From Ancylobacter crimeensis (GTDB lineage Bacteria; Pseudomonadota; Alphaproteobacteria; Rhizobiales; Xanthobacteraceae), in assembly GCF_023016805.1 (NCBI RefSeq), contig NZ_JALKCH010000007.1, positions 224,232 through 288,231 of the forward strand: DNA of 64,000 bases, read 5' to 3'. Positions within the stretch are counted from its first letter, which is position 1. Each line of letters starts with the position of its first letter. Shown in pieces: positions 1 through 64,000 of the stretch. Both the position numbers and the translations under genes were made by a program. Below the pieces are notes generated by a model. It saw only the letters and a list, made by a program, of their open reading frames with translations. It made no database searches and was not told the DNA's origin.

Positions 1-330
1 GAGCTTCGCGATGCACCGGAGCCCGACCTGCCGGAATTGCTCGGGCATCTGGCACCGGTCGATCTGGTTCTGATCGAAGGCTACAAGCGCGACCATCACC
101 CCAAGATCGAGATCCACCGCCCGAAAGTCGGCAAGCCGCTGCTGTTTCCCGAGGATCCGCATATCGTGGCGATTGCGTGCGATGAATCGGCCGACAGCGC
201 AGCGCTTTCGGATGTCGACCTCCCGGTGATCGACCTCAACGACACGGAGGCCGTTGCCGACATGGTTCTGCGTCACGCGGTGCCGATCGAGAGCGTGAAA
301 TGGCGGGAGCCGGTTCAGGCGGAGGGATAG
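1..330 (+). CDS. mobB: MobB, molybdopterin-guanine dinucleotide biosynthesis adaptor (3' part)
   Basis: The reading frame is open from base 1, so the 5' end, including the P-loop, lies outside the window; about 109 residues remain. The piece LIEGYKRDHHPKIEIHR is the characteristic MobB segment in which a glutamate-glycine-tyrosine-lysine stretch follows a hydrophobic beta strand. MobB is a GTP-binding partner of MobA in converting molybdopterin to its guanine dinucleotide form for molybdoenzymes, in the cytoplasm. The gene is convergent with mobA, and their 3' ends overlap by 16 bases (315-330). The ATG-less beginning in the window is only a truncation by the window edge. Confidence 0.85.
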   Translation, partial: ELRDAPEPDLPELLGHLAPVDLVLIEGYKRDHHPKIEIHRPKVGKPLLFPEDPHIVAIACDESADSAALSDVDLPVIDLNDTEAVADMVLRHAVPIESVKWREPVQAEG

Positions 331-926
331 CGCGCGAGGATGGCCTCAGCCGCCGCGATATCGTCCGGCGTGTTCACGTTGAGGAACGGGTCATAGGGTT
401 GAACTGCCCACGCAACACGCTCTGCACCTGCTTCTGCTGCAAAACGACCGGCACGACGCTCGTCATTTTCTTCAAGAAGCTCTCGCAACATGCTGCTGAG
501 GCTGACATTCCACAGTCCTATCACGGGGTGAAAACGCTCTCCTGACATTGCGCACGCCGCTTGCCCTTCGCCTAGAGCGGCTTCCAGACGAGAGGCGAGA
601 TCGGCCGGCAGAAAGGGAGCGTCGCAGGGTACGCTCAACAGCCATTCGATGTCGGGCCGATACCGGGCGAGGTGATCGAGGCCCGCAAGCAGCCCCGCGA
701 GCGGTCCCGGATGACCCGGCAGCGTATCCACCACGACCGCCATGCCGGCACCGAACCGGGCGGCATCGCCATTCGCGTTCAGCAGCAGCGTTTCAACCTG
801 GCCCGCCAGCCGCCGCTGGATGCGTTCAAGGATGGTCACGCCGCCGAGGCTTAGCAGCCCCTTGTCGCCGCCACCCATGCGTCGGGAGAGGCCGCCGGCG
901 AGAATGAGACCTGCGATCTTTGGCAT
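315..926 (-). CDS. mobA: MobA, molybdenum cofactor guanylyltransferase
   Basis: This 203-residue protein starts with a short strand followed by LAGGLSRRMGGGDKG, the nucleotidyltransferase G-G-x-S-x-R-x-G-x-x-K loop that binds GTP in MobA. Later landmarks are the LPGHPGPLAGLLAGL segment and SVPCDAPFLP, where the aspartate coordinates Mg. Length is normal for the family. It transfers GMP to molybdopterin. It faces mobB tail to tail rather than lying in tandem with it, and the two stop codons lie inside each other's coding region. ATG at 924-926 is the only sensible start because the P-loop-like motif begins about ten residues later. Confidence 0.95.
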   Translation of the reverse strand: MPKIAGLILAGGLSRRMGGGDKGLLSLGGVTILERIQRRLAGQVETLLLNANGDAARFGAGMAVVVDTLPGHPGPLAGLLAGLDHLARYRPDIEWLLSVPCDAPFLPADLASRLEAALGEGQAACAMSGERFHPVIGLWNVSLSSMLRELLEENDERRAGRFAAEAGAERVAWAVQPYDPFLNVNTPDDIAAAEAILARYPSA

Positions 927-929
927 GCT

Positions 930-1397
930 TCAGGCCGAAGGGCGGCTGATGAGATAGGCCGCGACGCCCACGAAGCAGGCCGCCGTTCCGGCCAGAACGA
1001 GCACGGGCAGCCCCATCACCACCAGCAGCCCGAAGCTGAAGGCCATGCTGACGACCGCGAAGATCTTCGCCCAACGCGGCACCGCGCCATTGCGCCGCCA
1101 GGCCACCACCGAAGGCCCGAGACGCCGATGAGTGACGAGCCAGGTCTCGAAACGCGGCGATGAGCGCGAGAACAGCCACGCCGCGATGATGAGGAACACC
1201 GTTCCCGGCATCATGGGCGTGAAAATGCCGATGATGCCCAGCGCAACGCAGAGCCAGCCGAGGCCGATCATCACCCAGCGCAACGGACCGCTGGCAAAGC
1301 GGGTGCGCAGGGCGGGTCGGGCAAGAGAAGCGGGCGGGGGAGGGATCATGTCGCTCATATAAGGCCGGTCCATCGCATGGCCAATACGCTGCGTCAC
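930..1397 (-). CDS. YbaN/DUF454-family inner membrane protein
   Basis: This is a 155-residue protein with three or four hydrophobic segments (about residues 38-58, 62-80 and 110-150). The pattern GWLCVALGIIGIFTPMMPGTVFLIIAAWLF is typical of the YbaN (DUF454) family, whose function is not established. The GTG start at 1395-1397 overlaps the recG stop in a GTGA junction, so it is probably translationally coupled to recG. Two internal methionines (about residues 9 and 14) are alternative starts. The family call rests on the GxxGxxxPxxPxxxF core, and no biochemical role can be read from the sequence. Confidence 0.75.
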   Translation of the reverse strand: MTQRIGHAMDRPYMSDMIPPPPASLARPALRTRFASGPLRWVMIGLGWLCVALGIIGIFTPMMPGTVFLIIAAWLFSRSSPRFETWLVTHRRLGPSVVAWRRNGAVPRWAKIFAVVSMAFSFGLLVVMGLPVLVLAGTAACFVGVAAYLISRPSA

Positions 1398-3487
1398 CCT
1401 GCGCCGAGCAACGTGACCGCCACATCGCGCTCGAACACATAGAGCAGGGCGCGCAGCGCCTGCCCGCGGGCGGTGACGAGGTCTGGGTCCGCGGCCACGA
1501 TGCGGGCGGCCTCCGCGCGGGCGGCTTCCAGCAGGTCGCCATGCAGTTCCGGCCGAGCGACGCGGAAGCCGGGAAAGCCGCTTTGCCGCGTGCCGAGCAC
1601 GTCACCTTCGCCGCGCAGCTTCAGATCCTGCTCGGCGAGATAGAACCCGTCTTCCGAATCCCGCAACGCCTGAAGCCGCGCCTTCGCTACTTCGCCGAGC
1701 GGCGGGCGGTACATGAGCAGGCAGGTGGAGGCGACCGAGCCGCGCCCGACCCGACCGCGCAATTGGTGAAGCTGGGCAAGGCCGAAGCGTTCGGCATGCT
1801 CGATGACCATGATCGAAGCCTCGGGCACGTCGACACCTACCTCGACAACCGTGGTCGCGACCAGCAGGCGGGTTTGGCCGCTGGCGAAAGCTGCCATGGC
1901 GGCATCCTTCTCGGCGCCCTTCATCTTGCCGTGGACGAGCCCGACCCTGTCGCCGAAATGCTGCTTCAGCTCGTCGTGGCGCGCCTCGGCGGCGGCAAGG
2001 TCGGAGCTTTCCGATTCCTCGACCAGCGGGCAGATCCAGTAGGCGCGGCGCCCCTCGCGCAAGGCCGCGCCCAGCCGTTCCACGACCTCGCCGATCCGCT
2101 CGGAAGACACGGCCCGGGTCTCGATGGGCGTGCGGCCTGCTGGCTTCTCGCGCAGCTCGCTCACATCCATGTCGCCGAAGAAGGTGAGCACCAGCGTTCG
2201 CGGAATCGGGGTTGCAGTCATCACCAGAACGTCGACCGCCTCGCCCTTGGAAGCCAGCGCGAGACGCTGGTGGACGCCGAACCGGTGCTGCTCGTCGACG
2301 ATGGCGAGCGCCAGATCATGAAAATCGACACTCTCCTGAAACAGGGCGTGGGTGCCGATGACGATGTCGATAGCGCCGCTCCGCAAGGCACCGAGCAGTT
2401 CCTCGCGGACGCGGCCTTTCTCGCGCCCGGTCAGCAGGGCCACACGCAAGCCGGCAGCGGCAGCGAGGGGGGCGATGGTCTTGAGATGCTGGCGGGCGAG
2501 GATTTCTGTCGGCGCCATCAGCGCCGCCTGCCGCCCGCCCTCGACGACGATGGCAGCGGAGAGCAGGGCCACCACCGTCTTGCCTGAACCGACATCGCCC
2601 TGCAGCAGGCGCAGCATCCGGTCGCCGGAGCCGATGTCGCGGGCGATCGCTGCCAGCGCCGTCTCCTGCGCGCCGGTGAGGCTGAAGGGCAGGGCAGCGC
2701 GCAGACGGGCCGTCAGGCGGCCATCGCCATGGCTCGGCCGGCCGACGCCGCGCACGTTCGACGCGCGAACAAGGGCAAGGGCGATCTGGCCGGCGAGCAG
2801 TTCGTCATAGGCAAGGCGTCGCCAGCCGGCGCCGCCCGGCGTCGCGTCGATCGGTTCCGCCGGCTGGTGGATGGAGGTCAGCGCAGCGGCGAACGGCATG
2901 GGGGCGGGGCCGTTGCGGCCGGGGCTCTGCCATTCGGGAAGCGGACCCGCGAGCGCCAGAGCGGCCCCCATGGCGCGCCGCACATGACCCTGGCCGAGCC
3001 CTTCCACCAGGGCATAGACCGGCTCGACCGAAGGCAGCCTGGCAAAGCCCGCGGCATCGACCACGCGCTCGGGATGGGCCATCTGCCGCATGCCGTCATA
3101 AAGCTCGATCCTGCCGGAAAGCCAGCGGGTTTCGCCCGGCGGCAGCAGCCGCTCGACATAACCGCGATCGGCCTTGAAGAAGACCAGCGTCAGGTCGCCG
3201 CTGTCGTCATGCACCTGCACGCGATAGGGCGCCCGGCTTCCCGCGGGCGGGGGACGGTGCTGGCCAACCTTAACCTCCAGCGTCACGGTCTCGCCGGGCG
3301 GGGCCTCGGCGATGAGCGGGCGTTTGCGGCGGTCCACGGTACCGGAGGGAAGGTGGAACAGCAGATCCAGCACGCGCGGGCCTTCCTGCCGGCCGAGCAG
3401 GCGGGTGAAGGGGCGCAGCATCTTGGGGCCGATGCCGGAAAGATCGGCCAGCGCACTAAAATAGGGATTGAGACATTCGGGCCGCAT
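1394..3487 (-). CDS. recG: RecG, ATP-dependent DNA helicase
   Basis: RecG remodels stalled replication forks and Holliday junctions. The 697-residue product has an N-terminal wedge/OB-like domain (to about residue 250). The SF2 helicase core follows, with Walker A GDVGSGKT near residue 305, the DEQH box in IVDEQHRFGV near 405, motif III TATPIPRT, and the C-terminal motif QLRGRVGRG. An in-frame ATG 27 codons upstream (3568) exists. The ATG at 3487 (protein start MRPECLNPYFSAL) matches the usual length and the family start before the LxGIGPK segment, so it is preferred. It precedes and overlaps the DUF454 gene by four bases. Confidence 0.95.
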   Translation of the reverse strand: MRPECLNPYFSALADLSGIGPKMLRPFTRLLGRQEGPRVLDLLFHLPSGTVDRRKRPLIAEAPPGETVTLEVKVGQHRPPPAGSRAPYRVQVHDDSGDLTLVFFKADRGYVERLLPPGETRWLSGRIELYDGMRQMAHPERVVDAAGFARLPSVEPVYALVEGLGQGHVRRAMGAALALAGPLPEWQSPGRNGPAPMPFAAALTSIHQPAEPIDATPGGAGWRRLAYDELLAGQIALALVRASNVRGVGRPSHGDGRLTARLRAALPFSLTGAQETALAAIARDIGSGDRMLRLLQGDVGSGKTVVALLSAAIVVEGGRQAALMAPTEILARQHLKTIAPLAAAAGLRVALLTGREKGRVREELLGALRSGAIDIVIGTHALFQESVDFHDLALAIVDEQHRFGVHQRLALASKGEAVDVLVMTATPIPRTLVLTFFGDMDVSELREKPAGRTPIETRAVSSERIGEVVERLGAALREGRRAYWICPLVEESESSDLAAAEARHDELKQHFGDRVGLVHGKMKGAEKDAAMAAFASGQTRLLVATTVVEVGVDVPEASIMVIEHAERFGLAQLHQLRGRVGRGSVASTCLLMYRPPLGEVAKARLQALRDSEDGFYLAEQDLKLRGEGDVLGTRQSGFPGFRVARPELHGDLLEAARAEAARIVAADPDLVTARGQALRALLYVFERDVAVTLLGAG

Positions 3488-3672
3488 GCGAGAGGCAAGG
3501 TGGCCGAGCCGGAAGCCGAGCGCAACGGTGGCGGGGGCGCTTTCCCCGTTGGGCTCGCCACCATGCACCGGGCGCGGGGCTGTGCCACGCCCCTGCCTGC
3601 GGGCGGCGGCTGACAGGCGGGAAGGCCTGCGTTAAACAGCGCGTTCTCGCCAAAACGGGGCCGGAGGCCCAT

Positions 3673-3969
3673 ATGACCGGCACGACCATATCCAGCGCGG
3701 GGCTCGATCCGAGGCGGCGGCGCATCCTGTTTCGCGCCTGGCATCGCGGCACCCGCGAAATGGACCTCCTCATGGGCCGCTTCGCCGACGCCCATCTGCC
3801 GACGCTCCCCGAGGGCGACGTCGCCGATTTCGAGCGGCTGATCGAGGTGGAGGACCCCGATCTTTTCACCTGGATCGGCGGGCAGACGCCGCCTGCCGAG
3901 CATGATACGGCACTGTTCCGCCGCTTTCGGCAGTTTCACCTGTCGGGCGAGGGGCTGCCGGAAATCTGA
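3673..3969 (+). CDS. sdhE: SdhE-type FAD assembly factor (DUF339)
   Basis: The 98-residue protein contains the family motif RAWHRGTREMDLLMG, with the RGxxE sequence used in FAD attachment to succinate dehydrogenase flavoprotein, and the C-terminal DPDLFTWI segment. A clear ribosome site (GGAGG) sits six bases before the ATG. It is an SdhE/SDH5 homologue acting in the cytoplasm during complex II maturation. It lies divergently from recG and 71 bases ahead of mfd on the same strand, a recG-sdhE-mfd order seen in many Hyphomicrobiales. Nothing unusual is visible. Confidence 0.9.
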   Translation: MTGTTISSAGLDPRRRRILFRAWHRGTREMDLLMGRFADAHLPTLPEGDVADFERLIEVEDPDLFTWIGGQTPPAEHDTALFRRFRQFHLSGEGLPEI

Positions 3970-4040
3970 TCGCCACTACCCGACCCGATTGCTGCCCTGC
4001 CCCGGCGAAGTTCCGCAGATTCGCCGCTTCTGGATGTCCG

Positions 4041-7000
4041 ATGGCCACTTCGCCGACCCAACTCGTCTCCCGCCTCGTTCCCGGTCGCGCCACCACGCTC
4101 GCCAATGTGCCCTCGGGCATGGAAGGGTTGGTCGTCGCCGATCTCGCCCGCGCGCTCGCCGCACGGGACGATGCGCCGTGGCCGACGCTGACGGTGATCT
4201 GCCGCGATGCCGACCGCATGGCCGAGATGGAACGTGCCATAGGCTTCTTCGCGCCAACCGTCGAAGTGCTGTCGCTGCCGGGCTGGGATTGCCTGCCCTA
4301 TGACCGGGCCTCGCCCCATGCGGACATCATCGCGCGCCGCATGACGACGCTGGCGCGGCTCGCCCGCGTGCGTGGGCGCCAGGGCGGCAGCGTCCTGCTC
4401 ACCAGCGTGCATGCCGCGCTCCAGCGCGTGCCGAAGCGTGCGTTGGTCGCGACGCAATCTTTCTCGGCCGCGCCCGGTAACGCGCTGGATATCGAGGAGA
4501 TCGTCGCCTGGGCCGAGATCAACGGCTTCCAGCGCACCTCCACCGTGCGTGACACCGGCGAATATGCGGTGCGCGGCGGCATTGTGGACCTGTTCCCCCC
4601 GGGATTGCCGGCGCCGGTGCGGCTCGATTTCTTCGGCGATACGCTGGAATCCATTCGTTCCTTCGATCCGGACACTCAGCGGACCTCGCAGCAGATGCGC
4701 GCGCTGGAGCTGGTGCCGATGAGCGAACTCCAGCTTACCACCGAGACCATGCGCCGCTTCCGCATGGCCTATGTGGCGCAGTTCGGCGCAGCCCAGCGCG
4801 GCGACCTGCTCTATGAGGCGGTGAGCGAGGGTCGGCGCTATCCGGGCATGGAGCACTGGCTGCCGCTGTTCCATGACGGTCTCGACACCCTTTTCGACTA
4901 CGCTGCGGGATCGCCGGTGGTGATGGAGGCGCAGGTCGAGGAAGCCGCGCGCGAGCGGCTGGCCCAGATCGCCGATTATTACGATGCACGCCGGGACGCG
5001 CTCGAGCAGCAGGGCGGCCACGGCACGCCCTATCGTCCCCTGCCGCCGACGCAGCTCTATCTGACCGCCGACGAATGGGAGACGCGGCGCGCCGATCGAT
5101 CGCGCATCACGCTCACCGCCTTCGCGGTGCCGGAAGGCCGGGAAGTGGTGGACCTGCACGGCCGGGCCGCCCGCAGCTTCGCGCCGGAGCGCGCCGACCC
5201 TGAGGCTAACGTCTTCGAGACCGCGGCGAACTACCTGCGCGATCTCTCCAAGCAGAAGCGCACCATCCTCGCTGCATGGTCCGACGGTTCACGCGACCGC
5301 CTCGCGACGGTGCTGGCCGACCATGGGCTCAAGGGCGCGCAGACGGTCGGCACCCGCGATGCCGCCGATGCGCTGCCGAAAGGCGCCATCGCGCTCGCCG
5401 TGCTGGGCGTGGAAAGCGGCTTCGAAACGGACAGCCTCGCGGTCATCGGCGAGCAGGACATTCTCGGCGACCGCCTCGTGCGGCCCAAGCGCAAGCAGCG
5501 CCGTCCGCAGGACGTAATCGCCGAACTCGGTTCGCTGACCGCCGGCGACCTCGTGGTGCATGTCGACCACGGCATCGGGCGCTTCGTCGGACTGAAGGCA
5601 ATCGAGGCGATGGGTGCCCCCCACGACTGCCTCGAAATCCACTATGCGGAAGGATCCAAGCTCTTCCTGCCGGTGGAGAATCTCGAACTGCTCTCCCGCT
5701 ACGGCTCGGAGGACACCGAGGCGCAGCTCGACCGGCTCGGTGGTGGAGGCTGGCAGGCGCGCAAGGCGAAGATGCGCAGCCGCATCCGCGAGATGGCGGC
5801 CGAGCTCATCAAGGTCGCGGCCGCACGCCAGCTCCGCGAAGCGCCTCGTCTCGTGCCCGCCTCCGGCGTTTATGACGAGTTCCGCGCCCGCTTCCCCTAT
5901 GAGGAAACCGAGGACCAGGAGGCCGCCATCGAGGCGGTGTTCGACGATCTCGGTTCCGGCCATCCGATGGACCGTCTCGTCTGCGGTGATGTCGGCTTCG
6001 GCAAGACCGAGGTGGCGCTGCGCGCTGCCTTCGCCGTCGCGCTTTCCGGCAAGCAGGTTGCTGTCGTGGTGCCGACAACGCTGCTGGCCCGCCAGCATTT
6101 CAAGACCTTCTCCGAACGCTTCAAGGGTCTGCCGGTGGAAGTGCGGCAGGCCTCGCGGCTCGTGACGGGCAAAGAACTGTCGGAGACAAAAAAGAAGCTT
6201 GCCGACGGCACGGTCGACATCGTGGTCGGCACCCATGCGGTGCTCGGCAAGGCGATCTCCTTCAAGGATCTCGGCCTCGTCATCATCGACGAGGAGCAGC
6301 ATTTCGGCGTCGCCCACAAGGAGAAGCTCAAGCAGCTCCGCGCCGAGGTGCATGTGCTTACCCTCACCGCGACCCCGATTCCGCGCACGCTGCAGCTCGC
6401 CATGACCGGGGTGCGCGAGCTCTCCATCATCGCCTCACCGCCGGTGGACCGCCTTGCGGTGCGCACCTTCGTGACGCCCTTCGACCCGCTGATCGTGCGC
6501 GAAGCACTGCTGCGCGAGCGCTATCGCGGAGGACAGAGCTTCTATGTCTGCCCGCGCATCGAGGACCTCGCCGAGGTGAAGGACTTCCTCGACAAGAACG
6601 TGCCGGAGGTGAAGGTCGCCGTCGCTCATGGTCAGATGGCGGCGACGCAGCTCGAGGAGATCATGTCCGCCTTCTATGACGGGCAGTTCGATGTGCTGCT
6701 GTCCACCACGATCGTCGAATCGGGCCTCGACATCCCGACGGCCAATACGCTCGTCATCCACCGGGCCGACATGTTCGGGCTGGCCCAGCTCTACCAGCTG
6801 CGCGGGCGGGTGGGGCGCTCCAAGACGCGCGCCTATGCGATCTTCACCGTGCCGACCGAAAAGGCGATCACCGCGCAGGCTGATCGCCGGCTCAAGGTGC
6901 TGCAGTCACTCGACACGCTGGGCGCCGGCTTCCAGCTCGCGAGCCATGACCTCGACATTCGGGGCGCCGGCAATCTTCTGGGCGACGAGCAGTCCGGCCA

Positions 7001-7559
7001 CATCAAGGAAGTCGGCTACGAACTCTATCAGGAGATGCTGCAGGAGGCGATCGCCAACCTGAAGGCCGGCATCGAGGCGCCGGTCGCGGAGAAGTGGTCG
7101 CCGCAGATCTCGATCGGCATGCCGGTGCTGATCCCTGAGGACTATGTCGCCGACCTGCATGTGCGGCTGACGCTGTATCGCCGGCTGGCCGACATCGAGA
7201 CCGATCAGGAGATCGAGCAGATCGGCGCCGAGATGGTGGACCGCTTCGGAACCCTGCCCGAAGAGGTGGAGCACCTCATGAAGCTGGTCGCCATCAAGGC
7301 GCTGTGCCGCCGCGCCAATATCGAGAAGGTCGATGCCGGGCCGCGCGGCATGGTCATTACCTTCCGCGACAACAAGTTCCCGAACCCGGCCGGTTTCGTC
7401 GCCTATATCGGCAAGCCGCATGTGGTGGCGAAGATGCGCCCGGATTTGAAGGTCGTCTTCTCGGACGACTGGCCGACCGCCGGTGCCCGGCTGAAAGGCA
7501 CGGTCGCCATCCTGCGCGAGCTGGCGAAGATCGCCGGGCAGGGAGCCCGGGCGGCCTGA
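4041..7559 (+). CDS. mfd: Mfd, transcription-repair coupling factor
   Basis: At 1172 residues this is full length for Mfd, which removes stalled RNA polymerase and recruits UvrA to transcribed-strand lesions. The N-terminal UvrB-like region (about residues 20-350) is followed by the RNA-polymerase interaction domain around 500-560 (DLVVHVDHGIGRFVG). The translocase comes next, with Walker A GDVGFGKT near 650, the DEEQ box in IIDEEQHFGV near 750, TATPIPRTL, and QLRGRVGRS. The C-terminal TRCF domain (PEDYVADLHVRLTLYRR) is present. The ATG at 4041 gives a normal N terminus. The 80 bases downstream separate it from a convergent small gene. Confidence 0.97.
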   Translation: MATSPTQLVSRLVPGRATTLANVPSGMEGLVVADLARALAARDDAPWPTLTVICRDADRMAEMERAIGFFAPTVEVLSLPGWDCLPYDRASPHADIIARRMTTLARLARVRGRQGGSVLLTSVHAALQRVPKRALVATQSFSAAPGNALDIEEIVAWAEINGFQRTSTVRDTGEYAVRGGIVDLFPPGLPAPVRLDFFGDTLESIRSFDPDTQRTSQQMRALELVPMSELQLTTETMRRFRMAYVAQFGAAQRGDLLYEAVSEGRRYPGMEHWLPLFHDGLDTLFDYAAGSPVVMEAQVEEAARERLAQIADYYDARRDALEQQGGHGTPYRPLPPTQLYLTADEWETRRADRSRITLTAFAVPEGREVVDLHGRAARSFAPERADPEANVFETAANYLRDLSKQKRTILAAWSDGSRDRLATVLADHGLKGAQTVGTRDAADALPKGAIALAVLGVESGFETDSLAVIGEQDILGDRLVRPKRKQRRPQDVIAELGSLTAGDLVVHVDHGIGRFVGLKAIEAMGAPHDCLEIHYAEGSKLFLPVENLELLSRYGSEDTEAQLDRLGGGGWQARKAKMRSRIREMAAELIKVAAARQLREAPRLVPASGVYDEFRARFPYEETEDQEAAIEAVFDDLGSGHPMDRLVCGDVGFGKTEVALRAAFAVALSGKQVAVVVPTTLLARQHFKTFSERFKGLPVEVRQASRLVTGKELSETKKKLADGTVDIVVGTHAVLGKAISFKDLGLVIIDEEQHFGVAHKEKLKQLRAEVHVLTLTATPIPRTLQLAMTGVRELSIIASPPVDRLAVRTFVTPFDPLIVREALLRERYRGGQSFYVCPRIEDLAEVKDFLDKNVPEVKVAVAHGQMAATQLEEIMSAFYDGQFDVLLSTTIVESGLDIPTANTLVIHRADMFGLAQLYQLRGRVGRSKTRAYAIFTVPTEKAITAQADRRLKVLQSLDTLGAGFQLASHDLDIRGAGNLLGDEQSGHIKEVGYELYQEMLQEAIANLKAGIEAPVAEKWSPQISIGMPVLIPEDYVADLHVRLTLYRRLADIETDQEIEQIGAEMVDRFGTLPEEVEHLMKLVAIKALCRRANIEKVDAGPRGMVITFRDNKFPNPAGFVAYIGKPHVVAKMRPDLKVVFSDDWPTAGARLKGTVAILRELAKIAGQGARAA

Positions 7560-7639
7560 AAACAGCCTTCAGGACGGATGCAAACGGAGGGAAGTCCGCT
7601 GGCGGGGGCGGTCCGGTCGGTATACCCAAGCCGCACGGC

Positions 7640-7984
7640 TCAGGGGGCGCTGTCGCTGTCGGGCAGAAGATCGGCGTCGAAATCGGACCCCATCCCGTCG
7701 CCGACGCTTTCCAGATCGTCGCCGCCGGCCTGGTTCATGTAGTCCTGGCTCTTGTCCGCGCCGGGATCGTCCGGCAATGGGCCGTAGTTCAGGTAGTTCG
7801 AGTCGTTCTTTGCCGGAAACTCGATCTTCATGCCGCCATTCGGCTGCACCGTGGTGGTGACGCCGTTCTCAGGATTGGGATGGACGGTGACGGATTCCTG
7901 CGCCCGCGCGGGCTGGGAGAGCCCCATGCCAAAGGCAGCACCCACCAGCACGGCGGCGGCGATGAAACGGGCGGTGAAGCGCAT
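7640..7984 (-). CDS. Small secreted acidic protein of unknown function
   Basis: I do not recognise this family. The chosen ATG (7982-7984) has a strong ribosome site (AGGAGGG, seven bases upstream) and begins a standard signal peptide: basic MRFTAR, a hydrophobic alanine-rich core, then PARAQ as a signal peptidase I site near residue 27. The roughly 88-residue mature part is hydrophilic. It has a VHPNPENGVTTTVQPNGGMKIEF segment and a strongly acidic tail rich in Asp and Ser. It is probably periplasmic. It lies 155 bases downstream of the family 5 binding protein on the same strand, so co-transcription is possible but unproven. Confidence 0.65.
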   Translation of the reverse strand: MRFTARFIAAAVLVGAAFGMGLSQPARAQESVTVHPNPENGVTTTVQPNGGMKIEFPAKNDSNYLNYGPLPDDPGADKSQDYMNQAGGDDLESVGDGMGSDFDADLLPDSDSAP

Positions 7985-8139
7985 CGGGATCCCTCCTGCG
8001 GGAAAAGCGGGACGTCGCGGACTGTCTGGATATCGGTCCGGGCAGTCCACCTCTCTTAGGAGGCCAATCGAGCCGATCTGTCCAGCCGCCACGCGGCGGG
8101 GATAACTGCTTTTCACCGGGTGTAACCGCGGCACATGGC

Positions 8140-10032
8140 TCATTCCGCATCCCACCATGTCTCCGCGAGCGTGCCGGAGAGAGAAGGCGTCTGTGGCCGG
8201 GCAACCTTTGTCCAGCGTGCAAGCCATTGATCCGGCGTGTGGAACAGGGGAACCGAGAATTGCGCCGAGATGAGCACGCGGTCCAAAGCCCGGACGGCGG
8301 CAATAAAATCCTCTCTCTCGCGCGCCGCGAGCAGAGCGCGGATCATCGCGTCGGCAGCCGCGTTCCGAAGGCCCATGAAGTTCCGCGTGCCCGGTTGATC
8401 GGCCGCCTCCGAGCCGAAATAGAAGGCCTGCTCATTACCGGGCGACAGCGACTGATCCCAGATATAGGGCACGATGTCGTAGTCGTAGTTCTGCTTGCGC
8501 GTCTCGAACTGCACGTTGTCGACGAGCCGGATGACGAGATCGATGCCGGCGCGTTTCACCATGCGCTGATAGGCGAGAGCGAGCCGTTCCTGATCCTTGG
8601 TGCCGACGACAAGTTCCGGGCGAAGCAGTGCGCCATCCCTCTTGTCGATCATCACGCCGTCGACGAGATGCCAGCCCGCGGCATCGAGCAGGCCGAGCGC
8701 GGTGCGCAGCCTCTCCCGGTCCCGGCCCGATCCATCGGATACCGGCGGCTGCCAGGTGCCCTCCATCACAGGGGGCAGCACGGCGTCGGGGAACGGTGCA
8801 AGCAAGGCGCGCTCGGTTTCGCTGGCCGAACGGTTACGGGCGGAGAGTTCGGAATTCTCATAGAAGCTGGCCGTGCGGGTATAGACGCCGAAATAGAGCT
8901 GCTGATTGATCCATTCGAAGTCGAACAGCTCGACCATCGCCCGGCGCACGCGATTGTCCGCGAAAACCGGACGGCGCATGTTGAAGACGAGCGCGGAGTA
9001 GGGTGCCGGCGTCTGCGTGCCCACATCCTCCAGCACGATCCGCCCATCTCGCCGGGCGGGAATGTCGTAACCCGTCTTCCATCGACCCGGGTCCGTTTCG
9101 AACCGGATATCGTAGAGCCCGCGCTTGAAGGCTTCGAACAAGCCATTGACGTCGCGATAGAAATCGTAGCGCAGGGTGTCGAAGTTATAGAGCCCGCGAT
9201 TCACCGCTAAATCGCGCCCCCAATAATCCGGGGCGCGCCTGAGCACGACGCTTTCCCCCGGCTTCACCTCGCCGCACACATAGGGGCCGCTGCCGAGGGG
9301 AGCCGTGAAGCTGGTGTTCTCGAAGCTGTTCCAATCGGTCGCATGCTTCGACAGAACCGGCATCAGCGCGAGGATCAGAGGCAGTTCGCGATCCTCCTGT
9401 GCCAGCGTGAAACGAATGCCATGCGGACCGATCTGCTCGGCGCGGGCAACCTTTCCGTAATAGGAGCGGTGATTAGGCCGCCCCCTGGCGCGCAGAAGCT
9501 CGTAGGAGAAGAGCACGTCCTCGGGGCTTACCGGCGTGCCGTCGGAAAAGCGCGCGGCGGGGTCGAGCTGGAAGGTCACATGGCTGCGGGCATCGTCGGT
9601 CTCGATCGAGCGTGCAAGCAGGCCGTAGACGGTGAAGGCCTCATCCGGCGAGCGCGCCATCAGGCTCTCGACGATGTTCCAGCGGATGAAGGGTGGCGGC
9701 GTTCCGCGCACGATGAAGGGATTGAGGCTGTCGAAGGTGCCGACCGCCCCCTGCACCAGCCGCCCGCGCCGCGGCGCATCCGGGTTGACGCTTCGATAAT
9801 GGCTGAAACCGGCCTCGTAGAGGGGCATGCCGTGCATCGCCAGACCGTGCATCGGGCCGCCAGCGGACGCTGCGGCAGGAATCCCTTCATCGCTGTCCGG
9901 GGTGGCGGCCGAGGCCCTTGCGACGAGGGGTCTCATCCCGGATACCCCTGCCGCAGCGATCCCGGCGCACAGGATATGCCGCCGTGTGATATCCACCTTT
10001 GCGCATCTCCGTCTCGGATCCGGCCCGGTCAC
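8140..10032 (-). CDS. Family 5 extracellular solute-binding protein (oligopeptide/YejA-like)
   Basis: This large periplasmic binding protein (630 residues) resembles the peptide-binding proteins of YejA/DppA type. It contains DTPRRGRLVQGAVGTFDSLNPF-like sequence near residue 85 and the family pattern FSDGTPVSPEDVLFSYELL near 165. The N terminus ITRRHILCAGIAAAG looks like a twin-arginine signal. A GTG at 9996, preceded by a GGAG ribosome site, is a credible alternative start that begins just before this signal. No permease or ATPase genes adjoin it, so it is an orphan binding protein that may serve a transporter elsewhere. A small secreted protein gene follows. Confidence 0.85.
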   Translation of the reverse strand: MTGPDPRRRCAKVDITRRHILCAGIAAAGVSGMRPLVARASAATPDSDEGIPAAASAGGPMHGLAMHGMPLYEAGFSHYRSVNPDAPRRGRLVQGAVGTFDSLNPFIVRGTPPPFIRWNIVESLMARSPDEAFTVYGLLARSIETDDARSHVTFQLDPAARFSDGTPVSPEDVLFSYELLRARGRPNHRSYYGKVARAEQIGPHGIRFTLAQEDRELPLILALMPVLSKHATDWNSFENTSFTAPLGSGPYVCGEVKPGESVVLRRAPDYWGRDLAVNRGLYNFDTLRYDFYRDVNGLFEAFKRGLYDIRFETDPGRWKTGYDIPARRDGRIVLEDVGTQTPAPYSALVFNMRRPVFADNRVRRAMVELFDFEWINQQLYFGVYTRTASFYENSELSARNRSASETERALLAPFPDAVLPPVMEGTWQPPVSDGSGRDRERLRTALGLLDAAGWHLVDGVMIDKRDGALLRPELVVGTKDQERLALAYQRMVKRAGIDLVIRLVDNVQFETRKQNYDYDIVPYIWDQSLSPGNEQAFYFGSEAADQPGTRNFMGLRNAAADAMIRALLAAREREDFIAAVRALDRVLISAQFSVPLFHTPDQWLARWTKVARPQTPSLSGTLAETWWDAE

Positions 10033-10196
10033 GCCTCATGACCGTCCGAATCAGAGATAGTATGTACGCCTCAAGGGAATTCTCCGACGGCCACGGTCTT
10101 GCCTCAATTGGTCGTGAGACACCCCTCAACCTGAGATGGCGCCTAGGCGTCCGCCTGACGTCGGCGTGCCGACGGTTTGCTCGACAGGACAACGAA

Positions 10197-10982
10197 ATGA
10201 TCCGACGTTCGTCTCTCGCGCCGCGTAGTGCGGCCAAGCTCGTCGCCGCGCTTGCGGTGGCCTCGTTCCTCGGCGGCGCCACCGGCGCATTCGCCCAGAC
10301 GGCCCCGGCGAAACCTGCCGCCAAGCCTGCTGCGAAGCCCGCTGCGCAGAACGCCCAGCCCGCCGCTCCCGCGGCGCCGGCCCAGGCCGCGCAGACCCAG
10401 CAGATTCCCGCGGTGGCGATTCCGTGGATCAAGCGCTGTGCGGATGATCCCAATATCAAGAAGCAGGTCTGCAACATGGAGCAGACCATCATCGCCGATA
10501 CCGGGCAGTTCCTCGTGCGCTTCGGCCTGTTCGAGGTGAAGGACGACCCGAAGAAGATGTTCACGGTCGCGTTCCCGACCGGCATCCTGCTACGCAATGG
10601 CTTCCGCGTCGCGCTCGCCGGCGAGCAGCCGCTGACCGGCACCTTCGTGATGTGCGACGACAAGGTCTGCCGCGGCGACCTCCAGGTCGATGCCGCCTTC
10701 ATCGACCGCATGAAGAAGGCCCCCGGCCTGACCCTGCAGGTCGCCAATGCCGTTGGTCGCGTGATCTCCTACCCGATCGGCCTCGGCGATTTCGGCAAGA
10801 CCTATGACGGTCCGCAGACCGACCAGAAGCAGTTCGAAGCCCAGGTTCAGAAGATCCAGGACCAGGTGCGTGCCCGCCAGCAGCAGGTGCAGGCCGAGCA
10901 GCAGCAGATGGAACAGAAAACCAAGGAAGGGCTGGAGAAGCTCGGCGCCGAGAAGCTGAAGCAGAACCCGCCGGCCCAGTGA
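10197..10982 (+). CDS. IalB-family (invasion-associated locus B) secreted protein
   Basis: The 261-residue product starts at the ATG at 10197 with SD-like CAGGAC upstream. It has a signal peptide ending AFAQ near residue 35, then an Ala/Pro/Lys repeat linker (AAKPAAK-type) to about residue 68. The IalB domain follows, with a CAD...CNMEQTI...V-type cysteine pair (KRCADDPNIKKQVC). The C terminus (about 215-261) is a Gln/Lys-rich helix likely to form a coiled coil. In Bartonella, IalB affects erythrocyte entry, but the family is widespread in free-living alphaproteobacteria, where its role is unclear. A strong terminator follows. Confidence 0.85.
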   Translation: MIRRSSLAPRSAAKLVAALAVASFLGGATGAFAQTAPAKPAAKPAAKPAAQNAQPAAPAAPAQAAQTQQIPAVAIPWIKRCADDPNIKKQVCNMEQTIIADTGQFLVRFGLFEVKDDPKKMFTVAFPTGILLRNGFRVALAGEQPLTGTFVMCDDKVCRGDLQVDAAFIDRMKKAPGLTLQVANAVGRVISYPIGLGDFGKTYDGPQTDQKQFEAQVQKIQDQVRARQQQVQAEQQQMEQKTKEGLEKLGAEKLKQNPPAQ

Positions 10983-11010
10983 CGCCAAGGCGTCCGGCCT
11001 GAATAGCGAT

Positions 11011-11041
11011 AAGGGCGTCCGCTGCCGCGGACGCCCTTTTT
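11011..11041 (+). terminator. Rho-independent terminator after ialB
   Basis: AAGGGCGTCCGC and GCGGACGCCCTT are perfect 12-base complements separated by the four-base loop TGCC, and the stem runs into five T residues. It begins 28 bases after the ialB-family stop codon and precedes lipA. Confidence 0.92.
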
Positions 11042-11165
11042 CATGCTTGCCATGCGGCAGCCGGGCAGCCGTCCCGCGCGGTGGAGGCTTTCCTCCACGG
11101 CCATTCGCGCCTAAGTGAAGACAGGTGGTACGTCGCCGCTCTTCTTTTCGTCCAGCGGGTCCTGC

Positions 11166-12176
11166 ATGGTCGTCGTCGTCAACACGCTGAACCGCCCCCG
11201 TCACCCGGAAAAGGCCAATCGGCCCGAGACCCCGGTTCTGCGCAAGCCGGACTGGATTCGCGTGCGCGCGCCCGGCACGCCGGGCTGGGCCGAGACCGCA
11301 AAGATCGTCCGCGCGAACGGCCTCGTCACGGTGTGCGAGGAGGCGAGCTGCCCGAATATTGGCGAGTGCTGGCAGAAGAAGCACGCCACCTTCATGATCA
11401 TGGGCGACACCTGCACGCGCGCCTGCTCGTTCTGCAATGTGCGCACCGGCCTGCCGAATGCGCTGGATCCGGACGAACCGCAGAAGGTGGCCGAAGCGGT
11501 GGCCAAGCTCGGCCTTGAACACGTCGTCGTGACGTCGGTGGACCGCGACGACCTCGCGGATGGCGGCGCCGAACATTTCGCCCGCACCATCCGGGCCATC
11601 CGTGCGCTCAACCCGACGACCACCATCGAGGTGCTCACCCCCGATTTCCTGCGCAAGGAGGGGGCTCTGGAGGTCGTGGTCGAGGCGCGGCCGGATGTGT
11701 TCAATCACAATCTGGAATGCGTGCCCTCGCTCTATCTCACCGTGCGGCCGGGCGCGCGCTATTTCCATTCGCTGCGCGTGCTGCAGCGGGTGAAGGAGCT
11801 GGACGACTCGATCTTCACCAAGTCCGGCATCATGGTCGGCCTCGGCGAGGTGCGGAACGAGGTGCTGCAGCTGATGGACGACCTGCGCTCGGCGGAGGTG
11901 GATTTCATGACCATCGGCCAGTACCTGCAACCCACCCGCAAGCACCACGAGGTGAAGGCCTTCGTCACCCCGGATGAGTTCAAGTCCTACGAGGCGATCG
12001 CCTATGCCAAGGGCTTCCTGATGGTGTCGTCGAGCCCGCTCACCCGTTCGTCGCACCATGCCGGCGAGGATTTCGCACGGCTGCGTGCGGCCCGCGAGGC
12101 GAAGCGCGGAACAGCAGGATCTACGGCGAGCCATCCGACGAAAACGGTGCCCGGCCCCGTGGGGCAGCCGGCCTGA
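11166..12176 (+). CDS. lipA: LipA, lipoyl synthase
   Basis: LipA is a radical-SAM enzyme that inserts two sulfur atoms into the octanoyl group on E2 subunits and the glycine cleavage H protein. The sequence shows the N-terminal auxiliary-cluster cysteines ([12 protein letters not shown], around residue 58) and the radical SAM motif CTRACSFC near residue 83. It also has [16 protein letters not shown] and the family C-terminal [15 protein letters not shown] segment, here [12 protein letters not shown]. An upstream in-frame ATG at 11115 would add 17 atypical residues; 11166 gives the usual 336-residue length. The ratA-like gene starts four bases after its stop, indicating one transcript. Confidence 0.96.
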
Positions 12177-12180
12177 CGCC

Positions 12181-12666
12181 ATGCCCTCATTCCGCAACAA
12201 CAGGCGGGTGCGCCATACCGCCGCCGACATGTTCGACCTCGTCGCCGATGTCGAGCGCTACCCCGAATTCGTGCCGCTGTGCGAAAGCCTGACTGTCCGC
12301 CGGAAGGTGGCGAGCGGTGATGGCGTCGATATCCTCGTGGCCGACATGACCGTCGCCTACAAGGTTTTCCGCGAATCCTTCGCCAGTCGCGTCACGCTGG
12401 ACCGGCCACGCCTCAGCATCGTGGTAGAATATCTCGACGGCCCCTTCAGCCGACTGGAAAACCGCTGGTCGTTCAGGGATCTGCCGGCAGAGGACGGAAG
12501 CCCGTCGCCGCTCTGCGAGGTGGGTTTCTTCATCTCCTACGAGTTCCGCTCGCGTACGCTCGGCCTGCTGATGGGCGCCATGTTCGATGCTGCCTTCCGG
12601 CGCTTCGCCGAGGCCTTCGAGAAGCGGGCGGATGTGGTCTACGGGGTCGGCACAAGCGCGGGCTGA
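12181..12666 (+). CDS. RatA/COQ10-type START-domain protein
   Basis: The 161-residue protein is a polyketide-cyclase/START-fold member of the COQ10-RatA family. The N-terminal MFDLVADVERYPEFVPLC is the family hallmark, followed by FRESFASRVTLDRP and the FEFRSRTLGLLMG-like helix near the C terminus. In mitochondria COQ10 supports ubiquinone function. In Escherichia coli RatA was described as a ribosome-association toxin, so the functional name is uncertain. The ATG four bases after lipA is the start, because upstream codons in this frame overlap lipA. It is convergent with cinA-C, three bases between stops. Confidence 0.85.
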   Translation: MPSFRNNRRVRHTAADMFDLVADVERYPEFVPLCESLTVRRKVASGDGVDILVADMTVAYKVFRESFASRVTLDRPRLSIVVEYLDGPFSRLENRWSFRDLPAEDGSPSPLCEVGFFISYEFRSRTLGLLMGAMFDAAFRRFAEAFEKRADVVYGVGTSAG

Positions 12667-12668
12667 GT

Positions 12669-13157
12669 TCAGCGCGCCAGTTCCTTCAGCATGGACAGGG
12701 CGGTCAGCACGGAGGAGCGGCGCACGCCCTCGCGGTCCTGACCGGCAAAGACCTCGCGCCGCTCGATCAGCCGTCCGTCGCGCCGCTGCGCGGCAAAATG
12801 CACGAGGCCCACCGGCTTTTCCGCGCTTCCCCCGCCAGGTCCTGCTATGCCTGTGACCGACACTCCGATCGAGGTGCCGGCCACGGCGAGCAGGCCGGCC
12901 ACCATCTCGCGTGCGGTCTGGGGACTCACCGCACCATGGGCGTCGAGCGTCGCCTCGCTGACTCCGAGGACGGCGACCTTGGCGGCGTTCGAATAGGTGA
13001 CGAAGGCGCGATCCACCACGTCGGACGAGCCGGCGATCGCGGTCAGCGCTCCGCAGACCAGACCCCCGGTGCAGGATTCAGCCGTCGCTGCGGTCCAGCC
13101 ACGCGCCCGGCAGAGCGCCAGTACGCCCTTTGCCGCTGCTTCGATCTCGCGATCCAT
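12669..13157 (-). CDS. CinA C-terminal family protein (NMN amidohydrolase type, PncC)
   Basis: The 162-residue stand-alone CinA C-terminal domain shows ATAESCTGGLVCGALTAIAGSS, the catalytic serine-containing segment, and SVTGIAGPGGG. YgaD/PncC members deamidate nicotinamide mononucleotide in NAD recycling. There is no N-terminal molybdopterin-binding COG1058 domain, so this is the short form. It lies nine bases downstream of ispDF on the same strand and is probably co-transcribed with it. Confidence 0.9.
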   Translation of the reverse strand: MDREIEAAAKGVLALCRARGWTAATAESCTGGLVCGALTAIAGSSDVVDRAFVTYSNAAKVAVLGVSEATLDAHGAVSPQTAREMVAGLLAVAGTSIGVSVTGIAGPGGGSAEKPVGLVHFAAQRRDGRLIERREVFAGQDREGVRRSSVLTALSMLKELAR

Positions 13158-13166
13158 CCGCTTCTC

Positions 13167-14333
13167 CTATTCGTCACACCATGGCAGGCGTACGGTAGCG
13201 GTCGCCAGCGCGGCAATGCCCTCGCGCCGTCCGGTGAAGCCGAGGCGCTCGCTGGTGGTCGCCTTCACGCTGACGCGGCTGGGCGGGATACCGGCGATCT
13301 CGGCAATCCGGGCCCGCATGGCCTCGCGGTGGGGGCCGATCTTGGGCGCTTCGCACACCACGGTCGAATCGAGATGGGCGACGATTCCGCCCCGCGCGCG
13401 CAGCAGGGCGATGGCATGTGCCAGGAAGCGATCCGACGACGCACCCTTCCATTGCGGATCGGAGGGCGGGAAATGGCTGCCGATGTCGCCGTCGCCGAGC
13501 GTGCCGAGCACGGCGTCGGTCAGCGCATGAAGAACGACGTCCGCATCCGAATGACCGGCGAGGCCGGCGATGTGGGGAATGGCGATGCCTCCGAGCATGA
13601 CGTGGTCGCCCGCGCCGAAGGCGTGCACGTCATAGCCCGTCGCCGAGCGCACGTCGGCGAGGGTCAGGGCGATCTGGCGCTCGGCGTCCACGAAATCCTC
13701 CGCTGTGGTGATCTTCACATTCGCCGCTTCCCCCGAAAAGGCGAACACCGGATGACCGGCCGCCTCGGCCACCGCGGCATCGTCGGTCAGATCGCTGCGG
13801 TGAAGCGCGCGGTGCGCGGCGAGGATAAGAGGAAAGCGGAAGGCCTGCGGCGTCTGCACGCGGCGCAGGCCCTCGCGATCGGGGCCTGCCGACAGCGTGC
13901 CGTTCCCGGCGTGGGCCTTGACGGTGTCAGTGAGGGTCAGCGCCGGTACCGCGGCGCCGTGAGAAGCCGCCGCCTCGATCGCCCGGCCGACGAGTTCGGC
14001 GGTGAGAAAAGGCCGTGCCGCGTCGTGGATCAGAACGAGATCCGGCGCATCGCCCGCAATGGCCTCGAGGCCCGCCTTGACGGAGGCCTGCCGCGTCTCT
14101 CCGCCCGTACAGAAGGCAATCTCTCCCGGCAGGCCGGCAAGCGCCTCGGTGCATGCCGCTTCGTCGTTCTGGTGGATGACCACACGGATACGACGGATGC
14201 GGGGATCGGCAGAAAAACATTCCACGGTCCGTCGCAGCAGCGGCTTGCCACCTACGGCACGAAGCTGCTTCGGCACGCCCGCTCCCGCCCGCAGCCCGCG
14301 TCCCGCCGCCACCACCACTACATCCGTCGTCAT
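13167..14333 (-). CDS. ispDF: Bifunctional IspD/IspF (MEP isoprenoid pathway)
   Basis: This 388-residue fusion joins 2-C-methyl-D-erythritol 4-phosphate cytidylyltransferase (residues 1 to about 225) to MECDP synthase (about 228-388). IspD features are [18 protein letters not shown], the glycine/lysine-rich CTP loop, and [10 protein letters not shown]. IspF features are [17 protein letters not shown], with metal-binding Asp and His, and [18 protein letters not shown]. IspDF fusions are common in alphaproteobacteria and let two non-consecutive steps share one polypeptide. The ATG at 14333 begins exactly before the first beta strand, and an ATG two codons upstream is also possible. cinA-C follows. 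Confidence 0.95.
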
Positions 14334-14651
14334 GCACATCGTCCGCGGATCATTCTTTTGACACGGGTGGACGGTCCTGCCGGGTGGCGGCGCGTCTTGC
14401 CCTTGGTCACCGTTTAGCGCAAAAGCAAAATGGCGCGATAGCTCCTCGTGTTGCCCGCAGGCCCTCCAGCCGTCGAATGTCGCATTTTGCCGCGGCATGC
14501 CTCATATCGCCCGCCTTTTGCGCGAAACGGCATGTCTCGCATGCAGCGGGATGACGTCTTCGCATAAGTGGGGGGTTGATGCGGGTGGCCGATGGCTATT
14601 ATATGAGCACGCCCATCCGGGCTTATTTAATGTGCACCGAGTGATCACAGC
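14334..14651. other. Intergenic region between divergent ispDF and dusB
   Basis: These 318 bases carry no convincing gene. The part nearest dusB (about 14590-14640) is less GC-rich, with TTATATGAG and CTTATTTAAT stretches, and is where promoters for the dusB-ntrBC operon would be expected. I see no confident -35/-10 pair or sigma-54 element. Confidence 0.5.
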
Positions 14652-15680
14652 TTGATCCGACCTGCCGCCGACACATCTTTTGGCATTGGAACCGTGAGGC
14701 TGCCGAACCCGGTGCTGCTTGCGCCGATGGCGGGCATTACGGACGCTCCGTTTCGGCGCATGGCGCAACGCTTCGGCGCCGGTCTCGTCGTCTCCGAAAT
14801 GGTGGCAAGCGACGCGTTGACACGCGGCCATGCCGAGACGGTGGTGCGGGCGGAAGGCGAGGGGATCGCCGTCCATGCCGTCCAGCTCGCTGGCAACGAA
14901 CCGATAGCGATGGCAGAGGCGGCGCGCCATGTGGAAGGCGCGGGTGCTGCCATCATCGACATCAACATGGGTTGCCCCGCCAAGCGTGTAACCACTGGCC
15001 TCGCCGGTTCGGCCCTGCTGCGCGACCTCGATCTGGCGACGCGAATCCTCGCCGCCGTCGTGGGCGCCGTCCGTGTGCCGGTGACGCTGAAGACGCGGCT
15101 CTCCTGGGACGACACCGCGCTCGTCGCGCCCGAGCTTGCCCGTCGTGCCGAGGCGCTCGGCATCGCCATGGTCACGATCCATGGCCGCACCCGTTGCCAG
15201 TTTTACACCGGCAGCGCCAACTGGTCGGCGATCCGGGCGGTGAAGGAAGCCGTGAGCATTCCCGTGATCGCCAATGGCGATCTGACGATGGCGGACGATG
15301 CACCGGCCATGCTCGAAGTCTCCGCCGCGGATGGCGTCATGATCGGACGCGGTGCGCAGGGTCGGCCCTGGTTTCCGGGGCAGGTGGCACGGCGACTGGC
15401 CGATGGCGTCACACCTGCGGACCCGGACCTCGACACCCAGCGCGACGTGCTGCTGGAACTCTATGATGGCTGGCTGTGCCACTATGGCCGTGACCTCGGC
15501 GTGCGCACGGCACGCAAGCATATCGGTTGGGCGCTGGAGGCGGCGGCGATCCGTGCGGGCCGCCCGGCACTCGACGGGCATGCCTGGCGCAGCCGCCTGC
15601 TGATGCTCGACGACCCTGCCCTCGTAACCGATGGCATACGTACCGCCTTCGACGATCTGTCCTGGAGATGTGCAGCATGA
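14652..15680 (+). CDS. dusB: DusB, tRNA-dihydrouridine synthase (NifR3-like)
   Basis: DusB is an FMN enzyme that reduces specific tRNA uridines. Visible signatures are [14 protein letters not shown] near residue 24, the [11 protein letters not shown] motif with the catalytic cysteine near 103, [18 protein letters not shown], and VIANGDL with [13 protein letters not shown]. The start is uncertain. A TTG at 14652 gives 342 residues, while a GTG at 14694 would still leave the whole TIM barrel. The stop overlaps the ntrB ATG in an ATGA junction, the classic nifR3-ntrB-ntrC arrangement, so translation of ntrB is probably coupled. Confidence 0.93.
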
Positions 15681-16810
15681 GATCGGCGAAGTCCGAGCGG
15701 TCCGCAGATGGAAGCAAGGCGATGCTGACCGACGCCATCGTCAACGCCCTGCCGCATCCGGTGATCACGGTGGCGGGTGACGACCGTATCGTCGATGCCA
15801 ATGTCGCTGCCGAGGCCTTCTTCGAAGTCGGCCTCGCGGTACTGGCGCGCCACAAATTCCATGAGTTCGTGCCCTTCGGCAGCCCTCTGCTGGCGCTGAT
15901 CGAGCAGGTGCGCGCCCGTGGTGCGGCGGTAAACGAGTATCGCGTGGACCTAGGCACGCCGCGGAATGGCGGCGAGCGTATCGTCGACATCCATGTCGCG
16001 CCGCTGCCGGAATGTCCCGGCCATGTCGTCATCATGCTTCAGGAGCGGACCATCGCCGACAAGATGGACCGCCAGCTTACCCATCGCGGCGCCGCACGTT
16101 CGGTCACGGCACTGGCCTCCATGCTGGCGCACGAGATCAAGAACCCGCTCTCCGGCATACGCGGGGCGGCGCAGCTCCTGGAGATCTCCGCCAGCGACGA
16201 CGACCGCTCGCTGACTCGCCTCATCATGGATGAAGCCGACCGCATCGTGAAGCTGGTCGACCGCATGGAGGTGTTCTCCGACGAACGCCCGGTGGACCGG
16301 GAACCGGTGAATATCCACGCGGTGCTCGAGCATGTCCGCACGCTGGCTTCGTCCGGCTTTGCCCGCCATATCCGCTTCGTCGAGGAATACGACCCCTCGC
16401 TGCCGCCGGTGCTGGCCAATCGCGATCAGCTTATCCAGGTGTTCCTCAATCTGGTGAAGAACGCGGCCGAGTCGGTGGGTGACGCGGCGGATGGCGAGAT
16501 CCATCTGACGACCGCGTTCCGCCCCGGCGTGCGCCTCACCGTGCCCGGCTCGACGGCGCGGGTGAGCCTGCCGCTGGAATTCTGCGTGAAGGACAATGGT
16601 CCCGGCGTGCCCGAAGACCTGATGCCCCATTTGTTCGACCCCTTCGTCACCACCAAGCCTACCGGCACCGGCCTCGGCCTCGCCCTCGTCGCCAAGATTG
16701 TCGGCGACCATGGCGGCATCATCGAGTGCGACAGCCAGCCACGCCGTACCACCTTCCGAGTCCTGATGCCCATGTATCGCGGCGCCCGCACGGACGCCGA
16801 GCAGAGCTGA
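15677..16810 (+). CDS. ntrB: NtrB, nitrogen-regulation sensor histidine kinase (NR-II)
   Basis: NtrB phosphorylates or dephosphorylates NtrC according to PII status. The 377-residue soluble kinase has an N-terminal PAS domain ([26 protein letters not shown]), the phospho-acceptor region [19 protein letters not shown] with His near residue 152, an N box NLVKNAAES, and G boxes DNGPGVP and GTGLGLALV. No membrane segments are visible, as expected. The ATG at 15677 overlaps the dusB stop by four bases, and another ATG three codons earlier (15668) is possible. ntrC begins eight bases after its stop. Confidence 0.95.
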
Positions 16811-16818
16811 GAGCCGCC

Positions 16819-18264
<1,446 letters not shown>

Positions 18265-18313
18265 TTGCGTCACGCGTACTCCGGGTCGGTTCCCATCAGC
18301 CGTAGGGTACGCA

Positions 18314-19447
18314 ATGACGCATGCTTTCTTTGCCGGGACGGGCGCAGGTACGCCTTCGTCTCGTCCGCACCGCCTTGAATATATCGACGGCCTGCGCGGC
18401 CTCGCGATTGCGATGGTCGTGCTGTACCACGCCTTCGCACGCTGGCCAGACAGCTATCCCTACAAGTCCATCTTCGCGCAATACGCGATATTTGACACCC
18501 GGATAACCGGGGTCCAACTATTTTTCATCATATCCGGCTTTGTCATTGTCATGACTCTGGAGAAATCCGGAAGTTTCATGAGTTTTTTGTTCAAACGCTG
18601 GATCCGGTTATTCCCGGCGATGCTGGCCTGCTCGCTCATCATAATCGGAACAGCATTTCTTTTTCCCGAAAGACCTGCCGGAGCCCCGAATTTGACGCAA
18701 GTCATTCCGGGGCTCACCTTTCTGAGCCCGGCAACGCTCCGCGTGCTGACCGGGGGTCTCTTTGCGGGGGATACCATCGAGGGCGCGTTCTGGTCGCTCT
18801 TTCTCGAGGTCCGCTTCTATCTGATCTTCGGCACCCTCTTCTTCATTTTCGGCCGGCGCGTCGCTCTCGTCTCGCTGCTGGCCATCTATCTGCTCGCCCT
18901 CGCCGTCCTCATGCTGACGGATGCAGACGGGTTGTTCCATTTCGCTGCACTGGTGAGATATGAGGACAGCGTGGCCCGCGGCGTTGCCGCGCTCGGATTT
19001 GGCGAGTTCATCTGGTTTTTCGCCGGCGCGCTCTACTTCGAATATACCTGCACCGGGAAACGGGCCGTTCTGGCTGCGGCTTTCGGGTCCAGCCTGCTGG
19101 GTGCCCTTGCCAGCGGGCAGCCGATCGGCGCGTCCCTTTTCATCATTTTCGTGTTTCTGGGAGCCGTACTGATTCCTGCCATCGGGAAACTGCTCTGCCT
19201 TTCGCCGTTCCAGTTCATCGGCTTCATCAGTTACCCGCTCTACCTCGTCCACGAAAACATGATGGTGGCCATGATCACGAAGATTGGTCGCGCCTTTCCA
19301 TTCACGCCTCATCTGCTCATCCCGCTGCTGCCGATCGCATCGGTAGTTGCTCTGGGCTACGTCGTGGCGCGCTGGGTCGAGCCACCGACCCGCACCGCGA
19401 TCCATCAGTTGCTGACCCGCTTCGGGAACACCCCGCTCATGGTGTGA
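18314..19447 (+). CDS. Acyltransferase-3 (OafA/YrhL-type) membrane protein
   Basis: This is a 377-residue integral membrane acyltransferase. The N terminus HRLEYIDGLRGLAIAMVVLYHAF holds the family's diagnostic D-G-L-R-G and His residues, followed by VQLFFIISGFVI and about nine further hydrophobic segments. Such proteins acylate surface polysaccharides, Nod factors or lipids, and the substrate cannot be read here. It sits alone between ntrC (49 bases away) and ntrY (173 bases away), interrupting the usual ntrBC-ntrYX order, and its coding region contains more AT-rich codons than its neighbours. This suggests later insertion into the locus. Confidence 0.88.
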   Translation: MTHAFFAGTGAGTPSSRPHRLEYIDGLRGLAIAMVVLYHAFARWPDSYPYKSIFAQYAIFDTRITGVQLFFIISGFVIVMTLEKSGSFMSFLFKRWIRLFPAMLACSLIIIGTAFLFPERPAGAPNLTQVIPGLTFLSPATLRVLTGGLFAGDTIEGAFWSLFLEVRFYLIFGTLFFIFGRRVALVSLLAIYLLALAVLMLTDADGLFHFAALVRYEDSVARGVAALGFGEFIWFFAGALYFEYTCTGKRAVLAAAFGSSLLGALASGQPIGASLFIIFVFLGAVLIPAIGKLLCLSPFQFIGFISYPLYLVHENMMVAMITKIGRAFPFTPHLLIPLLPIASVVALGYVVARWVEPPTRTAIHQLLTRFGNTPLMV

Positions 19448-19620
19448 GGGAAAGCTGCTGCGCATCACCCGGTCTCACGTTGCGATCACGCGCAAGTCAC
19501 GTGGATGAGCGCGGGAAAATGCGGCCCCCCACTGGCCTATGTCACATTTTTGCACCAGTGTCGTTCCACTGCATCAGGTCAGGCGGTTCGCAGCGAATCG
19601 CCGTCTCATGAAGGTGGTGC

Positions 19621-21906
19621 ATGGCCGACACCCAAACACCGGACCGGACATCGCGCGACGCCCTCGACTTCGGGGCGGCGGGCTTCCGGTTTTCCGCGTG
19701 GGGCATGCTGGCGCCCATCATGGTGCTGTTGGCGCTGGTCATGGCGCTCGTCAGCTTCATCGTTCTGGTGGGCATCACCCCGCTGGTGCCCTCGCAGGAA
19801 GTCGTCATCACGGTCCTCACCATCAATGGCGTGATGTCATTGATGTTGGTCGTGATCATCGGGCGCGAGATCTGGCGCATCGTGAAGGCGCGGCGGCGCG
19901 GAAGAGCGGCCGCGCGCCTTCATGTGCGGGTCGTCGCACTGTTCGGGGTCGTCGCCGTGGTCCCGGCGATCCTGGTCGCGCTGCTCGCTAGCATCACCCT
20001 GGACCGAGGCCTCGATCGCTGGTTCTCGGTACGCACGCGCGCCATCGTCGACAATGCGGTGTCGGTCGCGCAGACCTATGTGCGGGAGCACGCCTATTCG
20101 ATCCGCGGCGATATCCTCGCCATGTCCCGCGATCTCCAGCGCATCCGTTCGCTCTGGGATCAGGACCGCAGCCGCTTTCGCCAGGCGATGACGGCACAGG
20201 CCGCCTTGCGCGGACTGCCCGCCGCCATGGTGATCCAGAAGGATCTCACCGTCGTCGACCGCGCCACGATCCGGGTGGGACGCGAATTCGTGGTGCCATC
20301 CAATCTGGCCCTCAAGGACGCCACGGAGGAGCAACCGCTGGTCTATCTGCCCAACGAGGCGGACTTCGTTGGAGCGGTGATCCCGCTGAAGGATTTCGGC
20401 GACGGCAACCTCTATCTGTATGTCGCCCGTCCCATCGACCCGAAAGTCATCCGCTATCTGAACGAGACGCGGGCCGCGGTCGCGGATTACAGCAGCCTCG
20501 AACAGCAGCGCATCGGCGTGCAGGTGGCCTTCGCCGTGCTCTATGCGGTGATCTCGCTCACCGTGCTGCTGTCGGCGGTGTGGCTCGGCATTCACTTCGC
20601 CAATCGGCTCGTTTCGCCGATCCGTCGGCTGATCGGCGCGGCCGATCTCGTGGCGGCCGGCAATCTTTATGTCGAAGTGCCCGTGCGGCGTTCGGAGGGC
20701 GATCTCTCCAGCCTTGCCGAAACGTTCAACAAGATGACGCAGGAACTGCGAACCCAGCGCGACGACATCGTCAAGGCGCGCGACCAGATCGACAGCCGCC
20801 GGCGCTTCACGGAAGCCGTGCTGTCGGGCGTCGGCGCCGGCGTCATCGGCATGGACACGGCAGGTCGCATTTCAATCATCAACCGGCCTGCCGAACGCCT
20901 GCTGGGCATCGCGGAAGAAGATGCACTGGGGCAGGAGCTCGCGGTCGTGATTCCCGAAATCGGCACGCTCATCGCCGAGGCGCTGGAGCACAGCCAGCGT
21001 TCCCCGCAGGGCAATGTGACGGTCAACCGCAACGGTCGCGACCGAATGTTGGCCGTACGCTTCACGACGGAACAGTCGCGCGAAGGCGACAGCGGGTTCG
21101 TGGTGACGCTGGACGACATCACCGAGCTGGTGGTGGCACAGCGCTCCTCGGCCTGGGCCGACGTGGCGCGGCGCATCGCCCATGAGATCAAGAATCCGCT
21201 GACCCCTATCCAGCTCTCCGCGGAGCGGCTTCGCCGGCGCTACGGCAAGGTGATCGGGGAGGACCGTGAGGTCTTCGACCAGTGCACCGACACGATCATC
21301 CGCCAGGTCGGGGATATCGGGCGCATGGTGGACGAGTTCTCCTCCTTTGCCCGCATGCCCAAGCCCGTCGCCGAGCAGCAGGATCTCGCCGAGACGGTGC
21401 GGCAGGTCGTATTCCTCATGCGGGTCGGCAATCCCGATGTGAAGCTCGACTGCGAGCTGCCGGATGCGCCGGTCGAAGCAAGGTTCGACCGGCGGCTGAT
21501 CTCTCAGGCCCTCACCAACATCATCAAGAACGCAACGGAAGCCATCGGCGCCGTCCCGCCGGAAGAGATGACGGCACCCGCGCAGATTCGCGTGCGGCTG
21601 CGCGCAGAAGGCAAGGCCGGGCAGGGTGGCACAGCGACCATCGATGTCATCGACAACGGCAAGGGTCTTCCCGTGGAAAACCGGGCGCGCCTGCTCGAAC
21701 CCTATGTGACGACGCGCGAGAAGGGCACGGGGCTCGGCCTCGCCATCGTCGGCAAGATCATGGAAGAGCATGGCGGCGGTATCGAACTCGACGACGCGCC
21801 GGAGGGCAGGGGGGCCTGGGTTCGCCTGACCCTCGCCCTCGACGGTGGACCGTCGGGCGTTTCAACGACCAATGAACGTGGGCCCCAGGCGGCCCGGACC
21901 GAATAG
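19621..21906 (+). CDS. ntrY: NtrY, membrane sensor histidine kinase
   Basis: The 761-residue kinase pairs with NtrX and is linked to nitrogen and redox/envelope responses in alphaproteobacteria. N-terminal membrane segments lie near residues 30-55, 60-82 and 100-125, then an extracytoplasmic region, and a further segment near 300-325. These are followed by HAMP (NRLVSPIRRLIGAADLVAAG) and PAS (about 395-480). The kinase core has [22 protein letters not shown] (His near 521), NIIKNATEA, DNGKGLP and GTGLGLAIV. All kinase boxes are intact. ntrX begins 13 bases downstream. Confidence 0.95.
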   Translation: MADTQTPDRTSRDALDFGAAGFRFSAWGMLAPIMVLLALVMALVSFIVLVGITPLVPSQEVVITVLTINGVMSLMLVVIIGREIWRIVKARRRGRAAARLHVRVVALFGVVAVVPAILVALLASITLDRGLDRWFSVRTRAIVDNAVSVAQTYVREHAYSIRGDILAMSRDLQRIRSLWDQDRSRFRQAMTAQAALRGLPAAMVIQKDLTVVDRATIRVGREFVVPSNLALKDATEEQPLVYLPNEADFVGAVIPLKDFGDGNLYLYVARPIDPKVIRYLNETRAAVADYSSLEQQRIGVQVAFAVLYAVISLTVLLSAVWLGIHFANRLVSPIRRLIGAADLVAAGNLYVEVPVRRSEGDLSSLAETFNKMTQELRTQRDDIVKARDQIDSRRRFTEAVLSGVGAGVIGMDTAGRISIINRPAERLLGIAEEDALGQELAVVIPEIGTLIAEALEHSQRSPQGNVTVNRNGRDRMLAVRFTTEQSREGDSGFVVTLDDITELVVAQRSSAWADVARRIAHEIKNPLTPIQLSAERLRRRYGKVIGEDREVFDQCTDTIIRQVGDIGRMVDEFSSFARMPKPVAEQQDLAETVRQVVFLMRVGNPDVKLDCELPDAPVEARFDRRLISQALTNIIKNATEAIGAVPPEEMTAPAQIRVRLRAEGKAGQGGTATIDVIDNGKGLPVENRARLLEPYVTTREKGTGLGLAIVGKIMEEHGGGIELDDAPEGRGAWVRLTLALDGGPSGVSTTNERGPQAARTE

Positions 21907-21919
21907 GAGAGACGGACTC

Positions 21920-23287
21920 ATGGCGACCGATATCCTCATCGTCGACGACGAGGCCGACATCCGCGGGCTGGTGGCCGGCATCCTGGAGGACGAGGGTTAT
22001 GGCGCGCGTACCGCCAAGGACAGCGACGAAGCGCTCGCCGCGATCGAATCGCGGCGCCCGAACCTCATCTTCCTCGACATCTGGCTTGAGCGCTCGCGCC
22101 TCGACGGCCTCCAACTGCTCGAAGCGATCAAGCGCAACCACCCGGATGTGCCGGTGGTGATGATCTCGGGTCACGGCACGATCGAGACGGCCGTTGCGGC
22201 GATCAAGCAGGGTGCGTACGACTTCATCGAGAAGCCATTCAATTCCGATCGTCTGATCCTGGTCGCCAATCGCGCGCTGGAGACCCTGCGGCTGAAGCGC
22301 GAGGTTCGCGACCTGAAGCAGCGCGCGCCGATCGCGCAGAAGCTGGTCGGCCGTTCGACCGTGATGAACCAGCTTCGACAGACGCTGGACAAGGTCGCGC
22401 CGACCAACAGCCGCATCCTCATCGTCGGCCCCTCCGGCTCCGGCAAGGAACTCACGGCGCGCATCATCCACTCCGCCTCGAGCCGCGCCAACGGACCTTT
22501 CATCGTCATCAACGCTGCCGCCATCACGCCCGAACGCATGGAAGTCGAGCTCTTCGGCACCGAGGGCACGAATGGAGAGGGCCGGCATGTCGGCGCGCTG
22601 GAAGAGGCGCATGGCGGCACGCTCTTCATCGACGAAGTCGCCGACATGCCGCGCGAGACGCAGAACCGCATCCTTCGCGTTCTCGTCGACCAGAATTTCC
22701 TGCGGGTCGGCGGCACCACGCGGGTTTCTGTGGATGTGCGCATCATCTCTTCGACCGCGCGCAATCTAGAAAATGAGATCGCCGAAGGCCGCTTCCGTGA
22801 GGACCTTTACCATCGCCTCGGCGTGGTGCCGATCCGCGTGCCCCCTCTCGCCGAGCGGCGCGACGACGTGCCGGGACTTGTTGATTATTTCCTTGATCAG
22901 ATCTCGCAGGGCACCGGCCTGCCGCGCCGGCGCATTGCGGACGATGCGCTTGCCGTCCTGCAGTCGCACGATTGGCCGGGCAATGTCCGCCAGTTGCGTA
23001 ACAATATCGAGCGACTGCTGATCCTTGCGACCGGCGATCCCGATGCCGCTGTTACCGCCTCCATGCTGCCGCCGGATGTCGGCTCGCTGGTGCCGAGCCT
23101 GCCGACCGGCAGCGGCGGCGAGCATCTGATGGGACTGCCGCTGCGAGAGGCGCGCGAAGTGTTCGAGCGCGAATATCTCGTGGCGCAGATCAGCCGTTTC
23201 GGCGGCAATATCTCGCGCACGGCGGAGTTCGTCGGCATGGAGCGCTCGGCGCTCCATCGCAAGCTGAAGGCGTTGGGGATCGGCTGA
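21920..23287 (+). CDS. ntrX: NtrX, response regulator of the NtrC family
   Basis: The 455-residue product has a receiver domain with the acceptor aspartate in LIFLDIWLE, and an AAA+ domain with Walker A GPSGSGKE near 172 and Walker B GTLFIDEVADM. It ends in a Fis-like C terminus (ISRTAEFVGMERSALHRKL). At the place where NtrC has GAFTGA, NtrX reads FGTEGTNGEGRHVGALEEA, so the sigma-54 contact loop is absent. Loss of this loop is known for some alphaproteobacterial NtrX proteins and implies regulation not relying on sigma-54 remodelling. A good ribosome site (AGGAGA) precedes the ATG at 21920. Confidence 0.94.
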   Translation: MATDILIVDDEADIRGLVAGILEDEGYGARTAKDSDEALAAIESRRPNLIFLDIWLERSRLDGLQLLEAIKRNHPDVPVVMISGHGTIETAVAAIKQGAYDFIEKPFNSDRLILVANRALETLRLKREVRDLKQRAPIAQKLVGRSTVMNQLRQTLDKVAPTNSRILIVGPSGSGKELTARIIHSASSRANGPFIVINAAAITPERMEVELFGTEGTNGEGRHVGALEEAHGGTLFIDEVADMPRETQNRILRVLVDQNFLRVGGTTRVSVDVRIISSTARNLENEIAEGRFREDLYHRLGVVPIRVPPLAERRDDVPGLVDYFLDQISQGTGLPRRRIADDALAVLQSHDWPGNVRQLRNNIERLLILATGDPDAAVTASMLPPDVGSLVPSLPTGSGGEHLMGLPLREAREVFEREYLVAQISRFGGNISRTAEFVGMERSALHRKLKALGIG

Positions 23288-23305
23288 TTCCCGGCGCCTG
23301 CCGTC

Positions 23306-24202
23306 TCAGCCGAAATGGGCCGCGATCAACACGCCCACCTTCGCATGCAGCGCATCCTGCGCGCCGCGATCGGCGCGTGAGCCGGTGAGATAGGAGGCGA
23401 CGAAAAGCGGCATACCCTGCGGAGGCCAGACGATACCGGTGTCGTTGCTGGTGCCATGGCTGCCCGCGCCGGTCTTCTCACCGATCCGCCAGCCGACCGG
23501 CAGCCCGGCCCGCAGCTTTGCGCCGCCGGTGGTGTTGTGCACTAGCCAATCTGTGAGGTGCTCGCGCGACGTGGTCGACAGCACATCTCCCAGCAGAAGC
23601 CGGCGGATGGTCTGCGTCATGGCCCGGGGCGTCGTGGTGTCGCGCTTGTCGCCCGGCGCGGCCGCGTTCAACGCCGGCTCGATCCGATCGAGCCGGGTCA
23701 CGTTGTCGCCGATCGTTCGCAACCAGGCCGTCAATCCCGCCGGGCCACCGAGACGGGCGAGCAGGAGATTGGCGGCCGTATTGTCGCTCGCTGTCACCGC
23801 GGCCAGGCAAAGCGTTTCGATATCAAGGCCGACGCCCTGCTTCGATCCGGTAATCGGCGAATAGGGAACGAGGTCCGCCTCTCCAAAGGCGACGTGATTT
23901 TCCAGCTTCTCCTCGCCGCGATCCACCCGTGCCAGCGTTGCACCGGCGACCAGCAGCTTGAAGGTGCTGCACATCGGGAACCGCTCGTCCATCCGATGGC
24001 CTGTCGCCTTCACGCCCGCCGCGTCGAGCACACAGACGCCGAGCCGCGCGCCCCGCATGCCGGCCTCGAGCCCGGCGAGATCGGCAGCGAATGGCTCGCC
24101 GGCTTTCGCAAGAACGCGGGAATTCATCGCAGCGGGCACCATGATCGCCGCCAACGCAACATGCAGAAGGCCTCGCCGCCGGATCATCGGCTGCTCGTTC
24201 AT
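23306..24202 (-). CDS. Class A serine beta-lactamase
   Basis: This 298-residue exported enzyme would hydrolyse beta-lactams in the periplasm. All class A motifs are present: S79-T-F-K82 (SxxK), S139-D-N141 (SDN), E175 in RIEPALN (the general base of the omega loop), and K243-T-G245 (KTG). The ATG at 24202 has a GGGGGA ribosome site and begins IRRRGLLHVALAAIMV, an export signal with a twin-arginine-like basic start. No AmpR-type regulator lies next to it. Substrate range cannot be predicted from the motifs. It is convergent with ntrX and lies in the accessory patch between ntrX and trkA. Confidence 0.93.
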   Translation of the reverse strand: MNEQPMIRRRGLLHVALAAIMVPAAMNSRVLAKAGEPFAADLAGLEAGMRGARLGVCVLDAAGVKATGHRMDERFPMCSTFKLLVAGATLARVDRGEEKLENHVAFGEADLVPYSPITGSKQGVGLDIETLCLAAVTASDNTAANLLLARLGGPAGLTAWLRTIGDNVTRLDRIEPALNAAAPGDKRDTTTPRAMTQTIRRLLLGDVLSTTSREHLTDWLVHNTTGGAKLRAGLPVGWRIGEKTGAGSHGTSNDTGIVWPPQGMPLFVASYLTGSRADRGAQDALHAKVGVLIAAHFG

Positions 24203-24601
24203 GATAGGTCCCCCAGCGTTCCGGATGCGTCGCGACGATGTTGCGCGATGATAGACGGCGCAAATCGGGCGGAGTTCGGGCCGCTCCGCGCTCACATATG
24301 CCTGCGGAAATTGCTGCTGCCCCAGCTCTTCCTCTCCATTGCCGCGTCGGTATTCAAATCTGGGAGCGAGTGACGTTCACACCTTTGACGACGCACCTAA
24401 TGGAAGGTACGATTATAATTAAAGATACATTTGAATTTATAAAATTTCAACAATACTACGCCGATCGAAAGTTACGTCAGGACAGTGCGCAAACAAAAAT
24501 TCTACGCTAGAGAAACATGCCGAAACGCTGGGACTGAACGTGGAAACAGGTGCCGGATATATATGCGTACGGTTCAGCTCATCGTCTTTGGCTTCTGATC
24601 C
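24203..24601. other. AT-rich intergenic stretch between beta-lactamase and glycosyltransferase
   Basis: No gene is convincing here. Bases of about 24370-24510 are strikingly AT-rich (runs such as TTATAATTAAAG and TTTATAAAATTT) in an otherwise GC-rich window. They hold many -10-like sequences, so divergent promoters are likely, but I cannot single one out. The composition shift suggests foreign DNA or an insertion scar. Confidence 0.6.
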
Positions 24602-26032
24602 ATGACAGCGACTATCCCGTTCCACGTTCCGCCTGCAAACCCCGTTATTGTCGATGTGTCGGATGTATGCCTGCACCTCAATAATGGTCTGGCACTCGGC
24701 GGCATCGTGCGCGTCATCACTCAAATCATCCGACACACCGACTGGCGGGAGGGCAGGGGAGGGGTCACGCTCGTCTTCTTCCACCCCGCGCAGCATCGCT
24801 ATGTTCGACTTGATCCCGCGCTTTTCGCCGATGATCGCTGTCTTGATCGGCACCACTTCAACCGTGCGACCGGGATGACCGGCATACGGATGAAGACAGC
24901 CTCGCGGCGCTATATGGATCGCCCCTTGCGTCGGGCATGGCATCTTTTCAGGCGCGGCCTCAAACGCCGGATTCGGGCCGTGGGCGAGTACCTTGTGCCA
25001 CCGAGGGGGGTGCTCGGATGGGCCATCTCCCCCTGGACCATGCCGTCGGAAGGGAGGTGCGTCGTTGCTGTGCTCGGAATGGCATGGCTGTTGCCGGAAC
25101 AGATCGCGCGACTTCGTGCTCTTGCGTCACGACCGGGCGTCGAGGTTGTGCCGCTCATCCACGACCTCATCCCGATTGTCGCGCCGGCCAGCGAACCCAA
25201 ACCGAACCTGGCCTTTGTCCACTGGTTCGGCGAGATGGCATCGCTCGCAAACCGCTACGTCACCATCTCGCACCACTCCGCCGCCGATATCCGTGGCGTT
25301 CTGGGATCGAGGAGTGGCCAGCCTCCCAGGATCGACCGCGTTCCGCTCGCCCACAGTTTCGACTGGGACGGCCACGTCGATCCTTCGCTGGTTCCGGACG
25401 GCGAATATGTGCTCTCGGTCGGCTCGATCGCTCATGCCCGCAAGAACCTGCTCGCGCTCATCGATGTCTGGGGTCGCATCGGAGCGCGCATCGGGACGGA
25501 GCGCCTTCCGACGCTCGTCATCGCGGGCGACCATGACGGCAAGGCCCGGCAGATCGACGAGCTTCTGCAGCGCCATCCGATGCTCCGGGAGCGCCTGCGG
25601 CTCGTCCGCAAGCCGAGCGACCAGCAACTGGCCGCGCTCTATAGCGCGTGCCTTTTCTCGATATTCCCCAGCCTCTACGAAGGCTGGGGACTTCCGCTTG
25701 GCGAGAGCGCAAGCTTTGGCCGGCTCTGCCTCTCGTCCCGCGTCACATCGCTGTCGGAAGTGCTCGGCGAAGCCATCGACTATTTCGACCCGACGTCGCT
25801 GGACGACATGATCTCCTGCATCGAGCGTCCGATCCTCGACCGCGCTTATCTGAAGCGGCGCGAGGAGGGGCTCCGCACCCTGCCGTTGCGGAGTTGGCGC
25901 ATGGTGGCCCGGGAGCTTTTCGCGACCCTTGCACAGCACGAAAACGCAATTGAACTGGTCGGCGCGGGGCCGGGGGCCGGCCCGTTCCATGCCGTTCCCG
26001 TTGCACAAACCGCCACATCGCTGGCAGGATGA
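24602..26032 (+). CDS. GT4-type (glycosyltransferase family 1 domain) glycosyltransferase
   Basis: The 476-residue cytoplasmic or peripheral enzyme has the GT-B C-terminal domain. VLSVGSIAHARKNLLALIDVW, LVIAGDHDGKARQID and SIFPSLYEGWGLPLGESASFG supply the glycine loop and the E-x7-E nucleotide-sugar motif near residue 365. The N-terminal domain is divergent. It probably transfers a hexose to a surface polysaccharide or lipid. No other polysaccharide genes are adjacent, although an acyltransferase lies 5 kb upstream. The gene follows the AT-rich stretch, lacks an evident ribosome site, and has an in-frame start at 24602 that fits the domain. Confidence 0.85.
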   Translation: MTATIPFHVPPANPVIVDVSDVCLHLNNGLALGGIVRVITQIIRHTDWREGRGGVTLVFFHPAQHRYVRLDPALFADDRCLDRHHFNRATGMTGIRMKTASRRYMDRPLRRAWHLFRRGLKRRIRAVGEYLVPPRGVLGWAISPWTMPSEGRCVVAVLGMAWLLPEQIARLRALASRPGVEVVPLIHDLIPIVAPASEPKPNLAFVHWFGEMASLANRYVTISHHSAADIRGVLGSRSGQPPRIDRVPLAHSFDWDGHVDPSLVPDGEYVLSVGSIAHARKNLLALIDVWGRIGARIGTERLPTLVIAGDHDGKARQIDELLQRHPMLRERLRLVRKPSDQQLAALYSACLFSIFPSLYEGWGLPLGESASFGRLCLSSRVTSLSEVLGEAIDYFDPTSLDDMISCIERPILDRAYLKRREEGLRTLPLRSWRMVARELFATLAQHENAIELVGAGPGAGPFHAVPVAQTATSLAG

Positions 26033-26124
26033 ACTGCGGTCTTCGTCGAACCTGCTATAGAGTGTGACTCGCTTGCCCGCGAGCCACCCGTGCCGCGGCG
26101 GGTGCGTGCAGGGGTGAGGGTCCG

Positions 26125-27501
26125 ATGAAGGTCGTGATTTGCGGCGCCGGTCAGGTCGGTTTCGGCATTGCCGAGCGGCTCGCCGCCGAGCAGAACGACG
26201 TGTCGATCATCGATACGTCGCCGCGCCTCATCCAGGCGATCACTGACACCCTCGACGTACGTGGATTCGTCGGCCATGGCTCGCACCCGGACGTGCTGGC
26301 GCGCGCAGGGCTCGATGCCGCCGACATGCTGATCGCGGTCACGCTGCATGACGAGGTCAACATGGTCGCCTGCCAGGTCGGCCATGCGCTTTTCGACGTT
26401 CCGACCAAGATCGCCCGCGTGCGCGCCCAGACCTATCTTCAAGGCCAGTGGCGCGACCTGTTCTCGCGCGATCACCTGCCGATCGACGTCGTCATCTCGC
26501 CGGAGATCGAGGTGGGAGAGATGGTGCTGCGGCGGCTTTCGTTGCCCGGCGCCATCGACACGGTGAATTTCGCCGACGGGCAGGTCGTCGTCGCAGGCGT
26601 ACGCTGCGAGGAAGATTGCCCGGTCATCGACACGCCCCTTCGCCAGCTCACCGACCTGTTCCCGGACCTGCGCGCGGTGGTGATCGCCGTCAACCGCAAG
26701 GGCCGCATGTTCGTGCCGCGGAGCGCGGACGCATTGATCGCCGGCGACATCGCCTATTTCGCCGCGCAGGCCGACCAGGTGGTGCGCACGCTTTCCATTT
26801 TTGGCCACGACGAGGTGCCGGCGCAACGTGTCGTGATCGGTGGCGGCGGCAATATCGGGCTGTACGTCGCGCGCGAGCTGGAACGGCGCAATCCGCGAGC
26901 GCGGGTGAAGATCATCGAGGATAACGCAGCCCGCGCCGAGCTCATTGCGCAGGAGCTTGACCGCATCGTCGTGCTTCAGGGCAGCGCGCTCGATCGCGTG
27001 GTGCTGGAGGAGGCGTCCGTCGGCGAGGCCGACACCATGATCGCGGTGACCAATGACGACCGCGTCAATATCCTGTCCTGCCTGCTGTCGAAGGAACTCG
27101 GCGCCCGGCGCATGCTCTCGCTGCTGAACGATCCGAACTACCCCGCCTTTGCCCGCGGGCTCGGCATCGACGCCTATGTGAATCCACGCCAGATCACCGT
27201 TTCCAAGGTGCTCCAGCACGTCCGCAAGGGCCGCATCCGCGGCGTGCACTCGCTGCTGAACGGAGCAGGGGAGGTGATCGAGGCGGAGGCGCTGGAAACC
27301 TCGCCGCTCGTCGGCCGTCCCCTCAAACAGATCGACCTGTTCGACGGCATGCGGATCGGCGCGGTCATCCGGGCCGGGAGGGTGCTGCTGCCGCGCGGCG
27401 AAACCGTAATCCAGCCGCGTGACCGTATCGTGCTGTTCGCACTGGCGGAAAAGGTGAAGCGCGTGGAGCAGCTCTTCCGCGTCAGCCTCGAATTCTTCTG
27501 A
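26125..27501 (+). CDS. trkA: TrkA, potassium uptake regulatory NAD-binding protein
   Basis: TrkA is the peripheral gating subunit of the low-affinity Trk potassium channel. The 458-residue protein has two RCK units: the first Rossmann loop is VVICGAGQVGFGIAERL at residue 2 onward, and the second is RVVIGGGGNIGLYVARELE near 235, each followed by a TrkA-C domain. A leader of about 90 bases separates it from the glycosyltransferase, and trkH starts six bases after it. Its position ahead of hfq after the ntr genes is conserved in Hyphomicrobiales. Confidence 0.95.
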   Translation: MKVVICGAGQVGFGIAERLAAEQNDVSIIDTSPRLIQAITDTLDVRGFVGHGSHPDVLARAGLDAADMLIAVTLHDEVNMVACQVGHALFDVPTKIARVRAQTYLQGQWRDLFSRDHLPIDVVISPEIEVGEMVLRRLSLPGAIDTVNFADGQVVVAGVRCEEDCPVIDTPLRQLTDLFPDLRAVVIAVNRKGRMFVPRSADALIAGDIAYFAAQADQVVRTLSIFGHDEVPAQRVVIGGGGNIGLYVARELERRNPRARVKIIEDNAARAELIAQELDRIVVLQGSALDRVVLEEASVGEADTMIAVTNDDRVNILSCLLSKELGARRMLSLLNDPNYPAFARGLGIDAYVNPRQITVSKVLQHVRKGRIRGVHSLLNGAGEVIEAEALETSPLVGRPLKQIDLFDGMRIGAVIRAGRVLLPRGETVIQPRDRIVLFALAEKVKRVEQLFRVSLEFF

Positions 27502-27507
27502 GGCGCC

Positions 27508-28959
27508 ATGATCGCGGTCGCCCAGAAAGGCGCGCTCGGAGCCGGCGCGCTCGCGCTCTTCCTGCTCTTTTCCGGCGCCGTGGGGCTGATCCGGCATGAG
27601 GTGGCGTCGGTTGCATTCCTGTTGACCGCCCTGCTCACCGTGTTCGGTGCCGGTGCACTGCATCTGGCGACCCGCAATCGGTCCGCCCGGCTTGGGCGAT
27701 TGTCGTCTTACGGCCTGCTCACGCTGTTCTGGTTCGGGGCCTCGGTGATTGCGGCGATACCGGTGGACGCAACAACCTCGCTCGGCTTCGTAGATGCCTG
27801 GTTCGAAGCGATCTGCGCACTGACGACCACCGGCGGCGGCGGGATTCACGCCGTTGCGGACGTACCGCGCGCGACGCTGGTCTGGCTGCTGTCTCTGCAA
27901 TGGCTGGGTGGCCTGCTGACGCTTATCGGTGCCGTGGCCGTACTGGCGCCCGCTGGCGTCGGCGGTCTGCCGGACCGCATTTCCGGCCTGCCCGAACAGG
28001 GCATCAGCGAGGGCACAGCGTTCTTCGAAGACGCGATCGAAACGGTCGTTCCGGTCTATGCCGGCGTCACCATGCTCTGCATGATCGCCTTGTTCGCAGC
28101 CGGTCTCGACGGGTTCAACGCCTTCGGCATGGCGACCGCGGCGGTTTCGACCGGAGGTCTGCTGCCGGATGCCGACGGAATGGCGGCCTATGGCACGATG
28201 CCGGTAAAGCTGGTCATGTCGTTCTTCATGCTCGCGGGCGGAACCTCCATCCTGTGGCACCGCATGATCGCCACCCGCCGGTTCCGCCAGGCTTTCACGC
28301 AACGTGAGAACGTTTCCGTCGTTGTCCTTGTCATCATTCTCGGAATTCTTGTTTCCGCCATACGTTATCAGACCCCGGAAGGGCGCCTTTCCCTGCCTGT
28401 GGCACTGGAGGACGGACTCTTCACAGCCGTATCGCTGGTCACTACAACCGGTATCGAACTTCACGCCGGCGACTTCACCTCCCTGCCTCTCACCGTCGTG
28501 CTGCTTATCATCTTCATGGGCGGCGCGAGCTTTTCGACCAGCGGAGGCATCAAGCTGCATCGGGTGGGCGCCATGGTGCTCCAGAGCCTGATGGAGCTGA
28601 ACCGGCTGGTCATGCCGCATGCAGTACGACCGCGGCAGCTCGGCCGGCAGACAGTTCCGCTGCAAGCTATGAAGGCGGTGTGGGTGTGCTTCGTCGTCGC
28701 GACGGTAACGCTCGGCTTTCTGGCGGCGGCTATCGCCCCGGCCATGCCCAGCTTCGATGCGGCCTATGTCGCTGCCATGAGCGCGATGACGAATGCCGGG
28801 CCGGTCTATGGCGCCGGATGGGAGGCGGGCACGGTCTGGCCGGAATGGGGCGCCTTGCCGGCCTATGCCAAGCTGCTGCTCGGCACCGGGATGGTGCTCG
28901 GAAGATTGGAGATCGTCGTCGTGCTGGGCCTGGTCCACGCTGCACTGTGGCGACGTTGA
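27508..28959 (+). CDS. trkH: TrkH/TrkG-family potassium channel subunit
   Basis: The 483-residue integral membrane protein is the pore partner of TrkA. Pore-loop-like selectivity segments are visible: ALTTTGGGGIH near residue 108, TAAVSTGGLL near 208, SLVTTTGIEL near 312 and SAMTNAGPVYG near 425. Between them are the hydrophobic helices of the four-repeat fold. It is translated from an ATG six bases after trkA, forming a two-gene unit. Together with the kdp operon near 51-59 kb, the window encodes two potassium import systems. Confidence 0.92.
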   Translation: MIAVAQKGALGAGALALFLLFSGAVGLIRHEVASVAFLLTALLTVFGAGALHLATRNRSARLGRLSSYGLLTLFWFGASVIAAIPVDATTSLGFVDAWFEAICALTTTGGGGIHAVADVPRATLVWLLSLQWLGGLLTLIGAVAVLAPAGVGGLPDRISGLPEQGISEGTAFFEDAIETVVPVYAGVTMLCMIALFAAGLDGFNAFGMATAAVSTGGLLPDADGMAAYGTMPVKLVMSFFMLAGGTSILWHRMIATRRFRQAFTQRENVSVVVLVIILGILVSAIRYQTPEGRLSLPVALEDGLFTAVSLVTTTGIELHAGDFTSLPLTVVLLIIFMGGASFSTSGGIKLHRVGAMVLQSLMELNRLVMPHAVRPRQLGRQTVPLQAMKAVWVCFVVATVTLGFLAAAIAPAMPSFDAAYVAAMSAMTNAGPVYGAGWEAGTVWPEWGALPAYAKLLLGTGMVLGRLEIVVVLGLVHAALWRR

Positions 28960-29240
28960 TCGCATTGTCGCGCCCGGCGCGAATCGCGAAGCCCATCGGG
29001 TCGTGAACGGCAGTCCGAACATCGTCGATACACAATCGAGCACTTCCAGACCGTGTCGCAAAGGCGACGCTATGTTAGCAGTCTGAGGACACCTGCCACG
29101 CCGGACGCGAAAGAGTCTTGCGCGACACACATCGTGTGGCATGCTTGCAACGCACTCTGGCATGAGCTGGCGGTCCACGGACAGGATCGTCAGGCCACGT
29201 CAGTGCCGCGCCGGCGCAACATCACAACGGATCAAAAAAA

Positions 29241-29495
29241 ATGGCCGCGGATCGTTCCCAGAACCTCCAGGACACCTTTCTCAACCACGTCCGCAAGAAC
29301 AAGACACCCCTCACCATCTTTCTCGTCAATGGCGTGAAATTGCAGGGAGTCGTGACCTGGTTCGATAATTTCTGCGTGCTGCTTCGGCGTGACGGGCACT
29401 CCCAGCTCGTCTACAAGCACGCGATATCGACCATCATGCCGGGGCATCCCGTCCAGCTCTTCGAAGCTTCGGACGAAGCCGTCGACAAGAGCTGA
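29241..29495 (+). CDS. hfq: Hfq, RNA chaperone
   Basis: The 84-residue Sm-like protein promotes small RNA-mRNA pairing. The Sm1 region [29 protein letters not shown] and the Sm2 signature VYKHAIST are conserved. The C-terminal tail is short, as in alphaproteobacteria. A 281-base upstream region separates it from trkH and should hold its promoter. hflX starts 44 bases after the stop, as in the common hfq-hflX pair. Ribosome site and start are conventional. Confidence 0.97.
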
Positions 29496-29539
29496 ACGGC
29501 GACAATCGCTGAACCGGCCAGCCGAGGAAACGGGCTGAT

Positions 29540-30955
29540 TTGGATCCCAAGAGCGTAACAGGCCCCGCCGGCCGCAAGCTTGTGCGAGCTGCGGCTCCGG
29601 CCAGCCCTGAAAATATGCAGGGCGATGCCACGCGGGTCGTGGTCGTCGAACCGCATCTGTCCCGCGTCCGGGGCGGGGAGGGCGAAGGGCCACGCCGCAC
29701 GCCGGAAGCCCGGCTCGACGAGGCCGTCGGGCTGGCACTCGCCATCGACCTCGATGTCGTAGGCCAGCTCATCGTCAGCCTCTCGCAAGTGAAGCCCGCG
29801 ACCTATCTCGGAACCGGCAAAGTCGAGGACATCGCCGCGCTGGTCGAGGAGACCGGCGCGGGCCTCGTATTCGTGGACGCGCCGCTCACGCCCGTTCAGC
29901 AGCGCAATCTCGAAAAGGCGTGGTCCGCCAAGGTCATCGACCGTACCGCGCTCATTCTTGAGATTTTCGGCCAGCGCGCCCGCACCAAGGAGGGCGTGCT
30001 TCAGGTCGAGCTCGCCCATCTGAGCTACCAGAAGAGCCGCCTCGTTCGCTCCTGGACGCATCTCGAGCGCCAGCGAGGCGGCTTCGGCTTCCTCGGCGGC
30101 CCGGGCGAGACGCAGATCGAGGCGGATCGGCGCATCATCGGCGAGCGCATCCTCAAGATCGAGCGCGAGCTGGAACAGGTGAAGCGTACGCGCGCCCTGC
30201 ATCGCGCCAGCCGCAAGAAGGTGCCCTATCCGGTGGTCGCGCTGGTTGGGTACACCAATGCCGGCAAATCCACCCTGTTCAACCGCATGACCCGGGCGGA
30301 TGTCCGCGCGCAGGATCTGCTCTTCGCGACGCTGGACCCGACCCTGCGTGCGGTCGAGCTCAAGGGGGGCGAGCGCATCATCCTGTCCGACACGGTGGGC
30401 TTCATCTCCGACCTGCCGACCCAGCTCGTCGCTGCCTTCCGCGCCACGCTGGAAGAGGTAATCGAGGCCGACATCATCCTTCATGTCCGCGACCTGTCGC
30501 ATGAGGATGCCGAGGCGCAGGCCGATGATGTCGGTGACGTGCTCTCCGACCTCGGCATCGACCCCGAAGATCATGTCCGCCTGATCGAGGTGTGGAACAA
30601 GATCGACAAGCTCGACGTCGAAGGCCGGGCCCGCGTGTTCAACATCGCCGAACGCCGCCAGGGCGACGAGCATCCCATCCCGGTTTCCGCGCTGACCGGG
30701 GAGGGGATCGACACCCTGCTGTCGGCAATCCAGCAGCGGCTCGCGCGCGAGCGTGTGACCTTGGCGCTCGACCTCGATCCGGTCGATGGCGAGGGGCTGA
30801 GCTGGCTCTACCGGCATGCCGAGGTGCTGGATCGCCGTGTCGGCGAGAACGGCCGGCTGCATCTCGTGGTGCGGGTCGATCCCGACCGGGCGGAGAATCT
30901 CGAACACCGGTTCGGCGCCCGTCGTACCGGAAGTTCACGCCACCGCACGGCCTGA
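29540..30955 (+). CDS. hflX: HflX, ribosome-associated GTPase
   Basis: HflX binds 50S or 70S ribosomes and rescues stalled ribosomes under stress. The 471-residue protein has the N-terminal HflX domain ([31 protein letters not shown]), a coiled-coil region around 175-200, then the G domain: G1 [10 protein letters not shown]3 DTVGF, and the G4 substitute NKID. TTG at 29540 is the longest start. An ATG at 29615 would drop 25 non-conserved residues and is an alternative. The stop is three bases from that of convergent mazG. Confidence 0.94.
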
Positions 30956-30958
30956 GAG

Positions 30959-31780
30959 CTATTCCCGCGTCTTCGCCTGCTGCCAGAGCGCCTCCATCTC
31001 TTCGAGACTGGCTTCCGCCGGCATGCGGCCTCCGGCGGCCAGCGCATCCTCGATATGGCCGAAGCGGCGGGTGAACTTGGCATTGGTTCCCTGCAGCGCC
31101 GCCTCCGGATCCACCTCCAGGTGGCGTGCGAGATTGGCGAGCGCGAAGAGCAGGTCGCCCACCTCGCCGGCGGCTGCCTCGCGGTTGCCCGAGACGATCT
31201 CGGCCTCGACCTCGTCGATCTCCTCGCGGATCTTGTCGAGCACGAGCCTGGCATCCGGCCAGTCGAAGCCGACGCGCGCGGCCTTGCTCTGCAGCTTGAT
31301 CGCCCGGGTGAGGGCAGGGGCGGCGCGGGGCACGTCGTCCAGCAGCCGGCGGGCGCCCTCCTCCGGCAGCCCGCGGGCAGCGCGCCGGTTCCGTCTGGCC
31401 TGTTTTTCCTCAGCCTTGATGGCGTCCCACGCCGCATTCACCGCCGCGACGTCGCGCCCGCCTGCATCGCCGAACACATGCGGATGCCGGCGGATCATCT
31501 TCGCAGTGATCGCCTCCACGACATCACCGAAGGCGAAGGCGCCAATCTCCTCGGCCATTCGGGCATGGAAAACGACCTGCAGCAGCAGATCGCCGAGTTC
31601 GTCGCAGAGATCGTCGAGATCGTCCCGCTCGATGGCATCGGCGACCTCATAGGCTTCCTCGACGGTGTATCTGGCGATAGAGCGGAAGTCCTGCTCCAGA
31701 TCCCACGGGCAACCGGTCCCGGGCGTGCGCAGCGCCGTCATGATAGCGAGCAGGCGTTCGATGTCGCGGGAGGGGGTCAC
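30959..31780 (-). CDS. mazG: MazG, nucleoside triphosphate pyrophosphohydrolase
   Basis: The 273-residue protein has two MazG domains. CPWDLEQDFRSIARYTVEEAYEVADAIER carries the catalytic E-x-x-E plus E-x-x-D arrangement, and a second, less conserved copy lies near residues 170-240. MazG degrades non-canonical NTPs and may influence (p)ppGpp. The start is GTG at 31778-31780. It is convergent with hflX, as in many related genomes. Confidence 0.94.
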   Translation of the reverse strand: MTPSRDIERLLAIMTALRTPGTGCPWDLEQDFRSIARYTVEEAYEVADAIERDDLDDLCDELGDLLLQVVFHARMAEEIGAFAFGDVVEAITAKMIRRHPHVFGDAGGRDVAAVNAAWDAIKAEEKQARRNRRAARGLPEEGARRLLDDVPRAAPALTRAIKLQSKAARVGFDWPDARLVLDKIREEIDEVEAEIVSGNREAAAGEVGDLLFALANLARHLEVDPEAALQGTNAKFTRRFGHIEDALAAGGRMPAEASLEEMEALWQQAKTRE

Positions 31781-31927
31781 GCAGGCTCTCCGGAAGATGG
31801 CATGGGCTTAGCTAGGGGGAATGATCCGGCAGCCGCGCGGGTCGTTCAGATCAGCTATGAATCGCAGAAGACATATTATGGAAAATAATAGCATCCCAAT
31901 TCCGGCAAGAACGTCGGTTCCCAGGCC

Positions 31928-32725
31928 TCACAGTGTTATCGTCATGCCGTCATAGGCGGGCTCGATGCCCGGCGGTAGCTCGCGGCGCAGCGTGCCGTAA
32001 TCGAGGTCGACATGCATGTTGGTGAGGATCGCCCGCTTCGGCTTCAGCCGCTCGATCCAGCCGAGCGCGTCGCCCAGCGAGAAATGGCTGGGATGCGGCG
32101 TGGGACGCAGCGCGTCGACGATCCAGACATCCAGACCTTCGAGGTAAGACAGGCTCTCCGCGGGAATGTCGTGCAGATCCGGCGTATAGGCCAGCCCGCC
32201 GAAGCGGAAGCCGAACGCGGTGATCTGGCCGTGATAGAGCCGGAACGGCACCATGGAAAGCGAACCGCCCGGCCCGTTCACCTTGAGCGTCTCGCCATGG
32301 CGGAAACGATGTTCCTGAAGGATCGGCGGATAGTCGCTTCCGGGCGGCGTCTCGAAGCAGTAGCCGAAACGCTGGCGCAGCAACGCGGAGGTCTCCGCGT
32401 CGAGCCAGGTGTCGAGCCGCTTGCGATGCAGGATCGTCAGGGGGCGGACATCGTCCAGCCCGTGGGTATGGTCGGCATGCTCGTGGCTGATCACGACGCC
32501 GTCCAGCCGGCGGACATCCGCGCCCAGCAATTGCTCGCGCAGGTCGGGCGAGGTGTCGATCAGCACCGTGGTGCGCGCACCATCTTCGCCGATGCGTTCC
32601 GCAAGCAGCGAACAGCGACGGCGGCGGTTGCGTGGCTCGCCGGGATCGCAGGCGCCCCAACCCTGCCCGACCCGCGGCACTCCGCCCGAGGAGCCGCAGC
32701 CGAGAATGGTGAAGCTCTGCGTCAT
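31928..32725 (-). CDS. MBL-fold metallohydrolase (PhnP-like)
   Basis: The 265-residue beta-lactamase-fold hydrolase begins FTILGCGSSGGVPR and carries the metal motif HEHADH near residue 83, with later histidines in NMHVDLDY. The sequence is closest in style to PhnP/RNase-Z-like phosphodiesterases, and the physiological substrate is unknown. It is the last gene of the leftward dac-tmk-holB-metG-tatD operon, 16 bases after tatD, an arrangement that recurs in Hyphomicrobiales. Confidence 0.88.
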   Translation of the reverse strand: MTQSFTILGCGSSGGVPRVGQGWGACDPGEPRNRRRRCSLLAERIGEDGARTTVLIDTSPDLREQLLGADVRRLDGVVISHEHADHTHGLDDVRPLTILHRKRLDTWLDAETSALLRQRFGYCFETPPGSDYPPILQEHRFRHGETLKVNGPGGSLSMVPFRLYHGQITAFGFRFGGLAYTPDLHDIPAESLSYLEGLDVWIVDALRPTPHPSHFSLGDALGWIERLKPKRAILTNMHVDLDYGTLRRELPPGIEPAYDGMTITL

Positions 32726-32741
32726 GGTCGATCCTTTTGCG

Positions 32742-33539
32742 TCAGGTCGCGCGCGCGAACAGCCGGAAGAAATTCGCCGTCGTCAGGTCGGCGAGAGCCT
32801 CGCGCGAAAGGCCGAGCGTGTCGGCCAGAACTCCGGCTGTCTCGACCACATAAGACGGCTCGTTCCGCTTGCCCCGCTTCGAATTGGGCGCAAGATAAGG
32901 TGCGTCCGTCTCCACCAGCAGCCGATCCCGCGGAAGAGCCGCCGCGATCTCGCGCAGCGGCGCGCCGGACTTGAAGGTGAAAATGCCGGAGAACGAGACA
33001 TAGCCACCCAGCGCAACGGCTCGCCGCGCCAGATCCTCGCCGGCGGTGAAGCAGTGGAGCACGAAGCCGAAGGCGCCCTTCGCGCTCTCGTCCTCGAGAA
33101 TCGCTGCCACATCGTCATCGGCCTGCCGGGCATGGATAACCAGTGGCAGGCCCATGCGCCGCGCCGCCTCGATATGCATGCGGAAGCCTGCCGCCTGCGC
33201 GTCGCGGGGGGCGTTGTCATAATGATAGTCGAGCCCCGCCTCCCCAATCGCGACCACCTTGGGATGGTCGGCGGCGGCGAGAAGATCGGCAAGCGGCACA
33301 TCGGCCTCCTCGCCCGCATTGTGCGGATGGGTGCCGACCGAGCAGAACACGTCGTCGAAACGCTCCGCCAGCGCGTACTGCTCGGCGGCACGACGGATGC
33401 GTGTGCCGATGGTCACCATGCGCCCGACACCGGCAGCGCGGGCCCGCTCCACCACGGCGTCGATCTCGCTGGCAAAATCGGGGAAGTCGAGATGGCAGTG
33501 GCTGTCCACCACCATGCCGGAAGCCAGCTTTCCGCTCAT
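32742..33539 (-). CDS. TatD-family metal-dependent hydrolase
   Basis: The 265-residue TIM-barrel amidohydrolase has metal ligands in VVDSHCHLDF near residue 12, EAGLDYHY near 100, VIHARQADDD, and LVETDAPYL at the C-terminal side. TatD members are 3'-5' exonucleases that act on oxidised DNA. The ATG at 33539 is two bases downstream of the metG stop. An internal ATG at 33515 that begins directly at MVVDSHCH is also possible. Longer upstream readings overlap metG and are not likely. Confidence 0.92.
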   Translation of the reverse strand: MSGKLASGMVVDSHCHLDFPDFASEIDAVVERARAAGVGRMVTIGTRIRRAAEQYALAERFDDVFCSVGTHPHNAGEEADVPLADLLAAADHPKVVAIGEAGLDYHYDNAPRDAQAAGFRMHIEAARRMGLPLVIHARQADDDVAAILEDESAKGAFGFVLHCFTAGEDLARRAVALGGYVSFSGIFTFKSGAPLREIAAALPRDRLLVETDAPYLAPNSKRGKRNEPSYVVETAGVLADTLGLSREALADLTTANFFRLFARAT

Positions 33540-33540
33540 C

Positions 33541-35088
33541 TCAGACCGCTTCCGGCTCGACATAGCGGGGAAAGACACCGACCGGGGCGGGCAGGGCCGT
33601 GCCCGGGGTAAGCCGCCCTGCCCCGCCGAGCGCGGCAAAGCTGCGGGCGTCAGCCGGCACGGCCAGCAGGTCGAGCAGCTTGCCGGCACTCACCGGAATG
33701 ATGGGTTGAGCCAGGATGCCGACCTGCCGGATCACCTCGGCCGTGATCCACAGCACGGTGCCGAACCGTTCAGGATCCGTCTTGCGCAGTTCCCACGGCG
33801 CCGAGGCGGCGAAATAGCGGTTGGCATCCGCGACCACCGACCAGATGACGGCGATCGCCTGATGCAACTGCCATCCTTGCATCGCCTCGCGCACCTTATC
33901 GTGCATGGCGTCGGCACTGGCGAGGATTTCGGCATCGGCCTCCGACAGCGGGCCGGGCGCGGGCAACGCGCCGCCGAGGTTCTTCGCGATCATCGACAGC
34001 GAGCGCTGGGCGAGGTTGCCGAGGTCGTTGGCGAGGTCGGCATTGGTGCGTGCGACGATCGCCTCGTGGCTGTAGGAACCGTCCTGCCCGAATGGCACCT
34101 CGCGGAGCAGGAAATAGCGCAGCGCATCGACACCATAGGCCCTGATGAGGTCGAACGGGTCGACGACATTGCCGACCGACTTCGACATCTTCTCCCCGCG
34201 ATTATGGATGAAGCCATGCGCGAAGATGGCGTGCGGCAGTTCCAGCCCGGCGGAGAGCAGGAAAGCCGGCCAATAAACCGCGTGAAAGCGGATGATGTCC
34301 TTGCCGATCACATGTAGGGCGGCGGGCCACCACTTTCGGAAAGAGTCGCTGCTTTCATCAGGATAGCCGCATCCGGTGATGTAGTTCGTGAGGGCATCCA
34401 CCCACACATACATCACATGCTCCTCGTCCTCCGGCACCGGCACACCCCAGGAGAAGGTGGTGCGGCTGATGGAGAGGTCCTGCAGGCCGCCGCGCACGAA
34501 GCTCAACACCTCGTTGCGACGGCTCTCGGGCTGGATGAAATCGGGATGCGCCTCGTACCAGTCGAGCAGCTCCTGCTGATAGGCGGAGAGGCGGAAGAAA
34601 TAGCTCTTCTCCTCCGTCCACTCTACCGGCGTGCCCTGCGGACCGAGCCGAACGCCGTCCGGGTTCACCGTGGTCTCGTCCTCGGCGTAATAGGCCTCGT
34701 CGCGAACCGAATACCAGCCGGAATAAGCGGAGAGGTAGATATCCCCCGCCTCCTTCATCTTGCGCCAGATCGCCTGACAGGCGGCGATATGGTCGGCATC
34801 GGTGGTGCGGATGAAGCGGTCATAGGACACGCCCAGAAGCGCATCCATCTCCTTGAAACGATCCGCGTTCTTCGTCGCCCAGTCGAACGGGGTCAGCCCC
34901 TGCTTCTGCGCCGTCTGCATCATCTTCAGGCCATGCTCGTCGGTTCCGGTGAGGAACCGCACCTCATCGCCCTCGAGACGGCGGAAGCGAGCGATGGCGT
35001 CGGCCGCGATCTTCTCATAGGCGTGGCCCACATGGGGGGCGCCGTTGGGATAATCGATGGCGGTGGTGATATAGAAGGTCGAGGTCAC
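33541..35088 (-). CDS. metG: MetG, methionyl-tRNA synthetase
   Basis: This class I aminoacyl-tRNA synthetase has 515 residues from the GTG at 35088. HIGH-type motif [15 protein letters not shown] and the KMSKS loop ([14 protein letters not shown]) are present. The zinc-binding knuckle is not of the four-cysteine type, since the region around [13 protein letters not shown] lacks cysteine pairs, so it belongs to the zinc-independent MetG group. A TTG at 35136, overlapping holB as TTGA, would add 16 residues. The shorter start fits the family better. The C terminus lacks the beta-barrel tRNA-binding extension. Confidence 0.94.
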
Positions 35089-35132
35089 GCGGGCATGTCC
35101 CGTTGGCGAACGGCCGGCCGGACCGGCCTCGC

Positions 35133-36170
35133 TCAAGGGGCCAAAGCGTCCTCGATCGAGGCGAAGATCCGAAAGACGAGCGTCTTGCGGTCGAGATTGA
35201 AGGTATCCGCGTCAATGGCGGCGCGGCGAACCTTCTCCCACACCTCCGGCAGGCGTGCAAGGCGAAGCCCGGCCCTCTGCCGGCGGCCGGTGGCGTGATC
35301 GCTGATCCATGCCTCGACGGTGGCGGTGAAGCTATCCAGCCCGCCGGCGCGATCGCCCTGCAGCCGCTCGCCCAGCGTGTGCAGCGCCTTGGGATCGGGG
35401 GCGGGAAGGGCGTCGAGCAAGGCTTGCGTCGCGCTGCGGATGGCGAGCCCCTCCCCCGACATCAGGCGCAACGCCTCGCGCACGCTGCCCTCGCTGGCCG
35501 CCGCGGCTTCTGCGAAGCGCGCGGAATCGAGCCCCTGCATCTCCGCGGCGAGGCCCGTCAAGGCCATCGCGGTTTCGCGTTCGTCGAGCCCGCGCATGTG
35601 GACGACCCGGCACCGCGAACGGATAGTCGGCAGCAGCCGGCCGGGCGCGTGGCTCACCAGCAGGAACAACGCACGCGACGGCGGTTCCTCCAGAGTCTTC
35701 AGCAACGCATTGGCGCCCTGCGCGTTCATCTCGTCCAGCGTGTCGACGATGCACACCCGCCAGCCGCCGAGCGCGGCTGTGGAGCCGAAGAACGCCTTGA
35801 GTTTGCGCACCTGCTCGGCCGGAATCATCGAAGGCAGCTTGCCGCCGTCGCCGGGAACGCGGCGCAACACGAGAAGGTCGGGGTGCGAAAGCGCCCTCAC
35901 CTGCCGGCTCGCCGGATGGTCGGGCGCGACATCGAGCGTGCCGGCCGGAGCCGCTCCGCCGGACAGCGCGAAACGGGCGATGCGATAGGCGAGCGTCGCC
36001 TTGCCGATGCCTTCCGGACCGCCAAGCAGCAGAGCGTGAGGCATGCGGCCGGCATCCCATGCCTCGCGGATCAGCGCCTGCGCCTCGGCATGACCTACGA
36101 TCGCGCTGCGCTCGCGCGGATGCGGAGCGGCTTCGAAACGGTCGGCTTCGACGACGGCATCGGCACTCAT
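35133..36170 (-). CDS. holB: DNA polymerase III delta' subunit (HolB)
   Basis: The 345-residue clamp-loader subunit has [20 protein letters not shown] as its P-loop-like site and [25 protein letters not shown], the delta'/tau family motif. It has [16 protein letters not shown], which is the SRC motif that completes the ATP site of the neighbouring subunit. The ATG at 36170 overlaps the tmk stop in an ATGA junction. The zinc knuckle of gamma/tau subunits is absent, as is normal for delta'. Confidence 0.94.
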
Positions 36171-36904
36171 GGGGCGGCGGCTTCCGAGAGCGACAGGCGA
36201 ACCCGCAGCTTTTCCTCGACCGCCTGCCAGATTCGTGCGGCAACGGTGTCGACATCCGCGCGCGCGTCGATCAGCACGCAGCGAGTCGGTTCTTCCTGCG
36301 CCAGCATGCGGAACGCCTCGCGCAGTCGCTGGTGAAAGGTGATGGCCTCGCTCTCGAACCGGTCCGCGGCGCCAGGCGCGCGGGCCTCGGCACGGGCCAG
36401 CCCGTCTTCCGGCGGCAGGTCGAGGACGAGGGTAAGATCCGGCCGCGTCTCGCCTACCGTGACCTCCTCCAGCGCCCGGATAAAGCGATGATCCACCGAA
36501 CCGGCGGCCCCCTGATAGGCCCGCGTGGAATCGGCGAACCGGTCGCAAATCACGACCGCCCCCTGCGCGAGGGCCGGCCGGATGGTGACATCGAGATGAT
36601 CGGCGCGGGCGGCGGAGAAGAGGACGGCTTCCGCTTCCGGCCCCAACGGCTTGGCGGCGCCGGAGAGCAGGACATGGCGGATGATCTCCGCCCCCGGTGA
36701 TCCACCCGGCTCGCGCGTGGTGACGACCTCGTGGCCGAGCCCGCGCAGCCGTTCCGCGAGGCGGCGGCTCTGCGTGGACTTGCCGGCGCCCTCCCCGCCT
36801 TCAAGCGTGATGAAGACCCCGCGCCCGCCGCGCGCCGCCGCTCGCCCCTCGCCTTCCGGCGACAGCGGCGTCGCCGGAAGGGCGATGCGTGGCTGCGGGT
36901 TCAT
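36167..36904 (-). CDS. tmk: Thymidylate kinase
   Basis: This 245-residue dTMP kinase supplies dTDP for DNA synthesis. FITLEGGEGAGKSTQSRRLAERL is the P-loop, TREPGGSPGAEIIR is the DR[YH]/REPGG region, and DRFADSTRAYQGAAG is the substrate-binding signature. The first 28 residues (Pro/Gly/Arg rich) precede the domain and may be an overextended N terminus, although no better internal start with a ribosome site is evident. It couples to holB through overlapping start and stop, a pairing common across bacteria. Confidence 0.94.
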   Translation of the reverse strand: MNPQPRIALPATPLSPEGEGRAAARGGRGVFITLEGGEGAGKSTQSRRLAERLRGLGHEVVTTREPGGSPGAEIIRHVLLSGAAKPLGPEAEAVLFSAARADHLDVTIRPALAQGAVVICDRFADSTRAYQGAAGSVDHRFIRALEEVTVGETRPDLTLVLDLPPEDGLARAEARAPGAADRFESEAITFHQRLREAFRMLAQEEPTRCVLIDARADVDTVAARIWQAVEEKLRVRLSLSEAAAP

Positions 36905-36917
36905 CCCCAGAGGCCCT

Positions 36918-38234
36918 TCATCCGGTCGTGTCCTTCATGCCGATGCGTTCCTTCACCTTCGCGTAGCCCTGCCGCAACAGGCTCACCGAAAGCTCATAAC
37001 CCGCATCGAGGGCGCGGCGCCAGAGCGGGCCCTGAGCCACGTCGGCGGCGGCGAAGAGCGGCACTTCAAGCGCGACCTGCTCTCCGCGATAGACCTGAAG
37101 CGTGGCGAGTTGCTGGCCCTTGGCGACGGGTGCGGGAACCGGCCCGGTGTAATGGATCTTCGCCGTCAGCTTCTCGCTGCCGTCGCGCGCCACCAGAAGG
37201 CTGATCGCGGAAGCGCCCACCAGCGGCACCGAGCCTTTCTCGCCGCCGAACAGCACGGCCTCGCCGACCGGCTCGTCCCTGGCGAAGAGCGGCTTCTGCT
37301 CGAAGGTTCGGAATCCCCATTCCAAAAGCTTGCGGGCATCTTCCGCCCGCTCCTTGTCCGACTTGGCGCCGAGCAGAACAAGCACCAGCCGCTGGCCGTT
37401 CTGCAATGCTGAGCCGACCAGATTGAAGCCGCTGTCCTTGAGATAGCCCGTCGTCAGCCCGTCCGCGCCCAGGCTCATGCCGAGCAACGGGTTGCGGTTG
37501 AGCTGGCGGATCTTGTTCCAGGTGAATTCCTTCTCGGAATAGATCTCGTACTTGTCCGGATAGGTGCGGATGATGAAGGCGGCGAGCCTGGCCATGTCGC
37601 GAGCGGTCGTGAGTTGGCCGGGGTCCGAGAGGCCGCTCGCATTGCGGAAGGTGGAGCCGGTGAGGCCGATGCGCTTGGCCTCCTCGTTCATCTTGCCGGC
37701 GAAGGCGAGTTCGTTTCCGGCAATCCCTTCCGCCAGCACCATGGCGGCATCGTTGCCGGACTGGATGATCATGCCGCGCAGCAGGTCCGAGACGGCGATC
37801 CGGCTGTTCAGCGCGGCGAACATCGCGGTGCTGCCGGACGGTGCACCGCCCTTGCGCCACGCATATTCGCTCACGCTCAGCGTGTCGTCTGCCTTGAGCT
37901 TACCCTCCGCCAGCGCCCGGAACACCGCGGCGGCGGTCATGATCTTGGTCAGATTTGCCGGCTGGACCTGGGTGTCGGCGGCGCGCTCGAACAGGATGGT
38001 GCCGCTGTCGAAATCCATCAGCAGGGCGGCAGGGGTCGCGACCACCGGCGGCGTCGCCTGTGCCGCCGCATCCCGCGGCACCGAGAAGGCCGCCAGCACC
38101 AGCGCGGCGATGGCGAGGACAGCCCGCAGGACGGCGCCCTGCCCCGCACCCGGGCGCGCGATGGAACGCGCTGTAGCCGCGACGCCGGACATGGGAGAGG
38201 CGGCACGAGAAAGAAGCTGCACGATCGCCGGCAT
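36918..38234 (-). CDS. D,D-carboxypeptidase (PBP5/DacF) homologue lacking canonical catalytic residues
   Basis: The 438-residue protein has a signal region (hydrophobic core about 36-52, AAAQ near 59), a peptidase S11 domain and a C-terminal PBP5-type beta domain. The nucleophile motif SxxK reads N94-L-T-K97 (codon AAT at 37953-37955), and KTG reads T261-T-G263 (codon ACG at 37452-37454). Only SxN is normal (S159-G-N161). Known S11 enzymes need the serine nucleophile, so this copy is probably not an active carboxypeptidase and may have a structural or regulatory role. The ATG at 38234 is preferred, and one at 38192 is an alternative. tmk follows by 13 bases. Confidence 0.85.
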   Translation of the reverse strand: MPAIVQLLSRAASPMSGVAATARSIARPGAGQGAVLRAVLAIAALVLAAFSVPRDAAAQATPPVVATPAALLMDFDSGTILFERAADTQVQPANLTKIMTAAAVFRALAEGKLKADDTLSVSEYAWRKGGAPSGSTAMFAALNSRIAVSDLLRGMIIQSGNDAAMVLAEGIAGNELAFAGKMNEEAKRIGLTGSTFRNASGLSDPGQLTTARDMARLAAFIIRTYPDKYEIYSEKEFTWNKIRQLNRNPLLGMSLGADGLTTGYLKDSGFNLVGSALQNGQRLVLVLLGAKSDKERAEDARKLLEWGFRTFEQKPLFARDEPVGEAVLFGGEKGSVPLVGASAISLLVARDGSEKLTAKIHYTGPVPAPVAKGQQLATLQVYRGEQVALEVPLFAAADVAQGPLWRRALDAGYELSVSLLRQGYAKVKERIGMKDTTG

Positions 38235-38338
38235 CGTCAGGTCCCGCTGGAAATGACAAAGGTGGACCGAGTCCGGCCCACCTCGCAAGAACCTGTTCAG
38301 CCGACCTGTTCAGCCGGCCCGTCAGCCGATCGGGCGCG

Positions 38339-39709
38339 TCAGTAGCCCGAGCCGATATAGCCCGACGACGGCGCGAAGCCGACGGCAACCGGCTGCGGAC
38401 CAACCACCCAACCGGAAGCCGCCGGGCTGGGCGCATAGGCCGCGCTCTGCGACGGCGCGGGCAGCGTCACCGGCTTTGCAGGACGCGGCGCGGCCGAGGC
38501 AACGACCGCTGCGGGCGCTGCCGTCACCGGCTTCGCCACGGGCGCGGGAGCGCGCTGCACGGGCTTGGGCGGTGTCACCGAGCCGAGGCTCGCATAGGTT
38601 GCGCCATTACCCGGCCGGATGACCGGCTTGGCGGCGGCAACCGCCGTGCGCACCTGCGGAACCGGAGGCAGCGGCGCGGGAGCCGGAGCCGCGACATAGC
38701 TGGGCGCCGGAGCGGCGACGCGGGCCGGCGCGGGCGGCGGTTCGGGCACATCCGCGGCGATCTGATCGATGCGATCGGATTCCTGCGCCATCGCGACCTG
38801 CGAGGGAGCGACCGCGGGACGCGGCGCCTGCCGCGGCGTGCCGATCGGCGTCTGCACCGGGCTCGGACGCGCGGAGGCGAGAAGCGCGTCCCCGAGATCG
38901 AACGGACGATCCGGCGGCGGAGGAGCCATAGAGGGCACCCGCATCGAGGACGGACGGACCGGCATCGGGGAATCGTTCGAGGCGACCATCACCCCGGTGT
39001 CGGACGGCAGGATGGCAGGACGCTCATTGCTGAGCGTGGCAATCAGCTTGCGGTCGTCCGAACCGTCGAGCGGCGCGAGGCCGACATATTCGACGCGCAC
39101 CCGCGCCGTGCCGACCTGCTTGAAGCCGAGCAGTTCCGCCGTGCGGCGGGACACATCCATAACGCGGTTGGCATGATAGGGGCCGCGATCATTCACACGC
39201 GCGATGATCGAGCGGCGATTGGCGAGATTGGTGACGCGCACATAGCAGGGCATCGGCAGCGTGGGATGCGCCGCGGCGATGGAGTCCATGTCGAACACCT
39301 CGCCATTGGCGGTCAGGCGGCCATGGAAATCATCACCATACCAGGAGGCGAGGCCTTCGGTCTTGTAGTTCTTCGGGTTTTCCTGAGGAACGTAGGTTTT
39401 GCCGGCGATCTGGTAGGGCTTGCCGACACGGTAGGCGCCGCCGCCCTTGGGCACCGGCTGGCCGGCCTGCACCACGCGCGGGCTGGCCGAGACGCCGTAT
39501 TTCGGATCGATCTTGCTGAAAAGCTTGCTGGCCGTGTTCGAGGTGCAGTTGGCGACGAGCAAGCCCGCACCGACCACCAACACGACCCGCGACCATGTGG
39601 ATACCTGAAAGGACACCGCAAGGCGTCGACGGGATCCGTCCTTCGAGCTCACCGCTTCGGCATGTGCCTCAGCCGCGCGCCCGCTTACCAGAGCCGTGTG
39701 CTGCCCCAT
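38339..39709 (-). CDS. rlpA: RlpA-type lipoprotein (septal ring lytic transglycosylase homologue)
   Basis: The product of 456 residues has an N-terminal lipoprotein signal (VVLVVGAGLLVANC, lipid-modified cysteine near residue 54). The double-psi beta-barrel RlpA domain follows, with EGLASWYGDDFHGRLTANGEVFD and ARVNDRGPYHANRVMDVSR. Instead of a SPOR domain, the C-terminal half is a long Pro/Ala/Val-rich low-complexity region. RlpA cleaves peptidoglycan glycan strands lacking stem peptides. It lies upstream of the dac-like gene on the same strand, about 100 bases apart. The start is uncertain because the leader before the hydrophobic stretch is long. Confidence 0.85.
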   Translation of the reverse strand: MGQHTALVSGRAAEAHAEAVSSKDGSRRRLAVSFQVSTWSRVVLVVGAGLLVANCTSNTASKLFSKIDPKYGVSASPRVVQAGQPVPKGGGAYRVGKPYQIAGKTYVPQENPKNYKTEGLASWYGDDFHGRLTANGEVFDMDSIAAAHPTLPMPCYVRVTNLANRRSIIARVNDRGPYHANRVMDVSRRTAELLGFKQVGTARVRVEYVGLAPLDGSDDRKLIATLSNERPAILPSDTGVMVASNDSPMPVRPSSMRVPSMAPPPPDRPFDLGDALLASARPSPVQTPIGTPRQAPRPAVAPSQVAMAQESDRIDQIAADVPEPPPAPARVAAPAPSYVAAPAPAPLPPVPQVRTAVAAAKPVIRPGNGATYASLGSVTPPKPVQRAPAPVAKPVTAAPAAVVASAAPRPAKPVTLPAPSQSAAYAPSPAASGWVVGPQPVAVGFAPSSGYIGSGY

Positions 39710-40059
39710 GCTCCCCGACCATATCTGTCACGTTCCATCTCCGCACCATAGTCCCCTGGTGCTTTCGAAGACGTTACGCGTGCCCAAATTGATCGCCCCG
39801 CAAAAACGCGCGGCATCTCTTTATGACACACAAGGCTGGCAGAGTAAGGCGGAAATGCGGCGGAGTATGACTTTGGTTAACGCGCTCGTGAACGCGGTGA
39901 CGGGAACCGCGCCATCAGAATACCTCTATCGACCAATCATCCGCGACGACCTCGACCTGTCTTCTCCTTAGCACCAGTCGGGCTTTTCGACAGGAGCAGC
40001 GTGACGTCATCCACAACCACTCTTGCAACGCGCCGCGGGTTGGGAAAAAAGGAGGCACC
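39710..40059. other. Intergenic region between rlpA and tRNA-Ser
   Basis: This holds no convincing protein gene; frames that are open here are short and overlap the tRNA on the opposite strand. The stretch near 39780-39900 should include the rlpA promoter. I see no repeat or strong hairpin. Confidence 0.5.
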
Positions 40060-40149
40060 GGAGGGGTGGCCGAGTGGTTTAAGGCAGCGGTCTTGAAAAC
40101 CGCCGTGGGTGCAAGCCCACCGTGGGTTCGAATCCCACCCCCTCCGCCA
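40060..40149 (+). tRNA. tRNA-Ser (anticodon UGA)
   Basis: The seven-base acceptor stem GGAGGGG pairs with CCCCTCC, followed by discriminator G and an encoded CCA. The anticodon loop CTTGAAA sits between paired stems, with TGA at 40094-40096, and the long variable arm (GTGGGTGCAAGCCCAC) and T arm GGGTTCGAATCCC are typical of class II serine tRNAs. It reads UCA/UCG-type codons. Confidence 0.97.
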
Positions 40150-40233
40150 AGCCCTCGCGCGTCGTTGCCGCATGCGCCGCAGGAATTGCGATCGCAGGAA
40201 CCGCGTTCGCCACATCCCGGCGCATACGCCCTC

Positions 40234-41571
40234 CTACCTCCCCACCAGTAACCGCTCCATCGCATCCACCAGCCGGTCCGCGTGCTCTGCCGTCACGCAC
40301 AGCGGCGGGCGGATTTTCAAGACGTTGCCGTATTGCCCCGCCGCGCCGATCAGGATGCCCTCCTCGCGCAGGCCGTTGATCAGGGCGCTGGCGATGTCGG
40401 CGCGGGGGCCGGTTTCGTCGGCGAAGGCGACGCCGAGATAGAGGCCGGCCCCGCGCACCGCGGAGATGGGCGTCCGGCCGGCGAGATGGGTGAGGCGCGC
40501 CTTGAGGTGGCCGCCGACACGGGCCGCATTGGCGATCAGCCCGTCTTCCTCGATCGCCTCCAGCACCGCCCGGGCCGCCGCGGCCGCAACGGGGCTGGCG
40601 GCGAAGGTGTTGAAATAGCCGAAGGCGGCGCAGAAGCCGTCCAGCAGCTCCGGCCGCGTCACCAGCCCGGCGACCGGATAGCCATTGCCCATCGGCTTGC
40701 CCATGGTGACGATGTCGGGCACCACGCCGTGCCGGGAAAAGCCCCACAGCCCCGCGCCGGTGCGGCCGAAGCCGGGCTGCACCTCGTCGGCGATGAACAG
40801 TCCGCCGGCGCGCCGGGCCGCTTCCACGGCCGGGGCAAGAAAGCCCGGCGGGTCGGCGAAGACGCCGTCGGAGGAGAAGATGGTGTCGACCAGCAGCCCG
40901 GCGAAGGCTATGCCGTCCGCCTGCATCTGCGCGATCGCCCCGGCCACCGCATCGGCGAAGCCCTGAGCGAGGTTATTGCCGTAGATCGCCGGATCGGGCG
41001 GGTCCACCACGCGCACATGGGCCGGCGGCGCGCCGCGTTTGTAGGAGGAGGGCGACACCTCGGTCACCGCGGCGGTGTTGCCGTGATAGGCGGTGCGGGT
41101 CACAACGAAGCCGATGCCGCCGGAGGCCGAGCGGGCGATGCGCAGCGCGAGGTCGTTGCTCTCGCTGCCGGTGCAGGTCATCACGAGGTTGGACAGCGGC
41201 GCGGGAAACGTCGCGAGCAGCTTCTCGGCATAATCCTGCGTAATGTCGCACAGATAGCGGGAATGGGTGTTGAAGCGGCCCACCTGCTCGCGCACCGCGG
41301 CCACCACCTTGGGGTGGCAGTGCCCGACGCTCGGCACGTTGTTGTAGAAATCGAGATAGGCGCGCCCATCCGAGGCGTGGATCACGGCGCCCTCGGCCCG
41401 CTCGATCTTCAGTGGCACGTCGTAGAACAGTACGGACCCCGCGCCGAAGCTGCGCCGGCGACGCGCCACAAGCGCCGCGATGTCTGGGGGCAACCCCTCC
41501 CCCGCGCCGGAAAAGGCGTTGAGCGCGAGGATTTCCAGGGCGGGCGGGTCGATCTCGTGGCTCATCGTCAT
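40234..41571 (-). CDS. Class III PLP enzyme, probable amino-alcohol-phosphate phospho-lyase
   Basis: The 445-residue enzyme has the fold of class III aminotransferases. Landmarks match the ethanolamine-phosphate/phosphohydroxylysine phospho-lyase branch: FYNNVPSVGHCHPKV, NTHSRYLCDI, TGSESNDLALRIAR, AYHGNTAAVTEVSP, FIADEVQPGFGRTG, and the PLP-lysine segment TMGKPMGNGYPVA. That branch eliminates phosphate and ammonia from a phosphorylated amino alcohol, giving an aldehyde. It overlaps the upstream kinase gene by four bases (ATGA), which supports a kinase-then-lyase pathway. A transaminase role cannot be excluded. Confidence 0.85.
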   Translation of the reverse strand: MTMSHEIDPPALEILALNAFSGAGEGLPPDIAALVARRRRSFGAGSVLFYDVPLKIERAEGAVIHASDGRAYLDFYNNVPSVGHCHPKVVAAVREQVGRFNTHSRYLCDITQDYAEKLLATFPAPLSNLVMTCTGSESNDLALRIARSASGGIGFVVTRTAYHGNTAAVTEVSPSSYKRGAPPAHVRVVDPPDPAIYGNNLAQGFADAVAGAIAQMQADGIAFAGLLVDTIFSSDGVFADPPGFLAPAVEAARRAGGLFIADEVQPGFGRTGAGLWGFSRHGVVPDIVTMGKPMGNGYPVAGLVTRPELLDGFCAAFGYFNTFAASPVAAAAARAVLEAIEEDGLIANAARVGGHLKARLTHLAGRTPISAVRGAGLYLGVAFADETGPRADIASALINGLREEGILIGAAGQYGNVLKIRPPLCVTAEHADRLVDAMERLLVGR

Positions 41572-42575
41572 GCCGCGTCTCCCGCGCTGGCGAGGAAGGC
41601 CTGGCCGAGGGCGACGGTGCCCTGCGTATAGGCCGTGCCCATGGCCTGCGCCGTCGGGGTTTCGGCATGCGAGGCGACCCAGGCGGTCAGCAGCATGCGC
41701 CGCAGCATGATGAAGGTCGGCAGGATGGCGCAGTCCTCGTCCGGTAGCGGTGCCACAGTTCGATAGCCGGCTACCCATGCTTGCTGAAGCTGGGGAATAT
41801 ACGGCTCCTGCTCGGTGAAGCTGATGGCGGCGGCGAAATCGTAGAGGTACCAGGAGAAGCCGCAATCATCGAAATCGATCACGCTCAGCGTGTCGCCCTC
41901 CACCAACAGATTGGCGACCCGCATGTCGGCATGGACGAGGCCGAAGCGGTCCGGCGCGGTGCCATAGGCCTCCACCTTCCGCTTCAGCAGGGCGGCGACC
42001 TCTTCGAGCACGGCGCGCCCTTCAGCATTGAGCCCGAGCCCGGCGCGCCAGTCGCCCCAGAGCAGCACCGAGCCGAGCATGGCGTCATAGTCCCAGCGCT
42101 TGCGCACGAAGCCCTCCGGGCGCCTCCAGGCTTTCGCATGGGCGTGGAGCCGGGCATTGATGGCGCCGAGCCGCTCGAACCAGCGCGGCAGGTCCTGCCC
42201 CTCCGCCGGCTCGCGGCCCGGCACATGTTCAAAGGCCACTGCATGACGGACCGTGCCCTCATCCTCGATGTCGGCGATGAGATTGCCGTCGAGCTGCGGC
42301 ACCGGAGTCAGCGTCGCCACCACTCGCTCGGCGTTGAGCGCGTTCAGCCAGGCGAGTTCCGAGGCGATCTCGGCGCGGGTGTGGTAGCCGGGCCGGTGCA
42401 CGCGCAGCACCAGATCGCGCCCACTCTCGGGATCGATCGCGCGGAAGGTGGCGTTCTCGGAAATGGTCAGCAGCCGCACCACGCTCGCCGAGGGCAGGCC
42501 CCAGCGCGGCAGCGTCCGGCGCAGGCCGGCTTCGAGCCGGGCGAGAAAGTCTGGGCTGTACATCAACTGCGTCAT
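41568..42575 (-). CDS. APH-fold small-molecule kinase (hydroxylysine/homoserine-kinase-like)
   Basis: The 335-residue phosphotransferase has the Brenner motif HADMRVANLL near residue 217 and the metal-binding IDFDDCGF near 235, with an N-lobe lysine-equivalent region LVLRVHRPGYHTRAEIASELAWL. Relatives include homoserine kinase type II, choline kinase and eukaryotic hydroxylysine kinase. Its stop lies within the start of the phospho-lyase, and the DeoR gene is 52 bases upstream. It probably phosphorylates the alcohol group of an imported amino alcohol. The exact substrate cannot be determined from sequence. Confidence 0.85.
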   Translation of the reverse strand: MTQLMYSPDFLARLEAGLRRTLPRWGLPSASVVRLLTISENATFRAIDPESGRDLVLRVHRPGYHTRAEIASELAWLNALNAERVVATLTPVPQLDGNLIADIEDEGTVRHAVAFEHVPGREPAEGQDLPRWFERLGAINARLHAHAKAWRRPEGFVRKRWDYDAMLGSVLLWGDWRAGLGLNAEGRAVLEEVAALLKRKVEAYGTAPDRFGLVHADMRVANLLVEGDTLSVIDFDDCGFSWYLYDFAAAISFTEQEPYIPQLQQAWVAGYRTVAPLPDEDCAILPTFIMLRRMLLTAWVASHAETPTAQAMGTAYTQGTVALGQAFLASAGDAA

Positions 42576-42627
42576 GATCGGTGCTTCGTCGGGACCGGGC
42601 GGCGGGACGCCCCTTCAGGAAACAGGC

Positions 42628-43461
42628 TCATCGCGCGCCCTCCCCGGCCTGGCGGGAGGTTGCCGTCACCTCGACCTGCGCGCGCTGCAACGCGCGCGCG
42701 AGCGCGCCGCCGGGCGGGGTGTCGGTGACGAGGCGATGGATGTCGGGCACGCGCGCCCAGATGGCGAGCGAGGGTATGTCGAACTTGCTGTGGTCGGTGA
42801 CGATGATGGTCTCCGCCGCCCGGTTCATCATTGCCTTATAGACCCAGGCCGCCGGCGCCTCGGCATCGGCGAGCCCTTCCGCCGTGATGCCGGAGACGCC
42901 AAGGATCGCCCGGTTGACGTTGTAGTTCTGCAGGAACTCGATGGTTTCCACCCCCACCATCATGCCCTCGCGCGCATTGTAGCGGCCCGGGCACATGATG
43001 ATCTCGATGGTCGGGTTCGGCGCCAGCACCGTCGCCACGGAGAAGGAATGGGTGATGACGGTGATGTTCCGGCACTCCGCCGCCATTCGCCGGGCGACAT
43101 GGGTGGTGGTGGCGCCGGCACCGATGGCGATGACCTCCTGCGGCTCGATGAACCGGACCGTGCGTGCGGCGATCGCCTCGCGCTCGGCCACCATCATGCG
43201 GTGGCGCTCGGTCACGGCCGGTTCGGAGGCGAGCGGGCGCACCGCACCGCCATAGGTGCGGTTGATGAGCCCGCGCTCCTGAAGCTCGAACAGGTCGCGC
43301 CGGATGGTCTCGGTCGAGACCGACAGGTCGGCGGCCAGATCACCGACGCGCAGCGTCGCGCTGGCGCGCATCTCGGCAAGGATGCGCTCCTGCCGCGCGG
43401 GCTTGTCCAGCCTCGCGCGCCGGCCCTTGGGCGCCGCGATGGTGGCGGAATGATCGCTCAT
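42628..43461 (-). CDS. DeoR/GlpR-family transcriptional regulator
   Basis: The 277-residue repressor-type protein has an N-terminal helix-turn-helix (ARQERILAEMRASATLRVGDLAADLSVSTETIRRDL, roughly residues 22-55). The DeoR C-terminal sensor domain follows, with AIGAGATTTHVARRM and IIVTDHSKFD. DeoR members usually sense phosphorylated sugars or similar, so a phospho-intermediate of this pathway is a plausible effector. The start codon at 43461 overlaps the upstream permease stop in an ATGA junction, so the regulator is made from the operon it probably controls. Confidence 0.9.
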   Translation of the reverse strand: MSDHSATIAAPKGRRARLDKPARQERILAEMRASATLRVGDLAADLSVSTETIRRDLFELQERGLINRTYGGAVRPLASEPAVTERHRMMVAEREAIAARTVRFIEPQEVIAIGAGATTTHVARRMAAECRNITVITHSFSVATVLAPNPTIEIIMCPGRYNAREGMMVGVETIEFLQNYNVNRAILGVSGITAEGLADAEAPAAWVYKAMMNRAAETIIVTDHSKFDIPSLAIWARVPDIHRLVTDTPPGGALARALQRAQVEVTATSRQAGEGAR

Positions 43462-44270
43462 GCCGGACGACGCCTCCGGGCGAGCAGGCCGACGAGGCCG
43501 CCGCCGAGCAGCAACACCGCCGCGCCCAGCGTCGCCATGGTCCCGAGCGCAGGCACCATGGGGGTATAGCCGGCCACCATCTTGGCATAGAGCCATTTCG
43601 GGATCGTTGAGTCAGCACCCGCCGTGTAGAGTGAGAGCGGGAAGTTGCTCCACGACAGCAAGAAGGCGAAGAGCATGCCCGACCAGATGCCCGGCCACAG
43701 CAGCGGCAGCGTCACCTCGCGGAACACCTGGATGCGCGAGCAGCCGAGGTCATAGGCCGCCTCTTCCAGTGCGGGGTCGAAGCCATAGACCTGGATGGCG
43801 ATCACCAGCGTCACCACGGGCACGATCCACACGAGATGGGCGAAGGCTGCCGTCATCCACGAGGTCTGGATGCCCACCGCGTTGAAGCCGAGCAGCAGCG
43901 CGAGGCCGAGCACCGGCTGGGGGAAGAAGATCGGCAGGATGATGAGCTTCTGGTAGAGCCGCCTCCCCGTCCAGTCGTAGCGGGCGAAGGCGAGCGCGCC
44001 GAAGGTGGCGATCACCACCGAAAGCACGGTGACGACCAGCGCGATCAGGATCGAGGTCTTCACGATCATGCCGATCTCGAACGAGGCCAGCGTCTTGTCC
44101 CACCAGTCGGTCGAGAAGGTCTTGATGGGGAAGCCGAAATAGCGGCTCTTGTTGAAGCTCGCCAGCGCCCCGCACAGGATCGGCAGGTAGACGATAACGA
44201 GCACGAACGCCGTCCAGCCCCAGATCAGGGCGTTGGTCCGCTTCTGCTTCCGGATGAGCGACGTCGCCAT
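43458..44270 (-). CDS. ABC transporter permease (PotC-like)
   Basis: The 270-residue inner membrane permease has six hydrophobic segments and the EAA loop ALEEAAYDLGCSRIQVFREVTLPLLWPGI near residue 175, which docks the ATPase. It is the second permease of the importer, three bases after the PotB-like gene. The polyamine/opine/spermidine class is judged from the shape of the operon and the EAA sequence. Confidence 0.92.
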   Translation of the reverse strand: MATSLIRKQKRTNALIWGWTAFVLVIVYLPILCGALASFNKSRYFGFPIKTFSTDWWDKTLASFEIGMIVKTSILIALVVTVLSVVIATFGALAFARYDWTGRRLYQKLIILPIFFPQPVLGLALLLGFNAVGIQTSWMTAAFAHLVWIVPVVTLVIAIQVYGFDPALEEAAYDLGCSRIQVFREVTLPLLWPGIWSGMLFAFLLSWSNFPLSLYTAGADSTIPKWLYAKMVAGYTPMVPALGTMATLGAAVLLLGGGLVGLLARRRRPA

Positions 44271-44273
44271 GGC

Positions 44274-45203
44274 TCAGCGTCTCCCCAGCATGCGGTCGAG
44301 GTCGAGGCGGGAGAGCACGTAGAGGATCAGCACGCCGATGAAGGCCGTCACCACCACCGCCAGCGCCGAGCCGAGCGGCCAGTTCTGCGAATAGGTGAAG
44401 GCGATCTCGATGTCGTGGGAAATCACGATCACCGACTGCCCGCCGAGGATCTTCGCCTCCGCCGTCGCGCCGATGGCGAGCACGAAGGTCAGCAGCATGC
44501 CGATGAGAATGCCCGGCATGGCGAGCGGCAACTCGATCTCGCGCCAGATGAAGAGCCGCCCGGCGCCCAGGTCGCGTGCCGCATCCACCAGATCGCGCGG
44601 CACCAGGGCGAGGCCGAGGGTCATGGGAAACAGCATGAAGGGCAGATAGGTGTAGAGCATGCCGAACAGGGTGATGCCGGGCGTGTAGAGCACCTCCGGT
44701 CCGCCGGGCAGGCCGAGCCATTTCAGCGTCCCGTCGAGCACGCCGTTCTTGATGAAGAACAGCACCCAGCCATAGAGCCGGACGTTCTCCGATACGAAGA
44801 GCGGGAACACGAACAGCACGCTGACGAAACCGGCATAGCGGCCGAACACCATGTTCAGCCCGTAGGCGATCGGATAGGCGATCACCGCCAGCAGCGCGAC
44901 GGTGAACAGCGCGAAGCCGCAGGACCAGACGAAGGACACCCACACCGTATTCGACGGATCGAACAGCGTGGCGAAATTGGCGAGCGTGAAGGAGCGGAAC
45001 ACATCGAAGCTGCGCGGCGTGGCGAAGGAATAGGCGAGGATCGCCACCAGCGGCGCGAGGAAGCCGAGCCCGAGCAGTACCGCCACCGGCAGTGCGCAGC
45101 GGGCGCCGACCGAGAGGCGGCGCGCATGACGCACGCCGTCCATGCCTTCCGGCGCGTGGGCGAGCGCGCGGGGTTGCGTCTCAGTGTGGGCGAGGTCGGC
45201 CAT
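44274..45203 (-). CDS. ABC transporter permease (PotB-like)
   Basis: The 309-residue permease has a cytoplasmic N-terminal extension of about 45 residues, then six hydrophobic segments. The EAA loop is DAARDLGAGRLFIWREIELPLAMPGI near 215. The ATG at 45203 is chosen because it follows the ATPase stop by ten bases; a start at 45245 would overlap the ATPase coding end. Paired with the PotC-like protein it forms the heterodimeric channel. Confidence 0.9.
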   Translation of the reverse strand: MADLAHTETQPRALAHAPEGMDGVRHARRLSVGARCALPVAVLLGLGFLAPLVAILAYSFATPRSFDVFRSFTLANFATLFDPSNTVWVSFVWSCGFALFTVALLAVIAYPIAYGLNMVFGRYAGFVSVLFVFPLFVSENVRLYGWVLFFIKNGVLDGTLKWLGLPGGPEVLYTPGITLFGMLYTYLPFMLFPMTLGLALVPRDLVDAARDLGAGRLFIWREIELPLAMPGILIGMLLTFVLAIGATAEAKILGGQSVIVISHDIEIAFTYSQNWPLGSALAVVVTAFIGVLILYVLSRLDLDRMLGRR

Positions 45204-45213
45204 CCTCTTCCCC

Positions 45214-46314
45214 TCAGCCGGCAAGGGTGAAGGCATCGGCGGCATCCCAGCCGATCGTCACCACCGGGTCGCTGCCGGGCGGAAGCGCACGGGCGCGCGA
45301 CAGCTCCACCAGCATCACCTTCTCGCCGACCCTTATCTGGTACTGGATGCGCGAGCCGAGCGAATATTCATTGTAGACCGTGCCGGTGAGGCGGTTGTCG
45401 GCGGTGTCGCCCTCCTTGAGGAAGCGCATATATTCCGGCCGTACCACGACGAAGGCCTCGCCGAGCGCCGCACCATCGGCCGGCGGACGAAGGGTGAAGC
45501 GGCCGTCCACGTCCACGCCCCGCCATTCTTCGCCGTCGCGCTTCACCTTGATGGTGTTCACCTCGCCGACAAACTCCGACACGAAGCGGTCGACCGGGGC
45601 GCCGTAGATCTCCTCCGGCGTGCCCACCTGCACCAGCCGGCCGGCGCGCATCACGCCGATGCGGTCGCTCATCACCATCGCTTCCTCCAGCGAATGGGTG
45701 ATGTAGATGAAGGTCTTGCCCGTTTCGCGGTGCAGGTCCTTCAGCTCCTTCTCCAGCGCCTTCTTCAGCTTGTAGTCGAGCGCGGAGAGCGGCTCGTCGA
45801 AGAACAGCACCTGCGGGTCATAGGCGAAGGCGCGGGCCAGGGCGACACGCTGGCGCTCGCCGCCGGAGCACTTCATCACGTTCTTGTCGAAATAGTCGGG
45901 CGGCAGCCGCACCACCTTCATCAGTTCCAGCGCGCGGGCCTTGCGGGCGGCGGCGGAGACGCCCTTCACCTTGAGCGGGAAGGTGATGTTCTCGCCCACG
46001 CTCTTGTGGGGAAACAGCGCCAGCGACTGGAAGACGAGGCAGGTCGGCCGCCTGTTGGCGGGCATGTCGTTGATGAGCTCGCCGCGCAGGGTGATGTAGC
46101 CCTCGCTCGGCGTGTCCATGCCGGCGAGCATGCGCAGCAGCGTCGTCTTGCCGGAGCCAGACGGCCCGACGATGGTCAGGAACTCGCCTTCGCGCACATC
46201 GAGGTCGATGCTCTCCACCGCGGCGAAGCGGCCGAAGGTCTTGCGCACCCCGACCAGTTGCAGGATCGGCCGGGGCTGCGCCTCGGCGGCGGGAGCGGTC
46301 ATGGTCTGGAGCAT
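45214..46314 (-). CDS. ABC transporter ATP-binding protein (PotA-like)
   Basis: The 366-residue ATPase energises the importer. Walker A GPSGSGKTT, a Q-loop VFQSLALFPH, signature CSGGERQR (the usual L-S-G-G-Q with Cys and Glu substituted at the ends), Walker B VLFFDEPLSALD and the H-loop ITHS are in order. A C-terminal TOBE domain covers roughly residues 260-360. ATG at 46314 is preceded by AGGAAGG and is preferred over an ATG nine codons earlier. It follows the binding-protein gene after about 160 bases. Confidence 0.94.
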   Translation of the reverse strand: MLQTMTAPAAEAQPRPILQLVGVRKTFGRFAAVESIDLDVREGEFLTIVGPSGSGKTTLLRMLAGMDTPSEGYITLRGELINDMPANRRPTCLVFQSLALFPHKSVGENITFPLKVKGVSAAARKARALELMKVVRLPPDYFDKNVMKCSGGERQRVALARAFAYDPQVLFFDEPLSALDYKLKKALEKELKDLHRETGKTFIYITHSLEEAMVMSDRIGVMRAGRLVQVGTPEEIYGAPVDRFVSEFVGEVNTIKVKRDGEEWRGVDVDGRFTLRPPADGAALGEAFVVVRPEYMRFLKEGDTADNRLTGTVYNEYSLGSRIQYQIRVGEKVMLVELSRARALPPGSDPVVTIGWDAADAFTLAG

Positions 46315-46474
46315 GCGGGCCTTCCTGTCGGCATCAGGCAAGAGCGTTCAACGGCAGGACACGAAAGGCGGAGAGACGAAAGGCAAGAGACGCGGTGTCC
46401 CCCGAGCCGGCCGCTGAGAAGGAGCGCGGGCTGCCGGGCGGGGAGCGTTCCGCCCCCCTGCCCGCGCCGGCGCC

Positions 46475-47653
46475 TCATCCGCGCAACCGCTTGGCCGCGT
46501 TCATGATGTCCAGCGCCTTGTCGTAGTCCGGCACGATGTCGTACTCGACCGAGCGGGCCATCTCCTCTTCGAGGCTGTCCCACTGGATGGCGTCCAGCTC
46601 TTCCTTGGTGAACAGCTTGAAACAGTCGGGATTGCCCATCTGCGCCACCGGATTGAAGGTGCCTTCTGCGAAGGCGACGGTGTGCGCCACTTCGGGCGCC
46701 TGCACATATTTCAGGAAGTCCAGCGCCAGCGGGGAAAGCTGCGGGTTGTTGACCGTGGACGTCACCTCGATCCACGAGATGCCGCCCTTTCCGCCGGTGA
46801 GCGGGCCCTTCAGCGGGGTGATGGCGCGCAAATTGGGATGGCCGTCGGCCCGCGCCGGCGAAACCGAATAGGTGCCGCCGGTGAGGTGCAGGTCGATCTC
46901 GCCGGAAATCAGCGCCTGGTTCATCGAGGCGATGTCGCCGATCAGCTTCGCCCCCTTGAAGACCCGCTTGGCGGTCTCGTCGAATGTCGCCATTTCCTCC
47001 GGCGTGTGGACCTTGAACGGGTCGATGCCCGCCACGATGAAGATGCCGAACACGTTCCAGTCGTCGGATTCGAGGATGCCGTATTTGCCGGCCAGCGCCG
47101 GATCGTTGAACAGGTTCCAGCCGGTGTCCTCGGCGGTCTTGCGGCTGATCTTGTCGGTATTCACCACGAAGCTGTACGGCCCGAAGCGCTGCACCATGCC
47201 GATCAGCTCGCTGCCGTCGTCGCTCATCGCCCATTTGTAGGGCCATTTGAACGAGGGCAGCATCTTGGCGAAGAACGGCTCGAACTGTTCCTTCGGCAGC
47301 GGCTTGATCAGCTTCTCGGGCAGCATCACCTTGCGTGCCCAGGGATTGTTGACGTTGATCAGATCCCACGTGTTGATCTCGCCGGCGCGCAGCCGGTTGA
47401 TCATGGTCGGGTCGTTGGTCAGGCTCTCGGCCTTCACCGTGGCGCCGGTTTTGGCGCGGAACGGGTCCAGCACCTGCGCGGAGTTGTAGCCCTCCCAGCA
47501 CAGGATGTTCAGCTCCTTCTCGCGCGCCGCGAAGGCGCTGCCGGAAAAGAGCGGACCGGCGGCCATCGCCCCCGCCCCCGCGGCCATGCCCTTGAGCAGC
47601 GAGCGCCGCGAAAGCCCCGGTCCGTACACGCCCGTCATCCCCCTGCCCGCCAT
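46475..47653 (-). CDS. Periplasmic binding protein of the PotD-like importer
   Basis: The 392-residue solute receptor has a twin-arginine-type signal (SRRSLLKGMAAGAGAMAAG, cleavage after AFA near residue 43). The mature part begins KELNILCWEGYNSAQVLDPF, which resembles spermidine/putrescine-binding proteins. It is the first gene of the leftward transport-catabolic operon. The downstream kinase and lyase suggest an amino alcohol ligand rather than a polyamine, but this is inference. ATG at 47653 is preferred; codons further upstream are unlike a signal sequence. Confidence 0.88.
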   Translation of the reverse strand: MAGRGMTGVYGPGLSRRSLLKGMAAGAGAMAAGPLFSGSAFAAREKELNILCWEGYNSAQVLDPFRAKTGATVKAESLTNDPTMINRLRAGEINTWDLINVNNPWARKVMLPEKLIKPLPKEQFEPFFAKMLPSFKWPYKWAMSDDGSELIGMVQRFGPYSFVVNTDKISRKTAEDTGWNLFNDPALAGKYGILESDDWNVFGIFIVAGIDPFKVHTPEEMATFDETAKRVFKGAKLIGDIASMNQALISGEIDLHLTGGTYSVSPARADGHPNLRAITPLKGPLTGGKGGISWIEVTSTVNNPQLSPLALDFLKYVQAPEVAHTVAFAEGTFNPVAQMGNPDCFKLFTKEELDAIQWDSLEEEMARSVEYDIVPDYDKALDIMNAAKRLRG

Positions 47654-47727
47654 AGCCCGATCCCCTGTGGTTCCCGCGCTCCTGCCTGTCGCGACGACAC
47701 GCGGGTGCCATGCGTCGAAGGCTGCGC

Positions 47728-47758
47728 TGTGGTTCAGATGTGGAATTATGTTGGAACC
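47728..47758 (-). promoter_or_regulatory. Tandem direct repeats, candidate DeoR-family operator
   Basis: Three similar decamers follow one another about one helical turn apart: TGTGGTTCAG at 47728, TGTGGAATTA at 47739 and TGTTGGAACC at 47749. They lie in the 258-base divergent region between the binding-protein gene and the SDR gene. DeoR-family regulators bind tandem direct repeats of this kind, but the consensus is not fixed, so this is a candidate only. Confidence 0.35.
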
Positions 47759-47911
47759 TAAACATGCGGTTTTTGGCTTTACAACATCAAATTGGCATCG
47801 CACCCTGCTGAAAAGTCAGGCAGCCCAACATTTCGTCATATCAGCGGGGCGCGGGCCACGACCTGCCTCATCACCACGGATCCAGAACGCTTTTCAGGGA
47901 AGCCGCTTTCC

Positions 47912-48691
47912 ATGTTCACGCCGCTCACGGGCAAGACCGTCATCGTCACGGGCGCCAGCAAGGGAATAGGGCGCGGCATCGCGCTGCGTTTCGGGCAGGC
48001 CGGGCTCAACGTGCTCGTTGTCAGCCGCACCCTCGCCGAGGCCGAGAAGGTGGCGGGCGAGATCGGCGCCAACGCCTCGGCCTTCGCCGCCGACGTCACC
48101 AAGACGGACGACACCTTCGCCATGGCCGCCGCGGCGCTGGAGCGCTACGGCGCGATCGACGTGCTCTGCGCCAATGCCGGCATCTTCCCCGCGGCGAAGC
48201 TCGGCGAGATGACCGAGGCCGATTTCGACCATGTCATCGACACCAATCTGAAGGGCACGTTCCTGTCCGTTTCCGCGGTGCTGCCGGCCATGAAGGCGCA
48301 GAAGAAGGGGCGCATCGTGCTCACCTCATCCATCACCGGCCCGATCACCGGCTTCCCGGGCTGGTCGCATTACGGCGCCTCCAAGGCCGGCCAGCTCGGC
48401 TTCATGCGCACCGCGGCGATCGAGCTGGCGCCGTGGAACATCACGGTCAACGCCGTGATGCCCGGCAACATCCACACCGAAGGCATGGACGGCATGGGGG
48501 AGGCCTATATCGCCTCGACCGCCGCCTGCGTTCCGATGAAGAAGCTCGGCAGCGTGTTCGACATCGCCAATGCGGCGCTGTTCTTCGCCTCGGACGAGGC
48601 CGGCTACATCACCGGCCAGGGGCTTTCGATCGACGGCGGCCAGATCCTGCCGGAATCGCCCATGGCGCTGGACGAGATGGGCGGGCCCTGA
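47912..48691 (+). CDS. SDR-family NAD(P)-dependent oxidoreductase
   Basis: The 259-residue short-chain dehydrogenase has the cofactor motif TGASKGIG at residue 14, NAG near 90, catalytic Ser in VLTSSITGP and YGASK with Tyr/Lys near 155. It has the C-terminal ITGQGLSIDGGQ of FabG-like enzymes. It diverges from the importer operon, sharing the regulatory region, so it is probably co-regulated and may oxidise or reduce the aldehyde or alcohol made by the pathway. The substrate is unknown. ATG at 47912 has an AGGGAA ribosome site. Confidence 0.9.
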   Translation: MFTPLTGKTVIVTGASKGIGRGIALRFGQAGLNVLVVSRTLAEAEKVAGEIGANASAFAADVTKTDDTFAMAAAALERYGAIDVLCANAGIFPAAKLGEMTEADFDHVIDTNLKGTFLSVSAVLPAMKAQKKGRIVLTSSITGPITGFPGWSHYGASKAGQLGFMRTAAIELAPWNITVNAVMPGNIHTEGMDGMGEAYIASTAACVPMKKLGSVFDIANAALFFASDEAGYITGQGLSIDGGQILPESPMALDEMGGP

Positions 48692-48843
48692 CGGAAATCC
48701 ACGCTCTCCCTGCGCTGCACCATTTTTATGATCCGCACCCGCATATAGGTCTTGAGAAACCGGCCGATCACGCTAGTCCAGAAGGGCTCGCCCATTTCCT
48801 GAAGCCGGGAGATGGGTTCCCGGCTTCGGCTTCCAGGATCCTG

Positions 48844-50025
48844 ATGGGTGACGCGACCTTCCTGCTGCTGATCAACCTGGCGATCGGCGTCGTGTTCGCC
48901 GGGACCTTCCTCGGCATAACCGCGCGTTCCGGCCTCGGGCTCGGGCGCTGGTGCGCGGCCGGATTCGTTGCGGCGGCGGGGGCGGTGAGCGTGGAGGCTC
49001 TGGCGCAGGGCATCGCCTCGGTGCGGGTGGTGTCGACGCTCTCCTTCGGCCTGCTGCTCGCCTCGCTCCTGCTGATCGCGGCGGGGCTGCTGCGTCACTA
49101 CCAGCCGGATGCGCGGGTCGGCTGGATTGCGGGCATCGGCCTTGCCTATGCCGCCGTCAACGGCCTCTTCATCGTCGATCTGCCGCGCGGCGGCTGGGCG
49201 CAAGCCCTCGCCTACCAGCTTCCCTTCGCCGTCGTGCTGGCTGGTGCGGCGGTCGTCGTCCTGCGCCATTCGCCGCGGCGGGCGATCGACCTCATCCTCG
49301 CCTTCGTGCTGGCGCTGTGCGCCCTGCAATTCGCGACGAAGGCGGTGCTCATCCCCGCCTTGGACTCCGCCGTCAGCGTGCGGGCCTATCTCACCAGCTC
49401 CTATATTCGCTATTCGCAGACGGCCGGCGGCATCCTCTCCCTTATGCTGGGTGCAAGCCTCGTCGGCCTTCTGGTGACGGAGGTGCTGGCCGAGAATGCC
49501 CGCAGGCTGGAGCGGGACGAGCTATCCGGCGTGCTGACCCGTGCCGCCTTTCTGGAACGGGCGCGCCGCGTCCTCGGCGCGGGCGGCGACCGTTGCGCGC
49601 TGGTGATGTGCGATCTCGACCATTTCAAGTCGATCAACGACACCTATGGCCACGCCGCGGGCGACGACGTGATCCGCCATTTCGGCGCCGTGCTGCTGCT
49701 GCGCACCGGCGCCCGAGGCCTGTGCGGCCGGATCGGCGGCGAAGAGTTCTGCATTCTGCTGAAGGATGTGCGTCTCGACGACGTAACGCTCTATGTCGAG
49801 GAGATCCGGCAGGTCGCGGCGACCACGCGGCACGATTGGCAGGAGGACGAATTCCGGCTGACCGCGAGTTTCGGGATCGCTCTGGTGGAAGCCGGCGAAA
49901 CGATGGCGGACGCCATGCGGCGTGCCGACCGTGCGCTGTACGATGCCAAGGCGGCGGGGCGCGACCGCTATCGGGTGGCATGGCCGAATATGCCGCTGCA
50001 TCAAGGTGTTGCGTCAGAAACGTGA
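48844..50025 (+). CDS. Membrane diguanylate cyclase (GGDEF)
   Basis: The 393-residue protein begins with about six or seven membrane segments (residues 5 to 220), then a GGDEF domain. It has DLDHFKSINDTYGHAAGDDVIRHFG and the active-site loop RIGGEEF near 300, so the GGEEF form is intact and the enzyme should make cyclic di-GMP. The allosteric RxxD inhibitory site that normally sits five residues before the motif reads R-G-L-C, so product inhibition may be lost. No recognised sensor domain other than the membrane part is seen. It stands alone between the SDR gene and rpsU. Confidence 0.9.
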   Translation: MGDATFLLLINLAIGVVFAGTFLGITARSGLGLGRWCAAGFVAAAGAVSVEALAQGIASVRVVSTLSFGLLLASLLLIAAGLLRHYQPDARVGWIAGIGLAYAAVNGLFIVDLPRGGWAQALAYQLPFAVVLAGAAVVVLRHSPRRAIDLILAFVLALCALQFATKAVLIPALDSAVSVRAYLTSSYIRYSQTAGGILSLMLGASLVGLLVTEVLAENARRLERDELSGVLTRAAFLERARRVLGAGGDRCALVMCDLDHFKSINDTYGHAAGDDVIRHFGAVLLLRTGARGLCGRIGGEEFCILLKDVRLDDVTLYVEEIRQVAATTRHDWQEDEFRLTASFGIALVEAGETMADAMRRADRALYDAKAAGRDRYRVAWPNMPLHQGVASET

Positions 50026-50130
50026 CAGTCCCGCCCTAGCGGGGGTGGAAATATCTGCGCAAACGCCTATGTAATGAGACCGGTCTACCCAAAACCAATT
50101 GCCGCTGAAGCGGTCAGGATAGGATAGAAA

Positions 50131-50370
50131 TTGCAGGTCATCGTACGCGAGAACAATGTCGATCAGGCGCTCCGGGCGCTGAAGCGGAAACTGCAGCGTG
50201 AAGGCGTCTTCCGCGAGATGAAGGCGCGCCGCTCCTATGAGAAGCCCTCCGAGCGCCGGGTTCGCGAAAAGGCGGAGGCTGTGCGCCGCGCCCGCAAGCA
50301 GGCCCGCAAGCAGGCGCAGCGCGAAGGGCTGATCCCGGCTGCCAAGAAGAAGCCGGCCGGCACCCGCTGA
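50131..50370 (+). CDS. rpsU: Ribosomal protein bS21
   Basis: The 79-residue bS21 has the conserved start [41 protein letters not shown] and a basic, Lys/Arg-rich tail of about 30 residues. The start is a TTG (50131) that gives MQVIVRENN, the exact family N terminus. It is preceded by AGGATAGGAT, a good ribosome site. A TTG start is unusual for a ribosomal protein and is likely to moderate its translation. Confidence 0.95.
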
Positions 50371-50562
50371 TCGACTGTCCTGCCATCCCGATGGCGACAT
50401 GACCCTCTTGAGGACATTTCGCATTGCCCGGGAAGTTAATCAGGATTTCAATGACCTGCTGCCGTTCTCTCATGCCTGGTGGAAGGTTCCTTCACGAACC
50501 GGTCTCCGGCTGTCCCGCTAAGCGGCAGGCAGGTTTCACGCCTCGACACATCGTCGAACATG

Positions 50563-50588
50563 AAAGGCCGGGCGTGCCCGGCCTTTTT
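50563..50588 (+). terminator. Rho-independent terminator or attenuator ahead of a small gene
   Basis: GGCCGGGC (50566-50573) pairs with GCCCGGCC (50576-50583) around a two-base loop, extended by AAA/TTT, then five T residues. It lies about 200 bases after rpsU but only 17 bases before the ATG of the next gene and six before its ribosome site, so it could act as an attenuator. Confidence 0.8.
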
Positions 50589-50605
50589 CTTTGAAGGAGA
50601 AGCTC

Positions 50606-50839
50606 ATGCCCAACGCACCCGCCCGTGACACGCCCTTCACGCCGCGGCTCAGCGCCAGCGATGCCAAGCGCGAGGCGATCTACAACGCCGCGCAGGAGAT
50701 CATCGACAAGGAAGCGGCCGCGCGCGATGCCAAGATCGCGCGTCTGCGGGAAGCCCGGATGAAGCAGGAAGCCGAACAGAGCAGCGCGCCCCGCAAGGCC
50801 GCCTCCCACCGTGCCACCGCCGCCGGCGCTGCGGCCTGA
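50606..50839 (+). CDS. Small charged protein of unknown function
   Basis: I do not recognise this 77-residue protein. It is highly hydrophilic, rich in Ala, Arg, Lys and Glu, with a predicted long helix (SASDAKREAIYNAAQEIIDKEAAARDAKIARLREARMKQE) resembling small helical proteins common in Hyphomicrobiales. No signal or membrane segment is visible. The ATG at 50606 has AGGAGA seven bases upstream. The gene starts immediately after a strong terminator hairpin, so its promoter must lie upstream of that hairpin, in the 190 bases following rpsU. Confidence 0.6.
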   Translation: MPNAPARDTPFTPRLSASDAKREAIYNAAQEIIDKEAAARDAKIARLREARMKQEAEQSSAPRKAASHRATAAGAAA

Positions 50840-51306
50840 CGCACGCGACGCCAGCCGGCGGGCCCTCATGCCCGCCGGTGGCTTCTCCCCGACGAAAAAC
50901 GCTCCCGAGCACTTGCCAGCGCCGCCCGGAACGGCGCCCGCGGGCGGATGCCGCCGACGCACATACGATCGGCCTCGACCGCCTGGCCTCGCCACGTCAT
51001 CCGATTCATCCCGCGGTCGCATCGCCTGCGCCGCCTTGCGCTTCCCCCAAGCAAATTCTGGAATCGACCCTTTCCCGCCGCCGACGGTCCCCCGTCCTGA
51101 TCCGGCCTACCGTTCCCAATGCGGTTTCCTCTCCGCCGCCCCTGGCGCGGGGTGAAGGCATGGTGCTCACCTGTGCAGGGCATCGCCGCGCAGGCCTCCC
51201 GTGGGCCTTTATGCTTTCCTTACCCCCGCGCCGCTCCTTCGGCATCGACCCTTGACGCGCTTCGGGCCCATTCCGGTCCGTACCAACAGCGTCAGGAGAA
51301 CCGCCC
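50840..51306. other. kdp upstream region
   Basis: The 467 bases between the small charged gene and the kdp operon contain no convincing gene; open frames here have no family features. The last 100 bases hold the KdpE-box-like sequence and a TTGACG (51252-51257) that could be a -35 element with a poor -10, as expected for a KdpE-activated promoter. Confidence 0.5.
51208..51223 (+). promoter_or_regulatory. Candidate KdpE-binding site
   Basis: TTTATGCTTTCCTTAC closely resembles the Escherichia coli KdpE operator (TTTATA, a short T-rich spacer, TTTACA-like end) and stands out as AT-rich in GC-rich surroundings. It is 84 bases before the first small gene of the kdp operon and 28 bases before a possible -35 element. 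The match is by eye. Confidence 0.6.
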
Positions 51307-51393
51307 ATGGCGGACATCGTCTTTCTGTTCACCGGCATCGCCTCGCTCCTCGTCCTCGCCGTCTATGCGCGGGCGCTGGCGCGGCTCGGCTGA
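51307..51393 (+). CDS. 28-residue membrane peptide ahead of kdpF
   Basis: The reading frame MADIVFLFTGIASLLVLAVYARALARLG has one hydrophobic helix and a positively charged end, and is preceded by CAGGAG six bases before the ATG. It resembles KdpF in size and topology but lacks the KdpF ending. I infer a possible second small subunit or an upstream leader peptide of the operon. kdpF starts ten bases after its stop. Confidence 0.55.
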   Translation: MADIVFLFTGIASLLVLAVYARALARLG

Positions 51394-51403
51394 GGGCCGC
51401 GTC

Positions 51404-51490
51404 ATGATCGAGCCGCTTCTCGGCCTCGTCGTCGCGGTGTGCCTCGCCGCCTATCTCGTCGTCACGCTTCTCAAGCCCGAGCGGTTCTGA
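51404..51490 (+). CDS. kdpF: KdpF, small stabilising subunit of K+-ATPase
   Basis: The 28-residue peptide MIEPLLGLVVAVCLAAYLVV... has one membrane helix and ends TLLKPERF, the KdpF signature (LLxPE+F). KdpF stabilises the KdpABC complex. The start has GAGGG upstream, and kdpA begins 15 bases after the stop. Confidence 0.85.
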   Translation: MIEPLLGLVVAVCLAAYLVVTLLKPERF

Positions 51491-51505
51491 GGGAGCCCTT
51501 TTCAC

Positions 51506-53215
51506 ATGACCTTCATCGGATGGCTGCAGATCGCAGCCCTGTTCCTCGCCGTGCTCGCGGCGGTGAAGCCGCTCGGCCTCCACATGGTCCGCGTCTTCAC
51601 CGGCGAACGCACCTTCCTGTCCCCCCTGCTCCGGCCGGTCGAGGCCGGCTTCTACCGGCTCGCGGGCGTCGATGAACGCAAGGAGCAGGGTTGGCTCGCC
51701 TATACCCTCTCCATGCTGGCCGTCTCCATCGCCGGCTTCGTGCTGCTTTACGCGATCCTGAGGTTGCAGGCCTTCCTGCCGCTCAACCCGCAGGGCTTCG
51801 GCAATGTGGCGCCGGACCTCGCCTTCAACACGGCGGTGAGCTTCGTCACCAATACCAACTGGCAGAACTATGCCGGCGAAGCGACGATGAGCCATTTCAG
51901 CCAGATGGCCGGGCTCACCGTGCAGAACTTCCTTTCCGCCGCCACCGGCATCGCGCTGGCGGTGGCGCTGACACGGGCCTTCGCCCGCTCGAAAGCAGCG
52001 ACGCTCGGCAATTTCTGGGTCGATTTCACCCGCGCCAATCTCTATGTGCTGCTGCCGCTCGCCATCGTCGTGGCGCTGGCCTTCGTCGCGCTCGGCCTGC
52101 CGCAGACGCTGGACGCTTCCGCCACCGCGACCACGCTGGAAGGCGGCAGGCAGGTGCTCTCGCTCGGCCCGGTCGCGAGCCAGGAGGCGATCAAGCAGCT
52201 CGGCACCAATGGCGGCGGCTTCTTCAACGCCAATGCCGCCCATCCCTTCGAGAACCCCACCGCGCTCTCAAGCCTCCTCAACATCTTCGCCATGCTGGTG
52301 ATTTCGGCCGCGCTCACCTACAGCTTCGGCCAGATGACGGGCGAGCGCCGGCAGGGCTGGGCCTTCCTCGCGACCATCGCCATCCTGCTCATCGCCGGTG
52401 TCGGCGCGGTCTACTGGGCGGAGAGCGCCGGCAACCCGATCCTCGACGAGCTCGGCCTCGATGCCGCCGCCGGCAACATGGAGGGCAAGGAGATCCGCTT
52501 CGGCATGGCCGGCAGCGCGCTTTACGCCGCTGTCACCACCGGCGTCTCCGATGGCGGCGTCAATGCCATGCACGGCTCCCTCACCCCGCTCGGCGGGCTG
52601 GTGCCGATGTTCCTCATCCAGCTCGGCGAAATCCTGCCGGGCGGCACCGGCTCGGGGCTTTACGGTCTCGTGGTCTTCGCCCTGCTCGCGGTCTTCGTCG
52701 CCGGCCTCATGGTGGGGCGCACGCCGGAATTCCTCGGCAAGAAGATTGATGGCCGCGAGATGAAATACGCCATGCTGGCGGTGCTCATCCTGCCGGTCGC
52801 GATCCTCGGCTTCAGCGCAGTCTCGGCGATGCTTCCGGCGGCGGTGGCGAGCATCGGTACGCCGGGCCCGCACGGCCTGTCCGAGATCCTCTATGCTTTC
52901 ACCTCCGCGACCGGCAACAACGGCTCGGCCTTTGGCGGCCTGTCGGGGAACACCCTCTGGTACAACACGACGCTCGGCCTCGCCATGCTGCTCGGCCGCT
53001 TCGCCTATGTGGTGCCGGTCATGGCCATCGCCGGCTCGATCGCGGCTAAGGTGAAGAGCCCGGCCTCGACCGGCACCTTCCCCACCCACACGCCGCTTTT
53101 CGTCGGCCTGCTCATCGGCATCATCCTCATTCTCGGCGGGTTGCAGTTCTTCCCCGCGCTGGCGCTCGGACCCATCGTCGAACATTTCGCGATGCTGGCC
53201 GGCACTACCTTCTGA
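51506..53215 (+). CDS. kdpA: KdpA, potassium-binding/channel subunit
   Basis: The 569-residue integral membrane subunit of the high-affinity K+-ATPase has about ten helices and four selectivity-loop regions: [13 protein letters not shown] near 112, [20 protein letters not shown] near 230, [16 protein letters not shown] near 350, and [15 protein letters not shown] near 470. These loops select potassium as in KcsA-like channels. It is normal length with a GAGGGAG ribosome site. The gene starts the main structural unit kdpA-B-C. Confidence 0.97.
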
Positions 53216-53227
53216 AGAGACATCCCC

Positions 53228-55303
53228 ATGTCCTCCATGCCCTCCCATACCCATGCCGTGTCCGATGCGCCGGAAGGCGTGCGACGGCCCGGGCTGCTCG
53301 ATCCGGCGATCATCGTGTCCTCGATCGGCTCCGCCTTCGTGAAGCTTGATCCGCGCCAGCTTGTGCGGAACCCGGTCATCTTCGTCACCGAGGTGGTGGC
53401 GGCGCTGGTCACCCTCTTCTTCCTGCGCGACCTCGCGAGCGGCAGCGGCGCCGGCTTTTCCGGCCAGATCGCCGCGTGGCTGTGGTTCACCGTGCTGTTC
53501 GCGACCTTCGCCGAGGCGGTGGCGGAAGGCCGCGGCAAGGCTCAGGCGGACAGCCTGAAGCGGGCCCGCTCCGAACTCTCCGCCCGCCGGCTCGGCGCGG
53601 ATGGCCGCACGATCGAGACCATCCCCGCCACCGTCCTGCGCATCGGCGACCTGGTGCTGGTGGAAGCCGGCGAACTCATCCCCGGCGACGGCGAGGTGGT
53701 GGAAGGCGTTGCCTCGGTGAACGAGAGCGCCATCACCGGCGAGTCGGCGCCCGTCATCCGGGAATCCGGCGGCGATCGGTCTGCCGTCACCGGAGGCACG
53801 ATGGTGCTGTCGGACCAGCTCCGCATCCGCATCACCGTGGCGCCGGGCTCCTCCTTCGTCGACCGGATGATCGCGCTCATCGAGGGCGCGAAGCGGCAGA
53901 AGACGCCGAACGAAATTGCACTCACCATCCTCCTCACTGGACTCACTCTCATCTTCCTCATTGCGATCGTCACCCTGTGGGGTCTCGCCGGTTATTCCGG
54001 TACGGTGCTGTCGGTCACGGTGCTCGCGGCGCTGCTGGTGACGCTGATCCCGACAACCATCGGCGGCCTGCTCTCGGCCATCGGCATCGCCGGCATGGAC
54101 CGGCTGGTGCGCTTCAACGTGATCGCCACCTCGGGCCGAGCGGTGGAGGCGGCGGGCGATGTCGACACCCTGCTGCTCGACAAGACCGGCACCATCACCT
54201 TCGGCAACCGCATGGCGACCGACTTCCAGTCGGTGCCGGGCATCGACCCGCATCGTCTCGCGGAAGCCGCGCTGCTGGCGAGCCTCGGCGACGAAACGCC
54301 GGAAGGGCGCTCTATCGCCGCGCTCGCCAATGGCGAATATGGTGTGCCTACCCCGGCGACGGCACCAGATGTGGTTATCCCCTTCGCCGCCGAAACCCGC
54401 CTGTCCGGCGTCGATATCGACGGGCGCCGCCTGCGCAAGGGTGCGGTGGACGCGGTGCTGCGCTTCGTCGGCATCGATCCCGCGGTGGCACCGCCGGAAT
54501 TCCGGCAGGCGGTGGACCGCATCGCCCGCACCGGGGGCACGCCGCTCGGCGTATGCGAGGGCGACCGGCTGCTCGGCGTCATCCACCTGAAGGACGTGGT
54601 GAAGCCGGGCATCAAGGAGCGTTTCGCCCGGATGCGCGCCATGGGCATCCGCACCGTGATGGTGACCGGCGACAACCCCGTCACCGCCGCGGCCATCGCC
54701 TCGGAAGCCGGTGTCGATGACTACCTCGCCCAGGCGACGCCGGAGGACAAGCTCGCCTATATCCGCAGGGAGCAGGAGGGCGGCCGCCTCATCGCCATGT
54801 GCGGCGACGGCACCAACGACGCCCCCGCCCTCGCCCAGGCCGACGTCGGCGTTGCCATGCAGACCGGAACGCAGGCCGCGCGCGAGGCCGCGAACATGGT
54901 GGACCTCGATTCAAGCCCGACCAAGCTCATCGAGATCGTGGAGATCGGCAAGCAATTGCTGATGACGCGCGGCTCGCTGACCACCTTCTCCATCGCCAAT
55001 GACGTAGCGAAGTATTTCGCGATCATCCCGGCGCTGTTCGTCGCCACCTATCCCGCGCTCGGGACGCTCAACGTCATGGGCCTCGCCTCGCCGCAATCGG
55101 CGATCCTGTCGGCGGTTATCTTCAACGCGCTCATCATCGTGGCGCTGATCCCGCTGGCGCTGAAGGGCGTTGCCTATCGCCCGGTCGGCGCGGCAGCGTT
55201 GCTGCGCCGAAACCTGCTGGTCTACGGGCTCGGCGGCATCGCCCTGCCTTTCATCGGCATCAAGCTCGTCGACCTCGCCGTCAGCGCCCTTCATCTGGTG
55301 TGA
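53228..55303 (+). CDS. kdpB: KdpB, P-type ATPase catalytic subunit
   Basis: The 691-residue P1A ATPase couples ATP hydrolysis to potassium uptake. The phosphorylation site DKTGTIT (Asp near residue 317), TGES actuator motif, and C-terminal [16 protein letters not shown] hinge are intact, with six or seven membrane segments. The stop overlaps the upstream of kdpC closely (kdpC ATG three bases after the TGA). The sequence shows no damage. Confidence 0.97.
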
Positions 55304-55305
55304 TC

Positions 55306-55872
55306 ATGCTCAGGCAGCTTCGTCCCGCCGTCGTGCTGACGGCGCTCTTCACCCTCCTCCTCGGCCTCGCCTATCCGCTGGCCATCACCGGCGCCGCCCG
55401 CGCGCTCATGCCGGCCGCGGCCGGTGGCAGCCTGATCCGGAAGGACGGCATCGTCATCGGCTCCGCCCTGATCGGCCAGGCCTTTGCGTCCGATCGCTAT
55501 TTCTGGCCGCGGCCGTCCGCGACCGGCACGCCCTATGACGCCTCCTCCTCCAGCGGCTCCAATCTCGGTCCCACCTCCGCGAAGCTGCGCGAGCGGGTGG
55601 CGGGCGAGGTCGAGCGGCTAACGGCGGCAGGCATCGCGACGCCGATTCCGGAGGATGCGGCAACCACCTCCGGCTCCGGGCTTGACCCGGACATCTCGCC
55701 GGCCTTCGCCGCCGCACAGGTGGCGCGGGTGGCGAAAGCCCGCGGGCTGCCGGAAGCCGACGTCGCCGGCCTCGTCTCCCGCCATGCCGCAGGACGGCTG
55801 TTCGGCTTCATCGGCGAGCCCCGCGTGAACGTGCTAAAGCTCAACATCGCGCTCGACGCGCTGAAGACCTGA
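55306..55872 (+). CDS. kdpC: KdpC, K+-ATPase accessory subunit
   Basis: The 188-residue subunit has one N-terminal membrane helix (VVLTALFTLLLGLAYPLAITG) and a periplasmic domain with GSALIGQAFASDRYFWPRPSA, the KdpC GQxF signature, and the conserved LDPDISPAFAAAQVARVA. It increases ATP affinity of KdpB. An in-frame GTG at 55300 overlaps kdpB, but the ATG at 55306 is preferred. kdpD follows after six bases. Confidence 0.95.
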   Translation: MLRQLRPAVVLTALFTLLLGLAYPLAITGAARALMPAAAGGSLIRKDGIVIGSALIGQAFASDRYFWPRPSATGTPYDASSSSGSNLGPTSAKLRERVAGEVERLTAAGIATPIPEDAATTSGSGLDPDISPAFAAAQVARVAKARGLPEADVAGLVSRHAAGRLFGFIGEPRVNVLKLNIALDALKT

Positions 55873-55878
55873 CGCACG

Positions 55879-58572
55879 ATGGTTGCCAACGCCGCCCGAG
55901 ACGAGACCCGGCCCGACCCTGACAGCCTGCTGGCCGCGAACCGGCCGGAGGGGCGCGGGCGGCTGACGATCTTCCTCGGCGCGGCGCCCGGCGTCGGCAA
56001 GACCTTCGCCATGCTCTCCCGCGCCCGCGCCTTGCGCGCGCAGGGCGTCGACGTGGCGGTGGGCCTTGCCGAAACCCATGGCCGCAGCGAAACGGCGCAA
56101 CTGCTCGACGGGCTGGAGACCCTTTCGCGTCGGCACGTCGCTTATCGGGGGCGGATGATCGAGGCGTTCGACCTCGACGCCGCCCTTGCGCGCCATCCCC
56201 GCGTGCTGGTGGTGGACGAACTCGCGGCCTCCAATCCCGAAGGCTCGCGCCACCCCAAGCGCCACCAGGACATCGAGGAACTGCTCACGGCCGGCATCGA
56301 CGTGTGGACCGCGCTCAACATCCAGCACCTCGAAAGCCTGACCGACGTGGTCGCCGACATCACCGGCGTGCGGGTGCAGGAGCGCGTGCCGGACCTGCTG
56401 CTGAGCAAGGCCGACGACATCGTGCTGGTTGACCTACCGCCGGCAGAGCTGATCGCGCGGCTTAAGGAGGGCAAGGTCTACCTGCCCGACAGCGCCCGGC
56501 GCGCGGCGGAGCGCTTCTTCCGGCTCGGCAATCTCACCGCGCTGCGCGAACTCGCCCTGCGCCGCACCGCCGACCGGGTGGACGACGATGTCGTCGACTA
56601 TCTGAAGAGCCACGCGATCGAGGGCGTGTGGGCCGCCTCCGAGCGGCTCATCGTGTGCGTCGGGCCGGACACCCTGTCCGAGAAGGTGGTGCGCACCGCG
56701 AGCCGTATCGCCTCCGGCCTCAACGCGCCCTGGCTCGTCGTCTCGCTGGAGCGGGCCGATCGCGAGCCCTCCGATCCGGCCGATCCCGGGCGCATCGAGG
56801 CACTGTTCCGCTTCGCCGAGACGCTGGGCGCACAGACCCGGCGGCTTATCGCCAGCGATTTCGTCGCCGAACTCCTGAAACTCGCCCGCCGGGAGCACGC
56901 GACCCAGATCGTGCTTGGCGTTCCTACGACACGACGACGCCTGTTCCGCCTGCGCCCCTCCCTGGCCGATGAACTCGCCGCGCAGGCTGCCGGCATCGGG
57001 CTCCATCTCGTTACCGGCAGCGCCGAACCCCGCCCGCCCCGCCGCACGCGCCGGCAGGACTGGATGCCGCGACTGTTGGCAGCATGTGTCGCCTGCCTCG
57101 CGGTTGCCGGCGCGACGCTGACGGGGCTCGGCATCGAGCAGGTGGTGCCGCTCTCCAATGTCTCGTTGCTGCTGCTGCTCGCCGTCGTCGTGGCCGCGAT
57201 CCGGGCGGGCTACGCCTCGGCGCTGCTGGCGGCGGTACTGTCGGGCCTGGCTTATAATTTTTTCTTCATCCCGCCGCTCTACACCTTCACGATCGCCTCG
57301 CCGCACGAGGTGTTCGCCTTCGTCATCTTCCTGCTTGCGGCGCTGATTGCCGGGGGACTTGCCTCCCGCGTGCGCGAGCAGGCCCGCACCGCGCTCAGCC
57401 GCGCCATCGTGGTGCAGTCGCTCTATGATTTCGCCCGCAAGCTCTCCGGCACCGCGCGCACCGAGGACGTGCTGTGGGCCTCGGTCTCGCAGCTTCACGA
57501 AAGCTTCGGCCGTGCCGCCGTGTTCCTTACTCCCTCCGAGGCCGGCGAGCTGGCGCTCGCTGCGGCCTGGCCGCCCGATGCGGAACTCGACGTCTCCGAC
57601 CTGACCGCCGCCCGCTGGGCCTTCAGCCATCGCGAACCGGCCGGCCACGACACCGGCACGCTGCCGGCAAGCCCCTACCAGTTCCGCCCGCTCACCAGTC
57701 CGCATGGGGTGATCGGGGTGTGCGGGCTGCGGTGGGATGCCGGCCCGGTCGATGCGCTGTCGGAGCGGATGCTGCTCGCGGTGATGGACCAGGCGGCGGT
57801 CGCGATCGACCGGGCGCGGCTTGCGCAGGAGAGCATCGCCCAGGCGGCGCGTCTCCAGGGCGACACGCTGCGCGCCGCCCTGCTCTCCTCCATCTCGCAT
57901 GATCTGCGCACCCCGCTCGCCACCATCACCGGGGCGGTGACCAGCCTGCGCCAGCTCGGCACGCGGATGAGCCCAGAGAGCCGTGACGACCTCTTGCTGA
58001 CCATCGAGGAGGAAAGCAGCCGCCTCAGCCGTTTCGTCGCGAACCTGCTGGACATGACTCGCATCGAGGCGGGCACACTCGATGCGACGCGCGACTGGCT
58101 GGACGTGGGCGACGTCATCCGCGCCGCGGTGGAGCGGGGCGCGCGCTATTTTCCCGACCTCGCCGTCGAGACAGCCATCGCGCCGGATCTGCCCCTGCTG
58201 CGCGGCGATGGCGTGCTGCTGGGGCAGGTGCTGTTCAATCTCATCGACAACGCCGCCAAATACGCCGCCGGCGCGCCCGTGCGCATCCTCGCGCGGATGG
58301 AGAGCGGGCAGCTCGTGCTCTCCATGACGGATGGGGGCCCCGGTCTGCCGGCGGAGGATCTCGAAGCGGTGTTCGAGAAGTTCTTCCGCCGCGGCGGGCC
58401 GGATGGTCGGGCGCCCGGCACCGGGTTGGGGCTGTCCATCGCCCGTGGATTCGTGGAGGCGATGGGCGGCTCCATCACCGCCGAAAGCCCCGTGGAAAAC
58501 CGGCGCGGCACGGGGATCGTGATGCGCTTCCCGGTTTCGCCGCCCGAGACGCCGGAGGCATGCAGCCCATGA
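55879..58572 (+). CDS. kdpD: KdpD, potassium/osmotic sensor histidine kinase
   Basis: The 897-residue sensor has an N-terminal KdpD domain with Walker A GAAPGVGKT near residue 35, a Usp-like domain (about 250-370), four membrane helices (about 395-505) and a GAF-like region. The HisKA domain is SSISHDLRTPLATITGAVTSL (His near 675), and the ATPase domain has NLIDNAAKYA and GTGLGLSIA. It controls kdp expression through KdpE. The stop codon overlaps the kdpE ATG as ATGA, so the two regulators are translationally coupled at the end of the operon. Confidence 0.96.
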   Translation: MVANAARDETRPDPDSLLAANRPEGRGRLTIFLGAAPGVGKTFAMLSRARALRAQGVDVAVGLAETHGRSETAQLLDGLETLSRRHVAYRGRMIEAFDLDAALARHPRVLVVDELAASNPEGSRHPKRHQDIEELLTAGIDVWTALNIQHLESLTDVVADITGVRVQERVPDLLLSKADDIVLVDLPPAELIARLKEGKVYLPDSARRAAERFFRLGNLTALRELALRRTADRVDDDVVDYLKSHAIEGVWAASERLIVCVGPDTLSEKVVRTASRIASGLNAPWLVVSLERADREPSDPADPGRIEALFRFAETLGAQTRRLIASDFVAELLKLARREHATQIVLGVPTTRRRLFRLRPSLADELAAQAAGIGLHLVTGSAEPRPPRRTRRQDWMPRLLAACVACLAVAGATLTGLGIEQVVPLSNVSLLLLLAVVVAAIRAGYASALLAAVLSGLAYNFFFIPPLYTFTIASPHEVFAFVIFLLAALIAGGLASRVREQARTALSRAIVVQSLYDFARKLSGTARTEDVLWASVSQLHESFGRAAVFLTPSEAGELALAAAWPPDAELDVSDLTAARWAFSHREPAGHDTGTLPASPYQFRPLTSPHGVIGVCGLRWDAGPVDALSERMLLAVMDQAAVAIDRARLAQESIAQAARLQGDTLRAALLSSISHDLRTPLATITGAVTSLRQLGTRMSPESRDDLLLTIEEESSRLSRFVANLLDMTRIEAGTLDATRDWLDVGDVIRAAVERGARYFPDLAVETAIAPDLPLLRGDGVLLGQVLFNLIDNAAKYAAGAPVRILARMESGQLVLSMTDGGPGLPAEDLEAVFEKFFRRGGPDGRAPGTGLGLSIARGFVEAMGGSITAESPVENRRGTGIVMRFPVSPPETPEACSP

Positions 58573-59258
58573 ATGCCGACCGCATCCTGGTGGTGGACGA
58601 TGAGCCGCAGATCCAGCGCTTCCTGCGCCCGGCGCTCGGCGCCGCTGGCTATGACGTGGTGGAGGCTGCGACGGGCGCCGCGGCGCTGAAGGCGGCGGCG
58701 ACGCTGGCGCCGGACGTGATCATCCTCGATCTCGGCCTGCCGGACATGGACGGCAAGGAGGTTGTGGCGCAGCTGCGCGGCTGGTCCCAGGTGCCGATCA
58801 TCATCCTCTCCGCCCGCGACCGGGAATCGGAAAAGATCGCCGCGCTCGACCTCGGCGCGGACGACTATATCGAAAAGCCGTTCGGCATCGGCGAGCTCAC
58901 CGCCCGCATCCGCGCGGCGCTGCGCCACAAGCTGCGGCAGGAAGCAGGCAGCGAGCGGGTCTGCATGGACGGGCTGGAGATCGACACGCTGCGCCGCCTC
59001 GTGAGCCGAGACGGCGCGCCGGTGAAGCTGACGCCGAAGGAATACGACCTCCTGGTACTGCTGGCCCGCCACGCCGGCCGCGTTGTCACGCACCGCACGC
59101 TTCTGACCTCGGTCTGGGGACCGGCCCATGGCGAGGACCTGCATTATCTGCGCGTCTTCATCGGCCAGTTGCGCCAGAAGATCGAGCGCGACCCGGCGCG
59201 ACCGGCCATCATCCGCACCGAGCCCGGCGTCGGCTACCGCTTCGCCGAAGAGGAGTGA
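58569..59258 (+). CDS. kdpE: KdpE, kdp operon response regulator
   Basis: The 229-residue OmpR-type regulator has a receiver domain with the phospho-aspartate in IILDLGLPDMDG (residue about 52) and a C-terminal winged helix (LTPKEYDLLVLLARHAGRVVTH and YLRVFIGQLRQKIE). Phospho-KdpE activates the kdp promoter, and a fitting site lies at 51208-51223. ATG at 58569 overlaps the kdpD stop; a second ATG three codons upstream also exists. It ends the operon. Confidence 0.96.
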   Translation: MNADRILVVDDEPQIQRFLRPALGAAGYDVVEAATGAAALKAAATLAPDVIILDLGLPDMDGKEVVAQLRGWSQVPIIILSARDRESEKIAALDLGADDYIEKPFGIGELTARIRAALRHKLRQEAGSERVCMDGLEIDTLRRLVSRDGAPVKLTPKEYDLLVLLARHAGRVVTHRTLLTSVWGPAHGEDLHYLRVFIGQLRQKIERDPARPAIIRTEPGVGYRFAEEE

Positions 59259-59323
59259 GACCTGAGGCGAGCCGCGTGTAGGGGCTGCCCGCGACAAGGG
59301 GATGTGGAAAGCTTCAAAGCGAC

Positions 59324-59352
59324 TTGTGCCCGGGCCCGGCACCACCTATAAG
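59324..59352 (+). promoter_or_regulatory. Promoter of tRNA-Glu
   Basis: TTGTGC (59324-59329), a 17-base spacer, and TATAAG (59347-59352) lie just before the tRNA-Glu gene, giving a start about six bases upstream of it. Confidence 0.6.
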
Positions 59353-59364
59353 CGCCCTGCCTGC

Positions 59365-59439
59365 GCGCCCTTCGTCTATCGGTTAGGACGCCACCCTTTC
59401 ACGGTGGAGAGAGGGGTTCGACTCCCCTAGGGCGCGCCA
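59365..59439 (+). tRNA. tRNA-Glu (anticodon UUC)
   Basis: GCGCCCT pairs with AGGGCGC, followed by discriminator G and encoded CCA. The anticodon loop CTTTCAC has TTC at 59398-59400, and the T arm is GGGGTTCGACTCCCC. It marks the edge between core genes (kdp) and mobile DNA, because phage-like and IS-like sequences begin soon after its 3' end. The 3' end of tRNA genes is a common integration site. Confidence 0.97.
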
Positions 59440-59604
59440 GCCATTGTTCGCTTCTGTATGTCATTGATTTAATTGACCAATCAGTGACAGAAAAATGAAC
59501 ATGGACCCCAATTGAACCCCAGCTTTGGACCCCAGCCTGGTTAGGCTGAGCCTGCGCAGGGTCGTCGGATGGGACAGGGCTTTCATTCCACCGATCCATT
59601 TTCC

Positions 59605-59662
59605 AGCCTGTTGTGCGCGCTAGTAATGTACCTCAGCGAAACGCAGGTCCCCACAACAGGGT
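59605..59662 (+). repeat. 58-bp repeat, left copy (inverted relative to the right copy)
   Basis: This sequence is the reverse complement of 61392-61449, 57 of 58 bases matching (the mismatch is at 59646). Each copy is itself bounded by 9-base inverted ends CCTGTTGTG (59607-59615) and CACAACAGG (59652-59660). The repeat begins 165 bases after tRNA-Glu and stops two bases before the stop codon of an amber-interrupted ORF that reads toward it. Its class is unknown to me. Confidence 0.9.
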
Positions 59663-59663
59663 C

Positions 59664-60302
59664 TCAAATGACACCCTTCGGGCCGGTGATCCGACCTTCC
59701 ATGTCCATCTCCCCCACGCATCGCCTCTCTCTGAGCTGCTTCTCACGGATACCCTGATACCGGCTCACGAGTTGCTGGCTGACCTCCAGAACGGCCGCCA
59801 TGTCCTCCTGATCGAGACACGGGAAGTGGTCGCACGGCCAGCATACGGCCTCCTGAACCGGCATATCCTCCCGCCCACGGGACACCTGAAACGCCTTCAG
59901 GGCCGCTCCAGCCACCGCAACGGGTGGTCTTTCCGTTCGCCTGTCGAGCCCTTTCAGTGCCGACGACCACCGTTCACGAAGCCATCCCTGCCCTTCCGGG
60001 CTGATGACATCGAAGGGACGGGCTCCCCTCTTACTCGGCTCGATCCGTCTGCCGAGGCCCTACCGGATGGCCCAAGGCGATATGCGGTGGCGCTGATAGG
60101 TTCCGCCACCCTCAACGCCGACAAAGTCCAGCTCACGCAACACCGTGCGGACCTTGCGAGGGCCAACACCCATGGCCGCCCCGAACTCCGTCACCGTGAT
60201 CCAGTTCCCCTTGTCGAGGGTGACCGTCTCTCCGGTGCGGCGGTCGAGGATTTCTTCCGTGTAGATCAAGGCGTGTGTCTCCGTTCCCGGTGCGATTGGC
60301 AC
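59664..60302 (-). pseudogene. Interrupted phage-type DNA-binding-like ORF (in-frame amber)
   Basis: One frame reads from ATG at 60302 to TGA at 59664, about 212 codons, broken by a single TAG at 60060-60062. The first part (80 residues) contains WITVTEFGAAMGVGPRKVRTVLRELDF, which looks like a helix-turn-helix of a phage or plasmid regulator. The second part (about 131 residues) continues smoothly: GLGRRIEPSKRGARPFDVISPEGQ, then DMAAVLEVSQQLVSRYQGIREKQ. A CAG-to-TAG mutation would give this. It may be inactive or yield only the N-terminal piece. I do not know the family. Confidence 0.6.
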
Positions 60303-60505
60303 AAGGCGGGTCTAGGCGGCGTGCAAGGGGCCGCGTTGAATGACGGTGAAGTGCCCCGAGCGATGGCTCCAAGGGCGGATTGGGTGGGATTTCAGGGGAT
60401 CTAAAGGGGATAGATTCCTGACATCCCCTCAAGCGAACATACGAGGATGTTCTTCAAACGTTCTAGTTGCCGTGGGAGCCCCCTGCCGACCCCCTGAGGC
60501 CCGCC

Positions 60506-60862
60506 TCAATCCTCATCCCAAGGATAGCCCTCGGGCGGCTTCGGCAGGCCGTAGGTGAGCGTCCGCTCCGTGACGGCGCGGGAGCTGGTCGGCATGATGG
60601 AAGCCGCTTCAATGGCACCCTCAATGGACGCAACAGGCCCCTGCGTTTCAGCCTTCGCCTTCCCCTTGGTCTGCACCCCGTTCTCCATGAGGTTGACCAT
60701 CCATGGCCCGAACGCCTTCACCTTCTTGGCGGCGGCATTGGCCACGACCTCATCAAGGCCGGCACGGGTGAGGAAGGTTGCCTTCTCGAAGGCGGGAACA
60801 GCCCTGCCATCGCTGGCGTCGAAGTCTTCGCGCTGGAGGAGGACACGGTTGCCATCGCTCAT
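60506..60862 (-). CDS. Hypothetical protein in the mobile region
   Basis: The 118-residue frame from the ATG at 60862 (MSDGNRVLLQREDFDASDG...) is mostly hydrophilic, with a Lys/Ala-rich middle (LDEVVANAAAKKVKAFGPWM) and an acidic C-terminal tail PPEGYPWDED. The frame remains open upstream to a GTG at 60937, but those residues look non-coding. A TTGACG with an AT-rich spacer lies upstream at 61003-61031 and could promote it. I do not recognise a family, and no clear ribosome site precedes the start, so this is tentative. Confidence 0.45.
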   Translation of the reverse strand: MSDGNRVLLQREDFDASDGRAVPAFEKATFLTRAGLDEVVANAAAKKVKAFGPWMVNLMENGVQTKGKAKAETQGPVASIEGAIEAASIMPTSSRAVTERTLTYGLPKPPEGYPWDED

Positions 60863-61002
60863 CCGCGACCACCAGATGCCCGCGATGGAACAGGGTTTCC
60901 AGCTCGGCCACCCGCCCGAGCCATTCCGTGCGCCCACCGGGGGGTGCGCGCCGCTTCCTTCAATTCAGACACGCCGGCATATTTTTTCCATAAATATCCG
61001 TT

Positions 61003-61031
61003 ACTTAATAAGGTATCTTAAAGTGCGTCAA
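61003..61031 (-). promoter_or_regulatory. Possible promoter for the leftward hypothetical gene
   Basis: On the minus strand TTGACG (61026-61031) is followed by an AT-rich 17-base spacer and a weak TTAAGT -10 (61003-61008). The surrounding 60 bases are far more AT-rich than the rest of the window. Confidence 0.3.
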
Positions 61032-61116
61032 ACGACACCCTTGCGGAAGCCTCACGCCCACCCTTGAGCCGCTCCCGGCGAGACCCTAGCCTCCCACCAT
61101 TCAACCCCACCAAGGC

Positions 61117-61344
61117 ATGGAGGCCCGCTTGGAAGGCGAAGACTTGGCGAGGCTGCTGTGCCGGCTGGAGGCGGGCATGAGCCTTACCGTGCCGGATCAA
61201 TGGCTGGAAGAGGTGTTTCCCGGTTCCCGCCTCATGCGCATGCAGCGAGTGAACGAGATGGCCGGACGCTACCATTGCCTCTGCCATGACGGCCTCGGGG
61301 CCCAGACATTCGAGAAGCCGGCCCATCCGTGGCGGACATGCTGA
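61117..61344 (+). CDS. Small hypothetical protein in the mobile region
   Basis: A 75-residue frame with a mixed acidic/basic composition (MEARLEGEDLARLLCRLEAGMSL, VPDQWLEEVFPGSRLMRMQR) and no membrane segment. It reads rightward and ends 47 bases before the right copy of the 58-bp repeat, so both ORFs flanking the repeats point toward them. No family is recognised and the ribosome site is weak. Confidence 0.4.
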   Translation: MEARLEGEDLARLLCRLEAGMSLTVPDQWLEEVFPGSRLMRMQRVNEMAGRYHCLCHDGLGAQTFEKPAHPWRTC

Positions 61345-61391
61345 GGCTCTGGCGGGAGGGGCCGATTGTCGGGGTGAAGGCGTCTATGGTC

Positions 61392-61449
61392 ACCCTGTTG
61401 TGGGGACGTGCGTTTCGCTGAGGTACATTACTAGCGCGCACAACAGGCT
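61392..61449 (-). repeat. 58-bp repeat, right copy
   Basis: Inverted partner of 59605-59662, one mismatch. It carries the same 9-base inverted ends, CCTGTTGTG (61394-61402) and CACAACAGG (61439-61447). Weaker similarity seems to continue for some 30 bases on the inner side and about 10 on the outer side. Confidence 0.9.
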
Positions 61450-61477
61450 AGAAATGAACTGCCATCCTCAAAGATCA

Positions 61478-61499
61478 AAGGGGACCCTGAGGTCCCCTT
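61478..61499 (-). terminator. Hairpin after the toxin-antitoxin operon
   Basis: AAGGGGACC and GGTCCCCTT form a perfect 9-base stem around a four-base loop. On the minus strand it is followed by TTTGATCTTTG, a weak T tract. It lies about 100 bases downstream of the antitoxin gene stop and probably ends that transcript. Confidence 0.55.
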
Positions 61500-61602
61500 G
61501 GCACGTAGCTCCCTTTCGGGAAACGGACACCCTTATGAGGCCGCGCGCGCCATCTATGTAGTGCCAGCTTGGTTGAGCAAGGCGCCAGCCATCCCGCTCC
61601 AG

Positions 61603-61920
61603 TTAGGCGACCTTGCGCGCGTCTCGGGACACCTCTCGAAGCATGCCCATGATTTCAGAAGGATGAGTCTGGATCAGAAGAAGGAAGGCCCGCACCGCTC
61701 CAAGCGGACGGGAGCGGCCCTGCTCCCACTGCCGGATTTGGTGGACGGTGAAACCGAACATCGTGGCAAAACCATCCTGCGACATGCCAAGGCCCGTGCG
61801 GATGGCACGAACGTCCATCTCAGCCGGCACGAAGAGCTTTGCGTGCTCCGCTTCGCCACGGGCAATGGCGGTAGCCTCAGCAAGTCCTTCTGCAATCTTG
61901 TCAAACGCCTTCGTGCTCAT
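61603..61920 (-). CDS. HigA/NadS-type antitoxin with XRE helix-turn-helix
   Basis: The 105-residue protein has an N-terminal segment (residues 1-30, KAFDKIAEGLAEATAIARGE) and an XRE domain: VRAIRTGLGMSQDGFATMFGFTVHQIRQWEQGRSRP, where the recognition helix follows MSQDGFA. It would bind the toxin and autorepress the operon. The ATG at 61920 overlaps the toxin stop in an ATGA junction, so toxin precedes antitoxin as in HigBA modules. Confidence 0.88.
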   Translation of the reverse strand: MSTKAFDKIAEGLAEATAIARGEAEHAKLFVPAEMDVRAIRTGLGMSQDGFATMFGFTVHQIRQWEQGRSRPLGAVRAFLLLIQTHPSEIMGMLREVSRDARKVA

Positions 61921-62279
61921 GACCGTGCTCCAACATCCACAACTCGATCCGTATAGGCTTCGAGTAGCCTTTTTGTCATTGTTGCCAACGCGTTACGTTC
62001 CGCCTTGGATAGGTTGACCTTTTCCCCCTTGGAGAAGGCAGCAAGTAGGAAGGCCGGAATCTCCGTCCCCGAATAGAAGGTGATGGTTCGATAACCTCCG
62101 CTCTTCCCCTTACCCCTGCCTGCCCATCGCAACTTGCGGCACCCTCCAGTGCCCGCTATGGGGTCGCCGGCATCTGGATTGTTGGCAAGGAAATTTACGA
62201 GGTCTTCCACCTCGTCCTCGGTCATCCCGGCCTCGTTCGCCTGCCGGATGAAAGCTGCCGTCTGCGATACGCAATGCAT
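61917..62279 (-). CDS. RelE/HigB-type toxin
   Basis: The 120-residue toxin belongs to the COG4737 RelE-like group: TAAFIRQANEAGMTEDEVEDLVNFLANNPDAGDPI, GTGGCRKLRWAGRGKGKSGGYRTITFY and KAERNALATMTKRLLEAY are the family landmarks. Such toxins usually cut mRNA at the ribosome. The ATG at 62279 is at the expected family start. There is no Shine-Dalgarno sequence before it, and the predicted transcription start falls on or very near the ATG, so the mRNA may be leaderless. Confidence 0.88.
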   Translation of the reverse strand: MHCVSQTAAFIRQANEAGMTEDEVEDLVNFLANNPDAGDPIAGTGGCRKLRWAGRGKGKSGGYRTITFYSGTEIPAFLLAAFSKGEKVNLSKAERNALATMTKRLLEAYTDRVVDVGARS

Positions 62280-62283
62280 ATAT

Positions 62284-62313
62284 GCATACTACGTAAAGTA
62301 CGCAGTTAGTCAA
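62284..62313 (-). promoter_or_regulatory. Promoter and operator of the toxin-antitoxin pair
   Basis: On the minus strand TTGACT (62308-62313) and TAGTAT (62286-62291) are separated by 16 bases. An imperfect palindrome GCATACT-6-AGTACGC (62284-62303) spans the spacer and -10, a good position for antitoxin autorepression. Confidence 0.65.
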
Positions 62314-62411
62314 TGGTTCCGTTCCAGGCATCCTCCGGTAGCGGCGCTCCCGAGGGGCACAAGGAAGCACCCTCTTGAGAAACTGACAACGGCTACGCAC
62401 GCAGAGACGCC

Positions 62412-62453
62412 AAGACCCCCAAGGCAGCGCCTAAACACCGCCTTGGGGTCTTT
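62412..62453. terminator. Imperfect hairpin between the phage remnant and the toxin gene
   Basis: AAGACCCCCAAGGC pairs with GCCTTGGGGTCTT (one bulged C), loop of about 14 bases. It lies downstream of the leftward phage gene, and the T-rich side favours the plus strand (TCTTTGTT). It may act in either direction, and its use is uncertain. Confidence 0.45.
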
Positions 62454-62489
62454 GTTCATACCACCTCTACGTCCGCCTCCTGTCCGACC

Positions 62490-63020
62490 TCAGTGCGCTC
62501 CCTGAGACTTTGGCGCGAACTCCGGGCGGCCCTGCGACATCAGCCCGAGGAGGTACAGCACCGGCAACGTGTTCTGCCAGATGATCGGCCGGACGATGGC
62601 CTTCACCTCGGCCTTGGACATCTGCCGGTTCTCCACCCACGGCCGGGCGATGGCGCTGATGGCCTCCCGCGTGTCGTCGAGAAGGCCCGTTGTCGGGTTC
62701 GCGAAGATGTCCGTGGGCTGGCTCGTGGTGCGGCTGTTGAAGCCCCGGATGCCGAACGGCATCAGGGAGGTGTCCACCAGCATCGGGATAAGGCCCGACA
62801 TGCCGGTGCGCTGGAAGGCCCCAAGGGCGATGCTCTTGACCGAAAGGCGGTCCTCAAGCTGCTTCTCGGACAGGCTCGGGGACACCGCGAGGGTCTGCGC
62901 AATGTGGCCCATCATGCCGCCCATATAGGTCGCCAGGAAGGTCGTGAGGCTCTCCCGGTCCCACATATGGAGCTGGTGGAGCATCTGCTTGGAATGCGCC
63001 CCTGCCACGAAGACGCGGAA
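62490..63020 (-). pseudogene. Phage virion-protein remnant, 5' end replaced by an IS3 element
   Basis: The open frame reads ...QFRVFVAGAHSKQMLHQLHMWDRESLTTFLATYMGG to PKSQGAH* and lacks an N terminus, since an IS3-type sequence begins at about 63022. The remaining 175 or so residues are moderately hydrophobic with Gly/Met-rich stretches (MGGMMGHIAQTLA). They have the look of the C-terminal part of a large podovirus internal or ejection protein, but I could not identify the family. The gene is inactivated by the insertion or is a truncated remnant. Confidence 0.5.
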
Positions 63021-63106
63021 CTGAGAGCTGGCTCGGGAAATTTGGACAGGTCGGATAAGTGGAGTTTCTGCCTGAAGGCGGCATGATGGCCGCGACAGGA
63101 GAGACC

Positions 63107-63403
63107 ATGGCGAAACGACCGCGGCGGAACCATACGCCGGCCTTCAAGGCGAAGGTGGCCCTTGCAGCCGTGCGGGGCGAGAAGGCGATCGTCGAGCTGG
63201 CGCAGCAGTTCGATGTGCATCCGAACCAGATCACGCAATGGCGCAATCAGCTCCTCGATGGGGCAGCGGGCGTGTTCGACGGCGAGGCGAAGGCCGCAGC
63301 GCCGGTTCCGACGGTCGACGTGAAGACGCTGCATGCGAAGATCGGGGAGCTGACGCTGGAGAATGATTTTTGTCCGGCGCGCTCGAGAAGGCCGGCCTTC
63401 TGA
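63107..63403 (+). CDS. IS3 OrfA, helix-turn-helix DNA-binding protein, frameshifted at its 3' end
   Basis: The 98-residue frame starts at ATG 63107 (GGAGA upstream): KRPRRNHTPAFKAKVALAAVRGEKAIVELAQQFDVHPNQITQWRNQLLDGAAGVF is the IS3 OrfA helix-turn-helix. In related copies I know, the C terminus reads ENDFLSGALEKAGLLSAKR and stops over the OrfB start. Here the T-run 63367-63371 is five long, shifting the frame so it ends ENDFCPARSRRPAF. Reading one base back restores the expected frame and the stop at 63415-63417. So this is a one-base deletion or a slippage-dependent form. Confidence 0.75.
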   Translation: MAKRPRRNHTPAFKAKVALAAVRGEKAIVELAQQFDVHPNQITQWRNQLLDGAAGVFDGEAKAAAPVPTVDVKTLHAKIGELTLENDFCPARSRRPAF

Positions 63404-63413
63404 GCGCAAAGCG

Positions 63414-64000
63414 ATGATCGACCGCCATCATGACCTGCCGCTCAACCGGCAGGCGAAGGTTCTGGGGATCAGTCGAGGCAGTGTTTACTATCTGCCTCGC
63501 TCGGTTCCGGCTGCCGATCTGGCCCTGATGCGCCGGATCGACGCCCTGCACCTGGAATATCCCTTCGCCGGCAGCCGCATGTTGCAGGGCCTTCTCAATG
63601 CCGAGGGTCATGTCGCAGGGCGCCTGCACGTCGCCACGCTGATGAAGCGCATGGGGGTCGAGGCGCTTTATCGCAGGCCGAGGACCTCGAAACGGATGCC
63701 GGGGCACGCGATCTTCCCCTACCTGCTGCGTAAGCTGCCGGTGACGCGTCCCAATCAGGTCTGGGCGATGGACATTACCTACATCCCGATGGCGCGGGGC
63801 TGCGTCTACCTCGCAGCTGTCGTCGACTGGTTCAGCCGCAAGGTTCTGGCCTCGCGGCTCTCGATCACGATGGACACCGCCTTCTGTATCGAGGCGGTCG
63901 AGGACGCCATGGCCCGCTTCGGCAAGCCGGATATCTTCAATACCGACCAGGGCTCGCAGTTCACCAGCCGCGAGTTCACCGGCCTGCTGATCGCAGCCGA
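63414..64000 (+). CDS. IS3 OrfB transposase (DDE domain), 3' incomplete
   Basis: From ATG 63414 the frame is open to the window edge, about 195 residues. The HTH_21-type region (RRIDALHLEYPFAGSRMLQGLL) precedes the rve integrase core. VWAMDITYIPMARGCVYLAAVVDW has the first catalytic Asp and IFNTDQGSQFTSREF the second; the Glu lies beyond the window. The start overlaps the expected OrfA stop as ATGA, which favours coupling or frameshift fusion into OrfAB. Confidence 0.85.
   Translation, partial: MIDRHHDLPLNRQAKVLGISRGSVYYLPRSVPAADLALMRRIDALHLEYPFAGSRMLQGLLNAEGHVAGRLHVATLMKRMGVEALYRRPRTSKRMPGHAIFPYLLRKLPVTRPNQVWAMDITYIPMARGCVYLAAVVDWFSRKVLASRLSITMDTAFCIEAVEDAMARFGKPDIFNTDQGSQFTSREFTGLLIAA

Follow-up and report, generated by a model that had tools for sequence, protein, structure and literature searches.

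In satellites and prophages variable cargo occupies fixed hotspots; how it lands there precisely is a standing question. In lambdoid-type boundary sequences, short conserved tracts join exchangeable modules. Among the closest described systems, and going by the parts of these papers drawn on here, P4-like satellites have a hotspot for defence genes that lies between psu and int (PMC9122126), PICMI are minimalist satellites of virulent phages (PMC10803314), and LUZ100 and Pasto are temperate T7-like phages (PMC10134795). Here we report on a short repeat in a 64,000-nucleotide stretch of Ancylobacter crimeensis DNA (hereafter the window); found again at two slots within a single island family, it is a testable candidate for such a joint. 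A preliminary description of this DNA had drawn attention to the repeat; its observation is right, its interpretation was partly supported, and what emerges on a larger scale is a set of T7-phage-linked islands with cargo slots edged by the element.

An inverted repeat pair beside a tRNA gene

The match first described, 57 of 58 bases between 59605-59662 and the reverse complement of 61392-61449, was confirmed on re-reading the sequence. An independent repeat search returned arms of 76 nt (59600-59675 and 61379-61454) that are 89% complementary, the second-best inverted pair within the same 10 kb being 32 nt at 75%; the pair is far beyond chance. Its 58-bp part differs at one base, five flanking bases bring the match to 61 of 63, and similarity between the left copy (L) and the right copy (R) continues, more weakly, past the 58-mer edges. 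The suggested search of the 58-mer against its own 4.3-Mb genome found these two places only. The features of the locus are as follows (window positions; G numbers denote other genomes of the genus).

59365..59439, forward strand: tRNA-Glu gene, the island attachment gene (ARAGORN, Rfam tRNA; the G008 island begins with a tRNA-Glu 3' fragment)
59596..59662, forward strand: L, a putative seam element, outer arm CCATTTTCC plus 58-mer 59605-59662 (8-copy alignment)
59607..59615, forward strand: left inverted end of L, CCTGTTGTG, pairing 9/9 with 59652-59660
59652..59660, forward strand: right inverted end of L, CACAACAGG, pairing 9/9 with 59607-59615
59721..60269, reverse strand: island core gene, predicted winged-helix protein (G019 relative 192 aa)
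60506..60937, reverse strand: island core gene, relative of a 151-aa protein of G014, G017 and G019 (47-64% identity, 76-118 aa)
61392..61449, reverse strand: R, a putative seam element (58-mer), inverted relative to L (aligned with R of G001, G014, G017 and G019)
61603..61920, reverse strand: HTH antitoxin-like gene, putative R-seam cargo (phrog_2104, MqsA-antitoxin-like and HTH_3, below or near the cut-off)
61917..62279, reverse strand: RelE toxin-like gene, putative R-seam cargo (PF06296 RelE, 41 bits, above the cut-off)
62490..63008, reverse strand: C-terminal fragment of a T7-type internal virion protein (phrog_342, E 4e-11)
63059..64000, forward strand: IS3-type transposase genes breaking the virion-protein gene (HTH_Tnp_1 and rve domains; the contig ends inside)

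Homology of the window L to its counterparts in G019 and G002 starts at base 59596, and the outer arm of the window R extends to 61457. The 9-bp inverted ends CCTGTTGTG/CACAACAGG are present as described but are not terminal, lying 2 bp inside the 58-mer. The outward-reading open reading frames (ORFs) said to adjoin both copies were partly borne out: on the L side stands an island gene with an internal stop, and on the R side a 75-aa ORF with no family match.

The 1.7 kb between the copies had been taken for mobile DNA; the locus is not a 1.7-kb mobile element, and the segment consists of conserved island genes. The same genes, common to other islands, together with the low copy number (two in the genome) and the lack of a target duplication or any direct repeat at the element's edges, led us to reject the suggestion of a small non-autonomous mobile element. 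A transposon with terminal inverted repeats, or a MITE, was discarded on the absence of direct repeats at the outer edges, the two copies per genome and the fixed positions of the element in islands.

The island in the window is itself reduced. No integrase ORF lies in the 156 bp from tRNA-Glu to L, and the winged-helix gene, 74% identical to its G019 relative over residues 1-183, has one in-frame TAG. The virion-protein fragment is 54-66% identical to island proteins of G019, G001 and G017; residues 520-1074 of this protein lie on the end of another contig (C11:490656-492322), and residues 1-519 were not found. The window contig and C11 may adjoin through the insertion sequence. Neither the window nor its genome contains a T7-like promoter motif. 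From the sequence we infer that the window island is a decayed, dead remnant.

Copies of the element and the islands that carry them

Nine copies were found in seven of the 30 genomes of the genus, namely L and R in the window and in G019, L in G002 and G008, and R in G001, G014 and G017. A degenerate pattern allowing up to three mismatches found copies in six of these genomes. The seventh, in G008, was found beside the winged-helix gene and had been missed by that pattern, so further diverged copies may exist. Among 101 relatives, partial matches came from three, the window's own genome and two others of the genus. Family-wide and order-wide searches yielded no credible copy outside the genus: six family genomes matched the degenerate pattern at three mismatches, with the reversed control matching once in 391, and are regarded as chance, while the order-wide search returned the window's genome only (1/397) from a sample that contained just two genomes of the genus. 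Three IMG/VR matches have unrelated flanks. Membership of a described repeat family was likewise not found, the element being absent from Rfam (no match at E up to 1), from 50,697 phage records (nothing convincing, one 23-bp match at E 6) and from 72,556 plasmid records. Between 58500 and 64000 only the tRNA reached the Rfam threshold, and a known structured RNA was rejected.

Across the eight aligned copies about 20 columns are invariant, and the conserved portion is the middle of the element (TGTTG, GTAAT, ACCTC), not the stem. Integron attC sites end in RYYYAAC ... GTTRRRY and have a variable middle. An attC site was rejected here since the element ends, GTTGTG ... CACAAC, stand in the opposite order and its middle is the conserved portion. 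At the end of island operons the element might instead serve host or helper polymerase as a signal for transcript ending or RNA processing, the adjacent cargo differences being incidental. It does lie directly past gene stops, those of DUF2293 in G014 and G019 and that of a cargo gene in G008, and the ends of some copies can pair. However, folding of seven copies as RNA, a check that had been proposed, gave no common structure and no consistent advantage over shuffles (z -2.01 to 0.23); no T run follows the element, Rfam returned nothing, and conservation sits in the middle rather than the stem. We consider this reading unlikely.

A second possibility is that the element is the tail of a short reading frame, conserved by protein constraint. 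The one difference between the window copies is indeed the synonymous Thr codon change (ACC/ACG) earlier cited as a hint of past coding, yet it is a single base. The antisense frame named at that time is open over 15 codons in all nine copies, but its nonsynonymous/synonymous ratio (0.64; ratios computed on eight of the nine copies in six frames) is not the lowest. A different frame has the lowest ratio, 0.53, which speaks for coding of some kind; that frame, however, has a stop in G008, three frames give close ratios (0.53, 0.64, 0.65), and the copies share neither a start codon nor a length. Frame openness and ratios leave coding by the element undecided, although with all these observations taken together we find a conserved reading frame extremely improbable. 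Of the three guesses in the preliminary description, a phage intergenic repeat came nearest, since a phage-linked island family carries the element as a conserved block that looks non-coding.

The carriers are islands at tRNA genes, 8.5-18.3 kb long where both attachment repeats were found.

G019 island, 18.3 kb: attachment repeat of 17 bp
G002 island, 8.5 kb: attachment repeat of 17 bp
G017 island, 17.7 kb: attachment repeat of 22 bp
G014 island, 11.0 kb: attachment repeat of 26 bp

The attachment repeat overlaps an ARAGORN-called tRNA in G019, G002 and G014; ARAGORN called no tRNA at that of G017. Other GC-rich repeats of 13-15 bp in three of the four islands are regarded as chance, and the G001 and G008 islands run into contig ends. 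Tyrosine integrases are encoded in the G017, G019 and G008 islands. Site-specific integration with an own integrase and attachment repeats, a satellite trait, is thus seen in the islands, though not in the window, where no integrase ORF lies between tRNA and L. The G008 island (L141:12367-14837) shows, by eye, a 3' end fragment of tRNA-Glu, followed by an integrase, a 349-aa protein in the L slot and then L.

The islands share a gene order: integrase, L, a winged-helix gene (or a gene of 454-467 aa instead) and the 151-aa gene, followed usually by a serine recombinase, R, DUF2293, the T7-type internal virion protein, small genes and a Rha-type regulator. Protein families detected were integrase, resolvase, DUF2293, Rha/Bro-N and DUF3102, and genes near the element encode regulators or HTH proteins. 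Ten proteins of the G017 and G019 islands were scanned; none matched capsid, portal, large terminase or RNA polymerase families, and one gave a weak small-terminase match (E 7e-4). In G019 a serine-threonine kinase like the PD-T4-6 and mads_6 defence kinases lies between the virion protein and DUF2293 (L120:14628-15665, reverse strand). Upstream of the serine recombinase we saw, by eye, an imperfect palindrome, ATACC...GGTAT with two central bases (L004 about 1885-1935; L099 about 2225-2265), which may be the recombinase's own site.

L belongs to the integrase-side module, and R stands after the DUF2293 gene or, in the window, after the RelE/HTH pair. The winged-helix gene occurs in 4 of the 101 genomes, with an L copy adjoining it in all four. 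R follows DUF2293 in each of the four genus genomes having that gene; distant DUF2293 matches in three other genomes have no element nearby. The inverted L/R pair recurs in a second island, that of G019, with the inner genes oriented as in the window. L is absent from G014 and G017, whose integrases differ, and the inverted pair is thus not essential.

Relation to T7-like phages

A T7-like RNA polymerase family was present in one of the 30 genus genomes, G015, within a prophage that also encodes a terminase large subunit, head-tail adaptor, portal, DNA polymerase, primase-helicase, tail protein and integrase. The islands and this prophage have in common motifs of the type CTAACCCCCCACTATCGC and CTAACACCCCACTATAGGA. 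The pattern CTAAYNCCYCACTATMG had 14 matches in the 30 genomes (G017 4, G019 2, G001 1, G014 1, G015 6) and its reversal none, so that eight lie in islands and six in the sole prophage with a T7-like RNA polymerase. As the pattern was derived from the same genomes in which it was counted, the weight lies in its absence elsewhere and not in the matches. Two more motifs of G019 fall outside the pattern, G002 and G008 have none, and IMG/VR scans with two promoter forms gave no match. A second shared feature is a cis block (ATCTGAA, GCGA, CCCCCC), downstream of the terminase gene in G015 and of the virion-protein gene in four islands. Under stricter scanning it turned up in G015, G001, G014 and G017, with no match in G019, G002, G008 or the window. 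By position only, this block is a candidate packaging signal.

G017: T7-like promoter motifs at L090; cis block L090:12364-12500
G014: T7-like promoter motif at L126; cis block L126:1308-1445
G019: T7-like promoter motifs at L120/L121; cis block L120:14230-14370, reverse strand
G001: T7-like promoter motif at L093; cis block L093:17652-17790
G015: T7-like promoter motifs at L132/L133/L135; cis block L135:8000-8110, reverse strand

The virion protein of the G015 prophage is 62% identical to that of G001, 59% to that of G017 and 56% to that of G019, and a T7-type SSB gene of the G014 island (L125:16127-16855) matches one of the prophage (L133:1947-2669, reverse strand) over 603 bp at 85.6% identity. 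The islands of this family are likely to be satellites of T7-like phages, and a T7-like helper would then supply the RNA polymerase that expresses them. Island promoters matching the polymerase of a T7-like prophage would extend satellites to T7-like helpers, the trigger being the helper polymerase itself. No report of a satellite of a T7-like phage was among the titles listed in our literature search, which is not proof of none in print. This link, a by-product of the analysis, may outweigh the seam in importance.

The element itself is not a piece of the helper phage, a candidate we rejected: neither the pattern nor a scan allowing five changes located a copy in the G015 prophage, the many rows of the scan being interpreted as chance matches. 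A hairpin CCCCCTGTTGG...CCAACAGGGGG does occur in the prophage (L135 about 9030-9063, reverse strand), where a CTATAGGA promoter and the terminase gene immediately precede it. Its ends share seven bases, CCTGTTG/CAACAGG, with the window ends; it lacks the core and for that reason was not counted as a copy.

This absence also bears on whether the element is a site for a DNA-binding protein, such as a repressor or replication factor of island, helper or host, doubled to control both flanks of a regulatory segment. Some 20 invariant columns over eight copies, one or two copies per island and the regulators or HTH proteins encoded nearby would all suit such a site. Yet R is present in the G014 and G017 islands, which have neither the winged-helix gene nor L, and the prophage has no copy. 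A doubled protein site seems to us rather improbable.

Putative cargo seams and comparison with known systems

In nine pairwise island comparisons by BLAST, four showed an isolated element block between dissimilar DNA: G019 and the window (63 bp), G001 and G014 (53), G017 and G001 (48), and G019 and G017 (42). In G019 and G002 an integrase block of 91.6% identity gives way to dissimilar cargo, after which homology, at 93.4%, returns within one base of the L edge. BLAST gave no element block in the other four comparisons (G019/G008, G008/window, G017/G014, G019/G014). The L-slot genes differ: G002 has a DUF7945 protein there, and G008 and G019 have a 349-aa protein and an ORF, respectively, both without family; the G019 ORF points opposite to the other two. 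On the outer side of R stands DUF2293 in four islands and RelE/HTH in the window, and the inner side spans about 1.85 kb in G017 versus about 0.25 kb in G001. L and R look like conserved seams of cargo slots, as far as sequence comparison can tell.

The window copies are mosaic. Over a 32-column core the window L matches the window R at 32/32 and R of G001 at 31/32, versus 23/32 for L of G019 and 22/32 for L of G002. Its outer arm, in contrast, matches L of G019 at 11/13 and L of G002 at 12/13, versus 6/13 for R of G001, so that the window L joins a core of R type to an outer arm of L type; the arm also resembles R of G017 (10/13), which weakens this part of the argument. The inverted ends pair at 9, 9, 8 and 7 of 9 positions in the L copies of the window, G019, G002 and G008, and the window R has inverted ends otherwise found only in L copies. 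The other four R copies lack them, with at best 5, 5, 5 and 6 of 9 pairs, and a random best pairing reaches at least 5 of 9 with probability 0.60 and at least 6 of 9 with probability 0.16. L and R of G019 have stayed different (36/59). The simplest reading is that the window L and R exchanged sequence by two-way conversion, and the mosaic copies suggest recombination of some kind.

Such an exchange also speaks for a rival, an elaboration of the inversion proposed earlier, in which the copies are inverted sites where a serine or tyrosine recombinase flips the 1.7-kb segment. The pair is inverted, and near R the islands of G001, G014 and G017 carry serine recombinase genes, that of G019 one of another type. 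However, we rejected a DNA-inversion switch because the inner genes have the same orientation in the window and in G019, the two islands with both copies; moreover, no recombinase gene accompanies the window pair, and G014 and G017 have a serine recombinase yet a single copy. Inversion is very unlikely.

We give about an even chance to the reading that the repeats are L and R seam elements of a tRNA-island family, likely satellites of T7-like phages, and likely act as tracts for cargo exchange. Short tracts common to the islands would let neighbouring variable cargo genes pass from island to island, and recombination inside the element, homologous or by some recombinase, could have generated the observed patterns; that cargo exchange runs through the seam is what we infer from these sequences. 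In a bolder form, which is possible but doubtful, the islands stay silent until a helper supplies the single-subunit RNA polymerase that reads their captured phage promoters, and a dedicated DNA docking site, inverted at two slots, serves to swap cargo. Neutral short homology would not call for a sequence this constant, so the conservation may reflect a different role, as a protein site or transcript end; both keep some probability because recombination leaves about 20 invariant columns unexplained.

Set beside the P4-like satellites, in the same parts of the source (PMC9122126), our islands are alike in being small, integrated and helper-linked, with a few kb of variable cargo between conserved genes next to the integrase; the G019 island even has a PD-T4-6-like kinase, although DUF2293 lies between it and the seam. 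They differ in their T7-like helper signature and in slots marked by a short conserved DNA element, of which those parts make no mention. As in PICMI (PMC10803314, again in the parts used), genes are few, integration is site-specific, and no capsid genes were recognised among the scanned island proteins. PICMI, however, have alpA and a primase as core genes and lie downstream of fis, whereas our islands lie at tRNA genes and are for this reason not classed as PICMI, and they contain a phage virion protein and helper-type promoters. The G015 prophage has the same gene set as LUZ100 and Pasto, judging from what we used of PMC10134795, and the islands' promoter motif bears a partial resemblance to the T7 consensus given there; Pasto was also among the matches in this analysis. 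Unlike these phages, the islands lack an RNA polymerase and, among the proteins scanned, recognisable capsid, portal and large terminase genes, and keep one internal virion protein. Finally, the element differs from lambdoid boundary sequences in that one sequence stands at two different joints of the same island, inverted.
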